Shown: positions 1 through 64,000 of the stretch, piece after piece
Layout: every line of letters begins with the position of its first letter
Position numbering within the stretch: position 1 is the first letter of the stretch
Assembly: GCA_944325155.1 (NCBI GenBank)
Contig: CALUYY010000002.1
Location: 124,001-188,000, forward strand
Direction of reading: 5' to 3'
DNA length: 64,000 nt
From: Candidatus Gastranaerophilales bacterium
GTDB lineage: Bacteria; Cyanobacteriota; Vampirovibrionia; Gastranaerophilales; Gastranaerophilaceae
Translations under genes and position numbers: made by a program
The notes under the pieces: model-generated
What the model was told of the DNA's origin: nothing
What the model saw: the letters and a program-made list of their open reading frames with translations, nothing else
The model's database searches: none

Positions 1-135
1 GGTTCTTATTCAAACCGATTTACGTTTTTGCCCGATAATTCCTTTATATATTCCGATAAAAAGGGACAAATCGCCGTACGGGACGATAAAATCCGTTATT
101 TTACAAAAATATTGCAAAGTGATGATAATAAGTAA
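1..135 (+). CDS. 3' end of an unidentified gene (partial)
   Basis: Frame 1 is open from the left edge for 44 codons and ends with TAA at 133-135. The visible residues are mixed polar and aromatic (for example RFTFLPDNSF and KIRYFTKIL) and match no family I recognise. The next gene has its own promoter, so this is the last gene of whatever unit lies to the left. The 44 residues are too few to assign a function, and it could be a chance open frame. Confidence 0.45.
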   Translation, partial: GSYSNRFTFLPDNSFIYSDKKGQIAVRDDKIRYFTKILQSDDNK

Positions 136-180
136 TTCTTATATTTTCTTTAAATTTCTTCTTCCCATTTGATTAATAAA

Positions 181-189
181 TGTTATAAT
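181..189 (+). promoter_or_regulatory. Extended -10 promoter of the BlaI-type gene
   Basis: TG at 181-182, one base, then a perfect TATAAT at 184-189 form an extended -10 element; the -35 region is weak. Transcription would start near 196, which excludes the longer reading of the next gene (from 169) and supports the ATG at 223. Confidence 0.55.
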
Positions 190-222
190 GGTAGTAGTTA
201 TTTTAACATAAGGAATATTTTC

Positions 223-591
223 ATGAATTTCAGGCATGGTTCATTAGAAAGCATTATTTTAAACGCTCTTTGGGATTTGGAAGCTCAAGGCGTTTATAAA
301 AATTCGGTTAAAGATGTTTTTGATTATATTTCATCAACCCAAACCGCAAAAAGAGCTTATACTACCGTTAAAACCGTTATGGACAGGCTTTTTGAAAAAG
401 AAGTTTTATTAAGAATCAAGCAAGGCAAAAAATTTTATTACAGAACCGCATATTCAAACAACGACATAATTGCAAATTCGCTTAAAAAAATTGCCCTTCA
501 GTATTGCGGAGGCAATATGAATAAATTAATCGAAGTTGCAATGTCCGTACAGAAACAAAATTTAGTCGAAACAAATGTTAATATGGGTTAA
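223..591 (+). CDS. BlaI/MecI/CopY-family winged-helix repressor
   Basis: This 122-residue protein has the layout of the BlaI/MecI/CopY penicillinase-repressor family: an N-terminal winged helix containing LESIILNALWDLEAQGVYKNS, then the recognition-helix and wing pattern AYTTVKTVMDRLFEKEVLLRIKQGKKFYY. Family members bind DNA as dimers and are released by proteolysis or metal signals. No BlaR1/M56 peptidase partner is adjacent, so the signal is unknown. The ATG at 223 is chosen over the in-frame codon at 169 because AAGGAA lies just upstream of it and because the -10 box at 184-189 sits inside the longer reading. The next genes follow closely and may be co-transcribed. Confidence 0.8.
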   Translation: MNFRHGSLESIILNALWDLEAQGVYKNSVKDVFDYISSTQTAKRAYTTVKTVMDRLFEKEVLLRIKQGKKFYYRTAYSNNDIIANSLKKIALQYCGGNMNKLIEVAMSVQKQNLVETNVNMG

Positions 592-594
592 GAT

Positions 595-972
595 TTGTTG
601 AATAATGCCGATAATATAATTGAAACACGAAGAAGAACGGCAAAATTAATTATTGATGTCGTTTTAAATAAAATTCATGTTTTGGAGGCTCTGAAAAATT
701 TCCCCAAAAATTCCGATGATCCTTCCGTATTAGTTTGTTTTCACATTCTTGTTCACTATGAAGCAGATGAAGACATAAGAAAAAAAGACCCGCTCTACAA
801 AGAAACACAGGATGAATTTCTGGTTGAAACCGCAGAGACTTTAATTAAAGGAGAACCGCTTCCTGTTAATATTATAAAAGAGTATAAAGATTATTACGAA
901 TCTGACTTATTTTATAAAGTAAAAGATAATAAAAGCATACTGAAACGTCTCGGAAAATTTATCAACTTATGA
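595..972 (+). CDS. Conserved-looking small protein of unknown function
   Basis: A 125-residue protein, soluble and helical by composition, rich in Lys, Glu and Asp, with no signal peptide or membrane segment. It starts at TTG 595 (a second TTG follows at 598), three bases after the upstream stop, and its TGA overlaps the ATG of the next gene (ATGA), so it is probably translationally coupled on both sides. I recognise no domain. Its place between a BlaI-type regulator and a TadE-like protein is the only functional clue. Confidence 0.6.
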   Translation: MLNNADNIIETRRRTAKLIIDVVLNKIHVLEALKNFPKNSDDPSVLVCFHILVHYEADEDIRKKDPLYKETQDEFLVETAETLIKGEPLPVNIIKEYKDYYESDLFYKVKDNKSILKRLGKFINL

Positions 973-1487
973 AAAACGAATTGTCTGAAAGTAAAAATAA
1001 AATTTTTGCCCAGGGCTCAATTGAGTATATGGTTGTATTTTCTCTGCTTTTTATAACCTTTGTCTTTGTTCTTGATATTGCTCTTTTTTTCAGACAAATT
1101 TATCTTGTACAAACCGCTTCCGATGAAATTTTATCCAGGCTTGTTGTGGGGCATTTGTGCAGCGGCAGGCTTGTGGATAATGTACATGACGGCGATGATG
1201 AAGAAGATGTTGTTACACAGATTAATGATTTTACGGAAACAAAAGAAACAATAGAATATGTAATTAAAAGTTATTTTAGCTCCGATGTTGCTCTCGGTGT
1301 CGGCGAATCTTCAAATTACGGAATCAATTTCAGCACAAATGACGATAAATTTAATGTTGCGCTTTCATGCAGAAATTATGCAACCCCCGATGTTGTTTAT
1401 TTTTCATATAACTATAAGGGTCTCCTTTTATACAGAAACGGCAAAATCATTAATTCCAACCCCTCCTCCAACACCTCTTACTTTTAA
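969..1487 (+). CDS. TadE-like pseudopilin/membrane protein
   Basis: A 172-residue protein with one hydrophobic helix at about residues 18-43, preceded by AQGSIEYMVVF. This resembles the (R/Q)GS-x-(V/I)E(F/Y) start of TadE/TadG-type pseudopilins. After the helix comes RQIYLVQTASDEILSR, which fits the amphipathic stretch after the TadE helix, then a mainly polar extracytoplasmic part with two Cys. The ATG overlaps the stop of the previous gene by four bases. TadE family members are minor pilins of the Tad/Flp secretion system, but no tadABC genes are visible here, so the role is inferred from one motif only. Confidence 0.5.
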   Translation: MKNELSESKNKIFAQGSIEYMVVFSLLFITFVFVLDIALFFRQIYLVQTASDEILSRLVVGHLCSGRLVDNVHDGDDEEDVVTQINDFTETKETIEYVIKSYFSSDVALGVGESSNYGINFSTNDDKFNVALSCRNYATPDVVYFSYNYKGLLLYRNGKIINSNPSSNTSYF

Positions 1488-1552
1488 TTCTTGCATGGTT
1501 TAATTTTCAATGATATTATTCTTTTTGTGCCGGATTGAAAAAAGGTAAAAAA

Positions 1553-2242
1553 GTGCAATCTGTTGATATCATAATACCCGTTTACAATGAAGAAGATACA
1601 ATCGAAAACATAATCGATGTTGTTGATAATGTTGATTTTTGCGGGTTAAAAAAGAATTTAATTATTGTTGACGATTGTTCAACCGATTCAACAAGAAGCA
1701 TTTTGAAAAAATACGAAGATAAATTTAAAATAATCTATAAAGATAAAAACGGCGGCAAGGGTTCCGCCGTATCTATCGGGTTTAAAAATGCAACATCCGA
1801 TATAGTTGTTATTCAGGACGCCGACCTTGAATATGACCCAAATGACTATGCCAAACTTATTAACCTTATAATTCAGGATGATGCCGATGCTGTCTACGGT
1901 TCAAGATTTAAAGGCGCACCTTTTAAAAACTTTATGTTTTTAAGTTATGTTGCAAACAGATTTTTAACTTCTCTTACCAATATTTTGTACGGTACAAAAT
2001 TAACTGATATGGAAACCTGTTATAAGGCAATTAAAAGAGAGTTTATTCAGGGGATTGATATAAAATCCAAAAAGTTTGATATTGAACCCGAAATAACCGC
2101 TAAACTGGTTAAAAAAGGTGCCAAAATAAAAGAACTTCCCATCGGATATAATGCAAGAAATTATGCTTCAGGCAAAAAAATTACTTATAAAGACGGCATT
2201 ATGGCGATTTTTGCTCTTATAAAATATAAATTTACGGATTAA
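1553..2242 (+). CDS. Family 2 glycosyltransferase (dolichyl-phosphate mannose synthase-like)
   Basis: The protein has the GT-A fold signature of GT2 enzymes: VDIIIPVYNEEDTIE at the N terminus, IIVDDCSTDSTRSIL, GKGSAVSIGFKNATSDIVVIQDADLEYDP with the metal-binding DAD motif, and DMETCYKAIKREF. These fit the DPM1/polyprenyl-phosphate sugar synthase subgroup, which transfers a sugar from a nucleotide to a lipid carrier at the membrane. There is no C-terminal membrane segment. A TTG at 1535 also opens the frame, but AGG at 1543-1545 is ideally spaced for the GTG at 1553, which I prefer (229 residues). The donor sugar is unknown. rsmH starts five bases downstream. Confidence 0.8.
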   Translation: MQSVDIIIPVYNEEDTIENIIDVVDNVDFCGLKKNLIIVDDCSTDSTRSILKKYEDKFKIIYKDKNGGKGSAVSIGFKNATSDIVVIQDADLEYDPNDYAKLINLIIQDDADAVYGSRFKGAPFKNFMFLSYVANRFLTSLTNILYGTKLTDMETCYKAIKREFIQGIDIKSKKFDIEPEITAKLVKKGAKIKELPIGYNARNYASGKKITYKDGIMAIFALIKYKFTD

Positions 2243-2246
2243 TTTT

Positions 2247-3197
2247 ATGAATAGTTTATATAAATCCGAAAATTTTACCCATTATACCGTTATGTTAAAT
2301 GAAGCGGTCGATATGCTTAATGTCGAATCTAACCCCGATGCCGTATATATAGATGCAACGCTCGGTGCCGGCGGACACAGCGCACTTATTTTAAAAAAGC
2401 TGTCTGATAAAGGGCGCCTTATATCCTTTGACATTGATGACGATGCAATTAATGCCGCAAATGACAGGCTTAAAGATTATCAAAATTTAACAATCGTAAA
2501 AAGAAGTTATACGGAAATTAAAAATGTATTGGAAGAACTTAATATAAATAAAATAACGGGCGGAATTATTTTTGATTTGGGCGCTTCTTATCATCAGCTG
2601 ACATCCAAAGACAGAGGATTCAGTTTTTTAAAAGATTCTCCTTTGGATATGCGCTTTAATAAAGAACAAGCTTTAAGCGCATACGATGTGATAAATACAT
2701 ATAATGAAGATAAACTTGTTGAAATATTTTCCAAATACGGGGAAGAACGTTTTTCAAAAAGAATTGCACGTGCAATCGTTAATTTACGCCCTATTAATAC
2801 AACTTTACAATTGTCGAATTTAATTGTTTCATCAACACCTAAAATTAAATCAAAAATCCACCCTGCAACACGTGTGTTTCAGGCAGTCAGAATTGAAGTT
2901 AACCGTGAGTTGTTAAATTTTGAAAATACATTAAAAGATGTGCTTACATTATTAGACCATGGTGCTATAATTAGTGTATTAAGTTTTCATTCTTTGGAAG
3001 ACAGAATTGTAAAACATTTTTTCAAGGAATATTCCAAAGAGTGCAGATGTCCGCTTAATCAACCTGAGTGCGTTTGCGGCGGTAAAATATTGGAACTTAT
3101 CAACAAAAAGCCTATAATCGCATCGGATGACGAAATAAAAGAAAATCCGCCTTCAAGAAGCGCAAAGCTTCGGGCGGCAAGAAAAATTTCCTTTTAG
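2247..3197 (+). CDS. rsmH: 16S rRNA (cytosine-1402-N4)-methyltransferase RsmH
   Basis: A 316-residue S-adenosylmethionine-dependent methyltransferase (formerly MraW) that methylates N4 of C1402 in 16S rRNA. Visible family blocks are DATLGAGGHSALIL (SAM loop), GIIFDLGASYHQLT, DRGFSF with PLDMRF, RVFQAVRIEVNREL, LSFHSLEDRIVKHFF, and the C-terminal NPPSRSAKLRAARK. Length is normal. As in most bacteria it heads the division and cell-wall cluster, directly before an FtsL-like protein and FtsI. The stop codon at 3195-3197 overlaps the ribosome-binding site of the next gene, which suggests coupled translation. Confidence 0.96.
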   Translation: MNSLYKSENFTHYTVMLNEAVDMLNVESNPDAVYIDATLGAGGHSALILKKLSDKGRLISFDIDDDAINAANDRLKDYQNLTIVKRSYTEIKNVLEELNINKITGGIIFDLGASYHQLTSKDRGFSFLKDSPLDMRFNKEQALSAYDVINTYNEDKLVEIFSKYGEERFSKRIARAIVNLRPINTTLQLSNLIVSSTPKIKSKIHPATRVFQAVRIEVNRELLNFENTLKDVLTLLDHGAIISVLSFHSLEDRIVKHFFKEYSKECRCPLNQPECVCGGKILELINKKPIIASDDEIKENPPSRSAKLRAARKISF

Positions 3198-3209
3198 GAG
3201 TTTATAAAG

Positions 3210-3743
3210 TTGAATTCATTCGGATTTAATTTTAATAAAAAAAGAAAAAATGCGCCCGAAAAAGAGGTCGTGCAATTTTCTTATGCATCTTCAAGACAGG
3301 TAAGAAATCCGTACAGCGAACAAAGAAAACGCATGAATTACGGTTCTTATCAGGAAAGAGTTCAAGGCTCCGTTATCAGCGGCTACTTTGTTCAGGAAAA
3401 AACATACAGAGAAATAATGATATCAAGAGTAAATACCGCTCTTTGCATTATTCTTGCCGTACTTGTTGCAATTTGTCTTGTCAGTTATTATTTTGTCGTC
3501 GTTCATGAAGTTGCCATTCAAAAATTAAACAAAGAAACAATAGCCCTTAATTACGATAATCAGGATATGCAAAATAAGCTGGACAGAATGCAGTCTTTAT
3601 CAAATGTCGATATGCAGGTTTCTAAATCCAATATTTTAAAGCGTGCAAAAGAAGTAATAGAACTTCCGCTGAAGGGCGTTCCGAGCGTTGATTATGATCC
3701 GAATAAATATAATTCAACAATGAATTGGTCTTTAGGATATTAA
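3210..3743 (+). CDS. FtsL-like single-pass cell-division protein
   Basis: A 177-residue bitopic protein: about 70 cytoplasmic residues rich in Arg, Lys and Ser, one membrane helix at roughly residues 76-98, then a short coiled coil with LNKETIALNYDNQDMQNKLDRMQSL. This topology and the position between rsmH and the class B penicillin-binding protein are those of FtsL, which with FtsB and FtsQ activates FtsW/FtsI at the septum. FtsL sequences are too divergent for a firm call by eye. Translation starts at TTG 3210, nine bases after a clear AGGAG. Confidence 0.7.
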   Translation: MNSFGFNFNKKRKNAPEKEVVQFSYASSRQVRNPYSEQRKRMNYGSYQERVQGSVISGYFVQEKTYREIMISRVNTALCIILAVLVAICLVSYYFVVVHEVAIQKLNKETIALNYDNQDMQNKLDRMQSLSNVDMQVSKSNILKRAKEVIELPLKGVPSVDYDPNKYNSTMNWSLGY

Positions 3744-3758
3744 TTTTTTGGAGATAAG

Positions 3759-5471
3759 ATGAACACCGGCCGTCAAAAACAGTTTGAAACCAAAAAAGGC
3801 TGTCTGCATTCAATATTTAACATTTGCTTAATTCTTCTCGTTATTTATCTTTTTTTGGTGCAGGTTTTTGATATCAGAGGTTATAAAGATCGTGCAAAAA
3901 CACAAAGGACTGCAGAATCACTCGTGCTTCGCGGCGAAATCGTAGACAGAAATAATGTTAAGCTTGCAACGGATAAAACCTCTTATGACATATATGCACA
4001 TCCCGCTTATTATGATTATACGCCAGATGTTCTTGCCGATAAGCTTCTTCCCTACATAGGGGGCAGCAGGGAAGAACTCATTAATAAATTATCCTCGGGC
4101 GATTCCGTTATATCTGTTAAAAAAGGAATAGACAGAAAAACTGCGGAGCAAATCCAGAAATTATATTTAAGAGAGATTTCCCTTGAACCTAAAAATAAGA
4201 GAGAATATCCCCAAGGCGAGCTTGCCGCACACATTTTGGGATATTATAATCCAAACGCCGATATGGCGGGCGGTATTGAATATATAGCCGGTGATTATCT
4301 TAAATATACGGATAAGACTTCAAAGTTTGAAAAAATGCCAAACGGCGATGTTATATACAGTCTTTCGCTCGACCCTGAAGATGTAATCAGGCCCGCCAAG
4401 GGAAAAACCTTAAAACTTACCATTGATACTCCGATTCAGCATATTTGTGAAAAATATTTATCGCAAGGCGTTGACAAAAGAGACGCCCTGAGGGGTTCTG
4501 CAATAGTTATGGATGTTAAAACGGGCGAGATTTTGGCTTTTGCACTTTATCCTTCTTACGATCCGAATAAATTTCAAAAATATTCGCTTATGCAGCTTAA
4601 AAACTGGGCTCTTACGGACGTTTATCCTCCGGGGTCAACATTTAAAATTATAACGATTGCATCTGCCTTTATGAATAAAAAAATTAATGAAAATACAAAA
4701 ATAACCGACACCGGCAAATATAAAATCGGCTGGTGGGAAATAGAAAATTATGATTTTAAAACAAAAGGCGCACCCGGATTAATTGATCTTGTATATTTAT
4801 TTCAGCATTCAAGCAACGTAGGAAGCGCAAAGGTTGCCCAGATGATGACTCCCGAAGAATTTTACGATTCTTTGACCCTGTTTGGTATCGGACAAAAAAC
4901 GGGAATTGACCTCCCCGGTGAATCAACGGGGCTTCTTCCAAAACCCGAAGCTTGGGATGAATCCACACACGGTTCAATGGGATACGGTTATGCCGCTTCC
5001 GTTACCGCAATTCAAATGCTTGCCGCCGTTAATGCCGTTGCAAATGAAGGTGTTTGGATTACTCCGCATGTTATCAAATATTCGGATGAAGAAGCTTCGC
5101 AGCGTATTATCAAAAGACGTGTTTTAACGGTTGAAGATGCCGCTTCAATTAAAAATCTGCTTGTTAAATCCGTTGAGGCGGGTAATTCCGAAGCAAAATT
5201 TGATGATTATTATGTTGCGGCTAAAACGGGTACTTCAAGGCGCCCGAATGATAACGGCGTCGGATATTCCAACAACTATTACACAAGTATGATTGGTTTT
5301 CTTCCCGCAACAGACCCTAAAGTTATAATCTATGTCGTAATCGATTCACCCAAAGGCTGGGGAATTTTCGGTTCTACCGTTGCAGGACCCGTATTCAGGG
5401 ATATTGCAACCGAAGTTGTAAAAATTTTAAACATTAATCCCGATAAAACCGACAATGATAAAAAAGACTGA
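3759..5471 (+). CDS. ftsI: Class B penicillin-binding protein, septal transpeptidase FtsI/PBP3-like
   Basis: A 570-residue transpeptidase anchored by one membrane helix at about residues 17-37. A PBP dimerisation domain follows, with LRGEIVDRNNVKLA, then the penicillin-binding domain with all three active-site motifs: SxxK as STFK (293-296), SxN as SSN (351-353) and KTG (489-491). FtsI-type enzymes crosslink peptidoglycan at the division septum with FtsW. Placement directly after rsmH and the FtsL-like gene and before murE is the standard order and favours FtsI over the elongation PBP2. There is no C-terminal PASTA domain, unlike many Gram-positive homologues. Confidence 0.93.
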   Translation: MNTGRQKQFETKKGCLHSIFNICLILLVIYLFLVQVFDIRGYKDRAKTQRTAESLVLRGEIVDRNNVKLATDKTSYDIYAHPAYYDYTPDVLADKLLPYIGGSREELINKLSSGDSVISVKKGIDRKTAEQIQKLYLREISLEPKNKREYPQGELAAHILGYYNPNADMAGGIEYIAGDYLKYTDKTSKFEKMPNGDVIYSLSLDPEDVIRPAKGKTLKLTIDTPIQHICEKYLSQGVDKRDALRGSAIVMDVKTGEILAFALYPSYDPNKFQKYSLMQLKNWALTDVYPPGSTFKIITIASAFMNKKINENTKITDTGKYKIGWWEIENYDFKTKGAPGLIDLVYLFQHSSNVGSAKVAQMMTPEEFYDSLTLFGIGQKTGIDLPGESTGLLPKPEAWDESTHGSMGYGYAASVTAIQMLAAVNAVANEGVWITPHVIKYSDEEASQRIIKRRVLTVEDAASIKNLLVKSVEAGNSEAKFDDYYVAAKTGTSRRPNDNGVGYSNNYYTSMIGFLPATDPKVIIYVVIDSPKGWGIFGSTVAGPVFRDIATEVVKILNINPDKTDNDKKD

Positions 5472-5555
5472 TTGTAAATTAATTATAAAATGCTGACACA
5501 AATTTAATTACGGCGTAAAATATATCTGTAAATGCTATTTTTAAGGGGTTAGTAA

Positions 5556-7013
5556 ATGGAACTGTCTGATATTGTCAAACACATAGATTGTAAGGAAGTT
5601 TTAAATTTTAAAAATGTTGATATAAAAGGAATTTCATATAATTCCAATACAATAAAAAGCCATGAGATTTTTGTCTGTCTTAAAGGCGAACATGTTGACG
5701 GACATAATTTTGCGCTTAGCGCTTTTGAAAAAGGTGCAATTGCAATAATGGCGGAGCACCCGTTGAATATTGAAATTCCCCAGCTGATTGTTGATTCCAC
5801 GCAGGAAAAAATTGCAGACCTTGCAGCTTGTTTTTATCACAATCCGACCCATTCCCTTAATTTAATCGGAATTACGGGAACAAACGGCAAAACAACCGTA
5901 ACTCATCTGGTTCAAAGAATTTTTGAATATGTCAACAAAAAATGTGCTCTTATAGGAACTCTCGGGTACAAATTGAATTCAACATCGGATTATCTTGAAG
6001 CAAAACATACAACTCCTCAGGCGCCCGAGTTGCAGCATACGTTATCGGTTATTCTTCAAGCCGATGTTACAAATGTTGTTATGGAGGTTTCATCCCATGC
6101 GCTTGATCAATACCGTGTTAAAAACTGTAAATTCCAGGGTGCTGCTTTTACTAACCTGACACAGGACCATTTGGATTTTCATATTACGATGGAAAATTAT
6201 TTTAATGCAAAAGCAAAACTTTTTACTTCACTGGAAAAAGGTTCTTTTGCCGTTATAAATAAAGACGATAAGTATTCAAAAAAATTAATCGATAAAATTC
6301 CAAACGGCGTCAATATATTAACCTACGGAATTAAAAACGATTCCGACCTTAAAGCCGACAACATCGAATTTACCTCAAGAGGTGTTATTTTTAATTGTTC
6401 ATATAAAGATGAAACCGTCCAGATAAAACTCCTTTTAAACGGAATGTTCAGCGTATATAATGCACTTTGCGCCATCGGTGTATCTTTAATGTCGGGAATT
6501 TCTTTAACCGATGCAAAAGATGCGCTTGAAACAACAAAATCCGTTGCCGGAAGATTTGAAATTGTCCATTCCGATCCTATGGTAATAGTTGATTATGCCC
6601 ACACCCCCGACGGTCTTGAAAACATTTTAAGAGCCGCAAGGGAATTAACGCCGAAAGACGCCGAATTAATTTGCATGTTCGGCTGCGGCGGAGACAGGGA
6701 TGCGACAAAGCGTCCGAAAATGGGTTTAATTGCCCAGTCTTTAAGCGATAAAATAGTTGTAACATCCGATAACCCCCGTTCGGAGGACCCGCAGCAAATA
6801 ATAACGGATATTTTATCGGGTCTGAAATTGATTAACCCGAAAACGGTTTTTGTTGAACCCGACAGACATCTTGCAATTGAACTGTTAAAGAAAATTTCGA
6901 CTCCCAAAGATGTTATAATTCTTGCAGGCAAGGGTCATGAAGATTATCAGATTTTAAAAGACAAAACAATCCATTTTGATGACAGGGAAGAGGTGCAAAA
7001 AGTGTTTAATTAG
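5556..7013 (+). CDS. murE: UDP-MurNAc-tripeptide synthetase MurE, meso-diaminopimelate type
   Basis: A 485-residue Mur ligase that adds the third stem-peptide residue to UDP-MurNAc-Ala-Glu in the cytoplasm. It has the N-terminal MurE domain, the ATP loop GITGTNGKTT (105-114), the central block TTPQAPELQ, the acidic HxxxHALDQYRV region, and a C-terminal domain with DYAHTPDGLEN. The motif DNPR at 405-408 is the known marker for meso-diaminopimelate specificity, as opposed to lysine. This implies a Gram-negative-type peptidoglycan. An 84-base gap upstream with a GGGG-containing ribosome-binding site suggests it can be expressed separately from ftsI. Confidence 0.96.
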   Translation: MELSDIVKHIDCKEVLNFKNVDIKGISYNSNTIKSHEIFVCLKGEHVDGHNFALSAFEKGAIAIMAEHPLNIEIPQLIVDSTQEKIADLAACFYHNPTHSLNLIGITGTNGKTTVTHLVQRIFEYVNKKCALIGTLGYKLNSTSDYLEAKHTTPQAPELQHTLSVILQADVTNVVMEVSSHALDQYRVKNCKFQGAAFTNLTQDHLDFHITMENYFNAKAKLFTSLEKGSFAVINKDDKYSKKLIDKIPNGVNILTYGIKNDSDLKADNIEFTSRGVIFNCSYKDETVQIKLLLNGMFSVYNALCAIGVSLMSGISLTDAKDALETTKSVAGRFEIVHSDPMVIVDYAHTPDGLENILRAARELTPKDAELICMFGCGGDRDATKRPKMGLIAQSLSDKIVVTSDNPRSEDPQQIITDILSGLKLINPKTVFVEPDRHLAIELLKKISTPKDVIILAGKGHEDYQILKDKTIHFDDREEVQKVFN

Positions 7014-7070
7014 TTTAAGGATACTAACTTTTTTAAAAAACTTTTATTATCTTTAAAATTGTATTAAAAT

Positions 7071-8444
7071 ATGGGTTGTAAGCCTAAATTATTTAAATCA
7101 AATATGCAGAATTCACGTGAAAAATTAGTCATACAAAACTCTGAACCGCTTTCGGGCGAAGTCAGTATCTCCGGCGCCAAAAATGCCGTTTTGAAACTTA
7201 TGGCGGCTTCGCTTTTGCCTAAAGATATTTCGGTTATTAAAAACGTACCGGAATTATCCGATGTTGAAATTATGATTGACGTTTTATCGGAATTGGGCGC
7301 CGTTATTGATTATGATAAAGAAAAATCAATGCTCACCGTTGATTCGAGAAATATAACAAGTGTCGTTGCATCGGATATTTTTGTTTCCAAAATGAGAGCA
7401 AGTTTTGTTGTTTTGGGTCCTTTGGTCGGAAGAATGAGAGAAGCCTGCGTTGCCCTCCCCGGCGGCTGCAGAATAGGCGAAAGAAGAGTTGATTTTCATA
7501 TTAAAGGGCTTGAGGCTATGGGATGTCAATGCAACGTTAAAGACGGATATGTTTATGTTGTTGCAAAAGAACTTAAAGGTGCCGAAATTTGTTTTGATAT
7601 CCCCTCTGTCGGTGCTACGGAAAACATAATGATGGCATCCGTTCTTGCATGCGGCACAACCGTTATTCAAAATGCCGCTCAGGAACCTGAAATTGTTGAT
7701 TTGGCAAATTTTTTAAATACCATGGGCGCAAAAATTGAAGGTGCGGGTACAAACAGAATCGTAATAACCGGAGTATCCCAAAATGAGCTCCATGGTGCAG
7801 AACATACAACAATTCCCGATAGAATTGAAGCGGGTACTTATATGTCTGCGGTTATTGCAACAAAAGGTCATGCATATATTAAAAACATTTACCCGAATCA
7901 TCTTACGATTTTTACGGGAAAACTTTTGGAGATGGGTGCAAAAATAAGGCTTGTTGAACCCCAGGTTATGGAGGTTTCAAATGACGGCAGACTTGATGCG
8001 ATGAATTTTATAACACAGCCTTATCCCGGGTTTCCGACCGATCTTCAGGCGCTAGCAATGACACTGTTATCAACCGCAAACGGAATATCCGTTGTTACCG
8101 AAAGTTTATATGAAAACAGATTTATGCACATAAACGAACTTTGGAGAATGGGCGCAAATATACGCCAAAGTAATAACCACGCAATTATTAAAGGTGTCGA
8201 TTATCTTGTGGGTACGGAAGTTATGTGTACGGATTTAAGGGCGGGTGCTGCACTTGTGGTTGCCGCTTTGATGGCAAAAGGCGAATCTGTTGTTAAGGAA
8301 TTACACCATATAGACAGAGGTTATGAAAAATTTACGGCAAAATTAAGGGGGTTAGGGGCTAATATTATGAGAGTTCCCGATGATTACTCCGTTGATGAAT
8401 TTAATGTCCAAGATACTGTTCAACCGATTAAAATAAAGGGGTAG
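7071..8444 (+). CDS. murA: UDP-N-acetylglucosamine 1-carboxyvinyltransferase MurA
   Basis: This enzyme transfers enolpyruvate from PEP to UDP-GlcNAc, the first committed step of peptidoglycan synthesis. Clear family blocks are GEVSISGAKNAVLKLMAASLL (with the catalytic Lys), LPGGCRIGERRVDFHIKGLE (with the PEP-binding, fosfomycin-target Cys), PDRIEAGTYM, HPxFPTD as YPGFPTDLQA, ENRFMH, DLRAGAALV and HIDRGYE. The reading from ATG 7071 gives 457 residues, about 30 more than usual. The in-frame ATG at 7104 may be the true start, because AT-rich promoter-like sequence runs right up to 7071. Neither start has a clear ribosome-binding site. Confidence 0.95.
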   Translation: MGCKPKLFKSNMQNSREKLVIQNSEPLSGEVSISGAKNAVLKLMAASLLPKDISVIKNVPELSDVEIMIDVLSELGAVIDYDKEKSMLTVDSRNITSVVASDIFVSKMRASFVVLGPLVGRMREACVALPGGCRIGERRVDFHIKGLEAMGCQCNVKDGYVYVVAKELKGAEICFDIPSVGATENIMMASVLACGTTVIQNAAQEPEIVDLANFLNTMGAKIEGAGTNRIVITGVSQNELHGAEHTTIPDRIEAGTYMSAVIATKGHAYIKNIYPNHLTIFTGKLLEMGAKIRLVEPQVMEVSNDGRLDAMNFITQPYPGFPTDLQALAMTLLSTANGISVVTESLYENRFMHINELWRMGANIRQSNNHAIIKGVDYLVGTEVMCTDLRAGAALVVAALMAKGESVVKELHHIDRGYEKFTAKLRGLGANIMRVPDDYSVDEFNVQDTVQPIKIKG

Positions 8445-8446
8445 TA

Positions 8447-8782
8447 ATGGCTGAAGAGAAACAATATAAAAGATGGTATGATTATGATCCTATGCTTATG
8501 CAGGTTGTGGAGCTTTTAAGAGAGTACCCTGAAGAATTAAAAAGCCAGGCTGAAATTTTCTTAAAAAAAGTTGAAGAAAGAGTTTCAAAAGATGCAATAG
8601 ACCGCTTTTATTCAATAGTAAAACCCATGATAAAAGGCAACCGCTGGTATGACCATGACCCCGTTTTGTCTTTAACGATTGAGCTTTTAAGAGTTGTCCC
8701 AAGAGACATTCAGCGTCAGGCCGCAAATAACTTTATCCAAATTTTGCAATCACATGGCGTGAATGTTCAAAAAGTCGAATAA
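8447..8782 (+). CDS. Small protein built of two tandem RWYD(Y/H)DP repeats, unknown function
   Basis: A 111-residue soluble protein that starts three bases after murA and is therefore probably in its operon. It is an internal duplication: KRWYDYDPMLMQVVELLREYP near residues 8-28 is repeated as NRWYDHDPVLSLTIELLRVVP near residues 65-85, each followed by a helix containing QA. I know no named family with this pattern. Its conservation as a duplicated unit suggests a real structural protein. It overlaps the 3' end of the convergent gene by 50 bases. Confidence 0.7.
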   Translation: MAEEKQYKRWYDYDPMLMQVVELLREYPEELKSQAEIFLKKVEERVSKDAIDRFYSIVKPMIKGNRWYDHDPVLSLTIELLRVVPRDIQRQAANNFIQILQSHGVNVQKVE

Positions 8783-9227
8783 AATAATTCTTAATTTTTA
8801 AAAGTTTAAATTTTTTAACCCTGATTTTTGCAATAATCTTTTTTGCGATTTTCGGGTTTTTTAATTCGGATATTTTATTGTATGAATTTTTTAAAATTCT
8901 TTTTATCTCTTCGCCTTCAATTAATGCTTTTTTGTAATTTTCATCGCATAAAACCATCCCCTCGACATTAAAAATTAAATCATCTGTTGCTTCATTATCC
9001 AGATACTGGGATATTTCTCTCTCCATTCTTAATTGCTTTTCAATTACTCTCATTTTAAGCTTTAAATCCTTTTTTCTTTTTTGGATTTTTGTATATTTTT
9101 CCATACAATTTGGACAGTTTCTTAAATGGATTGCAACTCTTGTCATCATTTTTTTATTTAACTCAAAATGAATGTAGGATAGCAAAAGTTTATTTATTTC
9201 GCTGCATTTTAAACACCCTTTTAACAT
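8733..9227 (-). CDS. Putative zinc-finger (zf-HC2) anti-sigma-factor-like protein
   Basis: A 164-residue protein whose N terminus carries a zinc-finger-like arrangement: CLKCSEINKLLLSYI, then HLRNCPNCMEKY, the H-x3-C-x2-C core of the zf-HC2 (ZAS) anti-sigma domain. The rest is very basic and helical with no obvious transmembrane segment, so it would be a soluble partner. It lies nine bases downstream of an ECF sigma factor on the same strand, the usual arrangement for a sigma/anti-sigma pair. Its 3' end overlaps the convergent small protein gene. Confidence 0.7.
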   Translation of the reverse strand: MLKGCLKCSEINKLLLSYIHFELNKKMMTRVAIHLRNCPNCMEKYTKIQKRKKDLKLKMRVIEKQLRMEREISQYLDNEATDDLIFNVEGMVLCDENYKKALIEGEEIKRILKNSYNKISELKNPKIAKKIIAKIRVKKFKLLKIKNYFIRLFEHSRHVIAKFG

Positions 9228-9235
9228 TTTTTCTC

Positions 9236-9805
9236 CTAATTTATGTAAGGTTTTATATATTCTTTTAATTGGCTTCTGGCTCTTGCAATTCTTGATTTTA
9301 CTGTGCCCACGTTTGTTTTTGTCGCTTTAGCTATTTCATCGTAGCTTAGCCCCTCAAATTCTCTCATTATAATTGCCAGCCTGTATGGTTCGGAAAGCTT
9401 ACAGATTGATTCTTTTATGGCTTTTATAAGTTCAATTCCTATTACATCATCAATCGGTTCCCTTTTTATATCTTTCGGTTCATTTTCATAAACACATTCA
9501 AAAACTTTTCCCTGTTCTTTTTTGAAATTCTTTCTTTTAAAATCGTAATATTTTCTAATAATAATTTTATTAAGCCAGGAATTTAAACTTTCCGTTGATT
9601 TTAAATCTTTTATATTTTTGCTTACTTTTAATAATACATCCTGTAAAATCTCATCCGTTTCATTTTCATCTTTAGTAAGATAATATAAAACCGCATAGCT
9701 TTTTTTCTCGATATTTTTTAACAGTTTTTCAAGCGCATGAATATTTCCCTGTTTTGCTTTTTCGACTATTTTATGAAATTCTTTTTTGTCCGCCGTATCT
9801 TTCAT
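9236..9805 (-). CDS. ECF-type RNA polymerase sigma factor
   Basis: A 189-residue sigma-70 family protein of the extracytoplasmic-function type. Region 2 is seen as YYLTKDENETDEILQDVLLKVSKNI with RKYYDFKRK, and region 4 as LSEPYRLAIIMREFEGLSYDEIAKATKTNVGTVKSRIARARSQLK, a typical helix-turn-helix. There is no region 3, which is normal for ECF factors. It precedes a zinc-finger protein likely to be its anti-sigma factor. The target promoters are unknown. It is transcribed divergently from thiE. Confidence 0.92.
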   Translation of the reverse strand: MKDTADKKEFHKIVEKAKQGNIHALEKLLKNIEKKSYAVLYYLTKDENETDEILQDVLLKVSKNIKDLKSTESLNSWLNKIIIRKYYDFKRKNFKKEQGKVFECVYENEPKDIKREPIDDVIGIELIKAIKESICKLSEPYRLAIIMREFEGLSYDEIAKATKTNVGTVKSRIARARSQLKEYIKPYIN

Positions 9806-9887
9806 ATAAGATAAATTATTTCATTTTTGCTTAATTAACACTATTCTTTGTTATATAATCACTCAGGTACAATATCGGAGATATAAT

Positions 9888-10892
9888 TTGAAAAGAATTA
9901 TTGACGCAAACTTAAACAGGGTATCGGAAGGCCTTAGGGTCGTTGAAGAAATTGCAAGGTTTATTCTGTCGGATGAAAAACTTACCGGAGAATTAAAACT
10001 TATAAGACACGACATTCATAAATTTTTCGATTTTAAATATGATGAATTAATTAATTCAAGAGATACGATAAATGATATCGGCTGCACCATTCAAAACCCC
10101 GATAAAAAAGATTCAATAGATTCAATATTTAAAGCAAATTTTAAAAGAATTGAAGAAGCTCTCAGAGTTTTAAACCAATACGGTGCGTTGGATGATTCTT
10201 ACCGGTACAGAATTTATACAATAGAAAAAAATATGAGAGGTAAATTAAAATTGGATTTTAAAAAAGTTTTTTTAAGCGATAAAATTTTATATCTGGTAAC
10301 AAATTCCGATAACTTTGACGATGATAACATTTTTTTGGATAAAGTTGCGCTTTCATTGAAATCGGGTGTTGATATCGTTCAATTAAGAGAAAAAAATACA
10401 ACCGCAAAAAGGTTTATAGAACTTGCAAAAAAAATAAGAGATTTAACCTCTCATTTTAATAAAGCCTTTATCGTAAATGACAGAGTCGATATTGCAAAAA
10501 TTACTCACGCTGACGGCGTTCATCTCGGGCAGGATGATATGGATATTAAATATGCAAGAGAAATTTTGGGTGAAAATGCAATAATAGGAATTTCAACCCA
10601 CTGTCCGGATGATGCAATTAATGCAATAAATAAAGGCGCTGATTATATAGGCGTCGGCCCCGTTTTTAAAACCCCGACCAAGCCGAATAAAACTCCCGTC
10701 GGGCTTGAATATGTAAAATGGGCTTCAAAAAACGTCAATATTCCTTTTTATGCGATTGGTTCAATTAATGAAGATAATGTTAATGAAGTTGTAAATTCGG
10801 GCGCAAAAAGAATTGCCGTTATAAGAGCAATAATGTATAGTTCCGACATTAAAAAAAGCACGGAAAATTTAAAATCCGCACTTTTAAGATAA
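9888..10892 (+). CDS. thiE: Thiamine-phosphate synthase, two-domain cyanobacterial type
   Basis: A 334-residue enzyme that joins HMP-pyrophosphate and thiazole phosphate to give thiamine phosphate. Residues 1 to about 125 form an N-terminal domain (IDANLNRVSEGLRVVEEIARF, RIEEALRVLNQYG) found in cyanobacterial ThiE and absent from most others. Residues from about 130 are the ThiE barrel, with VDIVQLREKN, FIVNDRVDIA, GVHLGQDDM, IGISTH, DYIGVGPVF and TPTK. The start is TTG 9888 with GGAG at 9877-9880. TATAAT at 9854-9859 probably drives it. No TPP riboswitch is visible in the short leader. The long form is one of the better taxonomic clues in the window. Confidence 0.94.
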   Translation: MKRIIDANLNRVSEGLRVVEEIARFILSDEKLTGELKLIRHDIHKFFDFKYDELINSRDTINDIGCTIQNPDKKDSIDSIFKANFKRIEEALRVLNQYGALDDSYRYRIYTIEKNMRGKLKLDFKKVFLSDKILYLVTNSDNFDDDNIFLDKVALSLKSGVDIVQLREKNTTAKRFIELAKKIRDLTSHFNKAFIVNDRVDIAKITHADGVHLGQDDMDIKYAREILGENAIIGISTHCPDDAINAINKGADYIGVGPVFKTPTKPNKTPVGLEYVKWASKNVNIPFYAIGSINEDNVNEVVNSGAKRIAVIRAIMYSSDIKKSTENLKSALLR

Positions 10893-12209
10893 AAATTCTT
10901 TTTTTGTTTTCAGATATTTTTTAATAAGAATTATACTTGATGTTACGGCTGCAAGCGTTATTCCGAGCGCAAGCCCGAACCAAAAACCGTCCAGTATTCT
11001 GTTATGTTTATCCGCAAGATATAATCCGGTCGGAATGCTTATTAAAAGATAGCTTAAAAACATTACTATTAAAATTTGTATTGTCTGTTTCATTCCTTTT
11101 AGCGCCCCCATGCAAACGGATTGTATTCCGTCAAAAACCGTAAAACAGGCAACAATGGTCATAATTGATTTTCCAAGCTCAATAACTTCTATATCTTTTG
11201 TAAAACACTTCATTATGGGTTCTTTAAACAATATATATGCAATAACCGCAGCAAATGCATATACTAATACAAAAATAAGTGCGGAGATTGTATATCTTTT
11301 AATATCGATTATGTGCTTGGCGCCGTTTGCATATCCGACTTTAACGCTTAATGCGTTTGAAATTGAAAACGGCAGCATGTATACTCCGCTTGTAACGGAA
11401 ATTATAATATTATGGCAAGCGGCATATATCGGTTCATATCTTCCGACAAGAACGGCTACAATATTAAATCCTAAAAATTCTATAAACATTGCTCCCGCTA
11501 TCGGGGCGCCCGTTTTAATCAAATCTTTAATATATTTTCCCGTATTTTTATAAACGCTTCCTTTAAGAAGTCTTATGCAATAAAAAAATACGGCTAACCC
11601 CAAAAATGTTCTTACACTCAGGCTTGCAATCGCAAGACCTTTTGTGCCGAGCTCGGGGATTATCCAAAATCCCCATACAAGCGAAAAATTTAAAATTAAA
11701 TTTAAAATGACGCCGAGCGTTATCATTACATTCGGAAAAACTACAATTTCATGGGCCTGAAGATATTCTTTTAATGCCGTAAATAAAAATATTCCGAATA
11801 TTGAATATGTTGAAATTTTCAAATATTCAACCGTATCGCCTATAATTTTATTTGAAAGTCCTATTTTATATACAAGAGGAATAACCAGCCACATTAAACC
11901 AAAAAATATAAACGATAAAACAATTGAATATAAAACCGTTATTCCAAACAGCTTTTTAGATGGCTTCCTTTCCCCCCTGTAATTTGATAAAACCGGTGTT
12001 ATCCCTGCACAAAGACCGCTTCCCGCTATTATAAAGGTCATAAAAATTGCGCTTGCAACGCTGATTGCGGCAAGCACATTTGTATTATAGTGCCCCGCAA
12101 CGTATACATCGCCGACATTAATCAGCATTTGCCCCAAATTACCCGCCAAAATCGGGAAAGACAAAACCAATAAATCTTTTATATATTTTTTGTATTCTCT
12201 TAATTTCAT
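10884..12209 (-). CDS. MATE-family multidrug/toxin exporter
   Basis: A 441-residue polytopic membrane protein with about twelve hydrophobic helices. The opening SFPILAGNLGQMLINVGDVYVAGHYNT and the repeated half around the middle (IAGAMFIEFLGFNIVAVLVGRY) match the MATE fold, in which two six-helix bundles exchange a cationic compound for protons or sodium. The substrate cannot be read from sequence. The gene follows the flavin dehydrogenase gene with a two-base gap, so they are likely co-transcribed, and its 3' end overlaps convergent thiE by nine bases. Confidence 0.88.
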   Translation of the reverse strand: MKLREYKKYIKDLLVLSFPILAGNLGQMLINVGDVYVAGHYNTNVLAAISVASAIFMTFIIAGSGLCAGITPVLSNYRGERKPSKKLFGITVLYSIVLSFIFFGLMWLVIPLVYKIGLSNKIIGDTVEYLKISTYSIFGIFLFTALKEYLQAHEIVVFPNVMITLGVILNLILNFSLVWGFWIIPELGTKGLAIASLSVRTFLGLAVFFYCIRLLKGSVYKNTGKYIKDLIKTGAPIAGAMFIEFLGFNIVAVLVGRYEPIYAACHNIIISVTSGVYMLPFSISNALSVKVGYANGAKHIIDIKRYTISALIFVLVYAFAAVIAYILFKEPIMKCFTKDIEVIELGKSIMTIVACFTVFDGIQSVCMGALKGMKQTIQILIVMFLSYLLISIPTGLYLADKHNRILDGFWFGLALGITLAAVTSSIILIKKYLKTKKEFLS

Positions 12210-12211
12210 TT

Positions 12212-13570
12212 TTAAAACATTAAATTCGGATTAAATATGTTGTTTTTGTCAAAAAGCTCTTTTATTTTTTTCATATAAACGTATGCATTTTTATCTAGAG
12301 AATCTTTCATATATTTCTTTTTTTCGCTTCCGATACCGTGTTCGCCGGATATTGCCCCGTTTAATTCAATTGCGGTTTGAAATAATTCATCTTTTACTTT
12401 GTTAAATCTCATAACTTCATCATTATCCGATAAATCAAGTGCAAAATTCGGGTGTATGTTGCCGTCGCCAGCATGGCCCATAATGCAGACCGTTATATTA
12501 TTTTCTTTGCACATTTTATCAATTTTTTTAATTAAAGGAACGATATTTTCTCTCGGTACCGAAACATCTTCCGTTATAACATTCGGCTTTAATTTGGCGG
12601 TGCATGCAAATGCGCTTCTTCTTGCTTTCCAGATTTTTTCGTTTTCCGTTTCGTTTTTTGCCTGAATGATTTTGTCTGCGCCTGATTTTATTAAAACTTC
12701 ATACAATTTTTTATTGTTTTCTTCAACCTCGATTTTTCCCCCGTCAAGTTCAACTAAAAGCATTGCCTCATAAGATATCCAGCCCGAGGGGTTAAACTTT
12801 TCGATTGTATCTATTGTATTTCTGTCTAATAAGTCAATTGTTGCGGGTGTTATTAATGATGAAATTATATTATTAACGGCGCTTGCCGCTTCTTCAACGG
12901 AATTAAAATATGCCATTGTAACGAGTTTTGTTTCGGGCTTCGGTATTAATTTTAAAACAGCCTTTGTTATAATCCCCAATGTTCCTTCGGAGCCCGTAAA
13001 TAATTGGGTTAAATTATATCCTTCAACGTTTTTGGAGACATTTTTTGCCGTTTGTATCGTGCTTCCGTCCGCCAAAACAACTTCAAGATTTATAACATAA
13101 TCTTTTGTTGTTCCGTATTTAAATGCCCTTGCACCGCCCGATGAAAGAGCAATGGCGCCTCCTATCGTGGATACTTTCAAATTTGAAGGGTCGGGAGGAA
13201 AAAACAAACCAAATCGGTCAACTTCACGCTGAAGCTGACCGACGATAACACCCGGTTCCACTATTGCCGTTAAATTTTCTTTGTTAATTTCAAGAATATT
13301 ATTCATTTTTGAAAAATGTATAACAATGCTGTTTTTGCACGGCTTGCATCCTGACGTATGGCAGGTGCCGGCGCCCCTTGAAATTATTTTTAAATTATTT
13401 TTATTGCAGATTTTTACAATTGTTTGAACATCTTTGGTACTTTTGGGCATCGCAACCAAAAGGGGTAAAGTTACCTCGTTTGATATCGGTCCCGTGTCAA
13501 ATGCGTAGGGGTATATATCCGCCTTATTTGACAGTACTTCAATGTTTGCCTGTTTAAATTCTTCTAGCAT
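12212..13570 (-). CDS. FAD-binding 2-hydroxyacid (glycolate/D-lactate) dehydrogenase, GlcD family
   Basis: A 452-residue flavoprotein with an N-terminal FAD_binding_4 domain (IISRGAGT, STIGGAIALSSGGARAFKYGTTKDYV, FTGSEGTLGIITKAVLKLIP) and the C-terminal FAD-oxidase domain (VCIMGHAGDGNIHPNF, ISGEHGIGSEKKKYM). Family members oxidise glycolate, D-lactate or related acids and pass electrons to quinone or a flavoprotein. The usual Gly-rich stretch after GAGT is replaced by a Cys-rich CHTSGCKPCKN, an oddity that also occurs in some anaerobe homologues as I recall. No glcE/glcF partners are adjacent, so the substrate is open. Confidence 0.88.
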   Translation of the reverse strand: MLEEFKQANIEVLSNKADIYPYAFDTGPISNEVTLPLLVAMPKSTKDVQTIVKICNKNNLKIISRGAGTCHTSGCKPCKNSIVIHFSKMNNILEINKENLTAIVEPGVIVGQLQREVDRFGLFFPPDPSNLKVSTIGGAIALSSGGARAFKYGTTKDYVINLEVVLADGSTIQTAKNVSKNVEGYNLTQLFTGSEGTLGIITKAVLKLIPKPETKLVTMAYFNSVEEAASAVNNIISSLITPATIDLLDRNTIDTIEKFNPSGWISYEAMLLVELDGGKIEVEENNKKLYEVLIKSGADKIIQAKNETENEKIWKARRSAFACTAKLKPNVITEDVSVPRENIVPLIKKIDKMCKENNITVCIMGHAGDGNIHPNFALDLSDNDEVMRFNKVKDELFQTAIELNGAISGEHGIGSEKKKYMKDSLDKNAYVYMKKIKELFDKNNIFNPNLMF

Positions 13571-13606
13571 AAAGCTATTATAATTTAAACAATTTTATTT
13601 ATCTAA

Positions 13607-14092
13607 TTAAGCGGTGAGCTTAATTGCGCCTGATTGGATGTCTTGTGAACATGCCTGATCAAGTGAATCATATTCTGCTCTTGCCGCTTCAAGTTGTGTT
13701 TCAACCTGTTCCTGTTCAAGCTGCAATTGAGTTTCCTGTTGGTTTATTGTTTCTTGCAGCGCCTGGCCTTTTGCAGTAAACAATGAGTTTTGAATCATCT
13801 GATTATACATCATTGATAACTGTTCCTGTTGAAGCGCCGTTTGATATGCCGCTAAATCCTGCGCATTTGTTGCGCCCGTATACTGGCTTCCGATTGTTGC
13901 CGTATTGTTTGAATAAGTGTTTTGCAATGCCATCATTGCCTGTGATTGTTCAACGCCCATTGCCTGTTGTGCATAAGAACCGGAATCATACATTGATTGA
14001 AGCTCTTGGCTTATGTTAACAAGTCTTTGCTCCAAGTTGTTGATTCTTTGTTTGAGCGTCATCTTTCTTAGTGATAATGCTGCCCAGCCCAT
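13607..14092 (-). CDS. MGW-type coiled-coil protein, downstream paralogue
   Basis: A 161-residue, Gln-rich, almost wholly helical protein with no signal peptide. It begins MGWAALSLRKMTLKQRINNLE, has a long central coiled coil, and ends LEQEQVETQLEAARAEYDSLDQACSQDI. It is paralogous and equal in length to the next gene upstream. The two share the N-terminal pattern MGW-x2-LSLRKM and a 44-base stretch of identical DNA. No general family is recognised; I have the impression that such proteins recur in Gastranaerophilales. It has its own AAGGAG ribosome-binding site. A structural or secreted assembly role is only a guess. Confidence 0.75.
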   Translation of the reverse strand: MGWAALSLRKMTLKQRINNLEQRLVNISQELQSMYDSGSYAQQAMGVEQSQAMMALQNTYSNNTATIGSQYTGATNAQDLAAYQTALQQEQLSMMYNQMIQNSLFTAKGQALQETINQQETQLQLEQEQVETQLEAARAEYDSLDQACSQDIQSGAIKLTA

Positions 14093-14138
14093 AGTGTGTG
14101 TCTCCTTTTTTGTGTTATCTTATTTGGTGTTATTACTT

Positions 14139-14624
14139 TTATACTAAACTTATCGTACTTCTTTCGATGTCTTGGCTTACCGCTTCGTCCATCTGCTCAA
14201 GTTCCGCTCTTGCCGCTTCAAGTTGTGTTTCAACCTGTTCCTGTTCAAGTTCAAGATATGTTTGTTTGTCGTTTACCTGATCTTGAAGAGCTTGTTCCTG
14301 AGCCGTGAATACCGAGTCAATCATCATCTTGTTATACATATAATCAAGCTGCGATTGTTGGAGTTGTACCTGATATTGCATCATCTCCGACATATTGCCG
14401 TTTCCGCCTGCAATACCCCATTGGATGTTGTTTAATCCGCCCGAGTATTCACTCATGAGATTTTTGTAAGCGTCTTGTCTTCTTAGCCCCAGTGCTCTTT
14501 CCTGATATGCGGAGCTGTTTGCTAAGGTTTGTTGTGCCTGACTCAATTTTGTTAACCTGTTTTCAAGTTCTGATACACGTTGAGTCAAAACCATTTTTCT
14601 GAGCGATAGTGTAACCCAGCCCAT
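14139..14624 (-). CDS. MGW-type coiled-coil protein, upstream paralogue
   Basis: A 161-residue helical protein starting MGWVTLSLRKMVLTQRVSELE and ending LELEQEQVETQLEAARAELEQMDEAVSQDI. The middle contains QLQQSQLDYMYNKMMIDSVFTAQEQALQ, equivalent to QLSMMYNQMIQNSLFTAKGQALQ in its neighbour. It has no signal peptide, no membrane segment and no Cys. It lies 46 bases upstream of its paralogue on the same strand, a tandem duplication. GGGAGAAATG provides the ribosome-binding site. The function is unknown; conserved ends around a variable middle suggest oligomerisation through the terminal helices. Confidence 0.75.
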   Translation of the reverse strand: MGWVTLSLRKMVLTQRVSELENRLTKLSQAQQTLANSSAYQERALGLRRQDAYKNLMSEYSGGLNNIQWGIAGGNGNMSEMMQYQVQLQQSQLDYMYNKMMIDSVFTAQEQALQDQVNDKQTYLELEQEQVETQLEAARAELEQMDEAVSQDIERSTISLV

Positions 14625-14751
14625 GGTTCATTTCTCCCAAGTTCTTACTGTAATCTCTCTTTGTAACTTTTAATCTCTCGTACATGTATATAAAAAAAAT
14701 ATACTTTGTAAAATTGCCTTTTTATTTGCTTAATATTAAGTTTTGTAACAA

Positions 14752-14786
14752 TATATACTAATTATGCAATTAGTATATACTAATTG
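14752..14786. repeat. 12-bp perfect inverted repeat plus a third half-site
   Basis: TATATACTAATT at 14752-14763 and its exact complement at 14768-14779 flank the four bases ATGC. A third copy of TATACTAATT follows directly at 14776-14785, and a 12-bp palindrome CTTAATATTAAG lies upstream at 14729-14740. The cluster sits between divergent transcription units (the MGW-type pair and the kinase/possible RNA), where an operator would be expected. Which protein binds is unknown. Confidence 0.6.
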
Positions 14787-14928
14787 TTTTTATAAATGTG
14801 TAAGGGTAATACACCCGAAACATAACAGAGAAGCTAATTTAAAAGATTTTATAAAAGCCGATTACGGCTACGGACTTATGGAGAAAAAGGCATTTAATCG
14901 CATTTATATAAATGCGATTTTTCTTTTT
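14787..14928 (+). ncRNA. Possible structured small RNA
   Basis: The interval before the kinase gene holds three hairpins in order: GGG/CCC around TAATACA (14804-14816), AGCCG-ATTA-CGGCT (14856-14869), and an intrinsic terminator (14896-14928). A promoter-like TATACT lies at 14776-14781. A terminated unit of about 140 bases with no convincing start codon or ribosome-binding site fits a small RNA better than a gene. It does not match 6S, SRP or tmRNA sequences that I can recall. An open frame does run through it from 14764 into the kinase, which I take as chance. Confidence 0.35.
14896..14928 (+). terminator. Intrinsic terminator upstream of the kinase gene
   Basis: Perfect 11-bp arms AATCGCATTTA and TAAATGCGATT around a two-base centre, followed by a T-rich run with one C. 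It would end any transcript coming from the left just before the kinase start, which then needs its own promoter. Confidence 0.7.
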
Positions 14929-14934
14929 ATAGTA

Positions 14935-14940
14935 TATAAT
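14935..14940 (+). promoter_or_regulatory. -10 box of a probable leaderless kinase mRNA
   Basis: A perfect TATAAT ends exactly six bases before the ATG at 14947, so transcription should begin at or within a base of the start codon. No ribosome-binding site is possible. The -35 region, which lies in the terminator hairpin, is poor. Confidence 0.5.
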
Positions 14941-14946
14941 TTGTGT

Positions 14947-15468
14947 ATGAAAAATATAGTATGTATTTCGGGTAAACAATATTCAGGCAAAGATACTCTT
15001 GCAAAAATTCTTCTTGAAGAACTTATTGAATTTAAAAGAATTGGTATAGGAGATGCCATTAAAATTGAATACGGCAAAATTCACAATTTAACATTTGATG
15101 AAATAAATTCAAATAAGGGTGTATATAGAACCGGTTTAATAGAACTCGGAAATCGGGGAAGAAATATTGACCCTGATTATTGGCTTAAAAAAATTCTTGA
15201 AATGGATAATATAATTGTCCCCGATGTAAGATTAATCCATGAGGCGGATGTTTTTAAACAAGCAGGTGCATATTTAATCAGGCTTAATGCCGATTATGAA
15301 ACAAGAAAACAAAGAGGAATAATTACAAACGAAAACGACTTAACCGAAATTGAACTTGATAATTATAAATTATGGAATTATGAAATAGAAAATAATTCAG
15401 ATTATGAAACCTTAAAAAATAATGCAATCCCTCTTGTTAAAGAAATTAAAGCTTATTTTAAAATTTAA
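14947..15468 (+). CDS. P-loop nucleotide/deoxynucleotide monophosphate kinase-like protein
   Basis: A 173-residue P-loop kinase with Walker A in SGKQYSGKDTLAK, a lid and substrate region with YRTGLIELGNRGRNIDPDYW, and the strand NIIVPDVRLIHEADVFKQAGAYLIRLN. The order resembles the deoxynucleoside-monophosphate kinase/phosphomevalonate kinase branch of the NMP kinases, but the phosphoryl acceptor is not certain. I start at ATG 14947 (MKNIVCISGK) rather than 14764, because the upstream part contains an intrinsic terminator and a TATAAT box. The 3' end overlaps the convergent uridine-kinase-like gene by four bases. Confidence 0.75.
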   Translation: MKNIVCISGKQYSGKDTLAKILLEELIEFKRIGIGDAIKIEYGKIHNLTFDEINSNKGVYRTGLIELGNRGRNIDPDYWLKKILEMDNIIVPDVRLIHEADVFKQAGAYLIRLNADYETRKQRGIITNENDLTEIELDNYKLWNYEIENNSDYETLKNNAIPLVKEIKAYFKI

Positions 15469-16331
15469 CTTTGTGTGCTGAAACTGTTTGTAATGTGGTT
15501 AATGTATTCAACAACCTGAATAAAATATTCCAAATCCGCTTCGCCGTTTATTATGATGTCTGAATATTTTTTTGAAGGCTGAATATATTTTAAGCCTGCT
15601 CCTTCAACGTATCCCCAATGCTTAATTGCGTTTTCCATATCCTGATTTCTGAATTTTGCACGCTCCAGGAAACGTTTTTTTCTTATTTTTTTTGAGGTTT
15701 CAACATAGATTTTAATGTCAAAAACATCCCTGACAGGTTCAAACATTGAAGCCATACCTTCAATGACAACAATTTTATTGCTTTTAACCTCAATCGCATT
15801 CAATACGCTTACTCCGGTTCCGTTTGTCAAATATTTGGGTGCATTAATATCAAAACCGTCTTTTAATTTCAGGGCGTGTTCAAATAATAAATCCAATCTG
15901 AAATTCTCCGGTGCGTCGACATCGTGTCCGTTATCTCTTAAAATGTCAAATGAGCCGTATTTTTTAATTAAATCCGAAATATCCCTGAAATAATTATCGG
16001 CATTTATTATTGTTATGGGCATATTTTTTTCTTTAATAATTTTTCTTATTTCATCGCATATGGTTGATTTGCCCGATGCCGATTCGCCCGTTATTCCTAT
16101 CATAATTTTTTTCTCGGGGTAATTTACGAGACGATCTAAAAAATTGGGAATAAAATCATCTTTAATTTCAAGAAACAAATGCTCTTTATTTTTTTTATCG
16201 TAATTTAAAATCTGTTTGAATTTTGTTTGAAGATAAAACGCAAGAAACTCTCTTCCGATTCTTGTATCAAAATTCGGTTTTTGCAGCTTTTCTTTTGAAT
16301 TGTTGCCGAATGTTTCAATTAATGCGTTCAT
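15465..16331 (-). CDS. Uridine kinase/phosphoribulokinase-family protein
   Basis: A 288-residue protein. Residues 1-75 are an uncharacterised helical extension (IGREFLAFYLQTKFKQIL). The kinase part begins at about residue 77 with IGITGESASGKSTICDEI (Walker A), then INADNYFRDISD, HDVDAPENFRLDLLFEHA, the Walker-B-like KIVVIEGMASMF and DIKIYVETSKKIRKKRFLERA. These are the blocks of the uridine kinase/PRK family, which phosphorylates uridine, cytidine or related substrates. It lies 18 bases after rnpA on the same strand, where yidD or yidC is usually found. Confidence 0.8.
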   Translation of the reverse strand: MNALIETFGNNSKEKLQKPNFDTRIGREFLAFYLQTKFKQILNYDKKNKEHLFLEIKDDFIPNFLDRLVNYPEKKIMIGITGESASGKSTICDEIRKIIKEKNMPITIINADNYFRDISDLIKKYGSFDILRDNGHDVDAPENFRLDLLFEHALKLKDGFDINAPKYLTNGTGVSVLNAIEVKSNKIVVIEGMASMFEPVRDVFDIKIYVETSKKIRKKRFLERAKFRNQDMENAIKHWGYVEGAGLKYIQPSKKYSDIIINGEADLEYFIQVVEYINHITNSFSTQS

Positions 16332-16349
16332 AATGTTTTAATAATACAT

Positions 16350-16718
16350 CTAAATAAATTTGTTTGCTAATTTCTCCATCAGTTTGTTAACGCTTTTTAA
16401 TGTATCATGATAATCTGTTTCTTTTGCCTTTTCTTTTGCAATAAAAATAAGGCTCATATATTTAATCTTGTTTTGTTTCATATAAAAAGAATAAGCTTCT
16501 CTTAATCTTCTTTTTATTTTATTTCTGACGGTTGCTCTTTTATCGACCTTTTTGCTTACCACAAAACCCGCTCTTGTAATATCGTCAATATTTTCTTTAT
16601 TTTTGCCCGCATATAATACAAAAAACTCATCAGAAACAACTCTGTTTTGAAAATAGGTTGCTTTGAATGATGAGTTCGTTTGTAATCTGAATTTTTTTTT
16701 AAGCACGGTTCTTTGCAA
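16350..16718 (-). CDS. rnpA: Ribonuclease P protein component
   Basis: A 122-residue basic protein that binds the RNase P RNA to process tRNA 5' ends. The family signature is [16 protein letters not shown] (variant of the K-R-N-x3-R-x-R-R motif), preceded by [17 protein letters not shown] and [12 protein letters not shown]. The predicted start is TTG at 16718, inside the end of rpmH, giving a 20-base overlap. No better start lies downstream before the conserved KKFRL region. An rpmH-rnpA pair is near universal. Confidence 0.92.
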
Positions 16719-16851
16719 CGATTGCTACGCTATGACGGCCTTTGGCACGTCTTCTGTTAATTGTTTTTTGTCCTTCCGGCGTAGACATTCTTGCTCTGAA
16801 GCCTGAAACTTTCTGTCTTTTTCTTTTTGTGCCTTCAAGTGTACGACGCAT
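16699..16851 (-). CDS. rpmH: 50S ribosomal protein bL34
   Basis: A 50-residue, very basic protein reading [20 protein letters not shown] at its start and [12 protein letters not shown] near its end, the standard bL34 pattern of the large ribosomal subunit. AGGAG lies eight bases upstream of the ATG. It is transcribed from a strong promoter (16892-16920) and overlaps rnpA by 20 bases. Length is slightly above the usual 44-46 residues. Confidence 0.95.
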
Positions 16852-16867
16852 ATATCACTCCTTGATA

Positions 16868-16896
16868 TTGATTTTTATCTATAACTTTACTATGAT
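16868..16896 (+). promoter_or_regulatory. proC promoter
   Basis: TTGATT at 16868-16873, a 17-base spacer, and TATGAT at 16891-16896. It overlaps the oppositely directed rpmH promoter, so the two polymerases would compete for the same DNA. Confidence 0.5.
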
Positions 16897-16920
16897 AATT
16901 TAGACAAAATTCACTGTCAA
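16892..16920 (-). promoter_or_regulatory. rpmH-rnpA promoter
   Basis: On the minus strand, a perfect TTGACA (16920-16915), a 17-base spacer, and TATCAT (16897-16892). This is one of the best sigma-70-type promoters in the window, as expected for a ribosomal protein gene. Confidence 0.75.
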
Positions 16921-16947
16921 GATAAATAAAATATAAAGGATAGATTT

Positions 16948-17745
16948 ATGAATGCTTTAGGTTTTGTAGGATTCGGAAAAATGGCTTATGCCATTGCAAA
17001 AGGAGTTGTTAATTCCTCATATTTGAATAATGACAAGATATTTGCTTACGATATCAATAAGGAATTTCTTGATATTAAAACCAAAGAATTAAAAATTAAT
17101 TCCTGCCATGATATTAAAGAATTAATGAATAAATCGGATGCAATTTTAATCGCAACAAAGCCTTTTGTTGTAAATGAAGTTATTAATGAAATTGCTCCCT
17201 ATGCCGATAATAAGCTCATAATCTCAATTCTTGCGGGAATTCCGATTAAAAGATATGAAGATTCCCTTGTTAATTCAAGAATTATAAGGGTTATGCCCAA
17301 TACTCCCGCCATGGTAAATGAAGGAATGAGCGTTATCTGCCGAGGTTCCAAGGCGCAAGACAGCGATACGGATTTTGTATATAAAATGTTTTTAAATTTA
17401 GGTAAAGCAATTTGCCTTGATGAAACGTTAATTAATGCCGTTACAGCCGTTTCCGGCTCGGGTCCCGCATTTTACTATTATATAATTGATAAAATTGCAC
17501 AAGCAGGTGAATATTTAGGGCTTCCGAAAGATGTTTCTCTTGAACTGTCCGCACAAACGGCTCTCGGCGCCGCTAAAATGATTATGGAAACAAAAACGGC
17601 TCCGAATGATTTGATTAAGGCGGTAACAACGCCAAACGGCACTACGGCTGAAGGAAACAAAGTTTTGATTGAATCCGATATTGAAAAAGTTCTTTTTGAA
17701 ACGGTTAATAAAACCTGCCAAAGGGCAATAGAACTGGGAAAATAG
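16948..17745 (+). CDS. proC: Pyrroline-5-carboxylate reductase
   Basis: A 265-residue NAD(P)H enzyme making L-proline from pyrroline-5-carboxylate in the cytoplasm. The Rossmann start is LGFVGFGKMAYAIAKG; downstream are SILAGIP, RIIRVMPNTPAMVNEGMSVI and the C-terminal signature block AVTAVSGSGPAFYYYIID with KAVTTPNGTTAEG. AAAGGA precedes the ATG. proA and proB are not in the window. An intrinsic terminator follows directly. Confidence 0.96.
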   Translation: MNALGFVGFGKMAYAIAKGVVNSSYLNNDKIFAYDINKEFLDIKTKELKINSCHDIKELMNKSDAILIATKPFVVNEVINEIAPYADNKLIISILAGIPIKRYEDSLVNSRIIRVMPNTPAMVNEGMSVICRGSKAQDSDTDFVYKMFLNLGKAICLDETLINAVTAVSGSGPAFYYYIIDKIAQAGEYLGLPKDVSLELSAQTALGAAKMIMETKTAPNDLIKAVTTPNGTTAEGNKVLIESDIEKVLFETVNKTCQRAIELGK

Positions 17746-17751
17746 TTGATT

Positions 17752-17784
17752 AAAAGCCTCTGTTTAAACAGGGGCTTTTTATTT
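17752..17784. terminator. Bidirectional terminator between proC and the Gfo/Idh gene
   Basis: AAAAGCCTCTGTTT pairs with AAACAGGGGCTTTT (one G-T wobble) and runs into TTTTTATTTT on the plus strand; on the minus strand the arm ends in a T-run as well. It serves both convergent genes. Confidence 0.8.
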
Positions 17785-18780
17785 TCGTCTTGATAATTTC
17801 CAATCAACACTGTCAAGTTCGGCTCTGTGCGCACCGAGCATTATTTTTTCCGCATCTTCAAGGGTTTTTACGGTTACATAGCCGTTTTCACCGCCCGAAC
17901 GGGGAGTTTTACCCGTTTCGATACAATGCAGAAAATGCTGGCATTCAAGTTTCAACGGCTCAATTTCAAGATAATCGGGAATTTCAATATTTTGCTGACC
18001 CGGTTTTGTATTATCATATACAAGAAGTTTATGCTCGGGCAGTGTATCATCTAAAATTGCCGTTGCCTTTGTTCCTCTTACCATTAAAGTTACTCTCTTT
18101 TGCGGATGTATCCAGCTGTCTGAAATTTGTGCTATAACGCCGTTTTTGTACTTTATCGTGATGTGTGTTATATCAAAAATGTTATTATCTTCGGTGCTGA
18201 CACCCGTTGCCCCGATGACTTTTTCGGGTTCGGAATTAATTACATAAGATGTCATTGAAACATCATGCGGGGCTAAATCCCACATAACGCTTCTGTCGTT
18301 TTTGAAATAATTTATATTTAATCTGTCGCTTTGAACATACTTGATTTCACCCAGGCTGCCGTCTTCAATAAGCATTTTTAAGCGGTTAACGGCGGGATGA
18401 TACAATAAAAGATGCCCCACCATTAAAATAAGACCTTTTTGTTCGGCTAATTCTTTTAATTTAAGCGCTTCATCGGATTTAACCGAAATCGGCTTTTCTA
18501 CATATACGTGTTTATTGTGCTCAAGCGCCAGTTTTACAAGCCCGAAATGCGTATGACTCGGGGTAATAACGCATATTGCTTTTATTTCTTTGTTATTTAT
18601 CAGTTCGTTAAAATCTTTTGTTGTTCTGACATTGGGGTAGTTTTCTTTTACCGTTTTAATATTTTCATCATCAAGATCGCATACCGTATTCAATGCGTTT
18701 AAATTGTAAAAATTCCTGACGATGTTTTTGCCCCAGATTCCGCAGCCGATAACGCCTACGTATTTATTTTCTTCCTTCAT
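17779..18780 (-). CDS. Gfo/Idh/MocA-family NAD(P)-dependent oxidoreductase
   Basis: A 333-residue enzyme with an N-terminal Rossmann fold (YVGVIGCGIWGKNIVRNF), the family block AICVITPSHTHFGLVKLALEHNKHVYVEKPISVKSDEA carrying the conserved EKP, and the C-terminal domain with VMWDLAPHDVSMTSYVI, where the DxxxH-type His is present. The family oxidises or reduces sugars and other polyols; WbpB-like members act in nucleotide-sugar synthesis. The glycosyltransferase gene immediately beyond its 5' end suggests a surface-sugar role, but the substrate is not readable. Confidence 0.85.
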   Translation of the reverse strand: MKEENKYVGVIGCGIWGKNIVRNFYNLNALNTVCDLDDENIKTVKENYPNVRTTKDFNELINNKEIKAICVITPSHTHFGLVKLALEHNKHVYVEKPISVKSDEALKLKELAEQKGLILMVGHLLLYHPAVNRLKMLIEDGSLGEIKYVQSDRLNINYFKNDRSVMWDLAPHDVSMTSYVINSEPEKVIGATGVSTEDNNIFDITHITIKYKNGVIAQISDSWIHPQKRVTLMVRGTKATAILDDTLPEHKLLVYDNTKPGQQNIEIPDYLEIEPLKLECQHFLHCIETGKTPRSGGENGYVTVKTLEDAEKIMLGAHRAELDSVDWKLSRRK

Positions 18781-18876
18781 TAAAATTCCTTTAAATAATA
18801 TGCTTTAATCTGCTTATCTTTAATTTATTTTATAAAAAAATTATTGTTTGGTCAAACCTTCATTCCTTATTTTTGC

Positions 18877-18904
18877 TTGAAGATAACTCTTTTTTTGATA
18901 TTAT
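18877..18904 (+). promoter_or_regulatory. Promoter of a probable leaderless WecG/TagA mRNA
   Basis: TTGAAG at 18877-18882, a 16-base spacer, TATTAT at 18899-18904, then six bases to the ATG at 18911. No ribosome-binding site precedes the start codon. Confidence 0.5.
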
Positions 18905-18910
18905 TTTATT

Positions 18911-19648
18911 ATGTTTAAATGTGCAAGAATTCAGGGGTTCAAAGTTAATCTTTTATCATTTGATGAGGCGGTTCAATATTCGCTTGATTCAATTAAAAAT
19001 TCAAACAATCTCCACATTGTAACCATAAACCCCGAAATTATCCAGTCTGCAAAAAAAAGACCGGATTTAAAAGAAATTATTAATAATGCGGGGCTTGTAA
19101 CCGCAGACGGCGTGGGCATTAAAATAGCGCTTAAATTTAAAGGAATTAGCCAGCCCCAGATAACGGGCGTTGATTTTTCAAAAGAAATGTTGTCTAAGTG
19201 CGCTCAAAATGATATAAAAGTTGCTTTTATCGGCGCTAAAAAAGAAGTTCTTGATTTAGCCGTAAAAAATTCAATTGAAAAATATAAAGGTCTAAATGTT
19301 GCCTATTCCCATGACGGCTATTTTTCCGATTTTAAGCCCGTAATAGATGAAATTGTCAAATCCGGTGCAAAATTTATACTTTGCGCCATGGGTTCTCCGA
19401 AGCAGGAATATTTCATATCGGAATTAAAAAAACATATTCAAGGTGCCGTTATGATTGGTGTGGGCGGAACTTTTGACGTTTTATCGGGTACGGTTAAACT
19501 TGCGCCTCCGATATACCGTAAATTGGGTTTAGAATGGCTGTATAGGACAATTAAACAGCCCGAAAGATTTAAAAGAATATTTCCCGCTTTGCCAATATTC
19601 TTTTTTCAAAGTATAATTGATAGTATAAATGAAGAAACCGTTCATTAG
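18911..19648 (+). CDS. WecG/TagA/CpsF-family glycosyltransferase
   Basis: A 245-residue GT26 enzyme. Family features seen are INPEIIQSAKKRPDLKEIINNAGLVTADGVGI (with the catalytic-region TADG), VAFIGAKKEVLDLA, HDGYF, ILCAMGSPKQEYFI, VGVGGTFDVLSG and PIYRKLGLEWLYRTIKQPERF. TagA/WecG enzymes transfer N-acetylmannosamine or its uronate to a GlcNAc-diphospholipid at the inner membrane face. With csaB elsewhere in the window, a pyruvylated ManNAc polymer is possible. It is followed after 26 bases by ftsE, so it may share that transcript. Confidence 0.9.
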   Translation: MFKCARIQGFKVNLLSFDEAVQYSLDSIKNSNNLHIVTINPEIIQSAKKRPDLKEIINNAGLVTADGVGIKIALKFKGISQPQITGVDFSKEMLSKCAQNDIKVAFIGAKKEVLDLAVKNSIEKYKGLNVAYSHDGYFSDFKPVIDEIVKSGAKFILCAMGSPKQEYFISELKKHIQGAVMIGVGGTFDVLSGTVKLAPPIYRKLGLEWLYRTIKQPERFKRIFPALPIFFFQSIIDSINEETVH

Positions 19649-19674
19649 CTTTTTATAGGATAAAACCTTAATCT

Positions 19675-20349
19675 ATGATAATTTTAAAGGATATTATTAA
19701 GCAGTATAAAAATAAGCCGGCGCTATATAACGTTAATCTTCATATACGCCCGGGCGAGTTTGTTTTTTTAACGGGTCCCTCAGGTGCCGGCAAATCAACG
19801 TTAATGAAGATGCTCTATATGGAAGAAAAACCGACAAGGGGACAGATTCTTGTTGGCGGAATTAACATTGCAAACCTTAATCCGAATAAGATTCCTAATT
19901 TAAGAAGGTGTATGGGTATAGTCTTTCAGGATTTTAAACTTCTTCAAAACCATACCGTCTATGACAACATTGCATACGTTATAAGAACCTTGGGAATTTC
20001 ATCCAGAGAAATTGATGCAAGGGTATACGGAGCGCTCAAGGTTGTCGGGTTGGAAAATAAAGCAAAATCAAAACCTACGGAATTATCGGGCGGCGAGCAG
20101 CAAAGAGTTTCAATTGCAAGAGCAATAGTTAACGGTCCGCCCTTATTAATTGCGGATGAACCGACGGGAAATCTTGATCCTAAAAACTCAATGGAAGTTA
20201 TGGAAATTCTCGATCAGGTTAACAAAAGAGGAATAACAATTCTGGTCTCAACACATGATCAGGCAATTGTTAACTATTACAGAAAACGTGTAATTACATT
20301 ATGCGAAGGACAAATTATCAAAGACGTACAGGCGGGAACGTATGGCTAA
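19675..20349 (+). CDS. ftsE: Cell-division ABC transporter ATPase FtsE
   Basis: A 224-residue ABC ATPase with Walker A GPSGAGKST (34-42), Q-loop VFQDFKLL, signature LSGGEQQRVSIARAI and Walker B LLIADEPTGNLDP. The PTRGQILVGGINI stretch and the overlap with an FtsX gene identify it as FtsE, which with FtsX regulates septal peptidoglycan hydrolases. The stop overlaps ftsX by eight bases, indicating coupled translation. Confidence 0.94.
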   Translation: MIILKDIIKQYKNKPALYNVNLHIRPGEFVFLTGPSGAGKSTLMKMLYMEEKPTRGQILVGGINIANLNPNKIPNLRRCMGIVFQDFKLLQNHTVYDNIAYVIRTLGISSREIDARVYGALKVVGLENKAKSKPTELSGGEQQRVSIARAIVNGPPLLIADEPTGNLDPKNSMEVMEILDQVNKRGITILVSTHDQAIVNYYRKRVITLCEGQIIKDVQAGTYG

Positions 20350-21256
20350 CGGACAGACTCGAAGCAGAATAAAACAAAAAGTTAAATCTCATATACCCAA
20401 AGACTGGCTTACGGAAGTAAGAATTTTATACAGAATGCTTATGGAAACATTCAAAGGTATAATTCAGGCAGGCTTGATTAATATTGCGATTATAACAACA
20501 ATGGCTGCAATTTTAACCATATTCGGCGCTCTTTTCAGGTCGTCTTTATCAATGCAAAGTATAGTAAATGCGCTCGGAAGTACATTGCAAATCTCGGCGT
20601 ACTTATCGCCGAATGCGGATAAAGAACAGGTTATAAATGATATTAAAGGCTTAGAACATGTTAAAGATATAAAATTTATTTCAAAAGAAAAAGCATGGAA
20701 TAACCTTAAAAAAGACATTGATGTTCCCGATATTGAAAACCCGCTGCCGGATACTCTTCATGTTAAGGTTGATATGGTGAACAATATGGATGCCGTTATG
20801 TACGGCGTTAAAAAGGTTCAGGGGGTTTCCGACACCGGTTATGCCAAGGATTGGGTTAAAAAGTTTCAAACCTTAAATAAAGTAAGCCACACGGTAACCG
20901 TTCTTGTTGTTATTGTTGCCTGTCTTTTAACGATTACAATCATCAACAATACAATTCAGCTTGTTATTCAATCCAGAAAAGAAGAAATTGAAATTATGCG
21001 GCTTATGGGGGTCAGCAACTGGTATATTAAATTTCCGCTTTTATTGCAAGGGGCAATATACGGTTTTTTAGGCGCATTAATTGCTATATTTCCCATAAAC
21101 ATGGTTCAAACTTATCTTTTTAAAGTCCATAATTTCTTTCAGGTGCCCTCTTTTCCATGGGCACAGCCGCTTGTTATATTATCTGTTTTACTTGTCGGAA
21201 TTCTTTTTTCCGCAGGCGGCAGCTTAATGTGTATAAAAAAACATCTGAAGGTTTAG
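20342..21256 (+). CDS. ftsX: Cell-division permease FtsX
   Basis: A 304-residue protein with four predicted membrane helices (about 39-60, 180-203, 232-252 and 275-296) and a large extracytoplasmic loop containing LQISAYLSPNADKEQVINDI and VKDIKFISKEKAW, as in FtsX. The segment VIQSRKEEIEIMRLMGVSNWYIKFPLLLQGAIYG is the conserved coupling region. The N-terminal 38 residues are cytoplasmic and basic. It acts with FtsE to transmit ATP hydrolysis to periplasmic cell-wall hydrolases, none of which is adjacent. Confidence 0.92.
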   Translation: MANGQTRSRIKQKVKSHIPKDWLTEVRILYRMLMETFKGIIQAGLINIAIITTMAAILTIFGALFRSSLSMQSIVNALGSTLQISAYLSPNADKEQVINDIKGLEHVKDIKFISKEKAWNNLKKDIDVPDIENPLPDTLHVKVDMVNNMDAVMYGVKKVQGVSDTGYAKDWVKKFQTLNKVSHTVTVLVVIVACLLTITIINNTIQLVIQSRKEEIEIMRLMGVSNWYIKFPLLLQGAIYGFLGALIAIFPINMVQTYLFKVHNFFQVPSFPWAQPLVILSVLLVGILFSAGGSLMCIKKHLKV

Positions 21257-21262
21257 TTTGGT

Positions 21263-22078
21263 ATGCAAAATACTCACAGCAATGACATTGCAAAAGATTT
21301 TTTAGGGTATCTGCCCGAATTGCCCGATGTTATGGCTCAATTTATCGAACTTACCAGACAATTAAATACGACTAAAACTTCTTATGCCAACATTCTTTTA
21401 TCCGACCAAATTTTATCGACAAGAATTTTTTCCTATATTAATCTTGTTTTAAATAATTCAAAAAATGACTATCTTTCAATAAATAAAGGTATTGCCCTTA
21501 TGGGGCTGCATATGTTTAAAAATGTCGTATTGGCTTTTTCTCTGTATCCGGCTTTTGAAGAAGCGGGGTGTATTGAGTTATTTAAATATTCGCTATCTAC
21601 CGCATATTATTCAAAAGAAATTGCACTCCAGTTTAAATTTATTAACCCGCATGACGCATTTTTACTCGGGTTTTTACATGATATAGGAAAACTTGCTCTT
21701 AAAAATAAATTTCAGGATAAATACCAATTTACATCCCATAATGTTTTAGACATTGAAAAACAATATACAATAGAAGAAGAGCTTGCAAAATTCAATTACT
21801 GTCATTCTGATGTCGGTGAATATATCTGTAAGACCTGGAATCTTCCGATTGTTGTAACGGATGCCATCAGATTTCATCACTACCCTCTGGATGCAATGCT
21901 TCCGCAGGCGGCTTCAATTATTTATTTATCGGATATTCTTGCACATAAAAATATGAGAATAACAAGCGAAGATATGAAAATTTTTCAATATATGCAATTA
22001 TCCAAAAGTGATATTGCCCCTTATTCAATAGGGCAGGAAAAGAAATTAATGCCTTATTTTGAAATACTCGGGATTTAA
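21263..22078 (+). CDS. HDOD-domain signalling protein
   Basis: A 271-residue protein. The N-terminal two thirds match the HDOD domain: [61 protein letters not shown] (the conserved LG-x3-L type helix) and [14 protein letters not shown] with an HD pair, then [17 protein letters not shown] and IRFHH. HDOD proteins are degenerate relatives of HD-GYP phosphodiesterases and usually act by binding partners. It starts seven bases after ftsX and so is probably in the same operon, linking a regulator to division. Its end overlaps ruvB by four bases. Confidence 0.85.
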
Positions 22079-23142
22079 AATAAATTCATCTGTCCCGGAT
22101 TAAAATTTTTTATTCCCAAATGTTTATACGCAATTTCCGTTACGCATCTTCCTCTTTGCGTGCGTTTTAAAAACCCCGATTGTAATAAATAAGGTTCAAT
22201 TACATCTTCAATTGTTCTTATATCTTCGCCGAGCGCAACAGCTAAAGTTTCTATTCCGACCGGGCCTCCGTTATAATTTTTTATAATCAGCCCCAAAAGC
22301 TCTCTATCTGTTGTATCAAGCCCTTCTTTATCGATATTAAGCGCATCAAGCGCATCTGACGCCGATTCTTTGGTTATTGTTCCGCTTCCTTTTACAAGCG
22401 CCCAGTCCGATGCCCTTCTTATTAATCTGTTTGCAATTCTCGGCGTGCATCTTGAACGTTTGGCAATTTCTTTTGCGCCTTCATCATCAATATTTATATT
22501 TAAAATTTTGGCGCTTCTTTTAATAACCCTGCTTAATTCCTCCACCGTATAAAATTCGAGTCTGTGGATTACTCCGAATCTGTCCCTTAAGGGCCCTGAG
22601 AGTGCACCCGCTTTTGTAGTCGCACCGATAAGCGTAAATTTTTGAACCGGAACTCTCATGGTTTTAACGGTCTGGCTTTTTCCGGTTGTTAAATCTATCG
22701 TATAATCTTCCATCGCAGGATACAAAATTTCTTCCGCAATTTTATTCAATCTGTGAATTTCATCTATAAATAAAATTTCCCCTTCTTTCAGGCTCATTAA
22801 AATTCCTATAATATCTCTCGGACGCTCCAGTGCAGGGGCGGATGTTATTTTTATGTTAACGTTGCATTCGTTTGCGATAATGTTGGCCAATGTTGTTTTG
22901 CCGAGCCCCGGCGGTCCGTATAAAAGAATGTGGTCTAACTGCACGTTTCTTTTTTTTGCGGCTTCAATCGTTATTTTTAGTGTTTCTTTGATTGAATTTT
23001 GTCCGATATAATCATCAAAAGTTTTAGGACGTATGTTTTTTTCATACGTCCTGTCAAATTCAATTTCAGTTGCTTCAAATTCTATCGGCTTTGAAGCTGT
23101 TTTTATTTTTTTATTTTGTTTATCATCATCGCCCAGTATCAT
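22075..23142 (-). CDS. ruvB: Holliday-junction branch-migration ATPase RuvB
   Basis: A 355-residue AAA+ motor that drives branch migration with RuvA. Visible are [12 protein letters not shown], Walker [13 protein letters not shown] (75-86), Walker [12 protein letters not shown], sensor [20 protein letters not shown] and the C-terminal winged-helix part [18 protein letters not shown]. About 30 acidic residues precede the conserved start, slightly longer than usual. ruvA and ruvC are not in the window. It lies three bases downstream of the transporter gene. Confidence 0.96.
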
Positions 23143-23145
23143 TTT

Positions 23146-24465
23146 TTATACCAAATATCTGAGATAAATATAGATTGTGCTTAAGATTAATGAAATTATA
23201 ACGGTTGATACGCCGTATTTCAAAAAGCCGATAAAGGAAATTTTGATTCCCTGTTTGTTTGCCGTTTCACAGACAATAACGTTAGCGGCAGCGCCGATTA
23301 TTGTCATGTTCCCGCCCAGACATGCGCCTAATGACAAGCACCACCAGAGAGGATGTGTATATTCAACACCTTCAATTGATTGAATTGTGGCTAACATAGG
23401 CGCCATTGTTGCGGTATACGGGATGTTATCAATAATTCCTGATAATATCCCCGATGCCCAAAGAATAATCATTGCCATAACTTCCTGCGACCCTTGGGCA
23501 ACATTTAAAAGCCATTTTGCCATTAATGCAATACCGCCCGAAGCTTCAAGCCCGCCTACAATTATAAATAAGCCTATAAAGAAAAATATTGTATTCCACT
23601 CAACTTCCATAAGGATTTTGTGCGGTTTTTCAAAAATAAGAAGAAAGCTTGCGCCCATCATTGCAATCAAAAATGTCGGAATGTGTGTTATATCGTGTGT
23701 TACAAAACCTAAAATAACAAGCATAAGAACAACAACCGATCTTATTGCAAGATTTTTATCCGTAATTGAATCGGAATTATCAATTTTTGTAATTTCAGCC
23801 ATTTTTTCAGGCGTGCTTTTTAAATCTTTTTTAAAGAACATAATCATAAGAAAAACGGTTGCTATCATAATAATTGCAACAATTAAAGTTAATTCATTTA
23901 CAAAATCCATAAATGAAAATCCTGCTGCCGAACCTATAATAATATTCGGAGGATCACCGATTAAAGTTGCCGTTCCTCCTATGTTTGAACATAAAATTTC
24001 CGAAATTAAGAAAGGAATCGGGTTAACGTCAAGTTTTTTGCATGCCGCAAAAGTAATGGGCATAACAAGAATAACCGTTGTAACGTTATCCAAAAATGCG
24101 CTTACAACCGCTGTGAATATTGCCAGTGATGTTAAAACAAGAACGGGTTTTCCTTTCGTCAGTTTTAACATTTCATTTGCAAGCCACTTGAATACGCCCG
24201 AATTTGATGTAATATGAACGATTATCATCATTGCAACAAGCAGGAAAATAACGTTAAAATCTATATAGTTTGTAAAATAATGTGCTAAATCATTAATGTC
24301 TTTATCTGCCGCAAGCAGTCCCAAAAATAAAGTTACGCATGCTCCCAAAAGCGCAATTGTTACTTTTGAAATTTTTTCCCATGCAATAAAAATATATGCA
24401 ACAACAAGTATAATTGCACTTATCGCTACGGCATTTTGCTGCACTAAATTGTGTAGAGCCTCCAC
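23146..24465 (-). CDS. ArsB/NhaD-superfamily ion transporter
   Basis: A 439-residue membrane protein with about eleven helices. Typical blocks of the ion-transporter superfamily (ArsB, NhaD, YfbS, DASS) are DNVTTVILVMPITFAAC, the SNIGGTATLIGDPPNIIIGS hairpin, and in the second half IDNIPYTATMAPML with LGACLGGNMTIIGAAANVI. It may move sodium, arsenite, sulphate or a dicarboxylate; the sequence does not decide. The GTG start at 24465 has a strong GGGAGG ribosome-binding site. No arsR is near, which argues against an arsenite pump. Confidence 0.85.
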   Translation of the reverse strand: MEALHNLVQQNAVAISAIILVVAYIFIAWEKISKVTIALLGACVTLFLGLLAADKDINDLAHYFTNYIDFNVIFLLVAMMIIVHITSNSGVFKWLANEMLKLTKGKPVLVLTSLAIFTAVVSAFLDNVTTVILVMPITFAACKKLDVNPIPFLISEILCSNIGGTATLIGDPPNIIIGSAAGFSFMDFVNELTLIVAIIMIATVFLMIMFFKKDLKSTPEKMAEITKIDNSDSITDKNLAIRSVVVLMLVILGFVTHDITHIPTFLIAMMGASFLLIFEKPHKILMEVEWNTIFFFIGLFIIVGGLEASGGIALMAKWLLNVAQGSQEVMAMIILWASGILSGIIDNIPYTATMAPMLATIQSIEGVEYTHPLWWCLSLGACLGGNMTIIGAAANVIVCETANKQGIKISFIGFLKYGVSTVIISLILSTIYIYLRYLV

Positions 24466-24534
24466 TAATTACCTCCCTTTTATAAGTTAGCTGAAAACAA
24501 ATATTTTTCATTATAGCAAAAAAGATTTTATGTC

Positions 24535-24571
24535 AAAAAATAACGAGCCTTAAATTTTTAAGACTCGTTAC
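24535..24571 (-). terminator. Terminator after the EF-hand protein gene
   Basis: On the minus strand, TAACGAGTCTTAAA and its near-complete complement (one mismatch) at 24541-24570 form a 14-bp stem, followed by TTTTTT at 24540-24535. Confidence 0.85.
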
Positions 24572-24599
24572 TTTTGGGTATGTATTATATTTTATCTGA

Positions 24600-26177
24600 T
24601 TAAGCTGCTTCTTTTTCTTCTTCTTCGTCTTCTTCAGCTTCTTCGTTTTCAGCGCCTTCGGCACCTTCAACGCCGTCAACATCTTCTTCTTCTTTTGCTT
24701 CGGCTTCTTCAGCTTGTTGAGCTTCAATTTCATTGATTATGCTTTGAGCTGCTGCCGTACCTGTTGTTTCAGCGAATTCTTGAACCGTTTCGATTAATTC
24801 CTGGTCTAAGCCGAGCAATTCAACTACGTTTGCGAACTGTTCTTCAAATGCTTCAAGTTTGCCTGTGTATTCTTCGATGAATGCGTCGATATCTTCCGAA
24901 GCCAATGTTCTTTCGCTTACTTCGCCTTCAGCTGCTTCTTCGCCTTCGGCTGCGTTGCCTGCGATAGCTGCTGCGGGATCTTCATCGGTGAATGTGTAGT
25001 TTTCAAGTAAGTATTCTGCTGAATCTAAAGTTGAGTAGCCTTCGTATGTATCATCGCCGATTGATATATTATAGTTGCCGAGTAATTCTTGTCCGTTTTC
25101 TGCAACTGCGCCGTCTTCAGCTTCTTTATAGCTTGCTAAGTCTACGTTAACTTCTTCGCCGCCGAATGCTTCTTCAATTGATTTCATTTCCTGGCTGCCG
25201 TCTGCATTGGTTACGAGAACCTGAACGCCTGCTGCTTCTAATTCTTCGTTTGTTACGTTTTGGCTGCCGTCTGTATCAAGTTCAACCATTTCATCAAAGA
25301 AGTTTTCGGAGCCTAAGAATTCAGAGAAGTTTGAAAGTTCGCCGTTGCCGTCTTTGTCAATAACAAATTCAAATGTTGTTCCTTCTTCATCTTTGAAGCC
25401 TATGGGGTCGCAAGGATTGCAGTTTGCTGCTTCTTCAGCTGCTTTTTCCTGTTCTTCGATTGTATCTTCAAGTTCGGTGATTGATGTATCTAATTGTTTC
25501 ATTTGTCCGTTAATTACGCCCAATTCTGTTAAAAGTCCGTCCATTTGTACCATTTTAGCGTTTGTAACAACAAGATCGGATACCAGTGATGACATTTCTT
25601 CATCAAAACCGCTGTTTGATAAACCGTCTTTGATTTGTCCCTGTAAATCACCTAATGATACGTCTTTACCGTTTTCTTTATCTTTTTTGAACTGAGCTAT
25701 ATTTTGTTGAACCATTTCATCGATGCGTTTTTGTTCGTCTTTTGTGATTTGTTCTTGTTCTTCAAGAGCTGCATCTAATGATTCTTTAATTTCTTCGCTT
25801 AATTTTTCAACCGTTTCTTTAATTGTTTCTGCAGAATCATTTAAGTTGTCCCATTGAGCCTGAAGGTCAGCTAATTTAGCTTTGTTTGCTTCAAGATCGC
25901 CGTCTTCCGCATCTACGCCTTCAGCTTCTGTTCCTGCTGCTGCGTTTTCTTCTTCCGTTGCTACCGTTGCGCCCAATTCTTTTGCAAGAGCTTCAACATC
26001 TTGATCCGTTAAATTTGCCGCATCCATTGCAATTGTGTCGCCGTCATTTTCAACAAAAAGAAGTTCACCGTCCTGATAAGAAATTGAAGCAACGCCTGCT
26101 TCGTTTCCGAGTGTGTCGCCTTGTGTTGCCGATACGTTTGCATAATTCGTGATTATGGAGTTTACATTTACTGACAT
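24600..26177 (-). CDS. Large acidic coiled-coil protein with an EF-hand pair
   Basis: A 525-residue, very acidic protein without a classical signal peptide. Residues 95-250 are mainly coiled coil. C253-N-P-C256 precedes a pair of calcium-loop-like segments: DKDGNGELSNFSEF (274-287), slightly out of register, and DTDGSQNVTNEE (301-312), which fits the 12-residue EF-hand loop with ligands at 1, 3, 5, 7, 9 and 12. The last 60 residues are almost all Glu, Ala and Asp. No known family is recognised. Its own terminator and long AT-rich leader show an independent unit. A surface or secreted calcium-binding role is inference; another secretion route would be needed. Confidence 0.75.
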   Translation of the reverse strand: MSVNVNSIITNYANVSATQGDTLGNEAGVASISYQDGELLFVENDGDTIAMDAANLTDQDVEALAKELGATVATEEENAAAGTEAEGVDAEDGDLEANKAKLADLQAQWDNLNDSAETIKETVEKLSEEIKESLDAALEEQEQITKDEQKRIDEMVQQNIAQFKKDKENGKDVSLGDLQGQIKDGLSNSGFDEEMSSLVSDLVVTNAKMVQMDGLLTELGVINGQMKQLDTSITELEDTIEEQEKAAEEAANCNPCDPIGFKDEEGTTFEFVIDKDGNGELSNFSEFLGSENFFDEMVELDTDGSQNVTNEELEAAGVQVLVTNADGSQEMKSIEEAFGGEEVNVDLASYKEAEDGAVAENGQELLGNYNISIGDDTYEGYSTLDSAEYLLENYTFTDEDPAAAIAGNAAEGEEAAEGEVSERTLASEDIDAFIEEYTGKLEAFEEQFANVVELLGLDQELIETVQEFAETTGTAAAQSIINEIEAQQAEEAEAKEEEDVDGVEGAEGAENEEAEEDEEEEKEAA

Positions 26178-26206
26178 TATCCAATACCTTTCATTCAGTT
26201 ACCTTA

Positions 26207-26227
26207 CGTATATATAAAGTATATACG
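26207..26227. repeat. Inverted repeat upstream of the EF-hand protein gene
   Basis: CGTATATA (26207-26214) and its exact complement TATATACG (26220-26227) flank TAAAG. It overlaps the probable promoter of the EF-hand gene, whose start is 30 bases away on the minus strand, so it may be an operator. Confidence 0.45.
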
Positions 26228-26304
26228 AAGTATTGAATTTCAATATTGATTATTTTTGTTACATTTGTTTACATTAATTCCTGAAACTCAATCTCTAAGG
26301 TACT

Positions 26305-26331
26305 TTGACTTTTTCATGTTTATGCTATTAT
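26305..26331 (+). promoter_or_regulatory. secA promoter
   Basis: TTGACT at 26305-26310 and TATTAT at 26326-26331, spaced 15 bases, with TG at 26323-26324 forming an extended -10. secA also has a strong GAGGAG ribosome-binding site before ATG 26362. Confidence 0.5.
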
Positions 26332-26361
26332 TTTTATAGAGATTTGAGGAGAATATAAATA

Positions 26362-28974
26362 ATGGGCGTAGTTGACGTATTGCTGAAGATTTTTAAAGAC
26401 CCTAACGACAGGAAAATAAAGAAAGTTTTGCCCATAGTTGATCATATAAATCATCTGGAGCCCGAATTTGCCGGTATGTCGGATGAAGAATTGAAGCATA
26501 AAACAGTTGAATTTAAAGAAATTTTATCTAAAAGAGAAACTTCTCCAGATTTTAAAACCGATTTGGCGTTAGAAAAAGCGGCATTGGATAAAATTCTTCC
26601 CGAAGCCTTTGCAACTGTCAGAGAAGCCGGAAAAAGAGTTTTAAACATGCGCCATTTTGACGTTCAGTTAATAGGAGGTATTTTTCTTCATGAAGGTCAT
26701 ATTGCAGAAATGAGAACCGGTGAAGGTAAAACCCTTGTTGCAACGCTTCCTGCTTATTTGAACGCACTGACCGGTAAAGGCGTTCATATTATTACCGTTA
26801 ACGATTATCTTGCAAAGCGTGACCGTGATTGGATGGGGCAGATTTTTGAATTTTTGGGGCTTTCCGTCGGTGTTATTTTATCCTCCGCAAACGGATACGA
26901 TTTTGAAGCCAAAAAAGAAGCGTATATGTGCGATATTACATACGGAACCAATAACGAATTCGGGTTTGATTATCTAAGGGATAATATGGCGACAAGTTTG
27001 GAAGCACTTGTCCAAAGACCTTATAATTATGCAATCATAGATGAAGTGGACAGTATCTTAATAGACGAAGCAAGAACTCCTTTAATTATATCTGGGCGTC
27101 TTGAACAATCGGCGGAAACTTATAAATTAATGGCAAAAATTGCCCCCGAACTTGAAAAAAACGTTCACTACGAAGTTGACGAGAAAGCAAAAAATATCAT
27201 CTTTACCGAAGACGGCATAGACAAAGCACAGACGCTTTTAGGTGTTGATGATCTTTATGACATTAAGACACAATACGCTCATTATCTTCTTCAAGCGCTG
27301 AGAGCAAAAGAGCTTTTTATAAAAGATACCGACTATGTTGTTAAAGACGGTGAAATCGTTATAGTTGATGAATTTACGGGGCGTATGATGCCCGGCAGAA
27401 GATGGTCGGAAGGGCTTCATCAATCGATTGAAGCAAAAGAAAACGTTAAAATTCAGGATGAATCACAGACTTTAGCAAGTATCACGTTTCAAAACTTATT
27501 CAGATTATATCCGAAATTATCCGGTATGACGGGTACCGCCATGACGGAAGAAGCCGAATTCGGAAAAATATATAATCTGGAGGTTACGGCAATCCCGACT
27601 AATAAACCCGATATCAGAATAAATATGTCCGATGTTATATATAAAACCCAAAAAGCAAAATTTGAAAATGTTGTAAAAGAAATTGAAGAATTTTCAAAAC
27701 TCGGAAGACCCGTTTTGGCAGGCACAATCAGCATTGAAAAATCTGAGCTTTTATCTTCAATGTTGAAAAAAAGAGGAATTAAACACAATGTTCTGAACGC
27801 AAAACACCATGAAAAAGAAGCTTTTATTATTGCACAGGCGGGGCGTTTGGGTTCTGTTACGATTGCAACCAATATGGCAGGCAGAGGAACGGACATTCTT
27901 TTGGGCGGCAACCCCGAATATCTTGCAAAAGAAAAATTGGATTCAATGGGAATAACCCCTAATCATCCCGATTATGAAACCGCAAAACTAAAAGCGCTTG
28001 AAGAGGCAAGAAAAATAACCGAAAAAGAACACGATGAAGTTGTTAAATTGGGCGGACTGCATGTTATAGGAACGGAGCGCCACGAATCAAGACGTATTGA
28101 TAACCAGCTTCGAGGACGTGCCGCAAGGCAGGGCGACCCGGGATCAACAAGATTTTTTATATCGGTTGATGATGATTTAATGAGAATATTCGGCGGAAAC
28201 ATTATTGCCCAATTTATGCCTGATGATCAGCCGATTGAATCTCCCATTATTACAAGACAGATTGAATCCGCACAAAAGAAAGTCGAAACAAGAAACTTTG
28301 ACATAAGAAAATCCGTTCTTGAATATGACGATGTTATAAACGTTCAAAGAGAAAAATTTTATACACAAAGAAAAAAGGTTCTTGCTTCAAAATCCGTATA
28401 TGATGATATTATATATATGATTGAAAAGGAATGCGAAAGACTTTTAAACCAATATGTTTCAAAGGATATGTCGCCTGCGGAATATGTTGATGAAGATATA
28501 AAGTTGCTTGTAACCGAAATCCATACAGTTTTTCCGCAATTATCAAGCAAAATTGATGAAAACATGATTAAAAAATTCAGATACCCCGATATGCTTTCAA
28601 TGCTTAAAAATGAAGCAGTTGATGCGTATAAAAACCATGAAAAAGTTACGGTTGATGCATTTAATGATGTTATGCAAAAATACGGCAATCCGGAAGAAAT
28701 GCAGACGGCATTTTCGGATGATAATATGTTAAGGCATATTGAAAGAGATATATTATTAAGAGTTGTCGATCAAAAATGGATTGATCATTTAAATAATATA
28801 GATGATCTTAAAGATTCAATCGGACTTGTTGCTTACGGTCAAAAAGACCCTCTGCTTGAATATAAGAAAAAAGCTTTTGAATATTATAATGCGATGATGG
28901 TTGATGTTCAATCGGAAACGGTTAAGCACATCTTCCGTGTCAAATTCGGCATCCAGTTCGTAAACGAAGCGTAG
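26362..28974 (+). CDS. secA: Preprotein translocase ATPase SecA
   Basis: An 870-residue motor that pushes unfolded proteins through SecYEG. Conserved blocks include [22 protein letters not shown] (Walker A), [51 protein letters not shown] (Walker B), [24 protein letters not shown] and [19 protein letters not shown]. The protein ends shortly after the helical scaffold. The C-terminal Cys-rich zinc and SecB-binding tail is absent, as in many non-proteobacterial SecAs. The last codons and stop lie inside the first copy of a 70-bp repeat that recurs 198 bases later. Confidence 0.97.
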
Positions 28975-29031
28975 TTTAAACTTTAGCGCGACTGCGCTTA
29001 AGTTTAAACAAGCGAGCATAAAGTGTGTAAG
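28962..29031 (+). repeat. 70-bp repeat, copy 1 (overlaps the secA stop)
   Basis: Identical over 70 bases to 29160-29229. It contains GTTTAAAC near each end of a 36-base imperfect palindrome (16-bp arms, one mismatch, loop GACT) able to form a strong hairpin. Copy 1 supplies the last codons and TAG of secA. Confidence 0.9.
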
Positions 29032-29129
29032 GGCTAAGGGTTTGCGTTGAGCAAAGCCTGTTGCCCGCAACCGTTCTATTGCGCCGTTACGCGCACAAAA
29101 GCGAAGTTATGAGTTTTTGTGCAAGTGTA

Positions 29130-29150
29130 CAAATTTTGGAACAAAATTTG
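29130..29150 (+). repeat. Perfect hairpin between the two 70-bp repeats
   Basis: CAAATTTTG and CAAAATTTG form a 9-bp stem with the loop GAA. No T-run follows, so it is not an intrinsic terminator. The rest of 28975-29291 holds no convincing gene; it is richer in G and C than its surroundings. Confidence 0.5.
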
Positions 29151-29159
29151 ACAGGAGCA

Positions 29160-29229
29160 AAACGAAGCGTAGTTTAAACTTTAGCGCGACTGCGCTTAAG
29201 TTTAAACAAGCGAGCATAAAGTGTGTAAG
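29160..29229 (+). repeat. 70-bp repeat, copy 2
   Basis: Exact copy of 28962-29031, 198 bases downstream, including the bases that encode the end of secA in copy 1. It carries the same GTTTAAAC-bounded hairpin. There is no gene in this copy, which shows that the element is independent of coding function. Confidence 0.9.
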
Positions 29230-29291
29230 CCTTAGTAAAAGGCAGGCGGCGTTGAACTTTCGGCATACGGGCGCAGCCGTACTTATCTATA

Positions 29292-30248
29292 TTAATACAT
29301 CCCTTTTTTGCTGAACAAAAAGATTGTTGCGGCTAAAGCGCCTATAATCGAAATAACAATCACATAAACAAACCCTAAAGGTTCATTTGAAAAAGGAATT
29401 TGAACATTCATTCCCCAAAAGCTTCCAAGCATTGTAGGAATTGATAAAATAATTGTTATTGCCGCCAAAAATTTCATCACCTGATTAACGTTATTATTTA
29501 TAATTGAAGCAAAACCGTCCATCATACTCTCTAAAATGGTTCTGTGCATTTCAACCATTTCTTCCGCCTGCCTTGTTTCAATTATGACATCTTCAAGCAT
29601 ATCAATGTCATCTTCGCTGAATTTAATAATTCCGATTAAACTTTGTGCATTAACCGATTTTAAGATTTTTTCAAGCACAACTCTGTTATCTTTCAGGGCC
29701 GTTGTAAAATATACAAGCGATTTTTGCGCTTCAATTAATTTAAAAAGCGCTTTATTATTTGTGGTTTTTCTTAATGAATCTTCAATTTCTTCCGTTTGTT
29801 TGTTTATTATTTTTAAATATCTTAAATAATATTTTGCGGTTCTAAACAAGATATTAAGCATAAATTTTGTCTTATCTCTTGTGTCAAAAAATTTGGAAGT
29901 TTCACTGTTAAATGAATTTATAATTTTATTATCTTTGGCACAAACGGTAATCACCCCTTCATGCGTAAATATAAGCCCCAAAGGCAGTGTGTCAAAGTTT
30001 CTTTCATCATCCATAATGGGAACATTTATAATAACAAGAAGGTTTCCTTCTTCATATTCAATACGTGATAATTCATCAGCGTCCAATGAATTTCTTATAA
30101 AATCTTCTTCTAAATCAAGAATAATTGAAACTTTTTGAATTTCTTCATACGTAGGGTTGATTAAGTTAAACCATGAGCCGGATTCGGCTTCATTCAGGGT
30201 TAATTCTTTAAGTGATTTATCATCCTGGGTTTTTAATATTTCAATCAC
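29292..30248 (-). CDS. corA: CorA-family magnesium/divalent cation channel
   Basis: A 318-residue protein with a large cytoplasmic N-terminal domain (SWFNLINPTYEEIQKVSIILDL and related segments), a long helical stalk, and two C-terminal membrane helices. The first ends in the selectivity motif GMN within GSFWGMNVQIPFSNEPLGF. CorA forms pentamers that import Mg2+ (or Co2+/Ni2+). Length and layout are normal. It appears monocistronic with weak upstream signals. Confidence 0.93.
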   Translation of the reverse strand: MIEILKTQDDKSLKELTLNEAESGSWFNLINPTYEEIQKVSIILDLEEDFIRNSLDADELSRIEYEEGNLLVIINVPIMDDERNFDTLPLGLIFTHEGVITVCAKDNKIINSFNSETSKFFDTRDKTKFMLNILFRTAKYYLRYLKIINKQTEEIEDSLRKTTNNKALFKLIEAQKSLVYFTTALKDNRVVLEKILKSVNAQSLIGIIKFSEDDIDMLEDVIIETRQAEEMVEMHRTILESMMDGFASIINNNVNQVMKFLAAITIILSIPTMLGSFWGMNVQIPFSNEPLGFVYVIVISIIGALAATIFLFSKKGMY

Positions 30249-30310
30249 TTTTATCCCCCTTAAATTAACTCATCTATCCAATTTTAACCATATAAATAAA
30301 AAATATCAAT

Positions 30311-30907
30311 TTAATTGTTTGTGATTTCATCTATCATTGATTTAACAAGTTCGACATCAAGCCCCATAATGTTATAATAACTTCCCTTTAATTCTTTTAT
30401 AAAGCTTTTTTTATTTATATTATTTATCTCATCCGGTTTTATAAAATCCTGTATACCGTAGCTTCCCGCTTTATCAAGCGGGTTGAATTCATTTATATAT
30501 TTAATAATTTCCAATATCCCCAAACACCTGAACGTAACATAAGATGTTGAAATTTTGGTTAAAATTTTATTTGTGTCCGCTCTTAAAACGGTATGCGATG
30601 TTACAACGCTGTGGGTTCTATTTGACAATTTTTTTAATATAAAAAAGGCCTCATATTTATTATGAGGCTTAACCAAACACACACTATCGAGGATTACAAC
30701 CGTGTCAGCGCCGATTATAATTGAAGGACCGTTTATGCCTTCTTTGGCCGCTAACGCTTTTTTGAGAGAGTTTTCTAATACAATTTTTTCATCATAGATT
30801 TTTGAATATTCTTCCCTGCAATCTGATGTTTTTACTTTAAAATTTATATTTGCACGAGTTAAAATTTCTTTTCTTCTCGGCGAATTTGAAGCTAAAATAA
30901 TATCCAT
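30311..30907 (-). CDS. maf: Maf-family nucleotide pyrophosphatase
   Basis: A 198-residue protein of the Maf/YhdE family, which hydrolyses non-canonical or surplus nucleoside triphosphates. The start IILASNSPRRKEILTRANINF is the hallmark; SIIIGADTVVIL and the KAGSYGIQDF block (here DKAGSYGIQDFIK) carry the catalytic Asp and substrate contacts. The YhdE-like and YceF-like subtypes cannot be separated with confidence. It lies upstream of corA on the same strand. Confidence 0.92.
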   Translation of the reverse strand: MDIILASNSPRRKEILTRANINFKVKTSDCREEYSKIYDEKIVLENSLKKALAAKEGINGPSIIIGADTVVILDSVCLVKPHNKYEAFFILKKLSNRTHSVVTSHTVLRADTNKILTKISTSYVTFRCLGILEIIKYINEFNPLDKAGSYGIQDFIKPDEINNINKKSFIKELKGSYYNIMGLDVELVKSMIDEITNN

Positions 30908-30946
30908 TTAACTATCTTAGCTTAATTTGTCTTGTTTTACAAATCC

Positions 30947-31252
30947 TTAGCCCGCACCGGTTAATCTTTGTTCCAGATTTTTAAGTTCCGACGGTTTTGG
31001 TCCTTGTGATTTTTTCTTTAAGTTTCTTGATTTTCTGTAATGAATGTTTTGTGCAATTGCTTTTATACAGGTATCTTTTAAACTTTGTTGCATATTAATC
31101 ATTGCCATATGCATTTGCGCATAATCATTCATTGCTTCATACATTTTTTCGGGATTAATCATGGAAGATTGAACGGTCGGATTATCAACTTTCATTGTTG
31201 CATATTTTTTGACCAGTAAAACGTCAATTCTGTCCTTTGCTCCTATAGTCAT
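30947..31252 (-). CDS. Small helical protein of unknown function
   Basis: A 101-residue protein without signal peptide or membrane helix. The middle is Met-rich (NPEKMYEAMNDYAQMHMAMINMQ) and the tail is basic (KSRNLKKKSQGPKPSELK). AAGGATATG gives the start a good ribosome-binding site. The upstream DNA shares a 12-base box with that of the EF-hand gene (see findings). No family is recognised. Confidence 0.6.
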   Translation of the reverse strand: MTIGAKDRIDVLLVKKYATMKVDNPTVQSSMINPEKMYEAMNDYAQMHMAMINMQQSLKDTCIKAIAQNIHYRKSRNLKKKSQGPKPSELKNLEQRLTGAG

Positions 31253-31368
31253 ATCCTTGTAGACTCCCTGTAAATTTTATCCCGTTTCCCTTTGTACTTA
31301 TATAAAGTATTTTTGATTTTAAAAATTTACAGTTTTTCTTTTTTTAAGTTAACAATTCTTAATAAAAT

Positions 31369-32547
31369 TTATTTATCGGCTAAAACTTTTCTTATGTCTT
31401 TACCCAAGCCGAAAATTCCCGTTAAAAGCGCAACGGTTGACATTATAACAAGAATCCAAATTACTCCGAATTTTTCTCCGATATAGCCCATAGGGGCAAG
31501 ACTAAGCGCCCCTAAGCCCCAGGAAAACCCCTGCATAACACCCGAGATAACGCCCGTGTGGTCGGGCATTATTTTTTGTGCGGCAATAATTGTAACCGAT
31601 ACCGATAAATAAATGAAAAACCCTGAAATTATAAATATAATAATCCCGAGATACGGCATCATATCAAACGCAAATTTAAACAAAATAACCAACGGAAGTA
31701 TTGTAAAAAATGATAATCTGATTAAATTAACGGCGCCGATTTTTTCTTCAAGTTTTGAGCTTGTAATCATTGATAATCCGCTTATTGCAAAAAACAACGT
31801 AACGACAATTCCCGTTGTCGATAAATCAAACCCGCTTTCTTTTAAAATAAAAGGGATATATGTGCCGAAACTTATGCTTACCGCCGATTTTACGATTGCA
31901 ATCCATACAAGTTTCATGCAGGTTTTATTCTTTATTATCTCGCTCATTACTTTAAAAAAACCGTCTTTTGATTGTGTTATTGCGGATTTTGGAATTTTTG
32001 GCACTTCAAAATATAAAATCAATGCACACAGAAGCCCGATAACCGTTATATATAACATTGCGCCCTCGCCGAAATTTTCAACAAGGTTTGATGAAATAAC
32101 GGGGCCGATTGAATAGCCGATTGTTCCCATCCCCATAAAAAGCCCCATATATTTTGCAACATTGGGGTTATTATAGCAAAATGTTTTAACAAGGCTTGTT
32201 ACCTGCGGATGAAAAAGTGCATTCCCGGCCATACCGAGCATTAAAAATAAGCATAATAATATTGAATTATCTGCGGTTATTGTTAAAGGTATAAATACCG
32301 CACCCAGTATAAGTCCGTTTATCATAAATGCTCTTTTTTTAATTTTATCCGATATAAATCCGAAAAACGGCTGAAGCATTGATGAAACAAGGTGCCCCAA
32401 TGAAATTATAAGACTGATTGAAGCAAGGGTAATTCCCAATTTTTGTGTTATTAAAGGATACATAGGCACTATCGCCGAAGCATACAAATCTGCCGTAAAA
32501 TGCCCCATTGAAAGCCCTATTATCGCTTTTTTATTTGATTTTGTCAT
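31369..32547 (-). CDS. MFS exporter, fosmidomycin-resistance (Fsr)-like
   Basis: A 392-residue protein with twelve predicted membrane helices. The start LSMGHFTADLYASAIVPMYPLI and the loop QPFFGFISDKIKKRAFM (MFS motif A variant) are typical of the Fsr subgroup of major facilitator exporters. Known members extrude fosmidomycin and other small molecules; the natural substrate is not readable. Its start codon overlaps the stop of purH by one base, so it is translated in the purH operon. Confidence 0.82.
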   Translation of the reverse strand: MTKSNKKAIIGLSMGHFTADLYASAIVPMYPLITQKLGITLASISLIISLGHLVSSMLQPFFGFISDKIKKRAFMINGLILGAVFIPLTITADNSILLCLFLMLGMAGNALFHPQVTSLVKTFCYNNPNVAKYMGLFMGMGTIGYSIGPVISSNLVENFGEGAMLYITVIGLLCALILYFEVPKIPKSAITQSKDGFFKVMSEIIKNKTCMKLVWIAIVKSAVSISFGTYIPFILKESGFDLSTTGIVVTLFFAISGLSMITSSKLEEKIGAVNLIRLSFFTILPLVILFKFAFDMMPYLGIIIFIISGFFIYLSVSVTIIAAQKIMPDHTGVISGVMQGFSWGLGALSLAPMGYIGEKFGVIWILVIMSTVALLTGIFGLGKDIRKVLADK

Positions 32548-34055
32548 TAGTGCTTAAAGTGTCTTATTCCCGTTGTAATCATACAAATGTTTAATTTGTC
32601 CGCAAGCTCTATAACGTCTTTATCTTTAATGCTTCCGCCCGGTTGAATTATGCCTTTTATTCTGTGTTGTGCGGCAACCGTTATGTTGTCGGTTGCGGGG
32701 AAGAAACCGTCGCTTGCAATAATTGCGTCTTTGGCGCTGTCCGTTACTCTCATTAATGCAATCTCGACCGCGCCTACTCTGCTTGTCTGCCCCCCGCAGA
32801 TACCCAATGTTTTTAAATCTTTTGCAACGACGATTGCATTTGATTTTAAATGTTTTGCAATTTTTTGCGCAAATACCATATCTTCTATCATCTCTGCGGT
32901 CGGTTTTTCTTTTGTAACGACCTTAAATGTTTCAACATCAAGTTCTTTTGTGTCTTTTTCCTGAATAAGGGCGCCAAAAGGCGTTAATTTAATTTCTTTA
33001 TCGATAAAGTTTCTGTATTCATCCAAGGGCGTATTTATTTTTATTATTCTTAAATTTTTCTTATGTTTTAATTCTTCAATTGCTTCTTCATCAAAATCGG
33101 GTGCAATTATTACTTCAAGAAACATTTTTGTTAATTTTTGCGCAATATTAAGCCCCACTTTTTTAGAAAATGCAACAATTCCGCCAAAAGCGCTTAAAGG
33201 ATCGCAATCAAGGGCCCTATCCCATGCTTCTTCCAATGTTTTGCCCAATGCCACCCCGCAGGGGTTTGTGTGTTTTATGATTGCTGCGGCATTAACATCG
33301 AAAAATTCGGATACTATATTTAATGCGGATGTTACATCAACCATATTGTTGTATGAAAGCTCTTTTCCGCCCAAAACTTCATAATCAACGAGTTTTTCCC
33401 CGAAATCATATAATCCTGCAATCTGGTGGGGGTTTTCGCCGTATCTTAAATCTTTATTTTTAATTAATGAATAGTTTATAAAATCGGGCAGTTTATTTTC
33501 GTTTTCAGGATTAAATTTCTTTGCAAGTTCCGAAAATATTGTATTATCATATTTTGAAGTCAGTTTAAAAACTTTTAAGGCAAGCTCTTGCCTTTTGTTA
33601 TCATCAATATTATCAAAATCAATTTCATAATCTTTTTTATCGGATATTACAATAACATTTTGATAATTTTTTGCACCCGCTCTTAACAGCGCAACACCGC
33701 CTATGTCGATATTTTTAATTAATGTTTCAATTTCAACATCTTTTCCCTGATATTCTTCAAAAGGATATAAATTTACGATTACAACGGAAATCGGCGGAAA
33801 ATTGAGAGTTTTTGCTTCTTCCTTATCTGCAAGAATGCCCGCAAAAATTTCGGGGTGAAGCGATTTGACTTTTCCCGATAATAATTCCCTGAACCCCGTT
33901 ACGGTTGAACTTTCGATTGTGTCAATTCCCTTTTCTTTTAAATATGTGTATGTATTTCCGGTTGATAAAATTTCATATCCCGAATCAACAAGTTTTTTTG
34001 CCGCAATTTCAATGTTATCTTTGTTAAATACGCTTATATAAGCACGTTTTTTCAT
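32547..34055 (-). CDS. purH: Bifunctional AICAR transformylase/IMP cyclohydrolase
   Basis: A 502-residue enzyme for the last two steps of IMP synthesis. The N-terminal IMP cyclohydrolase has YISVFNKDNIEIAAKKLVDSGYEILSTGNT, SGKVKSLHPEIFAGIL and VNLYPFEEY; the C-terminal transformylase has DLRYGENPHQ, SYNNMVDVTSAL, IIKHTNPCGVA (catalytic Lys-His), DPLSAFGGIVA and ASDGFFPATDNI. It ends in HRIKGIIQPGGSIKDKDVI and TGIRHFKH. Other pur genes are not in the window. Confidence 0.97.
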   Translation of the reverse strand: MKKRAYISVFNKDNIEIAAKKLVDSGYEILSTGNTYTYLKEKGIDTIESSTVTGFRELLSGKVKSLHPEIFAGILADKEEAKTLNFPPISVVIVNLYPFEEYQGKDVEIETLIKNIDIGGVALLRAGAKNYQNVIVISDKKDYEIDFDNIDDNKRQELALKVFKLTSKYDNTIFSELAKKFNPENENKLPDFINYSLIKNKDLRYGENPHQIAGLYDFGEKLVDYEVLGGKELSYNNMVDVTSALNIVSEFFDVNAAAIIKHTNPCGVALGKTLEEAWDRALDCDPLSAFGGIVAFSKKVGLNIAQKLTKMFLEVIIAPDFDEEAIEELKHKKNLRIIKINTPLDEYRNFIDKEIKLTPFGALIQEKDTKELDVETFKVVTKEKPTAEMIEDMVFAQKIAKHLKSNAIVVAKDLKTLGICGGQTSRVGAVEIALMRVTDSAKDAIIASDGFFPATDNITVAAQHRIKGIIQPGGSIKDKDVIELADKLNICMITTGIRHFKH

Positions 34056-34114
34056 TTTTTTAAATCCTTATAAACTGATTTTTTTAACTGAATTATAACA
34101 AAAAGAACCCTTTA

Positions 34115-34143
34115 TTGCCATTTTAAAAAACGTGGTATAGAAT
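34115..34143 (+). promoter_or_regulatory. Promoter of the zinc-ribbon protein gene
   Basis: TTGCCA at 34115-34120, a 17-base spacer and TAGAAT at 34138-34143, followed by AAAGGAG eight bases before ATG 34171. Confidence 0.5.
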
Positions 34144-34170
34144 ATATTTAACAATTAAAAGGAGAAAATT

Positions 34171-34341
34171 ATGGCAAGAATAGTCAGACCCACTTGGGCT
34201 ATAAGATGTTTAAATTCAAGCTGCAAAGAGCTTTTTGAAGTTGTTATCTTAAAAGAAGGGCAGCAGCAGGAAGTTATCTGCCCCAAATGCGGAGAACATT
34301 ATACTTATCCCCCGAAACAAGATGATGAATCAGAAAACTAA
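34171..34341 (+). CDS. Small zinc-ribbon protein
   Basis: A 56-residue protein beginning MARIVRPTWAIRC. Two Cys pairs, CLNSSC (C13, C18) and CPKC (C37, C40), with surrounding beta-type residues make a likely zinc ribbon. A strong AAAGGAG precedes the ATG. It overlaps the next gene by 20 bases in another frame, so the two are translationally linked. The role is unknown; small zinc ribbons often bind RNA or act as adaptors. Confidence 0.75.
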   Translation: MARIVRPTWAIRCLNSSCKELFEVVILKEGQQQEVICPKCGEHYTYPPKQDDESEN

Positions 34342-35242
34342 AGAAAGATATAATAAATTTTCAACATATCTAAAAGAAAAATACGGCACAAAAGTATATA
34401 AAATTACTCTTGATGCCGCTTTTTCTTGCCCGAACAGGGACGGTACAATTTCAAATAAGGGCTGCATATTCTGTGATGAGTCGGGCAGTTTTTCAAATTG
34501 TCATTCATCAAAGCTATCAATAAAACAACAGGTTAAAACCGCAATTGAAAATCTTCCCAAAAGGTTTCATGCCAAAAAATTTATCGCATATTTTCAAGCT
34601 TATTCAAATACTTATGCTTCCGTTGATAAATTAAAATCCATATATGACGACGCTTTTTGTGATGAAAGAGTTATAGGTATTTCAATCGGAACAAGACCCG
34701 ATTGCGTTGATGAAGAAAAAATTAAATTGATTTCATCCTATAAAAATCCCTGGATTGAATACGGGCTTCAATCCGTTCATGACAGAACATTAAAATTAAT
34801 AAACAGGGGCCATGACTATAAATGTTTTTTAGATGCTTATAAATTATCAAAAAATTACGGTATCAACGTTTGTGCCCATATAATTTTAGGGTTGCCGGGG
34901 GAAACCAAAGACGATATGCTAAAAACCGCATATGAACTTGCAAAATTAAAAATTGACGGCGTTAAATTTCACTGTTTAACCGTATTAAAAAATACTCAAT
35001 TATCAAAGATTTATTTTGAAAATAAAATTAAATTATTATCCGAAGATGAATACTGTAATATATTATGCGATTTTCTTGAAATCCTTCCCCCTTCAACAGC
35101 GATTCAAAGAACGGCAGGAACCGGTTTGGTTTCTGAACTTATTGCGCCTTTGTGGATAAAAAATAAATTTGAAACGCAAAACAAGGTTGATAAATTTTTA
35201 ATCGAAAGAAATACTTGTCAGGGCGCTAAATATCCGAATTAA
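34322..35242 (+). CDS. Radical SAM protein, YhcC (TIGR01212) family
   Basis: A 306-residue radical SAM enzyme. The cluster motif is CPNRDGTISNKGCIFC, the C-x11-C-x2-C spacing typical of the YhcC family rather than the classic C-x3-C-x2-C. Further family blocks are GISIGTRPDCVDEEKI, WIEYGLQSVHDRTLKLINRGHDYKCF, CAHIILGLPGETKDDM and KFHCLTVLKNTQL. The reaction of this family has not been fully defined to my knowledge. The start is ATG 34322, with a second ATG at 34325. It overlaps the zinc-ribbon gene at one end and the flavoprotein gene at the other. Confidence 0.85.
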   Translation: MMNQKTKERYNKFSTYLKEKYGTKVYKITLDAAFSCPNRDGTISNKGCIFCDESGSFSNCHSSKLSIKQQVKTAIENLPKRFHAKKFIAYFQAYSNTYASVDKLKSIYDDAFCDERVIGISIGTRPDCVDEEKIKLISSYKNPWIEYGLQSVHDRTLKLINRGHDYKCFLDAYKLSKNYGINVCAHIILGLPGETKDDMLKTAYELAKLKIDGVKFHCLTVLKNTQLSKIYFENKIKLLSEDEYCNILCDFLEILPPSTAIQRTAGTGLVSELIAPLWIKNKFETQNKVDKFLIERNTCQGAKYPN

Positions 35243-36287
35243 TTTTATTTATAATGTCATCCGCCGCTATTTTTGCGCTCGACCAGCATAATTGAAGATT
35301 AAAGCCGCCGGTTAAACCGTCTATATTTAAAAGTTCGCCGATTACCCATATATTTTTATTTTTAACTTTAAAATTTTTATCAATTTCACCTAAATCAACC
35401 CCGCCCGCATGAACAATTTCCCCTTTATTGTCCGTGCTTGTTGCTGTCAAGGTGAGATAAGCAAGTGTATCAATTTCCGTTTTTTTAACGTTTGCGCATT
35501 GTTTTTCTTCTTTTATTATTACATTTGCAAGAGATTTTGGTATAAATTTTGAAACAACGGATCTAAATTGTTTTTTGGGGTTATTTTTAACTTCTTCTTT
35601 TAATTTTTCTATATCATCAATTAAAGGGAGCTTAATTTCATAAGGAAATTTTTTATAGGCGTTAATTGAGCTTAATTTATAAATATAAGGCCCTGAAACC
35701 CCGTTATCCGTAAAAATTATATTATTAAAACTTACCCCCGCTAAATTTAAAAATTCTTTTTCTTTAATTTTTAAACCCGTTAATGAGGGTTTTAATTCAA
35801 TTGTTTTAATATTATATTTTTCTGCCAGCTTACATCCCGATTTTAACCCCGTTGCAAGAACGGTATAATCATAATTATCCAACGGCTCTTTTATTTCTTT
35901 TTTTATAAATTTAACTTTGTTTTTTATTTTATTTAATAATTTATCTCTGACAAAAGATGAGCTGTTTGTTTCGGGAAAAATTCTTAAATCATCCTGAACA
36001 TAAGTTTTAATTCCCAATTTTTCAAAATCTTCTGTTGTATCAAGATATGAATATCTTTTAAAAACGGAATATAAAAATTTTTCTCCTCTCGGGTAAAATT
36101 TTGCATATTCTATATTGTCATCATTTTTATACGTTAAATTGCACCTTTTATTCCCTGTCGGAAGAAGGGTAATAAGAGGGTCGCTTTTATCAAAAATCGT
36201 TATATCGATTTTAGGGTTTGCTTCAATAAGTTTAATTGCAAGATAAACCCCCGAAGGCCCGGCGCCTATGATTGCGATTTTTTTCAT
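35226..36287 (-). CDS. HI0933/BaiN-type NAD(P)/FAD-dependent flavoprotein
   Basis: A 353-residue flavoprotein with the dinucleotide-binding start KIAIIGAGPSGVYLAIKLIE, the family block LLPTGNKRCNLTY, FPETNSSSFVRDKLL, and the C-terminal IWVIGELLNIDGLTGGFNLQLCWSSAKIAADDI, which is very characteristic of the HI0933 (BaiN/RdsA) family. It is shorter than the usual 400 or so residues, with a reduced middle domain. Some members reduce steroid intermediates; the substrate here is unknown. folK overlaps its start by one base. Confidence 0.85.
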   Translation of the reverse strand: MKKIAIIGAGPSGVYLAIKLIEANPKIDITIFDKSDPLITLLPTGNKRCNLTYKNDDNIEYAKFYPRGEKFLYSVFKRYSYLDTTEDFEKLGIKTYVQDDLRIFPETNSSSFVRDKLLNKIKNKVKFIKKEIKEPLDNYDYTVLATGLKSGCKLAEKYNIKTIELKPSLTGLKIKEKEFLNLAGVSFNNIIFTDNGVSGPYIYKLSSINAYKKFPYEIKLPLIDDIEKLKEEVKNNPKKQFRSVVSKFIPKSLANVIIKEEKQCANVKKTEIDTLAYLTLTATSTDNKGEIVHAGGVDLGEIDKNFKVKNKNIWVIGELLNIDGLTGGFNLQLCWSSAKIAADDIINKINSDI

Positions 36288-36802
36288 TATTCCTGCCTTG
36301 AACCGGTTATTGTGCCGTATAAAAACACATCTTCCGGGTCCTCAAGCTCTTCATGGAGTTGTGAAATTGTCTTTTTAAAAACGGGATGAATATAATTTGC
36401 TTTAATTTCAAGCATCGGAACAAGCGCAAAAGCACGTTTGTGAACATATTTATGGGGAATTGTCAAAATTTCATTGGAAAAAATTAAATCGTCATAAAAT
36501 AAAATATCAATATCAATCGGTCTTTCGCCCCAGTGCTCTTCAAGCTCTCTTTTTCTTCCGAGTTTCGCTTCAATATCCTGACAAACTCTTAAAAGTTCAA
36601 TCGGGGATAATTCGGTTTTTACGGCGATAACGGCATTGACAAACCAGTTTTGGTTTTTTTTGCCCCAGGGTTCTGTTTCATAAAAGCTTGAAGCCGCCGC
36701 AATTTCAATTGAATTATCTGCGCTTAAAAAGTTTACCGCCTGTTGAATAACGGAAACTCTGTCATCTTTGTTTGAACCCAGTGATAAAAAAGCAACGGAC
36801 AT
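36287..36802 (-). CDS. folK: 6-hydroxymethyl-7,8-dihydropterin pyrophosphokinase
   Basis: A 171-residue HPPK of folate synthesis. Diagnostic blocks are AFLSLGSNKDDRVSVIQQAVNFL, SSFYETEPWGKKNQNWFVNAVI, LLRVCQDIEAKLGRKRELEEHWGERPIDIDILFYDD and the IPHKYVHKRAFALVPMLEI segment. Length is normal. It transfers pyrophosphate from ATP to the pterin. It is read divergently from ftsH and its end overlaps the flavoprotein gene by one base. Confidence 0.95.
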   Translation of the reverse strand: MSVAFLSLGSNKDDRVSVIQQAVNFLSADNSIEIAAASSFYETEPWGKKNQNWFVNAVIAVKTELSPIELLRVCQDIEAKLGRKRELEEHWGERPIDIDILFYDDLIFSNEILTIPHKYVHKRAFALVPMLEIKANYIHPVFKKTISQLHEELEDPEDVFLYGTITGSRQE

Positions 36803-36834
36803 CGTAGTAAGCCTTTATAACAGTGTAGATTTAT

Positions 36835-36863
36835 TTAACATTTTATTATTCTTTTGATATAAT
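36835..36863 (+). promoter_or_regulatory. ftsH promoter
   Basis: TTAACA at 36835-36840, a 17-base spacer, and a perfect TATAAT at 36858-36863 with TG at 36855-36856 (extended -10). GTGAGGA follows before ATG 36898. Confidence 0.75.
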
Positions 36864-36897
36864 AGCAACATACTTTTTAGAGTTTTAGTGAGGAAAA

Positions 36898-38823
36898 ATG
36901 AAAAATAATCAATCAGTGGGTGTCTATATCATAGTTGCAATCATTGCGGCAATAATTGCCTGTCTTGCTTTTATGGGGCCGCAGACTTCAACAACGGAAA
37001 TTTCATATTCAAATTTTTTAAAGAAAGTTCAAAACGATGAAATCCAAAGTGTCTTAATTTCAAAAGACGTTTTATATGCAATTCCTTATCAAATCGAAGA
37101 AAATGTTGATGAAAATAATACGGAATCTATGGAGCAATCTAACCCTGCAGATAAGGAAAAACTTTTAATGGACGCTATTTTAAGCGCTCAAAAAGAACTT
37201 CCCGAACTTCAATATAAAGTTACGATTCCGGAGGACACGGCCAGTCTGTATGCGCTTTTAGAAGAAAAAGGTGTTGATATCAGTGTTAAAAAGCCTCAGG
37301 AAGGCTCAATTTTTTCATCCATCGGTTCAATCCTTGTTCCCGTCTTTTTTATCATAATGATAATTTTTATCCTGAAGGGTATTCAGCAGGGCGGGTCTGC
37401 CGCTATGAATTTCGGAAAATCCCGTGCAAAATTAATGCAGGAATCCAAAGTTAAAATTACATTTAATGACGTTGCAGGGATTGATGAAGAAAAGCAGGAG
37501 CTTGAAGAAATCGTTGATTTTCTTAAAAACCCCGAAAAATATACAAGACTCGGTGCAAAAATTCCAAAAGGCGTTCTTCTGGTTGGCGCCCCGGGGACAG
37601 GTAAAACCCTAATGGCAAAAGCCGTTGCCGGTGAAGCGGGTGTTCCTTTCTTTTCAATTTCGGGTTCCGATTTTGTCGAGATGTTTGTCGGTGTCGGTGC
37701 CAGCCGTGTAAGAGATTTATTTGAACAGGCAAAAAAACATCAGCCCTGTATAATTTTTATAGATGAAATTGATGCGGTCGGGCGTCAAAGAGGTGCCGGT
37801 CTTGGCGGCGGACATGATGAAAGGGAGCAAACCTTAAATCAGTTATTGGTTGAGATGGACGGGTTTGATGAAAATACAAATATTATCGTAATTGCTGCAA
37901 CCAACCGCCCCGATATTTTAGACACAGCCCTTTTAAGACCGGGAAGATTTGACAGGCAAATATATATCTCGCTTCCCGATATCAAAGGAAGAGAAGATGT
38001 TTTGAAGGTCCATGCAAAAAATAAAGTTTTGGATTCATCGGTTGACCTTAAAGTTCTTGCAAAAAGAACCCCGGGGTTTACGGGTGCAGACCTTAGAAAC
38101 CTTTTAAACGAAGCGGCGCTTTTGGCTGCAAGAAAAAATAAAGAAAAAATTACTATGGAAGATATTGATGATTCCATTGACAGAGTTGTAGCAGGCGTTG
38201 AAAAGAAAAGCAAAATCTTAACAGATGAGGATAAAGAAATAACGGCATACCATGAAGTGGGTCATGCGCTTGTTAATGTTCTTTTGGATAATTCTAAAAA
38301 CGAGCTCCATAAAGTTTCAATTATCCCGAGAGGATATGCTTTGGGTATAACATGGTCAAGACCGAAGGATGAAAGCGTGCATGTTTCAAAAAATGAACTT
38401 TTATGTAAAATTGCAATTACATTGGGAGGAAGAGCCGCCGAAGAAATAATCTACGGCAAAGATAATATTACAACGGGTGCAAGTGCCGATTTGGAAGAAG
38501 TTTCAAAAACGGCAAGAAAAATGGTTATGCAATGGGGTATGAGCGATAAATTAGGCAATCTTGCATACGGAAAATCTCAGGAGCATACCTTTATGGGAAG
38601 AGATTTCGGACACCAGAGAGATTATTCGGAACAGGTGGCATACGTTGTGGATGAAGAGGTTAAATCCATTGTAGATAAACAATATGAAAACGTCGTTCAA
38701 ATGTTATCCGAAAATAAAGACGTTTTAGATGCACTGTCCCATGAACTTTTAGAAAAAGAAACAATGGATGCGGATGAATTTGTTGAATCGGTAAACAGGG
38801 TAAAACAAAGAAGAATTTCTTAA
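36898..38823 (+). CDS. ftsH: ATP-dependent zinc metalloprotease FtsH
   Basis: A 641-residue membrane AAA+ protease. Helix 1 is at about residues 8-24, followed by a periplasmic domain and helix 2 at about 140-160. Walker A is GAPGTGKT (230-237), Walker [16 protein letters not shown], and the second region of homology [21 protein letters not shown]. The zinc site HEVGH is at 452-456. FtsH degrades unassembled membrane proteins and some regulators. The periplasmic part carries an acidic insert ([20 protein letters not shown]) not usual for the family. The 3' end overlaps the convergent gene by four bases. Confidence 0.97.
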
Positions 38824-39641
38824 ATACGATATTCTATGTTTTCATTTTGGCGCTCTATTTTTTTATAGGCGCCAAATTTTGTTTTTAAGAAAATATTTTT
38901 TGCATTTTGTCCGGATTCATCGTTCATGCTCCATCCTTCCATAATAACGTCTGCTTTTTTCTTTCCTGAATATAAATAAATTTCAGCCGATGTTTCGCTT
39001 GTGTTATTTCTTATATAGCCTCTATGTATAATTTCAGGCATTCCGTCTTTATATATAATAAGGTCTTTTGCACCCGTTATGCCGGCGCCGTAGTCTTTAT
39101 GGTTAATGGCTGCTTTTATTAGAGAACCATTATCGTATGAAAATTTGTTAACTTTTGCTTCCGTTAGTTCATATATTTCTGTCGCAGCGTCATCCGTAAA
39201 AACACTCATTCTGAAAGGCATATTTTCTTTAGTGTATTCTTTGATGAATGTAAGCCTGCTATTGCTTGTTGAAAAAACTACTTTCGTTTTATCTTTATCA
39301 TCAAAAAAGGTTTGAAATCCGTTTTCTTTTCCGTATTTAAATTTTTCCGTTACCTCGGCTAAAATTTTATCTCCTTTTTCTTTGTATTTTTGTGCTTCAA
39401 AATACAATTCATCGGATTTTTCAATAAATTTCTTTGAACTGATTCTGCCCTTTAAAATATATGCAAAAAGACCTATTGCAAACAAAGCCGGGATAACAAA
39501 ATTTTTGACTTTTTTAAAATTAAATTGTTCGGTTATATTATTTTTATTTGCAATAACTTTCGGATTATATTTATTTCCGCTTATTTTATTAAATACGTTT
39601 TGGTTTTTAATTGAATTATATATTACCGGTGTTGTAATCAT
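38820..39641 (-). CDS. Single-pass membrane protein of unknown function
   Basis: A 273-residue protein with a polar 47-residue N terminus (including [11 protein letters not shown]), one membrane helix at about residues 48-64 ([18 protein letters not shown]), a helical stretch (about 70-95), and a beta-rich C-terminal half with repeated KD, YDNGS and [19 protein letters not shown]-like strands. Gastranaerophilales-like long N termini before a helix recur elsewhere in this window. No named domain is recognised. It is convergent with ftsH and has no operon partner. Confidence 0.6.
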
Positions 39642-39769
39642 ATTATTTTTGCCTGTTAATGAGTCTGTATATTATAAAAAATAAAAATAAAAGCTTTTGC
39701 TGTAATAAATTTAATGTACCTTTTAAAGGGCCGGTTGAAATTATAAAAAAGAGGCAAGATTACTTTTGT

Positions 39770-40432
39770 TTACAACTTTTTAAAGTCATTAACCAATTTA
39801 TCGTATAAATTTTTTAATTCATTCTCAACTTTTAATCTGTAATTTTCAAGTTCATCTTCCGTTGCATTAAAGGGGACATAAATCGGGTTGCCGTATAGTG
39901 CTTTCATTTTGATACAATTCAGGGGAAAACAAAATTCATCCCATGTATTAAATTTTAAGAAAAACCATGAAGGCGAATACCAGCTCATAGGAACAATGGG
40001 AATGCCGGTCATTCTTGCAATTTCAATTATTCCTTTTTTTACTTTGTGTTTGGGACCTCTCGGACCGTCTATTGTAAGTGCGCCGTTATTTCCTTTTTTA
40101 ATGGCGTCAATTAATTCTAACGTTGCGCTTGCGCCTTTTCTGTTATGCGACCCTCTTACAACGTTTAAACCCATTGCGGAGCCTGCCTGTGCTATGATTT
40201 CACCGTCTGCCGAATTTGAAATCATAACTGTCGTTTTCTCTCTTTCTTTAAGAGCGTACAATCCGCACTGGTGCGCATGCCAGAGTGCAAAAATACATTG
40301 ATTTTCGGGATAATTTATATTTTTGCAGTAATAAAAATGTCTTTTAAATTCAAAATATAATGTAACAAGTTTTGCCAGAAACTGTGTTCTTTGGGGTTTC
40401 GGGAAAATTTTATCTATTAATTTAGCGCCCAT
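39770..40432 (-). CDS. Lysophospholipid acyltransferase-like (DUF374) protein
   Basis: A 220-residue membrane-associated protein. It contains IFALWHAHQCGLYAL, in which WHAH fits the acyltransferase H-x4-D-type region of the DUF374 family, then GSHNRKGASATLELIDAIKKGNNGALTIDGPRGPKHKVKKGIIEIARMTGIPIVPMSW, the typical DGPRGP block. DUF374 proteins are related to LpxL-type acyltransferases and may acylate lipid A or other lipids. It starts inside the stop of hisD (TAATG), so it is the last gene of the operon. Confidence 0.82.
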   Translation of the reverse strand: MGAKLIDKIFPKPQRTQFLAKLVTLYFEFKRHFYYCKNINYPENQCIFALWHAHQCGLYALKEREKTTVMISNSADGEIIAQAGSAMGLNVVRGSHNRKGASATLELIDAIKKGNNGALTIDGPRGPKHKVKKGIIEIARMTGIPIVPMSWYSPSWFFLKFNTWDEFCFPLNCIKMKALYGNPIYVPFNATEDELENYRLKVENELKNLYDKLVNDFKKL

Positions 40433-41703
40433 TATTTATCCCCCCTTAAATCGGATGCAAGCTTATGAGCTTTCAGACCTTCTTTGTCTGCAATATATGA
40501 TGCATAATTTGATAATTCTTTTGCATAAGTTTTATCTATTTTTTGATAAGTTAAAATTTTAATATAATCAAAAACGGATAATCCGCCCGTATATTTTGAA
40601 GCCATATTGGTAGGCAGCACATGGTTTGTTCCCGATACATAATCTCCGAATACTTCGGCACAGTTTGAACCTATAAATAAAGAGCCGTAATTTTTAAATT
40701 TATCGATTATATCCTTATATTCTTCAATCATTATTTCTAAGTGTTCCGGAGCTCTTTTATTTGTTATTTCAATCATTTCATCGATATTATCGCATATAAC
40801 GGCATATGATTTTTCAAATGAAATTTTAGCTATTTCTTTTGTTTCAAGCTTTTCTAAAAATTCATCCGCATAATTTTGAACCTTATTTGCAAGTTCAAAA
40901 GATGTTGTTATAAGATAGCTTCTTGCATCTTTATCATGCTCCGCTTGCGCAAGCATATCGGCCGCAATAAGTTTTGCATCGGCATTATTATCCGCCGCAA
41001 CCAAAACTTCGGATGGCCCTGCCAAAAAATCTATGTCAACTTTGCCAAATACGTGTTTTTTTGCATAAGTTACATATTTATTCCCCGGTCCCGTTATTTT
41101 ATCAACTTCATTTATGGAATTTGTACCGTAAGCAAATGCGCTTATGGCTTGCGCTCCGCCCAGTTTATAAATTTTATCTGCGCCTGCAATATGTGCGGCA
41201 ACGATTGTTTCTGGTTTAATTTTGGGCGAAGTAAGATAAATCTCTTTTACCCCCGCCTCTTTTGCGGGAACAACCGTCATTAAGGCGGAACTGGGGAGCG
41301 GATAATTCCCCCCGGGGACATAACATAAAACACGGTTTAAAGGGATAATTTTATGTCCCAGTATTGAATTATTTTTTTCAAATTCAAGATTTTTTATACA
41401 ATCAAGCTGTTTTTTTGCAAATTCCTTTATGTTGTTTTTGGCATACGTTATTTTATTAACGTATTCTTGCCCTACAATGTTATACGCATTTATAATTTCA
41501 TCGTTTGAAACGACAAAATCATCCGGTGAATTAAAATCTCCGTCATTGAATTTTTTTGAAATTTCAATTAAATAATTATCACCTTTTAATTTAACGTTAT
41601 TTATAATTTCATCAACGGATGAATTATTGTCATATTCAATAACTCTGTAAAATTCATCATAAATTTCTTTGTTTTCTAAATCTTTATATGTGATTATTTT
41701 CAT
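40432..41703 (-). CDS. hisD: Histidinol dehydrogenase
   Basis: A 423-residue zinc enzyme that oxidises L-histidinol to L-histidine in two NAD-dependent steps. Family blocks are RVLCYVPGGNYPLPSSALMTVVPAKEAGVKEI, KLGGAQAISAFAYGTNSI, KITGPGNKYVTYAKKHVFGKVDIDFLAGPSEVLV, QAEHDKDARS, RAPEHLEIM and GTNHVLPT. It overlaps the HisA-HisI-HisE fusion gene at its start and the DUF374 gene at its stop by one base each (TAATG). Confidence 0.97.
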   Translation of the reverse strand: MKIITYKDLENKEIYDEFYRVIEYDNNSSVDEIINNVKLKGDNYLIEISKKFNDGDFNSPDDFVVSNDEIINAYNIVGQEYVNKITYAKNNIKEFAKKQLDCIKNLEFEKNNSILGHKIIPLNRVLCYVPGGNYPLPSSALMTVVPAKEAGVKEIYLTSPKIKPETIVAAHIAGADKIYKLGGAQAISAFAYGTNSINEVDKITGPGNKYVTYAKKHVFGKVDIDFLAGPSEVLVAADNNADAKLIAADMLAQAEHDKDARSYLITTSFELANKVQNYADEFLEKLETKEIAKISFEKSYAVICDNIDEMIEITNKRAPEHLEIMIEEYKDIIDKFKNYGSLFIGSNCAEVFGDYVSGTNHVLPTNMASKYTGGLSVFDYIKILTYQKIDKTYAKELSNYASYIADKEGLKAHKLASDLRGDK

Positions 41704-42935
41704 TATTTTGCCCTTGACGCAAGATTATTTAAAATGTCTTTAGGTGTAATATTATTTGCGGCCATAAAGACCAAAAGGTGATATATAAGATCGGACGCTT
41801 CCCACCCGAGGCCGTCGCCCTGTTCAAAATTGACGGTTTCAAAAGCTTCTTCCATAATTTTTCTTTTAAGATAAAAACTGTTTTTAAATAATTTTGTCGT
41901 ATATGAATTTTCGGGGAGCTTTTCTTTTCTGTCCTGAATAAGCTTGTATAAATCGCTTATTGCAAATTCTTTATCTTCAAAACAGCTGTATCTGTTAAGA
42001 TGACAGGCATTTCCCGTTTGTCTTACCTGATATAAAATTGCATCGCCGTCGCAGTCAAATTTTGCGCTTAACAATTCCTGAACATTACCCGATGTCAGAC
42101 CTTTTGTCCATAATTCTTTTCTTGAGCGGCTGAAATACGTTGCTTTTCCTTCATTTAAAGATTTTCTTATCGATTCTTCATTTGAATATGCAAGCATTAA
42201 AACCTGTTTTGTGAATTTGTCCTGAACGATTGTAGGGATAAGACCGTCAGAAAATTTATCAAAATTAAGGCAGGCTATAAAAGCATCATCAAGTTTGATT
42301 TTGCCCGTGTATATCGACATCCCCAATTGTGATGAAATATTCATTTTTTCAAGTTCTCTGATTTCATCTATTGTTGTTATTCCGCCCGCCGCAACAATCG
42401 GCTTATTTGTAATTTTTCTTATTTGTTTGTAAGCCTCAAGGTTTGTTCCCTGAAGCATTCCTTCTTTTTCAACTATCGTATATAAAAATCCGCTGCAAAA
42501 ATCGCCGAATCTTTGAACTTGTGTTTGGGTCGAAACTTCGGTATCGGTTTGCCAGCCGTCAACGGTGATTTTGCCGTTTCTTGAATCGATTGCAACCATT
42601 ACCCTGTCTTTAGGGAGCTTTGATAAGAAATTTTCATCCGCCGCCGTTCCGATTATAATTTTATCCGCACCGTTTGCAAGCATTCTTTTTGCTTTTTCAA
42701 CGGTTCTTATGCCGCCGCCTACTCTGCATTTTGCAATTTTACAGATTTTATATATTAATTCTTCGTTATCTCTGCCGGTATTCATTGCCGCATCTAAATC
42801 AATAACGGCAAGTTCTCCGAATCTTGAATAATATTTTGCAAGTTCAATTACATCTTCTCTTTCCAGAATTTTTTCTTTTCCCTGCTTTAATTGAACCGCT
42901 TTTCCGTCCATTAAATCAATGCTTGGTATAATCAT
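41703..42935 (-). CDS. Trifunctional HisA-HisI-HisE fusion
   Basis: A 410-residue protein that joins three histidine enzymes. Residues 1-220 are HisA (ProFAR isomerase): IPSIDLMDGKAVQL with base D7, VGGGIRT, IIIGTAA, VAIDSRNGKITVDGW with D117, and VAAGGITTIDEI. Residues 229-319 are HisI (PR-AMP cyclohydrolase): LIPTIVQD, VLMLAYSNEESI, SRSRKELWTKGLTSGN, DCDGD and CHLNRYSCF with zinc Cys 295, 311 and 318. Residues 327-410 are HisE (PR-ATP pyrophosphatase): LPENSYTTKLF, KIMEEAFETV and SDLIYHLLVFM. They carry out steps 2 (HisE), 3 (HisI) and 4 (HisA). HisI-HisE fusions are common; a further HisA fusion is unusual. No frameshift is needed. Confidence 0.95.
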   Translation of the reverse strand: MIIPSIDLMDGKAVQLKQGKEKILEREDVIELAKYYSRFGELAVIDLDAAMNTGRDNEELIYKICKIAKCRVGGGIRTVEKAKRMLANGADKIIIGTAADENFLSKLPKDRVMVAIDSRNGKITVDGWQTDTEVSTQTQVQRFGDFCSGFLYTIVEKEGMLQGTNLEAYKQIRKITNKPIVAAGGITTIDEIRELEKMNISSQLGMSIYTGKIKLDDAFIACLNFDKFSDGLIPTIVQDKFTKQVLMLAYSNEESIRKSLNEGKATYFSRSRKELWTKGLTSGNVQELLSAKFDCDGDAILYQVRQTGNACHLNRYSCFEDKEFAISDLYKLIQDRKEKLPENSYTTKLFKNSFYLKRKIMEEAFETVNFEQGDGLGWEASDLIYHLLVFMAANNITPKDILNNLASRAK

Positions 42936-42948
42936 TTTTTTAATTCCT

Positions 42949-43968
42949 TTATTTTAAAATATTATCCAAAAATCCCCATTCAAATTTGCGTTTTCTTGCA
43001 TTTTCCATTTTTGCGTTATCAAACGGAAGTCTTGTAAGTTCCGTTAAAATCGGGTGCAAATCCGGCTCTTCGCTTGCTTCAAGGTGTTTTATATCAAATT
43101 CGTACGCAAGATTTCTGACTTTTACGCTGTATGAAACGGGAACCGTTTTAATTCCGTATTTCAGCCCCAATATGTTAGCATGTAAACGCATTGCAATCAA
43201 ATATTTTAATTTGGAAAATTCATCCAGTATCTGGTTTGTGTTTTTATAAAGCACGACTTTTGTTTTAATACGCATATTTCTTTGTTTTATGTATTTTTCA
43301 AGCGCATAGCATTCTTTGGCATCGGATTTGTTTTGGAATGAATAAATCCTGATTTCCTGATCGCCAAAGAACATATCAATATATTTTGCAAGGAATTTAT
43401 AAAAATCTTTATGCAGAAATTTATAATCTCTTAATTGGATACCGACTATGTTTTGCGGGTTATATTCAGGTGTTTTTATGCTCCAGACGGCGTCATAGGT
43501 AAATTTTGAAGGAATTTTCCATTTTGTTAAAATTCTTTGTGAATATATATCTCTTACCGTTATTAAGTCCGCTTTTTTTAATACGGATTTAACAAGCCCT
43601 TCCTGAAATTTTCCTTTTACGGGACCTATGCCTTGAGAAAAAAGAATAACTTTTTTCATAAATATTTTTGAAATAAATATAATAAAAAGGTAATAAAAAA
43701 GGCTTAAATTGCTTGTTTCGTTTTGTATTAAATTTCCGCCCCCCGAGATTATTACATCATTTCTTAATATTTCTTTTATGATGCCGAAGAAATCTTTATA
43801 ATAAACCGAATTAATTTTAAAAGTTTCTTTTGTAAGTTTGGGGTCGGCGCTCAGTGCCGTTATTTCATAATCTTTTGATTTAAGATAATCAGAAAGAACT
43901 TCAAGCATGGCATCATCGCCGAAATTTGAAAAACCAATGTATCCAGAAATTAATGCTTTCTTAGCCAT
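42949..43968 (-). CDS. csaB: CsaB-type polysaccharide pyruvyl transferase
   Basis: A 339-residue protein opening ALISGYIGFSNFGDDAMLEVLSDYL, followed by VIISGGGNLIQNETSNLSLFYY, KVILFSQGIGPVKGKF, LITVRDIYSQRIL and IAMRLHANILGLKYGIKTVPVSYSVKVRNLAYEF. These match CsaB, which adds ketal pyruvate to a wall polysaccharide and allows SLH-domain proteins to bind it. It overlaps the upstream PfkB-like gene by eight bases and lies 13 bases before the his fusion gene, in one operon. Confidence 0.9.
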   Translation of the reverse strand: MAKKALISGYIGFSNFGDDAMLEVLSDYLKSKDYEITALSADPKLTKETFKINSVYYKDFFGIIKEILRNDVIISGGGNLIQNETSNLSLFYYLFIIFISKIFMKKVILFSQGIGPVKGKFQEGLVKSVLKKADLITVRDIYSQRILTKWKIPSKFTYDAVWSIKTPEYNPQNIVGIQLRDYKFLHKDFYKFLAKYIDMFFGDQEIRIYSFQNKSDAKECYALEKYIKQRNMRIKTKVVLYKNTNQILDEFSKLKYLIAMRLHANILGLKYGIKTVPVSYSVKVRNLAYEFDIKHLEASEEPDLHPILTELTRLPFDNAKMENARKRKFEWGFLDNILK

Positions 43969-44896
43969 AATATTTATCCATCATGTTAACTACGTCTTTT
44001 TTATGGGGAATAGATCTTATCGCACCCGTTTTTCCCGCCTGTATCAGTCCTAATATGTTTGCATATTTAAGAGAATCGCTCTGGCTCTCGCCTTTTATTC
44101 TTGAACTTATATATGCTCCTATTATTGCGGATGTATATCCCGTTAAATCTACGGGATTAAAATCTTCGGGTATTTTAACAAAGCTTACTTCCGTTCTGTT
44201 TGAAGCCCAGATTCCTTCATTATTTTTTATGATTAAAGCTTTTTCAATCTGATTATCCGCCAATTTTGCAATTAAGTTATCGGGGCTTTCGGTTTCAAAT
44301 AAAATGTCATCCTTTGTATTAATAAAAATTGTATCAATATAATCTTTAACTTCTTCAAACATTTCTTTTGCTTCGTCAATCAAAAGGTCTGTGTGTCTGA
44401 AATTGGGGTAATAACCGACATGGAGTCCGTTTTCTTTTGCAAATTTAAAAGTTTCTTTGACAACTTCTCTGCATCCTAAGGATAATGATTGTACAAATGC
44501 CGTTGCAAAAATGTATTTTGCCGATTTTATATAGTTAAAATCTATATCATCTATGCTCAATGTGGTTGCAGCCGTTTTTTTTCTGTAAAACTGCATTTCA
44601 ACTTTGTTGTTATTTTGCCCCGTAAAATAAATTCCGTTTTGAAAATCGGAAAACCTGACCTGCCCTGAATCTAATCCTTCAGATTGCCAGCAGTCAAGAA
44701 GATACTGTCCGAAGCCGTCATTTTTAACTTTTGTAATATATCCTACTTTAGAACCGCTTCTAAGCGCAGATATCGCAACCGCAAGAGTGTCTCCGCCATA
44801 ATATTTTGTAAATGTTTCGGCAGAAGATAATGACTTATCGGAAGATAATTCTATTAAGCTCTCTCCGATGGTAATAATATCTAAATTCTCATACAT
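43961..44896 (-). CDS. PfkB-family sugar-kinase-like protein lacking the catalytic Asp
   Basis: A 311-residue protein with the ribokinase/PfkB fold, resembling 2-keto-3-deoxygluconate kinases: IITIGESLIELSSD, FTKYYGGDTLAVAISALRSGSKVGYITKVKNDGFGQYLL, GIYFTGQ and NEGIWASNRT. The diagnostic motif D-(S/T)-T-G-A-G-D at the active site is replaced by D250-L-T-G-Y-T-S256: the anion-hole Ala-Gly is changed and the catalytic Asp is Ser. The DNA at 44126-44150 shows no frameshift. The family's phosphoryl transfer needs that Asp, so this is probably a pseudokinase or a much-altered enzyme. It heads the csaB-his operon. Confidence 0.85.
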   Translation of the reverse strand: MYENLDIITIGESLIELSSDKSLSSAETFTKYYGGDTLAVAISALRSGSKVGYITKVKNDGFGQYLLDCWQSEGLDSGQVRFSDFQNGIYFTGQNNNKVEMQFYRKKTAATTLSIDDIDFNYIKSAKYIFATAFVQSLSLGCREVVKETFKFAKENGLHVGYYPNFRHTDLLIDEAKEMFEEVKDYIDTIFINTKDDILFETESPDNLIAKLADNQIEKALIIKNNEGIWASNRTEVSFVKIPEDFNPVDLTGYTSAIIGAYISSRIKGESQSDSLKYANILGLIQAGKTGAIRSIPHKKDVVNMMDKYYG

Positions 44897-44986
44897 AACA
44901 AAAAAATTTTAAACTGAACAATTCTTTTGTGTCAAATTATTAATTCTGTTGCCAAATTAAAGCCGTTTGTTTTAAGCTTTTATATT

Positions 44987-45799
44987 ATGAAAAATGTTTT
45001 AATAACGGGCGCCACGTCCGATATGGCAGTTCCTTTAATAAAAAAGCTTCTTAATGACAATGTTATTGTTTATGCGCTTTCAAGAAGCGAACTTAAGCTT
45101 GAAGATGAATTGTTAAAAAAAACCAGGCTTGATTTGTCGGATGAATTCGGCATAAATAACTATTTTATTTCACTTAACGATGTTAAATTTGATGCGGTAA
45201 TATTTTTCCATGGCATTGCAATTTCATCTCCGGTTGAATTTTTAAGTTCCAATGAATTAAATAAGCAGCTTTCAATTTCTTTATTTTCAACGCTTGCAAT
45301 TTTAAAAAATTTAAGAAAAAGGCTCACTAAAACCTCAAAAATAATAACCGTTTCATCAATGGCAAGCTACGGCATTTTTCCTTTTTTATCGCCTTATGAA
45401 ATTGCAAAATCTTCGGTTGATACTCTTTTATGTTCTTATGAAATTGAAACGGGGATTAAAACAATTTCTGTTAAACCCGGCGTTGTTTCAACAAAATTTT
45501 GGAGAACATCCGTTGAATTAAATAAAGATAATTTTGAATCTTTTCCTTTTGAATATCGTTTTATCGGTGAATTTTTAAAAGATAATGCGCTTAAAAACGA
45601 AAATAAAGGAATAAAACCCGATGACGTTTCAAATTTAATATATAGAATAATGTATTTAAAAAACCCGAAATCTTCTTATGATATCGGAATTGATTCAAAA
45701 TTTACAAATTTTATTTCAAAATTTAAAGGCAGATTTTTATTTGGTATTATAAGAAAGATTTTAAGAAGAAGAGTGAAGAAATATTTAAATGAAAGATAG
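44987..45799 (+). CDS. Short-chain dehydrogenase/reductase (SDR) family protein
   Basis: A 270-residue SDR with the cofactor motif LITGATSDMAVPLI, FHGIAISSPVEFLSS in place of the usual NNAG, catalytic Ser in ITVSSMASYG, and the YxxxK pair as YEIAK. It continues with VKPGVVSTKFW. The C-terminal tail is strongly basic (RKILRRRVKKYL). The reading begins at ATG 44987; a longer frame from 44927 lacks any ribosome-binding site and has no homology-like sequence. The substrate is unknown. It overlaps the radical SAM gene by 11 bases. Confidence 0.82.
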   Translation: MKNVLITGATSDMAVPLIKKLLNDNVIVYALSRSELKLEDELLKKTRLDLSDEFGINNYFISLNDVKFDAVIFFHGIAISSPVEFLSSNELNKQLSISLFSTLAILKNLRKRLTKTSKIITVSSMASYGIFPFLSPYEIAKSSVDTLLCSYEIETGIKTISVKPGVVSTKFWRTSVELNKDNFESFPFEYRFIGEFLKDNALKNENKGIKPDDVSNLIYRIMYLKNPKSSYDIGIDSKFTNFISKFKGRFLFGIIRKILRRRVKKYLNER

Positions 45800-47189
45800 A
45801 ATTTTATTAATTTACCCTCCTTCTCCCGTCATGAACAGAGAAGACAGGTGTCAGCAGCCGACGGATGATCTGGTGGTTATTCCGCCTCTGCCCCCTATGG
45901 ATTTATTATATATGGCATCGGTTGCAAGATTGGCTGATTTTGAGCCTTTTGTTAAGGATTACAGCCTTAATAATCAAACAATTGATGATTTAATTAAAGA
46001 TATCAAACAAATAAACCCTAAAATTATTGTTTTTAATGCCGCTTCAACTACATTAAAAAACGATATGGCAATTTTAGACCCCGTAAAAGAAAGATTTAAT
46101 AACATTATAACAATTGCAAAAGGCGCGCATTTTTCATTTCTTGCAAAAGAAGCAATGAATGAATTTAAAAACCTTGATATTGCAATCTCGGGCGAAGTTG
46201 AAGAAACGCTTTTTGATATTTTAAGCGGTAAAAATTTATCCGATATTAAAGGTATAACATATAGAATAAATAATGAAATCATCCAAAACGAAAAAAGACC
46301 CTTTATTGAAGATTTGGATAAAATCCCTTATCCTGCACGTGATTTAATTGATAATTCCATATATAAACGCCCCGACACAAATGAAGTTCAAGCGGTAATA
46401 AAAGTTTCAAGGGGCTGTCCTTATCATTGTTTCTTTTGCCTTGCAACGCCGGTATCGGGGTCTAAAGTAAGGACAAGAAGCGCTGATAATATTATGGGTG
46501 AAATTAAAGAATGTTACGAAAAATACGGAATTAAAAATTTTATTTTCTGGTCTGATTTATTTAATTTTGATCATCAATGGGTTAAAGAATTATGTAATAA
46601 AATAATAGATTCGGGTTTAAAAATAACTTTTTCTACAAATACAAGGGCGGATTCCGCCGACATTGAAACCGCAAAATTAATGAAAAAAGCAGGCTGCAGC
46701 CTTGTTTCAATCGGAATTGAGTCGGGGTCCGAGTTATTGTTAAATAAAATGGGCAAAAAAATTACCAAAAAAGAAATAATTAATACCGTAAAACTTTTTA
46801 AATCCCTCGGAATTAAAATTTACGGCTATTATGTTCTGGGGCTTCCCTGGGAAACGGAAGAAACATTCAGGGAAACTTTTGAATTTGCAAAAAAATTAAA
46901 TACGGAATACGTAAGTTTTTATACGGCAACCGCACTTGTAGGGTCAAGATTTTATGATTTTGTAAAAGAAAACAATCTTGGCGAACTCAATTTTGATAAA
47001 CCTTACTATTATCCTTCCGTTAATACTTTTCAATTGTCAAAGGAAAGAGTTTTTGAACTTCATAAATATGCAATTAAACACTATTATGCAAGAGCAGGCT
47101 ACATTTTTATGATGTTATTTAAAATAAGAAGCTTAAATGAATTTGTGAATTATTTTAAAGCGGGTCTTAGAGTATTATTCAGAAAATAA
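45789..47189 (+). CDS. B12-binding-domain radical SAM protein
   Basis: A 466-residue protein with an N-terminal cobalamin-binding-like domain (RILLIYPPSPVM, PPLPPMDLLYMASVARLADFEPFVKD) and a radical SAM domain with the cluster motif RGCPYHCFFC (C-x3-C-x2-C). It continues with FWSDLFNFD, ISTNTRADSADIETAKLMKKAGCSLVSIGIESGSE-like segments and YYVLGLPWETEETFRETFEFAKKL. The layout resembles BchE/P-methylase and related class B radical SAM enzymes that act in lipid, hopanoid or antibiotic methylation. No typical substrate cue is visible. It is probably cotranscribed with the SDR. Confidence 0.88.
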   Translation: MKDRILLIYPPSPVMNREDRCQQPTDDLVVIPPLPPMDLLYMASVARLADFEPFVKDYSLNNQTIDDLIKDIKQINPKIIVFNAASTTLKNDMAILDPVKERFNNIITIAKGAHFSFLAKEAMNEFKNLDIAISGEVEETLFDILSGKNLSDIKGITYRINNEIIQNEKRPFIEDLDKIPYPARDLIDNSIYKRPDTNEVQAVIKVSRGCPYHCFFCLATPVSGSKVRTRSADNIMGEIKECYEKYGIKNFIFWSDLFNFDHQWVKELCNKIIDSGLKITFSTNTRADSADIETAKLMKKAGCSLVSIGIESGSELLLNKMGKKITKKEIINTVKLFKSLGIKIYGYYVLGLPWETEETFRETFEFAKKLNTEYVSFYTATALVGSRFYDFVKENNLGELNFDKPYYYPSVNTFQLSKERVFELHKYAIKHYYARAGYIFMMLFKIRSLNEFVNYFKAGLRVLFRK

Positions 47190-47262
47190 TATACAAAAAG
47201 GTAATGTTAAGCGCATAAATAAGCTTTATTCTTTAAAAGTATTAAAGATGAGGTAAATTTTT

Positions 47263-47448
47263 ATGCTTATATCCGTTTCTGATGAATGCGTATGCTGCGG
47301 TGCATGTGAAGCGATTAATCCGGACATTTTTCAAATTGATTCAACAGCAAGGGTTAATCTTGATAAAATAGAGGGGAATGAACAGGATTGTATTGACGCC
47401 GCCTTAATTTGTCCCGTTAATGCAATATGGATAGATGATATTTTTTGA
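47263..47448 (+). CDS. Small [4Fe-4S] ferredoxin
   Basis: A 61-residue protein with ISVSDECVCCGACEAINPDIF and, near the end, ICPVNAIW. The Cys set C-x2-C-x2-C...C-P fits a single 4Fe-4S cluster ferredoxin; the extra Cys in CVCCGAC is an oddity. GAGG lies ten bases before ATG 47263. It may supply electrons to a nearby radical SAM enzyme, which is inference from position only. Confidence 0.88.
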   Translation: MLISVSDECVCCGACEAINPDIFQIDSTARVNLDKIEGNEQDCIDAALICPVNAIWIDDIF

Positions 47449-47453
47449 TTAAA

Positions 47454-47483
47454 TTGACATTTAATTTTGAGAAAATGTAAAAT
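47454..47483 (+). promoter_or_regulatory. Promoter of the secreted coiled-coil protein gene
   Basis: A perfect TTGACA at 47454-47459, an 18-base spacer and TAAAAT at 47478-47483. AGAGGAG follows before ATG 47510. Confidence 0.65.
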
Positions 47484-47509
47484 ATTTTATGGTTATAGAG
47501 GAGTGAATT

Positions 47510-47962
47510 ATGTACAAAAAATATTTTGCAATTTTTCTTTTGTCATCATTAATTTGCATGCCTGCTTTTGCAGAAGATGCGGTTTTTTCAAATTCCGAAA
47601 CAAGCGAAGTTAATCTTCAGCCCCTGAATTATCAAACAAAACCGGTTGTTGAAGCAAGCGAAATTCCGGTTGTAAAATCTACAAGCGTCAATAATAACGT
47701 TAATCTTCAATCGGATGTTTCAAACCAAAACTTTTTGAATGCAATTAATAACCTTGATAATGCCCAGGTTGAAATAAGAGAACAATTGGCAAGTTACAGC
47801 GCATTAATGGAACAATCAAAAGCGCAGTATGAGCTTAAAAAAGATGAATATAAAGCTTATAAAAAGCAATATAACGCACTAAAGAAAAAAATGCGCTCAA
47901 TTGAACGTTCAAAAGAAATGATTCAGGGGAATATTTATTCGGAACAGACAGACGAAAACTAA
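47510..47962 (+). CDS. Secreted/periplasmic coiled-coil protein
   Basis: A 150-residue protein with a clear Sec signal peptide: KK, hydrophobic core FAIFLLSSLICM, and the AxA site PAFAE, giving cleavage near residue 21. A low-complexity region rich in Asn and Val follows, then a C-terminal coiled coil (LASYSALMEQSKAQYELKKDEYKAYKKQ). No enzymatic motif is seen. It resembles periplasmic chaperone or spacer proteins only in general shape. Convergent with recJ by a four-base overlap. Confidence 0.75.
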   Translation: MYKKYFAIFLLSSLICMPAFAEDAVFSNSETSEVNLQPLNYQTKPVVEASEIPVVKSTSVNNNVNLQSDVSNQNFLNAINNLDNAQVEIREQLASYSALMEQSKAQYELKKDEYKAYKKQYNALKKKMRSIERSKEMIQGNIYSEQTDEN

Positions 47963-50265
47963 ACTTTCGTTATTTCTTTTATTGAATCAATGTCCGCTTT
48001 TTGCAGATATTCTTTAAAATCGTTAATTCTTTTGAATTCATCTTCAAAAATTTCAAAAATCGAATCGGTATGAATTGTTTCATGGTTGGGGGCTTTCAGG
48101 TATTTTATATGCCTTTCGTCAATAATTTGTATCGATTCTATTTTTTCTAACAGTTCCAAAATTATATTGACGCATATATCATCCAAACCTGAAAATTTTG
48201 CAAGCGTTTTTATGTCAATTTCACACTGTTTGTTATTTGAAGCATATTTTATCATTCCGCAAATTAATGATATGTAATCATCAGGATTTTTTGAAAAATT
48301 ATTTTTCATTATATGAAGCATTTTGGGTTTGGTGTTTCTTATCAGTTCCCTGAATGAATCTATATCGGTCGGATAATCAAAAAGCATTAACGATTTTACG
48401 TTAGTGTATGAATTTAAAATATTATTTTTAAGTCCGATAAATTTTTCAAATTCTTTTTTGGTATTAATCGTTGTTGCATAAATTTTAACTTCGCCGTTTT
48501 TTTCTTCGACGTATGAATTAATTTTATCCAAAATTCCTTCTTTTTGCCTGTGGTCGTATAATTTAATCGTATTATCGGCTGTCTGTTCCGATATATCATC
48601 TAAAATTGATTCTGTTATTAATTGAATTTTTTCTTCATTGTTAAAAAAATTAATTTCCGGCCTGAAGATAATATCTGTCATCTCACCTTCTTTTATGCTT
48701 GTAATTGAATGTTTCCACCAAAGACAGTTAAATCTTTTGTCGTCCTTTTGAATTGTATATGACAGATGATTTGAATCTTTTCCTATGGTTTTCTTGCTTA
48801 TTAATTTTGCATTCGTAAGAATAAATTTGGGCTGTTCGTTTTGGGCGCCGCAGGGTTCTAATTTTTTAATATCGTTTATTAAATCCAATGTTATATCATT
48901 GCCCGATAATTCCATATCAACATCAATTTCAAAATCTTCAACCGAATTGTCTTTATTTTCTTTTATTACCGTATGAATTTTTTCAATTAATTTATCAGGG
49001 TTTATCTTGTCTAAATCCGCACTAAATCCTCCTGCCATTGAATGTCCGCCGAAACCCGTAAAATTATCTTTCAGCTCATTTAATATGTTTGATATGTTAT
49101 ATTGTTTTGTTCCTCTTATTGAACATCTTAAAATGTTATTATCAACTTTTGTCATCAAAAATACGGGCAGGTTAAATTTTTCAACCAGTTTTGAAGCAAC
49201 GATTCCTATTATTCCTGTCTGCCAGTTCTCATTATAAAGCGCAACGCACTCTTTTGGGCCGTTTATCATATTTATTGCTTCAATATAGGTTTTATCGGAT
49301 AAAGACTGTCTTATTTTATTTAAATTGTCCAATTTTTCAATAATAATATCCAAATTATTTTCATTTTCTTCAATCAGAAGTTTTAGCGAATTTTCGGGGT
49401 TATCAAGCCTGCCTGCGGCATTAATCCTAGGCGTTAAAATAAATGCAATATCTTCGCTTGTGATTTCTTTTTCTATATTTAATTTTTCAAAAAGTTTTTT
49501 TACACCTAAATTTCTTTTTTCATTAATATATTTTAAACCTAATGCCGCAATTGTTCTGTTTTCTTCTAATAAGGGAACAACATCGGATATGGTTCCGATT
49601 GAACTTATAAGCATTATTTCTTTTTTTAAACCATCAAAATTTTTACCGTCCAACAGTGCAAATGAAAGTTTCATTGCAACGCCTGCACCTGACAGATATG
49701 ATATTTTTTTAATGTCTTTAATATCCGTATCAATTTTAATTGCGCCTTCAGCAAGCGGGTTTATTATGCAATCCGAAGAGGGAAGAATTTTTGGCGGTTC
49801 GTGGTGGTCCGTTATTATTGTTTTAACGCCCATTGTTTTTATAAGTTCAATTTCTTTTTTATTCGATATTCCGCAATCGACGGTTATAAGAACTTTAATT
49901 TTATTTTTTGCTTTTAATTTTAATAATACTTTTGTATTTATCCCATGCCCGTCCGTTATTCTGTCGGGGATATAATACATAAAATCGGCACCAAGTGCAC
50001 TGAGTGTTTTATATAATATTGCGCTTGAAGTTACGCCGTCTGCGTCAAAATCTCCCCATATCAAAATTTTTTCTTTATTTTGAATTGCATTTTTTATAAT
50101 ATTTACCGCTTTATCCATATCCGAAAAAATAAACGGGGATGTTAAAGAACAATTAAGCGGGTTTAAAAATTCTTCAACATTTTTAATATTTCTTGATTTT
50201 ATGATTGATTCAAGAATTGATAAATTATCTTCTTTTTTTGCAATTAAATTAACTTTTTTTCTCAT
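47959..50265 (-). CDS. recJ: Single-stranded-DNA-specific exonuclease RecJ
   Basis: A 768-residue DHH-family 5'-3' exonuclease used in recombination and repair. The N-terminal DHH phosphoesterase domain shows IWGDFDADGVTSSAIL, VDCGISNKKEIELIKTMGVKTIITDHHEPP and ISDVVPLLEENR, and the DHHA1 domain has GGHSMAGGFSA. LTPRINAAGRLDNP is also diagnostic. The C-terminal 200 residues are less conserved and form an extra domain of the long RecJ type. The start lies 38 bases from divergent coaE. Confidence 0.95.
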   Translation of the reverse strand: MRKKVNLIAKKEDNLSILESIIKSRNIKNVEEFLNPLNCSLTSPFIFSDMDKAVNIIKNAIQNKEKILIWGDFDADGVTSSAILYKTLSALGADFMYYIPDRITDGHGINTKVLLKLKAKNKIKVLITVDCGISNKKEIELIKTMGVKTIITDHHEPPKILPSSDCIINPLAEGAIKIDTDIKDIKKISYLSGAGVAMKLSFALLDGKNFDGLKKEIMLISSIGTISDVVPLLEENRTIAALGLKYINEKRNLGVKKLFEKLNIEKEITSEDIAFILTPRINAAGRLDNPENSLKLLIEENENNLDIIIEKLDNLNKIRQSLSDKTYIEAINMINGPKECVALYNENWQTGIIGIVASKLVEKFNLPVFLMTKVDNNILRCSIRGTKQYNISNILNELKDNFTGFGGHSMAGGFSADLDKINPDKLIEKIHTVIKENKDNSVEDFEIDVDMELSGNDITLDLINDIKKLEPCGAQNEQPKFILTNAKLISKKTIGKDSNHLSYTIQKDDKRFNCLWWKHSITSIKEGEMTDIIFRPEINFFNNEEKIQLITESILDDISEQTADNTIKLYDHRQKEGILDKINSYVEEKNGEVKIYATTINTKKEFEKFIGLKNNILNSYTNVKSLMLFDYPTDIDSFRELIRNTKPKMLHIMKNNFSKNPDDYISLICGMIKYASNNKQCEIDIKTLAKFSGLDDICVNIILELLEKIESIQIIDERHIKYLKAPNHETIHTDSIFEIFEDEFKRINDFKEYLQKADIDSIKEITKV

Positions 50266-50302
50266 AATTGAATTATATTATCTTTTCTTATATTGTGAAA
50301 CT

Positions 50303-50872
50303 ATGTTAAAAGTTGCAATAACGGGAAATATTTCATCGGGTAAAACGCTTGTCCAAAATTATCTGACAGATGGCGGGTTTATAACTTTTTGCCTTGATAA
50401 AACGGTTGATAAATTATATAAAAATTCTGACGAATTAAGACAAAAATTAATCTTAGAATTTAATACGGATAATAAAAAAGAAATTGCAAAATTTATTTTT
50501 GACTCTCCGCTTGCCCTAAAAAAACTTGAAAGTATAATTTTGCCTTTTGTTAAAACAGAGATGGAGAAGTTTTTTTCGGATAATAATCATAAAGATATGG
50601 TTTTTGTTTTTGCGCCGACTCTTTTTGAATCGGGATTTAACGTTTATTTTGATAAAATTATTTTTATATCCTCAGATGAAAATTTAAGACTGAAAAGACT
50701 TATTGAAAGAAATAATTATACCCTTGAATACGCTGAAAAAAGAATAAATTCCCAATTAAAAGAAGAAGTCAAACTTAAAAAATCCGATTATATAATTTAT
50801 AATAATTCGGATATTAAAAGTCTTTATAATGAAACGGATAATGTTATAAAAGAGTTAATGCTTCTCTTATAA
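50303..50872 (+). CDS. coaE: Dephospho-CoA kinase
   Basis: A 189-residue P-loop kinase for the last CoA step. Visible are LKVAITGNISSGKTLVQNYL (Walker A), GGFITFCLDKTVDKLY (standing for the usual D-(A/C)-D), ILPFVKTEMEKFF and IIFISSDENLRLKRLIERN. The start is ATG 50303; the longer frame from 50201 lies in recJ. The promoter-like TATATT at 50289-50294 leaves at most a few bases of leader. The 3' end overlaps convergent speB by 29 bases. Confidence 0.88.
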   Translation: MLKVAITGNISSGKTLVQNYLTDGGFITFCLDKTVDKLYKNSDELRQKLILEFNTDNKKEIAKFIFDSPLALKKLESIILPFVKTEMEKFFSDNNHKDMVFVFAPTLFESGFNVYFDKIIFISSDENLRLKRLIERNNYTLEYAEKRINSQLKEEVKLKKSDYIIYNNSDIKSLYNETDNVIKELMLLL

Positions 50873-51680
50873 GCTTACACGCCGTTGCGGTCGATGTTTT
50901 TGTAATATCAATATCAGGTGCTAATTCAACTATATCAAGCCCTATAATATTAAAATCTTTTATGTGCTTAAGCCAGTTTATAAGCTCAATATAATTCATT
51001 CCGCCCGCTTCCGGTGTTCCGACCCCGCTCATTAAAGACGGGTCAAATACATCAAGGTCAATTGTTACAAAAACATTTTTATTTTTAAAACAATCAAGTT
51101 CGCTCGGGCTTAATTTATGTGTATTATATTTTTGCATTAACATAAATTCCTGTTTTTCACCGGACCTTATGCCGACTTGTGCAATATTTTCAAAACCGAT
51201 TAACTTTGCAATTTGAAACATAACGCCCGAGTGAGTATATTTTTCGCCCAAATATTCTTCTCTTAAATCGGTATGTGCATCAAATTGAATGACGGCAAGA
51301 TTGTCATATATTTTATTTAATGCTCTTATTGTACCCAGTGTAACAAGATGCTCGCCGCCAAGCCCCAGTATTTTTTTCTTGTCCTTGTAAATGCATTCAA
51401 CATTATCCTGAACAATATTCAGCATTTTACCGGCATTTCCGAAAGGAAATTCCAAATCGCCCGCATCGTAAAAATTAATATCCTGAATATCGACGTCAAA
51501 ATAAGGAGAATACGTTTCAATACCGATACTCTCCACCCTTATTTGCTGGGGCGCAAATCTGGTACCCGGACGGTTGGTGCAGGTTCCGTCATAAGGCATG
51601 CCGATTAAAACGATATCCGATTTATCGTAATTTTTATTTGAGCCTATAAAATCTTTATCTAAAAACGGTCCTTTTAACAT
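50844..51680 (-). CDS. speB: Agmatinase/arginase-family ureohydrolase
   Basis: A 278-residue binuclear manganese enzyme with VLIGMPYDGTCTNRPGTRFAPQQIR, LGLGGEHLVTLG, VIQFDAHTDLREEY, and FVTIDLDVFDPSLMSGVGTPEAGG. All metal-binding Asp/His motifs are present. The sequence fits agmatinase (agmatine to putrescine and urea) better than arginase because of the short loops, but this is not certain. I start at 51680, since TATAAT at 51690-51685 lies between this ATG and the earlier one at 51722. Confidence 0.88.
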   Translation of the reverse strand: MLKGPFLDKDFIGSNKNYDKSDIVLIGMPYDGTCTNRPGTRFAPQQIRVESIGIETYSPYFDVDIQDINFYDAGDLEFPFGNAGKMLNIVQDNVECIYKDKKKILGLGGEHLVTLGTIRALNKIYDNLAVIQFDAHTDLREEYLGEKYTHSGVMFQIAKLIGFENIAQVGIRSGEKQEFMLMQKYNTHKLSPSELDCFKNKNVFVTIDLDVFDPSLMSGVGTPEAGGMNYIELINWLKHIKDFNIIGLDIVELAPDIDITKTSTATACKLIREALTLL

Positions 51681-51833
51681 ATAAATTATAGTATCATAAA
51701 TAAATGTTAAGTTTTGTAACATCCCAAAACCCTTATTATATAAGCAATATATAAAAATTTTTTATAATTTGGCAATTTTTTATATAAAAAATTTTTTATT
51801 TTAATACGAGATTAATTATTGAGAGGAAATTAC

Positions 51834-52169
51834 ATGACAGATGTATTTTTTGACCCGAAGCTTGCGGGCGATTTAGCAAAATTTCAAGGAACATTAGCAG
51901 GAACGCTTGCAGGAAGAGCAACCCAGGTCGGTGTTGCAATGGCTCCGACTTCAATATATAACCAGGCAGGATTTTATGCTCTTCAAGACACGGACACCGG
52001 ATACATTCATCTTGAGAAACTTCATAATGACAGTTTATATACAAACCAATGGTATGATCAGGGTCTTGGAAAGGACTTTGATTTTTCAAATAATGAAAAA
52101 AGCGTATTTAACGAATCAGATCTGCATTTTGGTATGAGTGCGGATGAAATTGCGGCTCTTGACGCATAA
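51834..52169 (+). CDS. Lineage-type protein with YFDP/FDPK N-terminal domain, short paralogue
   Basis: A 111-residue protein whose first 80 residues (LAKFQGTLAGTLAGRATQVGV, PTSIYNQAGFYALQDTDTGYI, HNDSLYTNQWYDQGLG) align with the next gene. There is no signal peptide. ATG 51834 is preceded by GAGAGGAA. The AT-rich leader (51723-51820) contains runs of A and T but no clear -35/-10 pair. Its function is unknown; with its neighbour it forms a two-gene family module. Confidence 0.75.
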   Translation: MTDVFFDPKLAGDLAKFQGTLAGTLAGRATQVGVAMAPTSIYNQAGFYALQDTDTGYIHLEKLHNDSLYTNQWYDQGLGKDFDFSNNEKSVFNESDLHFGMSADEIAALDA

Positions 52170-52204
52170 TAAATAGAATTAACTAAGAGGAAAGAGAGAT
52201 AAAG

Positions 52205-53374
52205 ATGTCTTACACGTATTTTGATCCAAGCACTGCTACGGATTTGGCAAAATTTCAGGGAACATTATCAGGCATTCAGGCTGGAAACGCAAGTTATGTC
52301 GGTGTTGCCTGCGCACCCACCTCAATTTATAATCAGGCGGGCTTTTATGCGGTACAAGATACCGATACCGGTTATGTCAAACTCCAAAAATTGCATGATG
52401 ACAGTTTATATACAAAACAATGGTATGATCAGAGCTTAGGCACCATATTCGATTTTTCGGAAGGCGGCTCGGGAGTTACCCATGTAAGAGATGACGGTGC
52501 AAATTCAACAAATTCGACCAATTCTTCAAATTCTTCGACAACAAATTCAATAAACAGTTCATACTACGGAAATTATACTAATAATTCAACAACAAATACA
52601 TCAACAAATTCATCAACTACAAGTTCGACAACAAACAGCTCAACCTCAAGTGCGACAAATTCAGCATCGCAATCCGCTTCATCCGGTATGATTGAATATC
52701 CATGGGGTTCGGGATATGTTGCCGTTGATCCGAATAACGGTGTATCGTCAACAACAAACGCCGACGGGTCCGGAGAAATATTGGTCGATGAAGAAGGCGA
52801 ACCTATTACATTAGATGCGGCCGATTTGGAAGAGCTTGTCGATGCGGGAATTTATTCTTCAACTCAGGAAGCTCTTGAAGCAACACTCGCCGAAGGATAC
52901 ACCGTAACGGATGAAGAACAGGCAAAACTTGGAATTTATTCTGAAGAAGATGAGTCAAAAATTCAATTAATGATGGATAAATACGAATTAACACGTTCGG
53001 AAGCAATACAAAAACTGGGCGATACAATCGGACCGAAAGCCGACTCTTCCGAAATAGAAACAATGTTTAATAATCTTGTAAATTCCGGTTTCTCCAAAGA
53101 AGATGCGGCAAGCTATCTTGAAGAATTGGGCTATGAGGTTCCCTCCGAATTAACGGCAGAACAGCCCGTATATTCAGATGCTGATGAAAATAAAATTGCG
53201 GCGCTTATGCAATCAACAGGCTGCAGCAGAGAAGAAGCAATTAATATTCTGGGTGTTAAACCGGATGAACCGGGCGTATTAAGATCAATCGGAAATGCCA
53301 TAGGAGGTTTCTTCGGCAGTATCGGCGAAGGTATATCCAACGCTTGGAACTCATTTGTGGACTGGATTTGGTAA
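52205..53374 (+). CDS. Long paralogue with Ser/Thr/Asn linker and UBA-like helices
   Basis: A 389-residue protein. Residues 1-82 match the preceding protein. Residues about 98-165 are a linker of Ser, Thr and Asn. A beta-rich part follows (YPWGSGYVAVDPNNG, VDEEGEPITLDA), then several three-helix-like repeats: LEELVDAGIYSSTQEALEAT, IETMFNNLVNSGFSKEDAASYL and IAALMQSTGCSREEAINILG, which resemble UBA helices. The C terminus is an amphipathic glycine-rich helix (VLRSIGNAIGGFFGSIGEGI) ending WNSFVDWIW. No signal peptide is seen. AGAGAGATAAAG precedes the ATG. A terminator follows. Confidence 0.75.
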   Translation: MSYTYFDPSTATDLAKFQGTLSGIQAGNASYVGVACAPTSIYNQAGFYAVQDTDTGYVKLQKLHDDSLYTKQWYDQSLGTIFDFSEGGSGVTHVRDDGANSTNSTNSSNSSTTNSINSSYYGNYTNNSTTNTSTNSSTTSSTTNSSTSSATNSASQSASSGMIEYPWGSGYVAVDPNNGVSSTTNADGSGEILVDEEGEPITLDAADLEELVDAGIYSSTQEALEATLAEGYTVTDEEQAKLGIYSEEDESKIQLMMDKYELTRSEAIQKLGDTIGPKADSSEIETMFNNLVNSGFSKEDAASYLEELGYEVPSELTAEQPVYSDADENKIAALMQSTGCSREEAINILGVKPDEPGVLRSIGNAIGGFFGSIGEGISNAWNSFVDWIW

Positions 53375-53397
53375 TCTTCATATATTATATAAAATTT

Positions 53398-53424
53398 ACC
53401 CGTCATATTAATGGCGGGTTTTTT
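53398..53424 (+). terminator. Terminator after the paralogue pair
   Basis: ACCCGTCAT pairs with ATGGCGGGT (one wobble) around ATTA, followed by TTTTT. It ends the 51834-53374 unit. Confidence 0.85.
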
Positions 53425-53471
53425 AATATTATTTTACTGGTATAATCCTTATAATTAAGGAGCAAATAACA

Positions 53472-53981
53472 ATGATTGAAATGAAAGTTATGGGTATTGC
53501 GCTTGATACAAGAACGGGCTCTCCCATTATAGTATTAAATGATTTAGATAACAGAAAAGCTCTTCCTATATGGATAGGTTCCGCAGAAGCAAGTTCCATT
53601 ATAAGAAAAATAGAAAATATCCCTTCGCAAAGACCGCTTACCCACGATTTATTTATTAATTTCGCACATCAGGCAGGCTTTAAAATTCAAAGAATTGAAA
53701 TCAATGATGTTGACGAGCAAACATATTTTTCATCAATTTTTCTGCAGGATAAAAATAATAATGAAATTGAAGTTGATTCAAGACCCTCTGATGCTATTGC
53801 AATTGCTATAAGAGCCGATGTTCCCATTATGGTATCTGCTTCCGTTATGGCAGACGGGGCAATTTCAACCGATTCAAAAAAAGATGAAGAAGAAACACGT
53901 GAATTTAAAAACTTTATTAAGGATATAAAACCTTCAGACTTTGCAAAGCTTGTTGATAAAAATTTTGAATCCGATCAATAA
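53472..53981 (+). CDS. DUF151 / bifunctional nuclease (BFN) family protein
   Basis: A 169-residue protein with the DUF151 pattern: MKVMGIALDTRTGSPIIVLNDLDNRKALPIWIGSAEASSI, LTHDLFINF, and VDSRPSDAIAIAIRADVPIMVS. Members are widespread in cyanobacteria and plants; a plant member has nuclease activity. Length is normal. The C-terminal 40 residues are acidic (KKDEEETREFKNFIKDIKPSD). AAGGAG precedes ATG 53472. Its role in bacteria is not well established. Confidence 0.88.
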   Translation: MIEMKVMGIALDTRTGSPIIVLNDLDNRKALPIWIGSAEASSIIRKIENIPSQRPLTHDLFINFAHQAGFKIQRIEINDVDEQTYFSSIFLQDKNNNEIEVDSRPSDAIAIAIRADVPIMVSASVMADGAISTDSKKDEEETREFKNFIKDIKPSDFAKLVDKNFESDQ

Positions 53982-54096
53982 GATTTTCTTCAATCGGCTC
54001 AAAAGTTATTTTGGTTTTGCGTATGGCTTTATTAATTCCCGCCATACCTATCGGTTCAAAGTCCGAAAATGAATTTTTTGATTTTATTTTTTTCAT
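53917..54096 (-). CDS. Possible small protein opposite the DUF151 3' end
   Basis: A 59-residue frame starting MKKIKSKNSFSDFEPIGMAG and ending at TAA 53917, overlapping the DUF151 gene by 65 bases. Its middle (INKAIRKTKITFEPIEENL) looks protein-like, and it fills most of an otherwise empty 154-base gap. There is no ribosome-binding site before its ATG at 54096; a promoter-like TATTATACT sits directly upstream. It could be a leaderless small gene or chance. Confidence 0.3.
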   Translation of the reverse strand: MKKIKSKNSFSDFEPIGMAGINKAIRKTKITFEPIEENLIDRIQNFYQQALQSLKVLYP

Positions 54097-54104
54097 AGTA
54101 TAAT
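54078..54104 (+). promoter_or_regulatory. Promoter of the DUF1858 gene
   Basis: TTGATT at 54078-54083 and a perfect TATAAT at 54099-54104, spaced 15 bases; AAAAGG follows before ATG 54136. Confidence 0.5.
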
Positions 54105-54135
54105 ATTTAATAATCAGTTAAAAAAAGGCAAACAA

Positions 54136-54342
54136 ATGGCTAAAGTTACAAAAGAAATGAGTATTATAGATATCGTTCAGGAACACCCCGAAAGTCTTGA
54201 AATTTTTGCAAAATACGGCTTAGGCTGTATCGGCTGTGCAGCTGCTAGATTTGAAAACCTTGAAGCGGGCGCAAAAGTCCATGGCGTCAGTGCCGAGCAA
54301 ATGGTTCAGGAAATCAACGATTTGATTGAATCTAAAAATTAG
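54136..54342 (+). CDS. DUF1858 disulfide-redox small protein
   Basis: A 68-residue protein of the DUF1858 family (hybrid-cluster-associated redox disulfide): MSIIDIVQEHPESLEIFAKYGLGCIGCAAARFENLEAGAKVHGV. The CIGC pair is the redox-active disulfide. Family members sit beside hybrid-cluster proteins or stress genes in anaerobes; here the next gene after the tRNA is a flavodiiron protein, which suggests an oxygen or nitric oxide stress role. Confidence 0.88.
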   Translation: MAKVTKEMSIIDIVQEHPESLEIFAKYGLGCIGCAAARFENLEAGAKVHGVSAEQMVQEINDLIESKN

Positions 54343-54391
54343 GTATGGACTTTTAATATTTATATATTAAACTTAATTTAGTGTCTTTTAA

Positions 54392-54478
54392 GCCCTGGTG
54401 GTGGAATAGGTAGACACGTTGGACTTAAAATCCAATGAGGCTAATACCCTCGTGCCGGTTCAAGTCCGGCCCAGGGCA
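54392..54478 (+). tRNA. tRNA-Leu (anticodon UAA)
   Basis: An 87-base cloverleaf. The acceptor stem GCCCTGG (54392-54398) pairs with CCAGGGC (54471-54477), followed by discriminator A; CCA is not encoded. The anticodon arm TTGGA-CTTAAAA-TCCAA gives UAA. The long variable arm and the T arm (GCCGGTTCAAGTCCGGC) fit the class II leucine type. The gene is uninterrupted: the group I intron common in cyanobacterial tRNA-Leu(UAA) is absent. Confidence 0.97.
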
Positions 54479-54482
54479 AATA

Positions 54483-54510
54483 AATCCGCTTTTATTTAAG
54501 CGGATTTTTT
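54483..54510 (+). terminator. Terminator after tRNA-Leu
   Basis: AATCCGCTT pairs with AAGCGGATT around TTATTT, followed by a T-run. Confidence 0.85.
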
Positions 54511-54582
54511 ATTGCTTTTGTTTAAATTAATACCTTTATGCTAAAATTTTTTATGCAATGATTTTTTTGAGGATTTTAATAT

Positions 54583-55767
54583 ATGCTTTTTAAGGAAATA
54601 AAAAACAGTGTATTTTATGCAGGGCTAAATGATGCGGACAGGGTTATTTTTGATGAATTGATACCTCTGGAGCACGGCACGACTTATAATTCATATATCG
54701 TAAAAGGGTCTGATAAAACTGCCGTAATAGATACAATGTATCCGCCCTTTTCCGATTTATATCTTAAAAATTTTGATGAAAACGGAATTGATAAAGTTGA
54801 TTATATTATTGCAAACCATGGAGAGCAGGACCATTCAGGCTCGATTCCCGCACTTTTAAATAAATTTCCTGATGCAATAGTTATTACAAATGATAAATGC
54901 AGGCAAAATATTATTGAAATGCTTCTTGTTGATGAAAGCAAAATCAGAGTAATTCAAAATAACGAAGAAATTTCTCTGGGCAATAAAACCCTTCAATTTA
55001 TTATGGCACCCGGAGTCCATTGGCCCGATACCATGTTTACTTATCTTAAAGAAGATAATATGCTCTTTACCTGTGATTTTTTGGGCGCCCATCTTCCTTT
55101 CGGCGATTTATACGCTAAAAATGATGACAAACTTTATTCCATGGCAAAAAGATATTATGCGGAAATTATGATGCCCTTTAGAACAATGTGCAAAAAATAC
55201 ATTGATATGGTTGAAAAAATTAATCCGTCATACATTCTTCCAAGCCACGGACCGATATATAACAACCCCAAATTCATAATTAATGCTTATAAAGACTGGA
55301 CGGACGATAAACCCGAAAACCTTGTCTTGATTCCTTATGTTTCAATGTATGGAAGTACTGAAGAAATGGTAAATTATGTTAAAGAAGGTTTAGAAAAAAA
55401 TAATATTAAAGTTAAGGTCCATGATTTAGTCAGAGATGATTTGGGCGATCTTGCGGTTAATATGGTAGATGCCGCAACCATATTAATAGGCGCTTCCATG
55501 GTTCTTGCAGGCCCTCACCCGATTGCGGCAAATGCTTGCATTCTTGCTAATGCGCTAAAACCCAAGGCAAAATTTGTTTCATTTTTAGGTTCATTCGGCT
55601 GGGGCGGTAAGCTTTTTGAAACATTGTCTTCTTTAATTACATCGATAAAACCCGAGATTATTGAACCTGTTTTATCAAAAGGAAAGCCAAAAGAAGATGA
55701 CTTTAAAAATCTTGATAAATTGATTCAAACGATAACGGAAAAACATAAATCGCTTAATTTAATATAA
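54583..55767 (+). CDS. Flavodiiron protein (FprA/ROO type)
   Basis: A 394-residue protein that reduces O2 to water (or NO to N2O). The N-terminal metallo-beta-lactamase domain has the diiron motif HGEQDH (in NHGEQDHSG), GVHWPDTMFTY and CDFLGAH; the C-terminal flavodoxin domain has VSMYGSTEEMVNYVKEGL. There is no fused rubredoxin domain, so an external electron donor is needed. Such proteins protect anaerobes from oxygen. GAGG precedes ATG 54583. A long-stem terminator follows. Confidence 0.93.
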   Translation: MLFKEIKNSVFYAGLNDADRVIFDELIPLEHGTTYNSYIVKGSDKTAVIDTMYPPFSDLYLKNFDENGIDKVDYIIANHGEQDHSGSIPALLNKFPDAIVITNDKCRQNIIEMLLVDESKIRVIQNNEEISLGNKTLQFIMAPGVHWPDTMFTYLKEDNMLFTCDFLGAHLPFGDLYAKNDDKLYSMAKRYYAEIMMPFRTMCKKYIDMVEKINPSYILPSHGPIYNNPKFIINAYKDWTDDKPENLVLIPYVSMYGSTEEMVNYVKEGLEKNNIKVKVHDLVRDDLGDLAVNMVDAATILIGASMVLAGPHPIAANACILANALKPKAKFVSFLGSFGWGGKLFETLSSLITSIKPEIIEPVLSKGKPKEDDFKNLDKLIQTITEKHKSLNLI

Positions 55768-55797
55768 TTTAAGAGGGATGTATCCCTCTTAAATTTA
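55766..55797 (+). terminator. Long-stem terminator after the flavodiiron gene
   Basis: AATTTAAGAGGGAT and its perfect complement (14-bp arms, loop GT), overlapping the stop codon; a modest T-run follows. Confidence 0.75.
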
Positions 55798-55871
55798 TCA
55801 TCTTGCAATAGCAAAATGTTTGTTTTATATGTTTTAATATAATGTTTAGTTGTTAGGTTATAGGTGAATTT

Positions 55872-58700
55872 ATGAGAATTTCTGCTGTCGAGCGCTTTAA
55901 TCCTCGGGTTGCCGTGCCCTTTAAAACAAATTTAGATACGGTATACAATAATACTTCAGGATTTAACGTTGTTTCATTGTCCGATTACAGGGCGGGAAAA
56001 ATTTCTTTTTCGGGAAATAAAAGAAATAACAATCAGGTAATATTTATCGGCGCAGAATCCGACCCCTATTCAAAAGCGGGCGGTGTCGGAACCGTTATGA
56101 AAGATTACAGAAATTTTACATCCCCTGAAAATGAAACGGAAATTCTTCCCTATTACGGCGGTGTTGTTAAAAACGGTGTTTTAGTCCCCGATAAAGATAA
56201 AGACGGTGATTATATAATTAAAACAAACGATGGTGATAAAAAACTCGATTTGGTTTCATCAAAAACTATTTCCTGGGGAAAAGCGCCTGCGAATAATATT
56301 ATGCTTTTTTCTCTTAAGGGGCAAAAAAACAAATCAACCTATTTTGTTTTTGCCGACTCAACGGCTTCCATGAAAAAGCCGTATCAGGGTGCATATTATT
56401 ATAGAACGGGTTCAATCGCCAAAACTAATGCATGGAACGGCGATCCTTACGCAATGTTTTCTAAAGCTGCCGTTGAATTTATTCCGGATGTCATAAAAGA
56501 TAAAGGCAACGGTTTTAACCCGGCAACCGTTGTTTGTTCAGATGCGCAGACCGCATATGTCCATGAATATATGGCAAAAAAAGCCGTTGATAATTCGCAA
56601 GATAACCCCTATGACGGAATTAAGCCTACATATGTCGGACATAATTTGGGACCGGGATATTGCGGTGAAACATCTATGCAGAATATGTTCGTAAATTTGG
56701 GAGCAACACCGGAACAGATTTCTTTAATTGAAAATGACCCCATATATAAAGACAATAAGTACGGCGACAGTTATTTTAAGCCCTTTGTTGAAAAAACTCT
56801 TGATGAAACGGGCACGGCAAGCGCCGTTATGATACCGATTCATTACACAAGCCCGAAAAGCGCAAACGGCGAAGGTTATTCAAAGGCATTTACCGTCGTT
56901 GCGGAGGATTATGCCGAAAGCCTTGCCAATAATCCTCAAGATGCCCATAACGTCCATTCATACATTAAACAATTATATGATATGGGAAGATTTCAAGGTA
57001 TATTAAATCCTCTGGAGGATCCTTCCGTTGATTCAACCAAACCTCTTCCCAATAAAAGATATAACGAAAATTGTATTGACTTTGATGGAACACCCTATCC
57101 CGCATTTAAAACTTATCCTGCTAACCCTTCATATAAGGAAATGCGCGAAATTAAAAATTATAACAAATTAAACCTGCTTAAGCGAATAACTGCGCAGGAT
57201 AACACTATTTTAACGGGAGACCCCAAAAGAAATGCAAAAATCAATCCCGAAGCTCCCAAAAATTCTGCCTGCCCGCCCGTGAGACCCGATTTAATCAATT
57301 TAATCGAAACAGGCCATGGTGATGATGTTCCTCTTTATGTAAGCTGGGGAAGAGCTGATACGCAAAAGGGCCATAATATTACGCTTGATGCCTTTGAAAA
57401 ATTCGCAAAAACAAAGGAAGGCAAAAATGCTATATTAATTTTGGGTACGGGACTTGATAACAGTGAAGAATCAAACCTTATCAGAGAAAAGCTTGAACAA
57501 ATGCTCTCTGATGATGAACTCAAAGGAAGAATTATTCATATTGACGGCTGGGCGCCTGCCTATGCCATGGCAAGCGCAGCGGATGCCGCCATATTCTCTT
57601 CCCGTTTTGAACCTTGCGGACTTACCGACCTTGAAGCAATGAAATATTATTGCACTCCGATTGTAACCAATACTCAAGGTTTTAAACAAAAAAACTTTGA
57701 CCCGAGAGTTGAATCCGAAAAAGACAAAGCAACATCATATAAAACAAAACATGAATACAATCTCAAATCTTCCCAAATTGAACCCGTAATTCAGGCATAC
57801 GTCAACGGCGATAATAAAGCGCTTAGTGCCGTTAAAAAAGAATACGGTGCATTTTATTCAACATCAAAGGACGGAAGCAAATACTTTGACGATACCGTAT
57901 TTAAGACATTTGCGGATAAGTATGCTAAATTTATAAAAGATAAAGAAGAATATTATATAAATACGGATGGCGAGCTTCCCGTTGACTACGACGATTGGGA
58001 TGAATTGTCCAAAGATTATAATTTTAAATTCAAAGGTTTTGCAAGAGAATTTAAAGATTCAATTTTATCTCAAGAAATTTCAAATGCGATTTTTGCACAG
58101 GCAACGGCATCAAAAGAAGAAAAAGAGCTAATATTTAATAACTTGAAGAATTTAAAAACAGGCTGGAGAGATAATTCAACCCTTCATCCCGATTCGGGCA
58201 AATCTACCTATGAATTGTATAAAGAAATCCACCTTGACCCTGAATATTCAAAACCCTCAAAGTATGATTTGTTGGGTGCGGATGATGAATTTGTCGAAAA
58301 TACGATTGAAAAAAGGCAGTCTAAAGATTTTAAAGAAAGAAGCCTTGTATATTTGACCGGTGCTCTGGCGGGAATCGGCGCAATTATTGCAAACAGGACC
58401 AAAGATACAAAATTTAAAGACGCAACAAAGGAATTTGAAGGTCAAATAAGAACGCTTAAATATGACCTTGCGCAGCAGGCATTAAAATATAAAAAGTATA
58501 TGGCGCTGACCGGAATCTTATCGGCTGCGGCAGCTGCCGTAATTACAGCACTCGGTTTCAGACACTATATTAATTCAAAAACAACTAAAGATGAGCATAT
58601 TTTAGTGTTGCCAAAAAAGCCGAATGATAAAAATGATGTAGTCAATCCAAAACTTTCATTTTCAATGAGCGAATTTAAAAATAACCTGAATAAAAGCTAA
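55872..58700 (+). CDS. Glycogen/starch-synthase-like protein with N-terminal extension and membrane tail
   Basis: A 942-residue protein about twice the usual length. Residues 1-55 are a variable extension with the motif ISFSG (44-48). The GT5 domain follows: VIFIGAESDPYSKAGGVGTVMKDY with K68-x-GG (substrate Lys), YVGHNLGPGY, VSWGRADTQKGHNITLDAF, and the active-site EPCGLTDLE (E580, E588). It would add glucose from ADP- or UDP-glucose to alpha-glucan. Residues 600-800 are an unusual helical extension. Two hydrophobic helices near 825-840 and 877-897 tether the end to a membrane. It is isolated and has no glycogen-pathway neighbours. Catalysis is likely but the acceptor is uncertain. Confidence 0.85.
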   Translation: MRISAVERFNPRVAVPFKTNLDTVYNNTSGFNVVSLSDYRAGKISFSGNKRNNNQVIFIGAESDPYSKAGGVGTVMKDYRNFTSPENETEILPYYGGVVKNGVLVPDKDKDGDYIIKTNDGDKKLDLVSSKTISWGKAPANNIMLFSLKGQKNKSTYFVFADSTASMKKPYQGAYYYRTGSIAKTNAWNGDPYAMFSKAAVEFIPDVIKDKGNGFNPATVVCSDAQTAYVHEYMAKKAVDNSQDNPYDGIKPTYVGHNLGPGYCGETSMQNMFVNLGATPEQISLIENDPIYKDNKYGDSYFKPFVEKTLDETGTASAVMIPIHYTSPKSANGEGYSKAFTVVAEDYAESLANNPQDAHNVHSYIKQLYDMGRFQGILNPLEDPSVDSTKPLPNKRYNENCIDFDGTPYPAFKTYPANPSYKEMREIKNYNKLNLLKRITAQDNTILTGDPKRNAKINPEAPKNSACPPVRPDLINLIETGHGDDVPLYVSWGRADTQKGHNITLDAFEKFAKTKEGKNAILILGTGLDNSEESNLIREKLEQMLSDDELKGRIIHIDGWAPAYAMASAADAAIFSSRFEPCGLTDLEAMKYYCTPIVTNTQGFKQKNFDPRVESEKDKATSYKTKHEYNLKSSQIEPVIQAYVNGDNKALSAVKKEYGAFYSTSKDGSKYFDDTVFKTFADKYAKFIKDKEEYYINTDGELPVDYDDWDELSKDYNFKFKGFAREFKDSILSQEISNAIFAQATASKEEKELIFNNLKNLKTGWRDNSTLHPDSGKSTYELYKEIHLDPEYSKPSKYDLLGADDEFVENTIEKRQSKDFKERSLVYLTGALAGIGAIIANRTKDTKFKDATKEFEGQIRTLKYDLAQQALKYKKYMALTGILSAAAAAVITALGFRHYINSKTTKDEHILVLPKKPNDKNDVVNPKLSFSMSEFKNNLNKS

Positions 58701-59371
58701 ACAAGCCCTTCTTTAACGGCTTTGACGGCAGCCTGCGTTCTGTCATCAACGACAAGCTTTTGAATTATGCTGCAAACATGCGCCTTTGATGTATGTTCGC
58801 TTATGCTTAATTCTTCAGCAATCTGCTGATTGGATTTTCCGTCAACCACAAGCTTTAAAACTTCATATTCTCTTTCGGTTAAATTGTTGTGTCGTGCCCT
58901 GAAACTTGCTCTTGAAGTTGTTTTATGCGGAATTATTCCCGCTTTTGCATATTTAAGCGCATTTACGGCACGTTTATCTAGCCACATGGCTCCATCGGCA
59001 ACGGTCCTTACAATCATATTTAATATATCCGAGTTAATATCCTTCAAAACAAACGCAAGGGCGCCCATTTGCATACAATTAATAACATCCTGGTCTTTTA
59101 TGTTTGAACTCAGGGCAATAACACCGGTATCGGGCGAAATTTCCGTTATCTGCCTTATAACTTCAACGCCCGAAATGTCGCCGAGAACAAGGTCTATAAT
59201 GGCTACATCTACATTATGTGCTCCTAATTTTTTTATGGCGTCCCTGCCGGTTTCGGCTTCCGATATAACAACCATATCTTTATTTTTTTCAAGGCTGTCT
59301 TTAAGCCCCATTCTTATTAATTTATGGTCATCGGCTATCATAATTTTTATTTTATTATCAACATTCAACAT
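58697..59371 (-). CDS. NarL/FixJ-family response regulator
   Basis: A 224-residue two-domain regulator. Receiver domain: IKIMIADDHKLIRMGLKDSL, phosphoacceptor Asp in VDVAIIDLVLGDISGVEV, and switch residues in VIALSSN and AFVLKDI. C-terminal LuxR-type helix-turn-helix: LTEREYEVLKLVVDGKSNQQIAEELSISEHTSKAHVCSIIQKL. The linker is unusually long and basic. No histidine kinase is adjacent, so the sensor is unknown. Its 3' end overlaps the glycogen-synthase-like gene by four bases. Confidence 0.93.
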   Translation of the reverse strand: MLNVDNKIKIMIADDHKLIRMGLKDSLEKNKDMVVISEAETGRDAIKKLGAHNVDVAIIDLVLGDISGVEVIRQITEISPDTGVIALSSNIKDQDVINCMQMGALAFVLKDINSDILNMIVRTVADGAMWLDKRAVNALKYAKAGIIPHKTTSRASFRARHNNLTEREYEVLKLVVDGKSNQQIAEELSISEHTSKAHVCSIIQKLVVDDRTQAAVKAVKEGLV

Positions 59372-59516
59372 AAATTACTCCTTTATAAAATAAATACTAT
59401 GGCTTGAAAAATAAATTGGTATTGACAATAAAACAAATTATCAGGTTTATATTTTTTAAATTAAAAATAAAAATAAATTAAAAATTTAAATCAAAAATTA
59501 TTTTTAAATAAATAAA

Positions 59517-59568
59517 ACTATTCGCTATATATAAATAACAATATTGTTATCAAAATATAGCGAATAGT
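59517..59568. repeat. Nested palindrome with perfect 14-bp arms
   Basis: ACTATTCGCTATAT (59517-59530) and its exact complement (59555-59568) flank a second perfect palindrome ATAACAATATTGTTAT (59535-59550). It lies downstream of the 97-residue gene and upstream of the response regulator on the minus strand; it could be a terminator with a T-rich tail, a cruciform, or an operator. The surrounding 59372-59653 has no gene. Confidence 0.75.
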
Positions 59569-59577
59569 ATTATAATA

Positions 59578-59650
59578 ATATCTATTAGAAATATACTTAT
59601 AATAATGTAAGCCCTAAACAGCCCAAATATCTATTAGTAATATACTAATA
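59578..59650. repeat. Direct repeat pair of palindromic TATTAG motifs
   Basis: TATTAGAA-ATA-TACTTATA (59583-59601) and TATTAGTA-ATA-TACTAATA (59632-59650) are 49 bases apart within longer similar 30-base repeats; the second is a perfect dyad. The half-site resembles the inverted repeat at 14752-14779. Confidence 0.6.
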
Positions 59651-59653
59651 ATA

Positions 59654-59947
59654 TTAATATTTAAAATCGTCATCAAATTCTTGCATGTCGATTTCCTGAA
59701 TGTCATCTTCGTTTGTAAATTGTGATTTATCAAGTTTTGCATTCGGGTTATCATACTGGCTTGCGGCGCCTTCTTCGTTTCCCGCTTTATTAACGCCTTC
59801 CGTTTCTTTTGTTTTATCGGTTTTATCTACACCGCCTGCCGATTGATTTTCTTTTGGTTCAATTCCGTGAAATCTTTCAGAATCTTCATCAAGGCGTTTT
59901 TTTAAAAAAGGATTATCATCCCCTGAACCGATTCCGCCAATTTTCAT
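59654..59947 (-). CDS. Small acidic, disordered protein of unknown function
   Basis: A 97-residue protein with almost no hydrophobic core: KIGGIGSGDDNPFLKKRLDEDSE at the start, a Lys/Thr/Glu-rich middle, and DDIQEIDMQEFDDDF at the end. No domain, signal peptide or Cys is seen. AAGGAAGG lies upstream of the ATG at 59947. The end abuts the palindromic motifs. It may be a real lineage-specific protein; composition alone cannot show function. Confidence 0.55.
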   Translation of the reverse strand: MKIGGIGSGDDNPFLKKRLDEDSERFHGIEPKENQSAGGVDKTDKTKETEGVNKAGNEEGAASQYDNPNAKLDKSQFTNEDDIQEIDMQEFDDDFKY

Positions 59948-60314
59948 AATATTCCCTGCCTTCCTTTTTTCTTTCTTTATATATATTCGGAATTTATCAA
60001 TATAAACTTTAGCTTATGTATAGTTTTGTTACAAATGCCTTACTTAAATATCTGATACATTATTATGTTTATATCTTTAAATTTATTTACGCTACATTTG
60101 TTTAATTTAAAAGATTTTGTATATTTATGTATGTTTTATCATTGCGAATGTTTTTTTGCCTTTTTACATAATATACATTATAGATATATATCTACCAGAT
60201 TGAAAACGGGTATATAAGCCAATTAAATCGGAATTATATTATTTTTGACCTCAAAATTATTTTAGGTAGCTAAATGAGCTTCTTACATGTCTGTAAATAT
60301 GCAATAATTTCTAT
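59948..60314. other. Gene-free AT-rich region with small palindromes
   Basis: 367 bases between divergent genes. No RNA or coding pattern is seen. It contains the 14-base perfect palindrome at 60181-60194 (TAGATATATATCTA), homopolymer runs and the promoter of the FAD enzyme at its right end (extended -10 at 60300-60308). Confidence 0.6.
60300..60308 (+). promoter_or_regulatory. Extended -10 of a probable leaderless FAD-enzyme mRNA
   Basis: TG at 60300-60301, one base, AATAAT at 60303-60308, then six bases to ATG 60315. No ribosome-binding site is present. Confidence 0.4.
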
Positions 60315-61583
60315 ATGACAAAAACATATAAATATGATTTTCTGGTAACCGGTGGCGGCTCTGCAGGGTGCGCCGCAGCTTATATTGCCTCAAAATACGG
60401 AATTAAAACCTGCCTTGTTGAAAAAAACAATTATTTGGGCGGTCTTATGACGGGCGGGCTTGTCATTCCCGTTATGAAATCAGATTCTTCAAATATAAAT
60501 GTCGAATTTTATAATGATTTAATTTCTTATGCAAAAAAATATAATGCCCAAATTGAATATTTTGATAAAAATAAAGGCTGGTTTAATCCTGTTGTTTTAA
60601 AAATTGTCCTTGATGAAATGTTAAAAAATGCAGGTGTTGATATTTTTTTTGAAATGTACCCGGACAGGGTTAAAAAAAATAACGGTTTAATTAAAAAAAT
60701 AAGATTTTCTTCAAATTTATTATCGCTATATATCGAAGCGAAATATTATCTAGATTCAACCGGTGATTCAAAAATTTTTAAACTTGCTGGTGAAAAATTT
60801 TTTGAAAATAATAAGAAAAAACAGGCGTCATCTTTAAGATTTATTATGGATAATGTTAATATTGATGAATTAAAAGATTTTTTAATTCAATTTGACGGTA
60901 ACAGAGATGTTACAAATTATTGTTATTCAAATAATGAACTTCATCTTACAAGCGCTTATACCTGGGATAATAAAGGATGGAATTTAAAGCCTTTGTTTGA
61001 TAAAGGGCTGAATGACGGTATAATTACCCCGTTTGATACCTCTTATTTTCAAATTTTTACAATTGCAGGCGCAAATTCATCCGTTGCTTTTAATTGCCCG
61101 AGATTAAGGGATTATAACGCTGATGACCCCATTGACTATTCAAACGCCCTAATTGAAGCAAGAAGTGCTGTATATAGAGTTGCAAATTTCGTTAAAAAAT
61201 ATTTTAAAGGTTTTGAAAATGCTTATATATCTCAAATTGCCGATATGACCGGAATTAGAGAAACAAATAAAATTATTGCAAAAAAACAGTTCTTAAAAGA
61301 AATGCTTCTAAATTCTAAATTACCCGCAAACCCCGTATTATCTGCCGATTACCCAATTGATATTCATTCAAATAATAAAAATTGTTCGACTCTTAAAAAA
61401 ACGGGAAAATACTACCTTGAATTTGATTCTTTAATTTCAAAAAATTATAAAAATTTATTTGCGGCAGGAAGAAACTTCGGCGGCGATTCATACACACAAT
61501 CATGCTTAAGAATACAATCATCATGTATGAGTATGGGTGAGGCTGTTGCAAAGCATGTAAGATTAATTATTAAAAATTGTTAA
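60315..61583 (+). CDS. FAD-dependent oxidoreductase
   Basis: A 422-residue protein with the FAD-binding start DFLVTGGGSAGCAAAYIASKYGIKTCLVEKNNYLGGLMTGGLVIPV and the C-terminal block NLFAAGRNFGGDSYTQSCLRIQSSCMSMGEAVAKH, which fits the FAD-dependent oxidoreductase family PF12831. Substrates in this family vary widely. It lies alone and has its own promoter. The sequence between it and the next gene (61584-61779) shows no gene. Confidence 0.85.
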   Translation: MTKTYKYDFLVTGGGSAGCAAAYIASKYGIKTCLVEKNNYLGGLMTGGLVIPVMKSDSSNINVEFYNDLISYAKKYNAQIEYFDKNKGWFNPVVLKIVLDEMLKNAGVDIFFEMYPDRVKKNNGLIKKIRFSSNLLSLYIEAKYYLDSTGDSKIFKLAGEKFFENNKKKQASSLRFIMDNVNIDELKDFLIQFDGNRDVTNYCYSNNELHLTSAYTWDNKGWNLKPLFDKGLNDGIITPFDTSYFQIFTIAGANSSVAFNCPRLRDYNADDPIDYSNALIEARSAVYRVANFVKKYFKGFENAYISQIADMTGIRETNKIIAKKQFLKEMLLNSKLPANPVLSADYPIDIHSNNKNCSTLKKTGKYYLEFDSLISKNYKNLFAAGRNFGGDSYTQSCLRIQSSCMSMGEAVAKHVRLIIKNC

Positions 61584-61779
61584 CTTAAATTTTTTAGTTA
61601 AACAATTATTATTTATCGGTTTAAAATTGCCATCTGATACGGAACTTGCAACATTATTAAGAATTGTAAAATTTTATTTATTCTCTTATATTTTTCTATT
61701 AATTTTTTTCTTGTTAAAGTTTATTACTTATATAACCGTATAACTGCATGTAAGGTTAGTGTGTAATTAGGAGAAAACT

Positions 61780-64000
61780 ATGAAATTTGTTTCATCATTT
61801 AATGAAAACCCGGACCATATTAACGGGCTAAAACAAAATGGTCCCGTTAACAACGGTTCTTATACCCCCAGTTATTTATCTAAAGATTCCAAAACGGACG
61901 AAGTATCATTTACGGGTTCCGATAATAAACATAAAAAATTAAACCCTTTTAAGGCGTTTGTCATTTCTCTGGCTGCCGCATTAGGTATATCGGGCTGCGC
62001 TGCACCCGTTGCAAACACAAATGCAGGTTCGGTTGATACCAATCAGCCTGCCATAACAGCCGAAGCAAATGATAATACAAATGACGCTTTAGCGGTTGAT
62101 GCGTCAGTCGGTATTGAACTTTTCCAAAATAATGAAAATATTCCCGTTGTCAGTGTTATGTCGACAACATCCGAAGGAACAAACAGAGTTTTCCCGAATA
62201 TACACTTTGAAACCGCTACGGTTGATATTGTGCACAATTCCTCAAACGAAGTTGATGAATGCGAAACCTTGCTTGAATTAATCAATAAACAATATGTTGA
62301 ACCTTTTCTTACTAACGGCGAATCTCCCGAGCCTTTGGGAGAGGACGAGATTAACCAGATTGCACGAGAAATTATCGAAACCAACCCCGAACTTCAAAAG
62401 GCAATTCAAGATAAATATAAATTGGGTTCAGAAGAAGATTCCTGGATGATGATCGATAATTTTGACGAACTTCTGAATACAAATTTATATGATGAATTTG
62501 GCATAACGCAGCTTGAAGCACCCGATCATGTTGAAATTCACGGCATTTCAAGTAAATCGCCTTTATACAACAAAACGGAATCATCTACAAAAATTTATTC
62601 AACCAAAAATGATACCGTAACATTGGATAATTCAATTACAAACCTTGATGAATTATATGCGGCTTTTGCTTCACAATATCAAGATATTGAAGGAAACAAT
62701 GCCGATACAACCGCCGCTTCAATTGCCACATGGCTTGCAATTAAAGATAACCAGTATAATGAAGATATCTTCGGCGATTTAATAAATAACGACAGCGACA
62801 GAACGGACACGGTTCTTCTTGAAATTTTAAAAGGTCTTAATGACGGTGAAACAATCGAGCTTACGCTTCCTTCAGCATTCGGTGTTAATCTGATGGCAAG
62901 CGGAAAACCTCTTGAATCTGTTTCGCCGGATGATGCATATCATATTGTTCATGAAATGTCGCCTACGGAATTATCCTTTACACTTGATGCTGATACAAAA
63001 GTTACCGATGATTCCCAGACTCAAGGCGTATATGACTTTATAGACATTCTTACATACTATCATGATCCGGATACGGGTGAGTTACTGGCTCAAAAAGTAG
63101 AAAAAGAAGATGCGGAAGGAAACACGTATTATGAATTCCAATTCAATCAAGATGTTCCCGATTTAAATGCTAAAGCATATTCTTTATACGAACAGTTTGC
63201 ATATGACCACCTTGATTTCTTTGCCGCAACTCAGGAAATTGATATGGACGGCGAAGTAAAAGAGTATGAATTCGGCGTATTTGATGTAGCCGAAGGCTAT
63301 GAAGACACGGTTAGAGAACTTCTGGCAGACGGTAATTACGATGAAGCTAAAAATTACCTTGTATTTAATCTTGATAAATTTAAAGCAGGTTCTTTCTATG
63401 ATGAAGACGGTAATTTAAAAACAGACGGCGATCTTACAATGACAATGGAGCAGTACTTCTATGTAAATGACGGCGAAGGCGAACATGTTGATATGGATTT
63501 ACCCGTTGTTGATAAAGATGACCCCGATGTAGACGACGATACGCCGCCCATAGATGATGACACAACAATAGACGATGATACAACCATAGATGATGATTCA
63601 GACATTGATGATGATACCGATGTTGACGATGACACCGATATAGATGATGATTCAGACATTGATGATGACTCGGATATAGATGATGATTCAGACATTGATG
63701 ATGACTCAGATATAGATGATGACTCGGATATAGATGATGATTCAGACATTGATGATGACTCGGATATAGATGATGATTCAGACATTGATGATGACTCGGA
63801 TATAGATGATGATTCAGACATTGATGATGACTCAGACATTGACGACGATACACCGCCTGTTGATGACGACTCTGATGACGATGATAATCCGAACCCTGAT
63901 ATCGACGATGACAGCGATATAGATGATGATACACCGGTTGATGACGATACCCCTGTTGATGATGACACTCCTGTGGACGATGATACACCGGTTGATGACG
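61780..64000 (+). CDS. Large acidic envelope protein with Asp-rich repeats (3' end beyond window)
   Basis: At least 740 residues. Residues 1-46 are polar and end in VSFTG (42-46). A hydrophobic segment at about 55-73 ends in LGISGC (Cys 73), a possible lipobox in an unusually late position. Then come about 510 residues without known domain, and from about 585 the repeat (S/T)-D-(I/V)-D-D-D runs to the window edge. GGAG precedes ATG 61780. The frame is open without stop to 64000. It is probably a surface lipoprotein or a secreted anchor; the repeats could bind calcium. The true length is unknown. Confidence 0.8.
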   Translation, partial: MKFVSSFNENPDHINGLKQNGPVNNGSYTPSYLSKDSKTDEVSFTGSDNKHKKLNPFKAFVISLAAALGISGCAAPVANTNAGSVDTNQPAITAEANDNTNDALAVDASVGIELFQNNENIPVVSVMSTTSEGTNRVFPNIHFETATVDIVHNSSNEVDECETLLELINKQYVEPFLTNGESPEPLGEDEINQIAREIIETNPELQKAIQDKYKLGSEEDSWMMIDNFDELLNTNLYDEFGITQLEAPDHVEIHGISSKSPLYNKTESSTKIYSTKNDTVTLDNSITNLDELYAAFASQYQDIEGNNADTTAASIATWLAIKDNQYNEDIFGDLINNDSDRTDTVLLEILKGLNDGETIELTLPSAFGVNLMASGKPLESVSPDDAYHIVHEMSPTELSFTLDADTKVTDDSQTQGVYDFIDILTYYHDPDTGELLAQKVEKEDAEGNTYYEFQFNQDVPDLNAKAYSLYEQFAYDHLDFFAATQEIDMDGEVKEYEFGVFDVAEGYEDTVRELLADGNYDEAKNYLVFNLDKFKAGSFYDEDGNLKTDGDLTMTMEQYFYVNDGEGEHVDMDLPVVDKDDPDVDDDTPPIDDDTTIDDDTTIDDDSDIDDDTDVDDDTDIDDDSDIDDDSDIDDDSDIDDDSDIDDDSDIDDDSDIDDDSDIDDDSDIDDDSDIDDDSDIDDDSDIDDDTPPVDDDSDDDDNPNPDIDDDSDIDDDTPVDDDTPVDDDTPVDDDTPVDD
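63636..63843. repeat. Asp-rich coding minisatellite, 18-bp unit with 36-bp higher order
   Basis: Units encoding D-I-D-D-D-S recur in frame. Synonymous and near-synonymous changes (GATATAGATGATGATTCA versus GACATTGATGATGACTCG) alternate to give a 36-base period. Looser units extend from about 63545 to the window end. A tract like this is prone to length change. Confidence 0.85.

Follow-up and report, generated by a model that had tools for sequence, protein, structure and literature searches.

A PfkB-fold protein without its catalytic aspartate: a probable clade-specific pseudokinase encoded beside csaB in Gastranaerophilales

What is a PfkB-family gene worth to a cell when its product no longer carries the catalytic aspartate: is it an error of sequencing, a relict, or the source of a protein kept for another activity? 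The question is raised by one gene in the window, i.e., the whole stretch of 64,000 nt analysed here (GCA_944325155.1, CALUYY010000002.1:124,001-188,000, forward strand), within which the coordinates of Table 1 count. The initial annotation had read D-L-T-G-Y-T-S instead of D-x-T-G-A-G-D at 44126-44150, and this reading is exact, the seven codons occupying 44129-44149 on the minus strand.

Table 1. Features of the window gene and of its neighbours
Feature	Coordinates	Strand	Basis or remark
Putative PfkB-fold pseudokinase, 311 aa	43961..44896	-	translation, profile matches, orthologues, predicted fold
Degenerate catalytic motif D250-L-T-G-Y-T-S256 (expected D-x-T-G-A-G-D)	44129..44149	-	translation, orthologue alignment
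Nucleotide-side stretch, residues 216-229; G216, K223 and Y229 of Asp-keeping relatives lost	44210..44251	-	alignment
Sugar-side lid motif F103-Y104-R105	44582..44590	-	Y104 and R105 in 19/19 Asp-less rows
Sugar-side motif G34-G35-D36	44789..44797	-	invariant in 19/19 Asp-less and 78/78 Asp-keeping rows
csaB, polysaccharide pyruvyl transferase; 8-base overlap between its start and the pfkB stop	42949..43968	-	TIGR03609, 230.5 bits against a cut-off of 213.1
hisA-hisI-hisE fused gene, 410 aa	41703..42935	-	profile matches
hisD	40432..41703	-	profile match
DUF374 protein (PF04028)	39770..40432	-	profile match
Divergent short-chain dehydrogenase	44927..45799	+	upstream of pfkB; of the loci read, conserved in those of the Asp-less clade alone

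The open reading frame contains no internal stop, and its product matches PF00294 (PfkB) with 93.8 bits against a gathering cut-off of 25.8 (E 1.5e-26), residues 5-297 lying on profile positions 3-301 of 302. An AlphaFold2 model built from 6 sequences adopts the ribokinase-like fold (pLDDT 71, pTM 0.79); its confidence is medium overall and below 50 across most of the lid, and the solved folds nearest to the model are those of the KDG kinases 1v19, 2dcn and 2v78 (for 2dcn_A, Z 27.5 and rmsd 2.9 over 262 aligned residues). Within the motif, the first Gly (G253) persists along with D250 and T252; Tyr stands at column 254, Thr at column 255 (the second Gly of GAGD) and Ser at residue 256, the column of the catalytic Asp, so that G-Y-T-S replaces the C-terminal G/A-x-G-D motif of PF00294. 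In ketohexokinase this motif forms the anion hole for the gamma-phosphate, and its Asp would serve as the base (PMC2651755, excerpt). The two further PfkB proteins of the same genome (L001 and L002 in G000, 1.88 Mb in 23 contigs) both keep GAGD.

Orthologues with the same change, which the initial annotation had recommended seeking, were found throughout one clade. The window protein was matched in 9/9 genomes of its genus and in 117 of the 146 genomes of its family (E <= 1e-10); one hundred loci were fetched, from 97 of the 117 matched family genomes and 3 more genus genomes, and 97 full-length orthologues, all from MAGs of Gastranaerophilales (gut bacteria related to the cyanobacteria but without photosynthesis), were aligned, the partial rows L048, L137 and L138 being left out. 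The Asp column is D in 78/78 rows outside the clade (30 genera) and in 11/11 outgroup proteins from the class, whereas none of the 19 clade rows has it (S in 11, A in 6, N in 2). The Asp-less rows belong to five genera (g1, g3, g36, g37 and g39), and each of the 8 genus genomes that gave a full-length row, our own included, has this loss; the ninth has a partial copy, fragment L015, which also reads TGYTS. These 19 rows form a single clade with support 100/100, which persists when the motif columns are excluded and the outgroup is added (SH-aLRT 100), and the tree without motif columns requires one state change, which fits a single event in the common ancestor of the clade. Its sister group is unsure, g19 taking this place at 81/83 in one tree and the node being unresolved in the tree without motif columns. 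Orthologues with an intact GAGD, which the initial annotation had thought would reduce the change to a local error, do exist, but outside the clade only; the change is therefore a derived trait of the clade, and a sequencing or assembly error is rejected, since the loss is common to all of its full-length rows.

The degeneration is asymmetric. The initial annotation had assumed that the rest of the fold was kept, which holds for the fold as such and for the sugar half; on the nucleotide side, by contrast, several residues besides GAGD have been lost too. Thus, G34, G35, D36, N87, Y90, Y104, R105 and N165 are identical in 19/19 clade rows, and G58, G216, K223, S224, Y229, G255 and D256 are lost in most of them. 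When a site is counted as conserved if 90% or more of the Asp-keeping rows agree in it, and the protein is split into residues 1-197 and 198-311, the clade has lost 1/49 conserved sites in the former part versus 6/21 in the latter (Fisher p 0.0023, rising to 0.012 at a threshold of 93% and to 0.085 at 97%). Furthermore, the ratio of C-terminal to N-terminal divergence between genera is 1.50 in the clade, against a mean of 1.12 (sd 0.08) in 400 sets of five Asp-keeping genera drawn at random, with at most 3 rows per genus and no matching for age, none of which reaches 1.50. With the cut placed at residue 120, 150, 170, 197 or 210, the clade value is reached by 20, 3, 0, 0 and 0 draws, respectively, and by 35, 2, 0, 0 and 0 when the motif is excluded. 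The excess divergence of the clade lies in residues 221-300, which from the general architecture of the PfkB fold we take to be nucleotide-facing, and is highest at 221-240 (residues 1-20 have no value in the Asp-keeping set, one row of which starts late); the N-terminal half of the clade diverges slightly less than that of Asp-keeping genera. Ligand binding, one of the two roles that the initial annotation had envisaged, is likely from this pattern of kept sugar-side and lost nucleotide-side sites; as to a regulatory role, profile searches of the window protein found no DNA-binding or other effector domain.

From which enzyme would such a protein derive? The KDG/KDGal kinase model NF040938 is among the best NCBIfam matches and covers the whole length, at 108.5 bits against a cut-off of 400; TIGR04382 (IolC) scores alike (108.7 bits, cut-off 300), and four Asp-keeping relatives also fall below the NF040938 cut-off (155.3, 149.8, 160 and 186.5 bits). 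The likeness to KdgK further includes the nearest solved folds and part of the sugar site. The substrate residues of the Sulfolobus solfataricus KDG kinase are G34, Y90, Y106, R108, R166, D258 and D294 (PMC5334617, excerpt), and the window protein keeps G34, Y90 and R108 (its R105), with Phe (F103) for Y106 and S256 for D258. R166 corresponds to R167 of the window protein if the D-x-N-x-R motif is followed, against a shifted HMMER alignment, but this position of the KDG-reading Arg is not conserved across the family; the ligand need not, for that reason, be KDG, and may be another compound. Besides the catalytic Asp and the second Gly, the window protein differs from KdgK in the nucleotide-side residues K223, G216 and Y229, and in that eda no longer adjoins it. 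Indeed, a KDPG-aldolase-like (eda) gene lies directly upstream in 47/80 Asp-keeping loci, giving the order eda-kdgK-csaB, and in 0/20 clade loci (the family, PF01081, was assigned by matching coordinates from a genome-wide search). As so many Asp-keeping relatives stand in this cluster, the ancestor of the clade was probably a 2-keto-3-deoxy-sugar-acid kinase. UxuA, the mannonate dehydratase that is a source of KDG, is absent from 37/37 genomes of both kinds and hence uninformative. A replacement of the lost activity by another PfkB copy was also considered: the genomes examined have 2-4 PfkB matches in the clade and 3-5 among Asp-keepers, and a close second copy was not seen.

The Asp-keeping rows are themselves not uniform. 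Column 253 is C in 35 and S in 11 of the 78, as against the G/A of G/A-x-G-D, and some of these relatives may also have low activity. One of the Asp-keeping proteins, L120 (g26), has the motif TGSKD, a long branch (0.89) and Ala for Y90; another, L087 (g27), has the damaged motif TSSFD. In Ca. Galligastranaerophilus intestinigallinarum (G001), one of the genus genomes, the orthologue is frame-shifted and split over two frames (L155:3502-4430, contig C64), with an additional fragment on a different contig; either the gene is broken or the MAG may be in error here.

A KDPG-aldolase family gene is present in 139/146 family genomes, including all the Asp-less ones searched, and a loss of the whole pathway along with the kinase is not supported, eda being kept elsewhere in clade genomes. 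There, the setting of eda followed by the kinase does not hold; with g22 counted, the gene adjoins kdsD-like genes in 4 genera and kdsC-like genes in 6, these names, as well as lysA-like and diadenylate-cyclase-like, being assigned by eye from the sequence and not by family search. Three settings of the aldolase gene can be distinguished: with kdsD/kdsC-like neighbours in the clade (L157:3739-6251 and equivalents), with lysA/diadenylate-cyclase-like genes ahead in nine other genera, and before kdgK-csaB in many others. A 4-residue deletion just after the stretch of the catalytic Glu occurs in 13/13 clade aldolases read (5 genera) and in 5/5 from g22 (G000:C2:35807-36325, i.e., L157:3739-4341 on the minus strand; equivalents in L158-L168, L174, L191-L194 and L196), and is absent in 31/31 other aldolases read. 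All 49 aldolases have Lys and Glu in their places, and in all 49 Gly, Ser or Asn occupies the site numbered Thr73 in E. coli (PMC5334617, excerpt). With the deletion and the Asp loss, one and the same clade has thus altered both members of the former pathway pair. Moreover, in 19 genomes of six other genera (L169-L173 and L176 among the loci), eda stands directly before csaB with no pfkB match between them, as read from match coordinates against the pfkB search at E <= 1e-10; the kinase is therefore dispensable in the family. It has gone in two ways: some genomes lack the gene altogether, and in the present clade the protein was kept but its catalytic residues were lost.

On the downstream side, the operon with csaB and histidine genes that the initial annotation described is present, hisA-hisIE, hisD and the DUF374 gene following csaB. 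csaB lies directly downstream of pfkB on the same strand in 97/100 loci and overlaps it in all 19 clade loci where csaB is present. hisA-hisIE follows in 17/20 clade loci, and the divergent dehydrogenase precedes in 18/20; the association with his genes is specific to the clade, and the link with csaB is older and stronger. The HisA-HisI-HisE fusion extends over (nearly) the whole length in 13/22 genomes searched, two of which come from outside the family (one each from a different family of the order and of the class); it is not among the five his fusions listed in the excerpted text of PMC1963479 (2007). A sixth genus, g22, gave no orthologue of the window gene in the family search, though its membership of the clade is supported by its csaB, which groups with that of g3 on a long branch, by the common aldolase deletion, by the eda/kdsC-like neighbourhood and by the order csaB then hisAIE. 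The PfkB gene that g22 carries beside csaB (L175) was rejected as an orthologue of the window gene, being that of L002 (68% identity).

We regard it as probable, though well short of certain, that the window gene encodes a clade-specific PfkB-fold pseudokinase derived from a KDG-type kinase, which likely still binds a sugar acid or related ligand, leaves it unphosphorylated and serves another protein as ligand-dependent partner. The ancestral KDG-type kinase would have belonged to an eda-kdgK-csaB cluster; before the five genera (six by synteny) diverged from their common ancestor, the Asp, the adjacent Gly and several residues of the nucleotide pocket would have been lost, the sugar pocket and lid remaining under selection. 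The resulting protein would bind its ligand with the intact half and act through another protein, for which CsaB, encoded by the overlapping downstream gene, is the best candidate. We infer the absence of kinase activity, the binding and any partner alongside what the alignments and loci record: motif loss, its phylogenetic pattern, the sugar/nucleotide asymmetry, purifying selection and the csaB overlap. Against this reading, csaB survives without pfkB in the 19 eda-csaB genomes, and g22 has lost pfkB; the protein is therefore neither essential nor a general requirement of CsaB.

Could the protein be a kinase, or another phosphotransfer enzyme, after all, working through other residues? Its sugar pocket is kept, D250 persists in 18/19 clade rows and T252-G253 in 19/19, and some supposed pseudoenzymes turn out to have migrated residues (PMC10211241, excerpt). 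Yet the clade variants (TGYTS, TGNTS, TGWES, TGWEA, TGASN, TGVSN, TGCDA, TGISA and TGINA) share no replacement acid at columns 254-256, and a nearby substitute is rejected, an acid at column 255 occurring in g36 (E) and g39 (D) alone; the anion-hole residue G255 has gone along with K223, G216 and Y229, and the nucleotide half shows faster divergence than its counterpart in relatives. Retained catalysis thus appears hardly probable to us. At the level of sequence, the clade-wide loss of the base and of part of the anion hole lends good support to the initial annotation, which took the protein not to be a sugar kinase. That the clade copy is a relict on its way out, of a kinase dispensable family-wide, gains something from the missing genes of the 19 genomes and of g22, the frame-shifted copy in G001 and the motif-damaged L120 and L087; we nevertheless give such slow decay a small chance, only slightly better than that of catalysis, in view of a full-length open frame in five genera, a constrained N-terminal half, low dN/dS and a normal rate relative to csaB. 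Within-genus dN/dS is 0.029-0.183 for 6 clade pairs (dS 0.89-1.50, near saturation) and 0.025-0.207 for 16 other pairs, and the PfkB/csaB divergence ratio is 0.90 in the clade versus 0.875 outside between genera, and 0.62 versus 0.69 within genera. By these measures the window gene does not appear to be decaying, a pseudogene is rejected, and the claim of the initial annotation that base and anion-hole residues went without frameshift or decay agrees with the data, for part of the anion hole.

Other readings concern the partner. The protein might be a non-catalytic subunit that binds CsaB and tunes cell-wall pyruvylation, the sugar pocket being conserved for an interface or dimer and not for a free ligand. 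The near-constant adjacency and the overlap of the genes speak in its favour, as do the intact catalytic residues of CsaB in the clade: R139, R261, H263 and K283, equated by spacing with the PEP-site residues R148, R306, H308 and K328 tested in Paenibacillus alvei CsaB (PMC10435577, excerpt; the excerpted text mentions no PfkB partner). A gene overlap suggests co-expression, not contact, and csaB is retained without pfkB in the genomes already cited, so we hold this version to be possible but rather doubtful. Bolder still, and in our opinion unlikely, is a keto-deoxy-sugar kinase turned into a ligand-sensing, non-catalytic CsaB subunit that would link the sugar-acid pool to outer-envelope attachment in one gut clade, its former aldolase partner having changed in the same clade. 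In the PfkB fold the lid forms dimers, and the half that is kept includes the lid; a dead/live heterodimer with another PfkB protein of the cell, the lid half serving as dimer face, could then recruit one of the two GAGD-intact proteins of the genome, but there is no linkage to either gene and both are only distantly similar, making this highly improbable. The pseudokinase that binds a ligand and acts on a partner remains our preferred reading.

The loss is also a warning not to label these genes KDG kinases when the metabolism of gut Gastranaerophilales is modelled. A bacterial PfkB clade without the Asp was not found among the papers that searches of the open-licence PMC literature listed; the non-catalytic PfkB proteins found there are plant plastid proteins, all of which keep the catalytic Asp. 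The present family brings together Asp-keeping, Asp-less and gene-less members, the sugar half being clearly retained and the nucleotide half relaxed, and makes it testable what role a small-molecule kinase may take once it is no longer an enzyme.

The closest precedent is that of FLN1 and FLN2, PAP subunits of the plastid RNA polymerase, which likewise have a PfkB fold, lack fructokinase activity and serve as non-enzymatic partners; FLN1 chains (8w9z_I, 8wa0_I) are among both the sequence and the fold matches of the window protein. According to the excerpted sources, FLN1 has the motif GSGD and FLN2 A/QSGD (PMC5864856), and no fructokinase activity is found in plant FLNs in spite of these motifs (PMC5864856, PMC9698557); they keep the Asp, have roughly 500 and more than 600 residues, and belong to a transcription complex. 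The window protein, which has lost the Asp and is encoded in a bacterial metabolic (csaB) operon, does not fall within an FLN type defined by the PfkB fold, absence of kinase activity and a kept G/A/Q-S-G-D. PfkB-fold pseudoenzymes are thus known from FLN1 and FLN2, and what is new here is a bacterial protein that has lost even the Asp, with its sugar half kept.

What the first reader, a model, noticed from the sequence alone, without database searches (positions are those of the whole stretch)
55998..56019. Shared (V/I)SF(S/T)G motif at residues 42-48 of two large proteins
The glycogen-synthase-like protein has ISFSG at 44-48 and the acidic protein at 61780 has VSFTG at 42-46, each after a polar, poorly conserved leader. 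The two proteins are otherwise unrelated. A positionally fixed five-residue motif suggests a lineage-specific sorting or anchoring signal that has not been described to my knowledge.
Basis: inference. Interest (0 to 1): 0.65.

Follow-up and report, generated by a model that had tools for sequence, protein, structure and literature searches.

The report
Shared N-terminal tag in gut cyanobacteria
About one in twenty proteins of this uncultured gut bacterium (a non-photosynthetic relative of cyanobacteria), most of them unrelated to each other, begins with the same kind of floppy address label ending in a Ser-Phe-(x)-Gly motif; the label is found across the whole bacterial order, looks like an undescribed sorting signal, and what reads it is not known.

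Summary
ISFSG is at residues 44-48 of the glycogen-synthase-like protein and VSFTG at 42-46 of the acidic protein. The genome is a Candidatus Gastranaerophilales MAG. In this order a bipartite N-terminus, M-[KRQN]-[IV]-x-x-[IV], an Asn/Gln/Ser/Thr-rich disordered linker of variable length, then [VIP]-[SN]-F-(x)-G, precedes many unrelated proteins: roughly 4-5% of ORFs here, more in two other families. It is absent from sampled sister orders and photosynthetic cyanobacteria. A scanner trained only on other genomes finds 31 leaders in this genome against 5 expected; outgroups sit at the null. In 17 glycogen-synthase-like homologues the motif Phe is the only invariant residue besides Met1 before the catalytic domain; AlphaFold predicts residues 1-48 disordered. 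Cargo includes second copies of GlgA, GlgB, GlgC, GH77 and PRPP synthetase. The position is not fixed (8-76). Function is inferred: a sorting signal, most likely for the non-flagellar type III export apparatus that 57 of 57 searched order genomes retain, 26 of them without flagellin. A cytosolic docking tag is the main rival. No secretion or binding was shown.

The parts
55872..58700 (+). Glycogen/starch-synthase-like protein (GT5 + GT4-type C-lobe), 942 aa, leader-bearing second copy; C-terminal hydrophobic segments
   Evidence: Pfam Glyco_transf_5 and Glycos_transf_1; TIGR02095 partial match; AlphaFold model matches E. coli GS and plant/cyanobacterial starch synthases
55872..56015 (+). N-terminal leader with motif, residues 1-48 (MRISAVERF...KISFSG)
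   Evidence: pLDDT < 50 over 1-48, domain starts at 52; leader columns highly variable between homologues
56001..56015 (+). ISFSG motif, residues 44-48; Phe46 invariant in 17/17 homologues
61780..64000 (+). Acidic protein with DDD(S/T)DIDDD repeats, runs off the window (open frame 1144 aa)
   Evidence: no Pfam domain above its curated cut-off
61780..61917 (+). N-terminal leader with motif, residues 1-46 (MKFVSSF...DEVSFTG)
   Evidence: AGGAG upstream of the start
61903..61917 (+). VSFTG motif, residues 42-46
61927..61998 (+). Lys-rich stretch, hydrophobic segment and lipobox-like LGISGC (Cys73) directly after the leader: a possible lipoprotein signal displaced from the start
   Evidence: sequence and hydropathy; inference, no signal-peptide predictor available

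Best explanation
The motif is the downstream half of a shared bipartite N-terminal sorting leader specific to Gastranaerophilales: M-[KRQN]-[IV]-x-x-[IV], then a disordered N/Q/S/T/P-rich linker of about 2-65 residues poor in acidic residues and Leu, then [VIP]-[SN]-F-(x)-G, then the folded protein. It marks roughly 4-10% of the proteome, often second copies of metabolic enzymes (GlgA, GlgB, GlgC, GH77, PRPP synthetase), for one common destination or partner. Shown: the signature, its enrichment, its lineage restriction, the invariant Phe, and predicted disorder. Inferred: that it is read as a sorting signal (about 0.8). The stated confidence is for the whole chain including the type III route.
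For: Real signal: exact-motif enrichment 4 vs 0.3 and 3 vs 0.0; unbiased pattern enumeration returns V-S-F-x-G (27 vs 6.1), V-x-F-S-G and V-x-F-K-G among the top N-terminal patterns; decoy motifs give 3-16 against 29 true in family f1; held-out scanner 31 vs 5.2 in the own genome, outgroups at the null; the two halves co-occur, Fisher p = 3e-10, with no association in outgroups. Constraint: Phe46 invariant and Ser45 15/17 in a leader where most other columns have 2-3 bits of entropy; GlgB-like leaders shrink to MRIEKVGMTPLSFG yet keep both halves, and GlgC-like orthologues of the genus keep a SFTG copy. Disorder ends at the motif. Type III route: a FlhA and a FliP in 57/57 order genomes although flagellin is missing in 26 of them, including all 9 of the own genus; the own genome encodes FliE, FliF, FliH, FlhA, SLT, FliP/Q/R and a FliN-type protein and a FliI 78% identical across families; leader composition (N 3.0x, Q 2.0x, S 1.8x, P 1.6x, T 1.5x; E 0.28x, L 0.56x) is of the kind known for type III signals (general knowledge); leader-bearing genes lie next to FliR2 and FlhA2; Chlamydia precedent PMC3722199, PMC4829429.
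Against: Families f9 and f14 have the second FlhA but no leaders in 122 sampled proteins, so the apparatus does not require the leader. The flagellar gate-recognition motif FxxxPhi is not met (hydrophobic at +4 in 26% vs 38% background), and many cores lie at residues 8-16, closer than in flagellar early subunits (GRM of FlgD at 36-40). The acidic protein has a lipobox-like segment after the leader, which points to Sec/Lgt. Very large enzymes (up to 1660 aa) and an AAA protease are awkward type III substrates. Adjacency to type III genes is post hoc and small in number. FlhB was not looked for in the whole own genome. No secretion or localisation data.
Confidence: 0.4

Rival explanations
1. 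Cytosolic docking tag: the Phe-Gly motif on a floppy tail is a short linear motif that binds a cytosolic hub (scaffold, shell, condensate or membrane platform), concentrating a second set of glycogen, nucleotide and regulatory enzymes there. Proteins stay inside the cell.
For: Cargo are ATP- or nucleotide-sugar-dependent enzymes that make sense in the cytosol; leaderless second copies are visible in the own genome for GlgA (G000:C3:171401) and apparently PRPP synthetase (L036:17447, by sequence); the motif can be repeated (L023, L031 with internal copies); very short leaders suffice; spacing is not constrained.
Against: No hub or shell protein was identified (none was searched for); in the order the core is associated with a start signature, which a docking motif does not need.
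Confidence: 0.3
2. Sec/lipoprotein or surface-anchoring signal variant (extended n-region) that delivers proteins to the envelope.
For: The acidic protein has a Lys-rich, hydrophobic, LGISGC segment directly after the leader.
Against: Hydrophobic segments within the first 45 residues: 0 of 62 leader proteins against 19% of others (partly a selection effect of the score). No other leader plus late lipobox protein found in the sample.
Confidence: 0.1
3. Leader is a processing or translation-level feature (maturation protease site, N-degron, or favoured start context), not a destination signal.
For: The motif sits exactly at the leader/domain border; Gly next to Phe could be a cleavage site.
Against: Does not explain restriction to a subset of paralogous enzymes or the two-part signature.
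Confidence: 0.1
4. Chance or artefact: low-complexity Asn/Ser-rich N-termini or miscalled starts produce the match.
For: Leaders are compositionally biased; ORFs were called by a simple script.
Against: Shuffled N-termini give 0.14-0.29 exact motifs against 4 and 3; decoys lower; SD support 71%; Phe invariant in homologues; outgroups at null.
Confidence: 0.03

Closest known systems
Bipartite export signal of early flagellar subunits (FlgD, FliK) of Salmonella: N-terminal hydrophobic signal plus gate-recognition motif (PMC8983047)
   Same: Two short elements, a hydrophobic one at residues 2-6 and a downstream one, on an unfolded N-terminus.
   Different: Core is [SN]F(x)G, not FxxxPhi; spacing unconstrained and often short; carried by soluble enzymes, not rod/hook subunits.
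Chlamydial glycogen enzymes exported with N-terminal type III signals (PMC3722199, PMC4829429)
   Same: Glycogen-pathway enzymes (GlgA, GlgB and others) with a non-Sec N-terminal signal.
   Different: Here GlgC-like carries the leader too, whereas chlamydial GlgC failed the secretion test; leaderless GlgA also present; no eukaryotic host cell known; export not shown.
PEXEL and RXLR host-targeting motifs (general knowledge)
   Same: Short motif downstream of the start in a variable leader on many unrelated proteins of one lineage.
   Different: Eukaryotic, follow an ER signal peptide; unrelated sequence.
Encapsulin and microcompartment cargo-loading peptides (general knowledge)
   Same: Short terminal peptide on a disordered linker recruits enzymes.
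   Different: Different sequence and often the other terminus; no shell protein was searched for or found.

Membership tests
[quoted passage not shown]
   composition; pLDDT < 50 for residues 1-48
Type III secretion signal | Cognate export apparatus in the genome | tested here: met
   (FlhA, FliP/Q/R, FliF, FliH, FliI, FliE); FlhB not tested in the whole own genome
Type III secretion signal | Secretion depends on the N-terminus and on the apparatus | not testable with these tools
   needs an export assay
Flagellar early-subunit bipartite signal (GRM type) | Gate-recognition motif FxxxPhi downstream of the N-terminal hydrophobic signal | tested here: not met
   hydrophobic at +4 from the core Phe in 26% vs 38% background
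Flagellar early-subunit bipartite signal (GRM type) | Critical separation between the two elements | tested here: not met
   core positions 8-64, about half below 20
Sec / lipoprotein signal peptide | Hydrophobic h-region near the N-terminus | tested here: not met
   0 of 62 leader proteins have one in the first 45 residues (score selects polar leaders); the acidic protein has one at about residues 56-72
Glycogen synthase (GT5), for the 55872 protein | GT5 catalytic fold with KxGG and E-x7-E | tested here: met
   KAGG and EPCGLTDLE conserved; fold match to 2qzs and 6gne
Glycogen synthase (GT5), for the 55872 protein | GlgA family score (TIGR02095) | tested here: not met
   96.1 bits against cut-off 328.45: divergent paralogue

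The most novel reading that the evidence does not exclude
The leader is the export code of a non-flagellar type III system universal in Gastranaerophilales, so each of these gut bacteria delivers on the order of 80-180 proteins, including a whole glycogen-building pathway, outside its cytoplasm, possibly into another cell; an order-specific soluble FlhA-C paralogue would be the leader receptor.
Probability: 0.2. Interest if true: 0.92.

Novelty: new variant of a known kind. Interest (0 to 1): 0.7.

Why it matters
Gastranaerophilales are widespread, mostly uncultured gut residents whose dealings with host and neighbours are unknown. A readable sequence tag on roughly a twentieth of the proteome gives a ready list of proteins sharing a destination and makes two questions testable: what the retained 'partial flagellar' gene sets of non-flagellated members do, and why these cells keep tagged second copies of glycogen and nucleotide enzymes.

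Tried and rejected
Leader genes are not clustered on the chromosome (17 neighbouring pairs vs 16.0 expected, p = 0.41), so no single operon or island. FxxxPhi test negative. No match of the acidic protein in a draw of 117 class genomes other than its own and no solved relative. Positional fixation rejected. Chance and miscalled starts rejected. Literature for a described Gastranaerophilales N-terminal motif or type III secretion system: nothing relevant found. An argument that the type III apparatus and the leader share the same distribution was weakened by f9 and f14, which have FlhA2 without leaders.

Full report
1. Observation. ORF 55872-58700 has ISFSG at residues 44-48 and ORF 61780-3'open has VSFTG at residues 42-46, as stated. 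Both starts have an upstream Shine-Dalgarno-like sequence. The window is G000:C2:124001-188000 of a 1.88 Mb genome; homologues in GTDB records are titled mostly Candidatus Gastranaerophilales, i.e. the non-photosynthetic gut lineage of Cyanobacteriota.

2. Is it more than chance? ORFs were called from the window and about 700 kb more of the same genome (711 ORFs after all stretches), from 15 further genomes of the order, 8 genomes of sister families in the class and 4 other-class genomes of the phylum. An unbiased enumeration of gapped patterns in a reduced alphabet returns V-S-F-x-G (27 vs 6.1), V-x-F-S-G (32 vs 8.9) and V-x-F-K-G (22 vs 6.1) among the strongest N-terminal patterns, next to signal-peptide patterns and Cys motifs. 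Replacing Phe or Gly by other residues drops the count (29 against 3-16 in f1).

3. What the signal looks like. Reading the hits shows a second element: the proteins start M-[KRQN]-[IV]-x-x-[IV]. The short start M[KRQN][IV] and the core co-occur far beyond expectation in the order (23 of 117 proteins with the start have the core, 53 of 1539 without; Fisher p = 3e-10) and not in outgroups (p = 0.33). The linker is enriched in Asn (3.0x), Gln (2.0x), Ser (1.8x), Pro (1.6x) and Thr (1.5x), and poor in Glu (0.28x), Asp (0.51x) and Leu (0.56x); the core starts anywhere from residue 8 to 64. A scanner combining start, composition and core finds 38 proteins against 3.9 from internal windows in the own genome, 30 vs 1.3 in other f1 genomes and 40 vs 1.7 in f6/f7, with 9 vs 8.6 in outgroups (some training sequences come from these genomes). 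Trained only on other genomes, it still finds 31 vs 5.2 in the own genome and nothing clear above null in outgroups. That is roughly 4-5% of ORFs here and about 9% in f6/f7; these are extrapolations from samples with a home-made ORF caller.

4. Constraint in homologues. Of the glycogen-synthase-like homologues inspected nearly all retain xSF(x)G, at residues 31-76 of an otherwise dissimilar leader. In an alignment of 17, Phe46 is the only invariant residue before Ala61 besides Met1; Ser45 is 15/17 and Gly48 13/17, while most leader columns have 2-3 bits of entropy. The GlgB-like family keeps SFG directly before its domain while the leader varies from 53 residues to MRIEKVGMTPLSFG; GlgC-like orthologues of the genus keep a SFTG copy (the more distant L194 lacks it). 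The AlphaFold model of the window protein has pLDDT below 50 for residues 1-48 and a confident domain from residue 52, matching E. coli glycogen synthase and plant/cyanobacterial starch synthases.

5. What carries it. Leader proteins include GlgA-like, GlgB-like alpha-amylase/CBM48 and GlgC-like nucleotidyltransferase, GH77 glucanotransferases, PRPP synthetase, an RNase T exonuclease, Ser/Thr-kinase-like proteins, a sugar-phosphatase-like protein, amidohydrolases and an AAA/M41 protease; several of these have weaker cores (for example SFTS, LTFTR). Many others have no Pfam match. Leaderless second copies are visible for GlgA and, by sequence, PRPP synthetase. Leader genes are scattered, not clustered.

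6. How it might work. The shared, positionally loose, N-terminal, disordered tag is best read as a sorting or docking signal. A candidate reader was looked for. Every Gastranaerophilales genome searched (57 of 57) has a FlhA-family gate protein and FliP, yet 26 lack flagellin, including all nine of the own genus, and the own genome lacks the FlgI P-ring while keeping rod-type proteins. In genomes that do have flagellin a second FlhA and FliP usually exist. The own genome encodes SLT, FliE, FliF, a FliG-like protein, FliH and FlhA in one operon, FliP, FliQ, FliR and a FliN-type protein in another and a FliI 78% identical to that of a different family. Published work notes partial flagellar gene sets in the order (PMC5877343). 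In addition, nearly all order genomes hold a soluble protein of about 480-505 aa made of the FlhA cytoplasmic domain, not seen in f9, f14 or f15. Chlamydia offers a precedent for type III export of glycogen enzymes (PMC3722199; PMC4829429), and flagellar early subunits for a bipartite N-terminal signal (PMC8983047).

7. Limits of that reading. Families f9 and f14 have the second FlhA but show no leaders among 122 proteins. The flagellar GRM and its spacing are not met. The acidic protein of the window has a lipobox-like segment after its leader, a different route. Leader genes adjacent to FliR2 (L036:2346-4982) and FlhA2 (L202:12212-12877) are suggestive only. A cytosolic docking motif explains the short leaders and the ATP-dependent cargo equally well. 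I therefore hold the shared signal as shown, its sorting role as likely, and the type III route as the best single guess at about 0.4.

8. Verdict. A real, order-wide, apparently undescribed N-terminal signature of which the reported motif is one half. It cannot be filed under any known signal family: GRM-type flagellar signals and Sec signals each fail a tested feature, and general type III membership needs an export assay.

Noticed in passing
L196:9758-16581 (-), L036:4990-9124 (-), L026:13529-14872 (-) of the own genome; 57 genomes of the order: A type III export apparatus is kept in all searched Gastranaerophilales genomes, including 26 without flagellin; the earlier 'partial flagellar gene sets' may be this system.
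   Followed up: partly
L198:9966-11414 (+) and equivalents in f1-f7 genomes: A soluble protein of about 480-505 aa consisting of the FlhA cytoplasmic domain with a different N-terminal part; seen only in the order among the f9, f14, f15 and f1 genomes sampled.
   Followed up: partly
L031:6143-8047 (+): A 635-aa protein with the N-terminal ISFTG plus two further copies (ISFTG, PSFTG) in an internal polar linker, so the motif can repeat.
   Followed up: no
window 63434-64000: The acidic protein carries a long DDD(S/T)DIDDD repeat resembling Sdr-type stalks (weak SdrC/SdrD matches); it runs off the window.
   Followed up: no
L033:2073-4136 (-), L129:647-3052 (-), L021:8987-13173 (+): Tagged paralogues of GlgC, GlgB, PRPP synthetase and GH77 suggest a second, tagged set of glycogen and nucleotide enzymes.
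   Followed up: partly
L139:4029-5887 (-) in genome G045: Row of four small paralogues starting MLNSINNxSPSFGA or MRTESLSFGA, a local expansion of leader-bearing genes.
   Followed up: no
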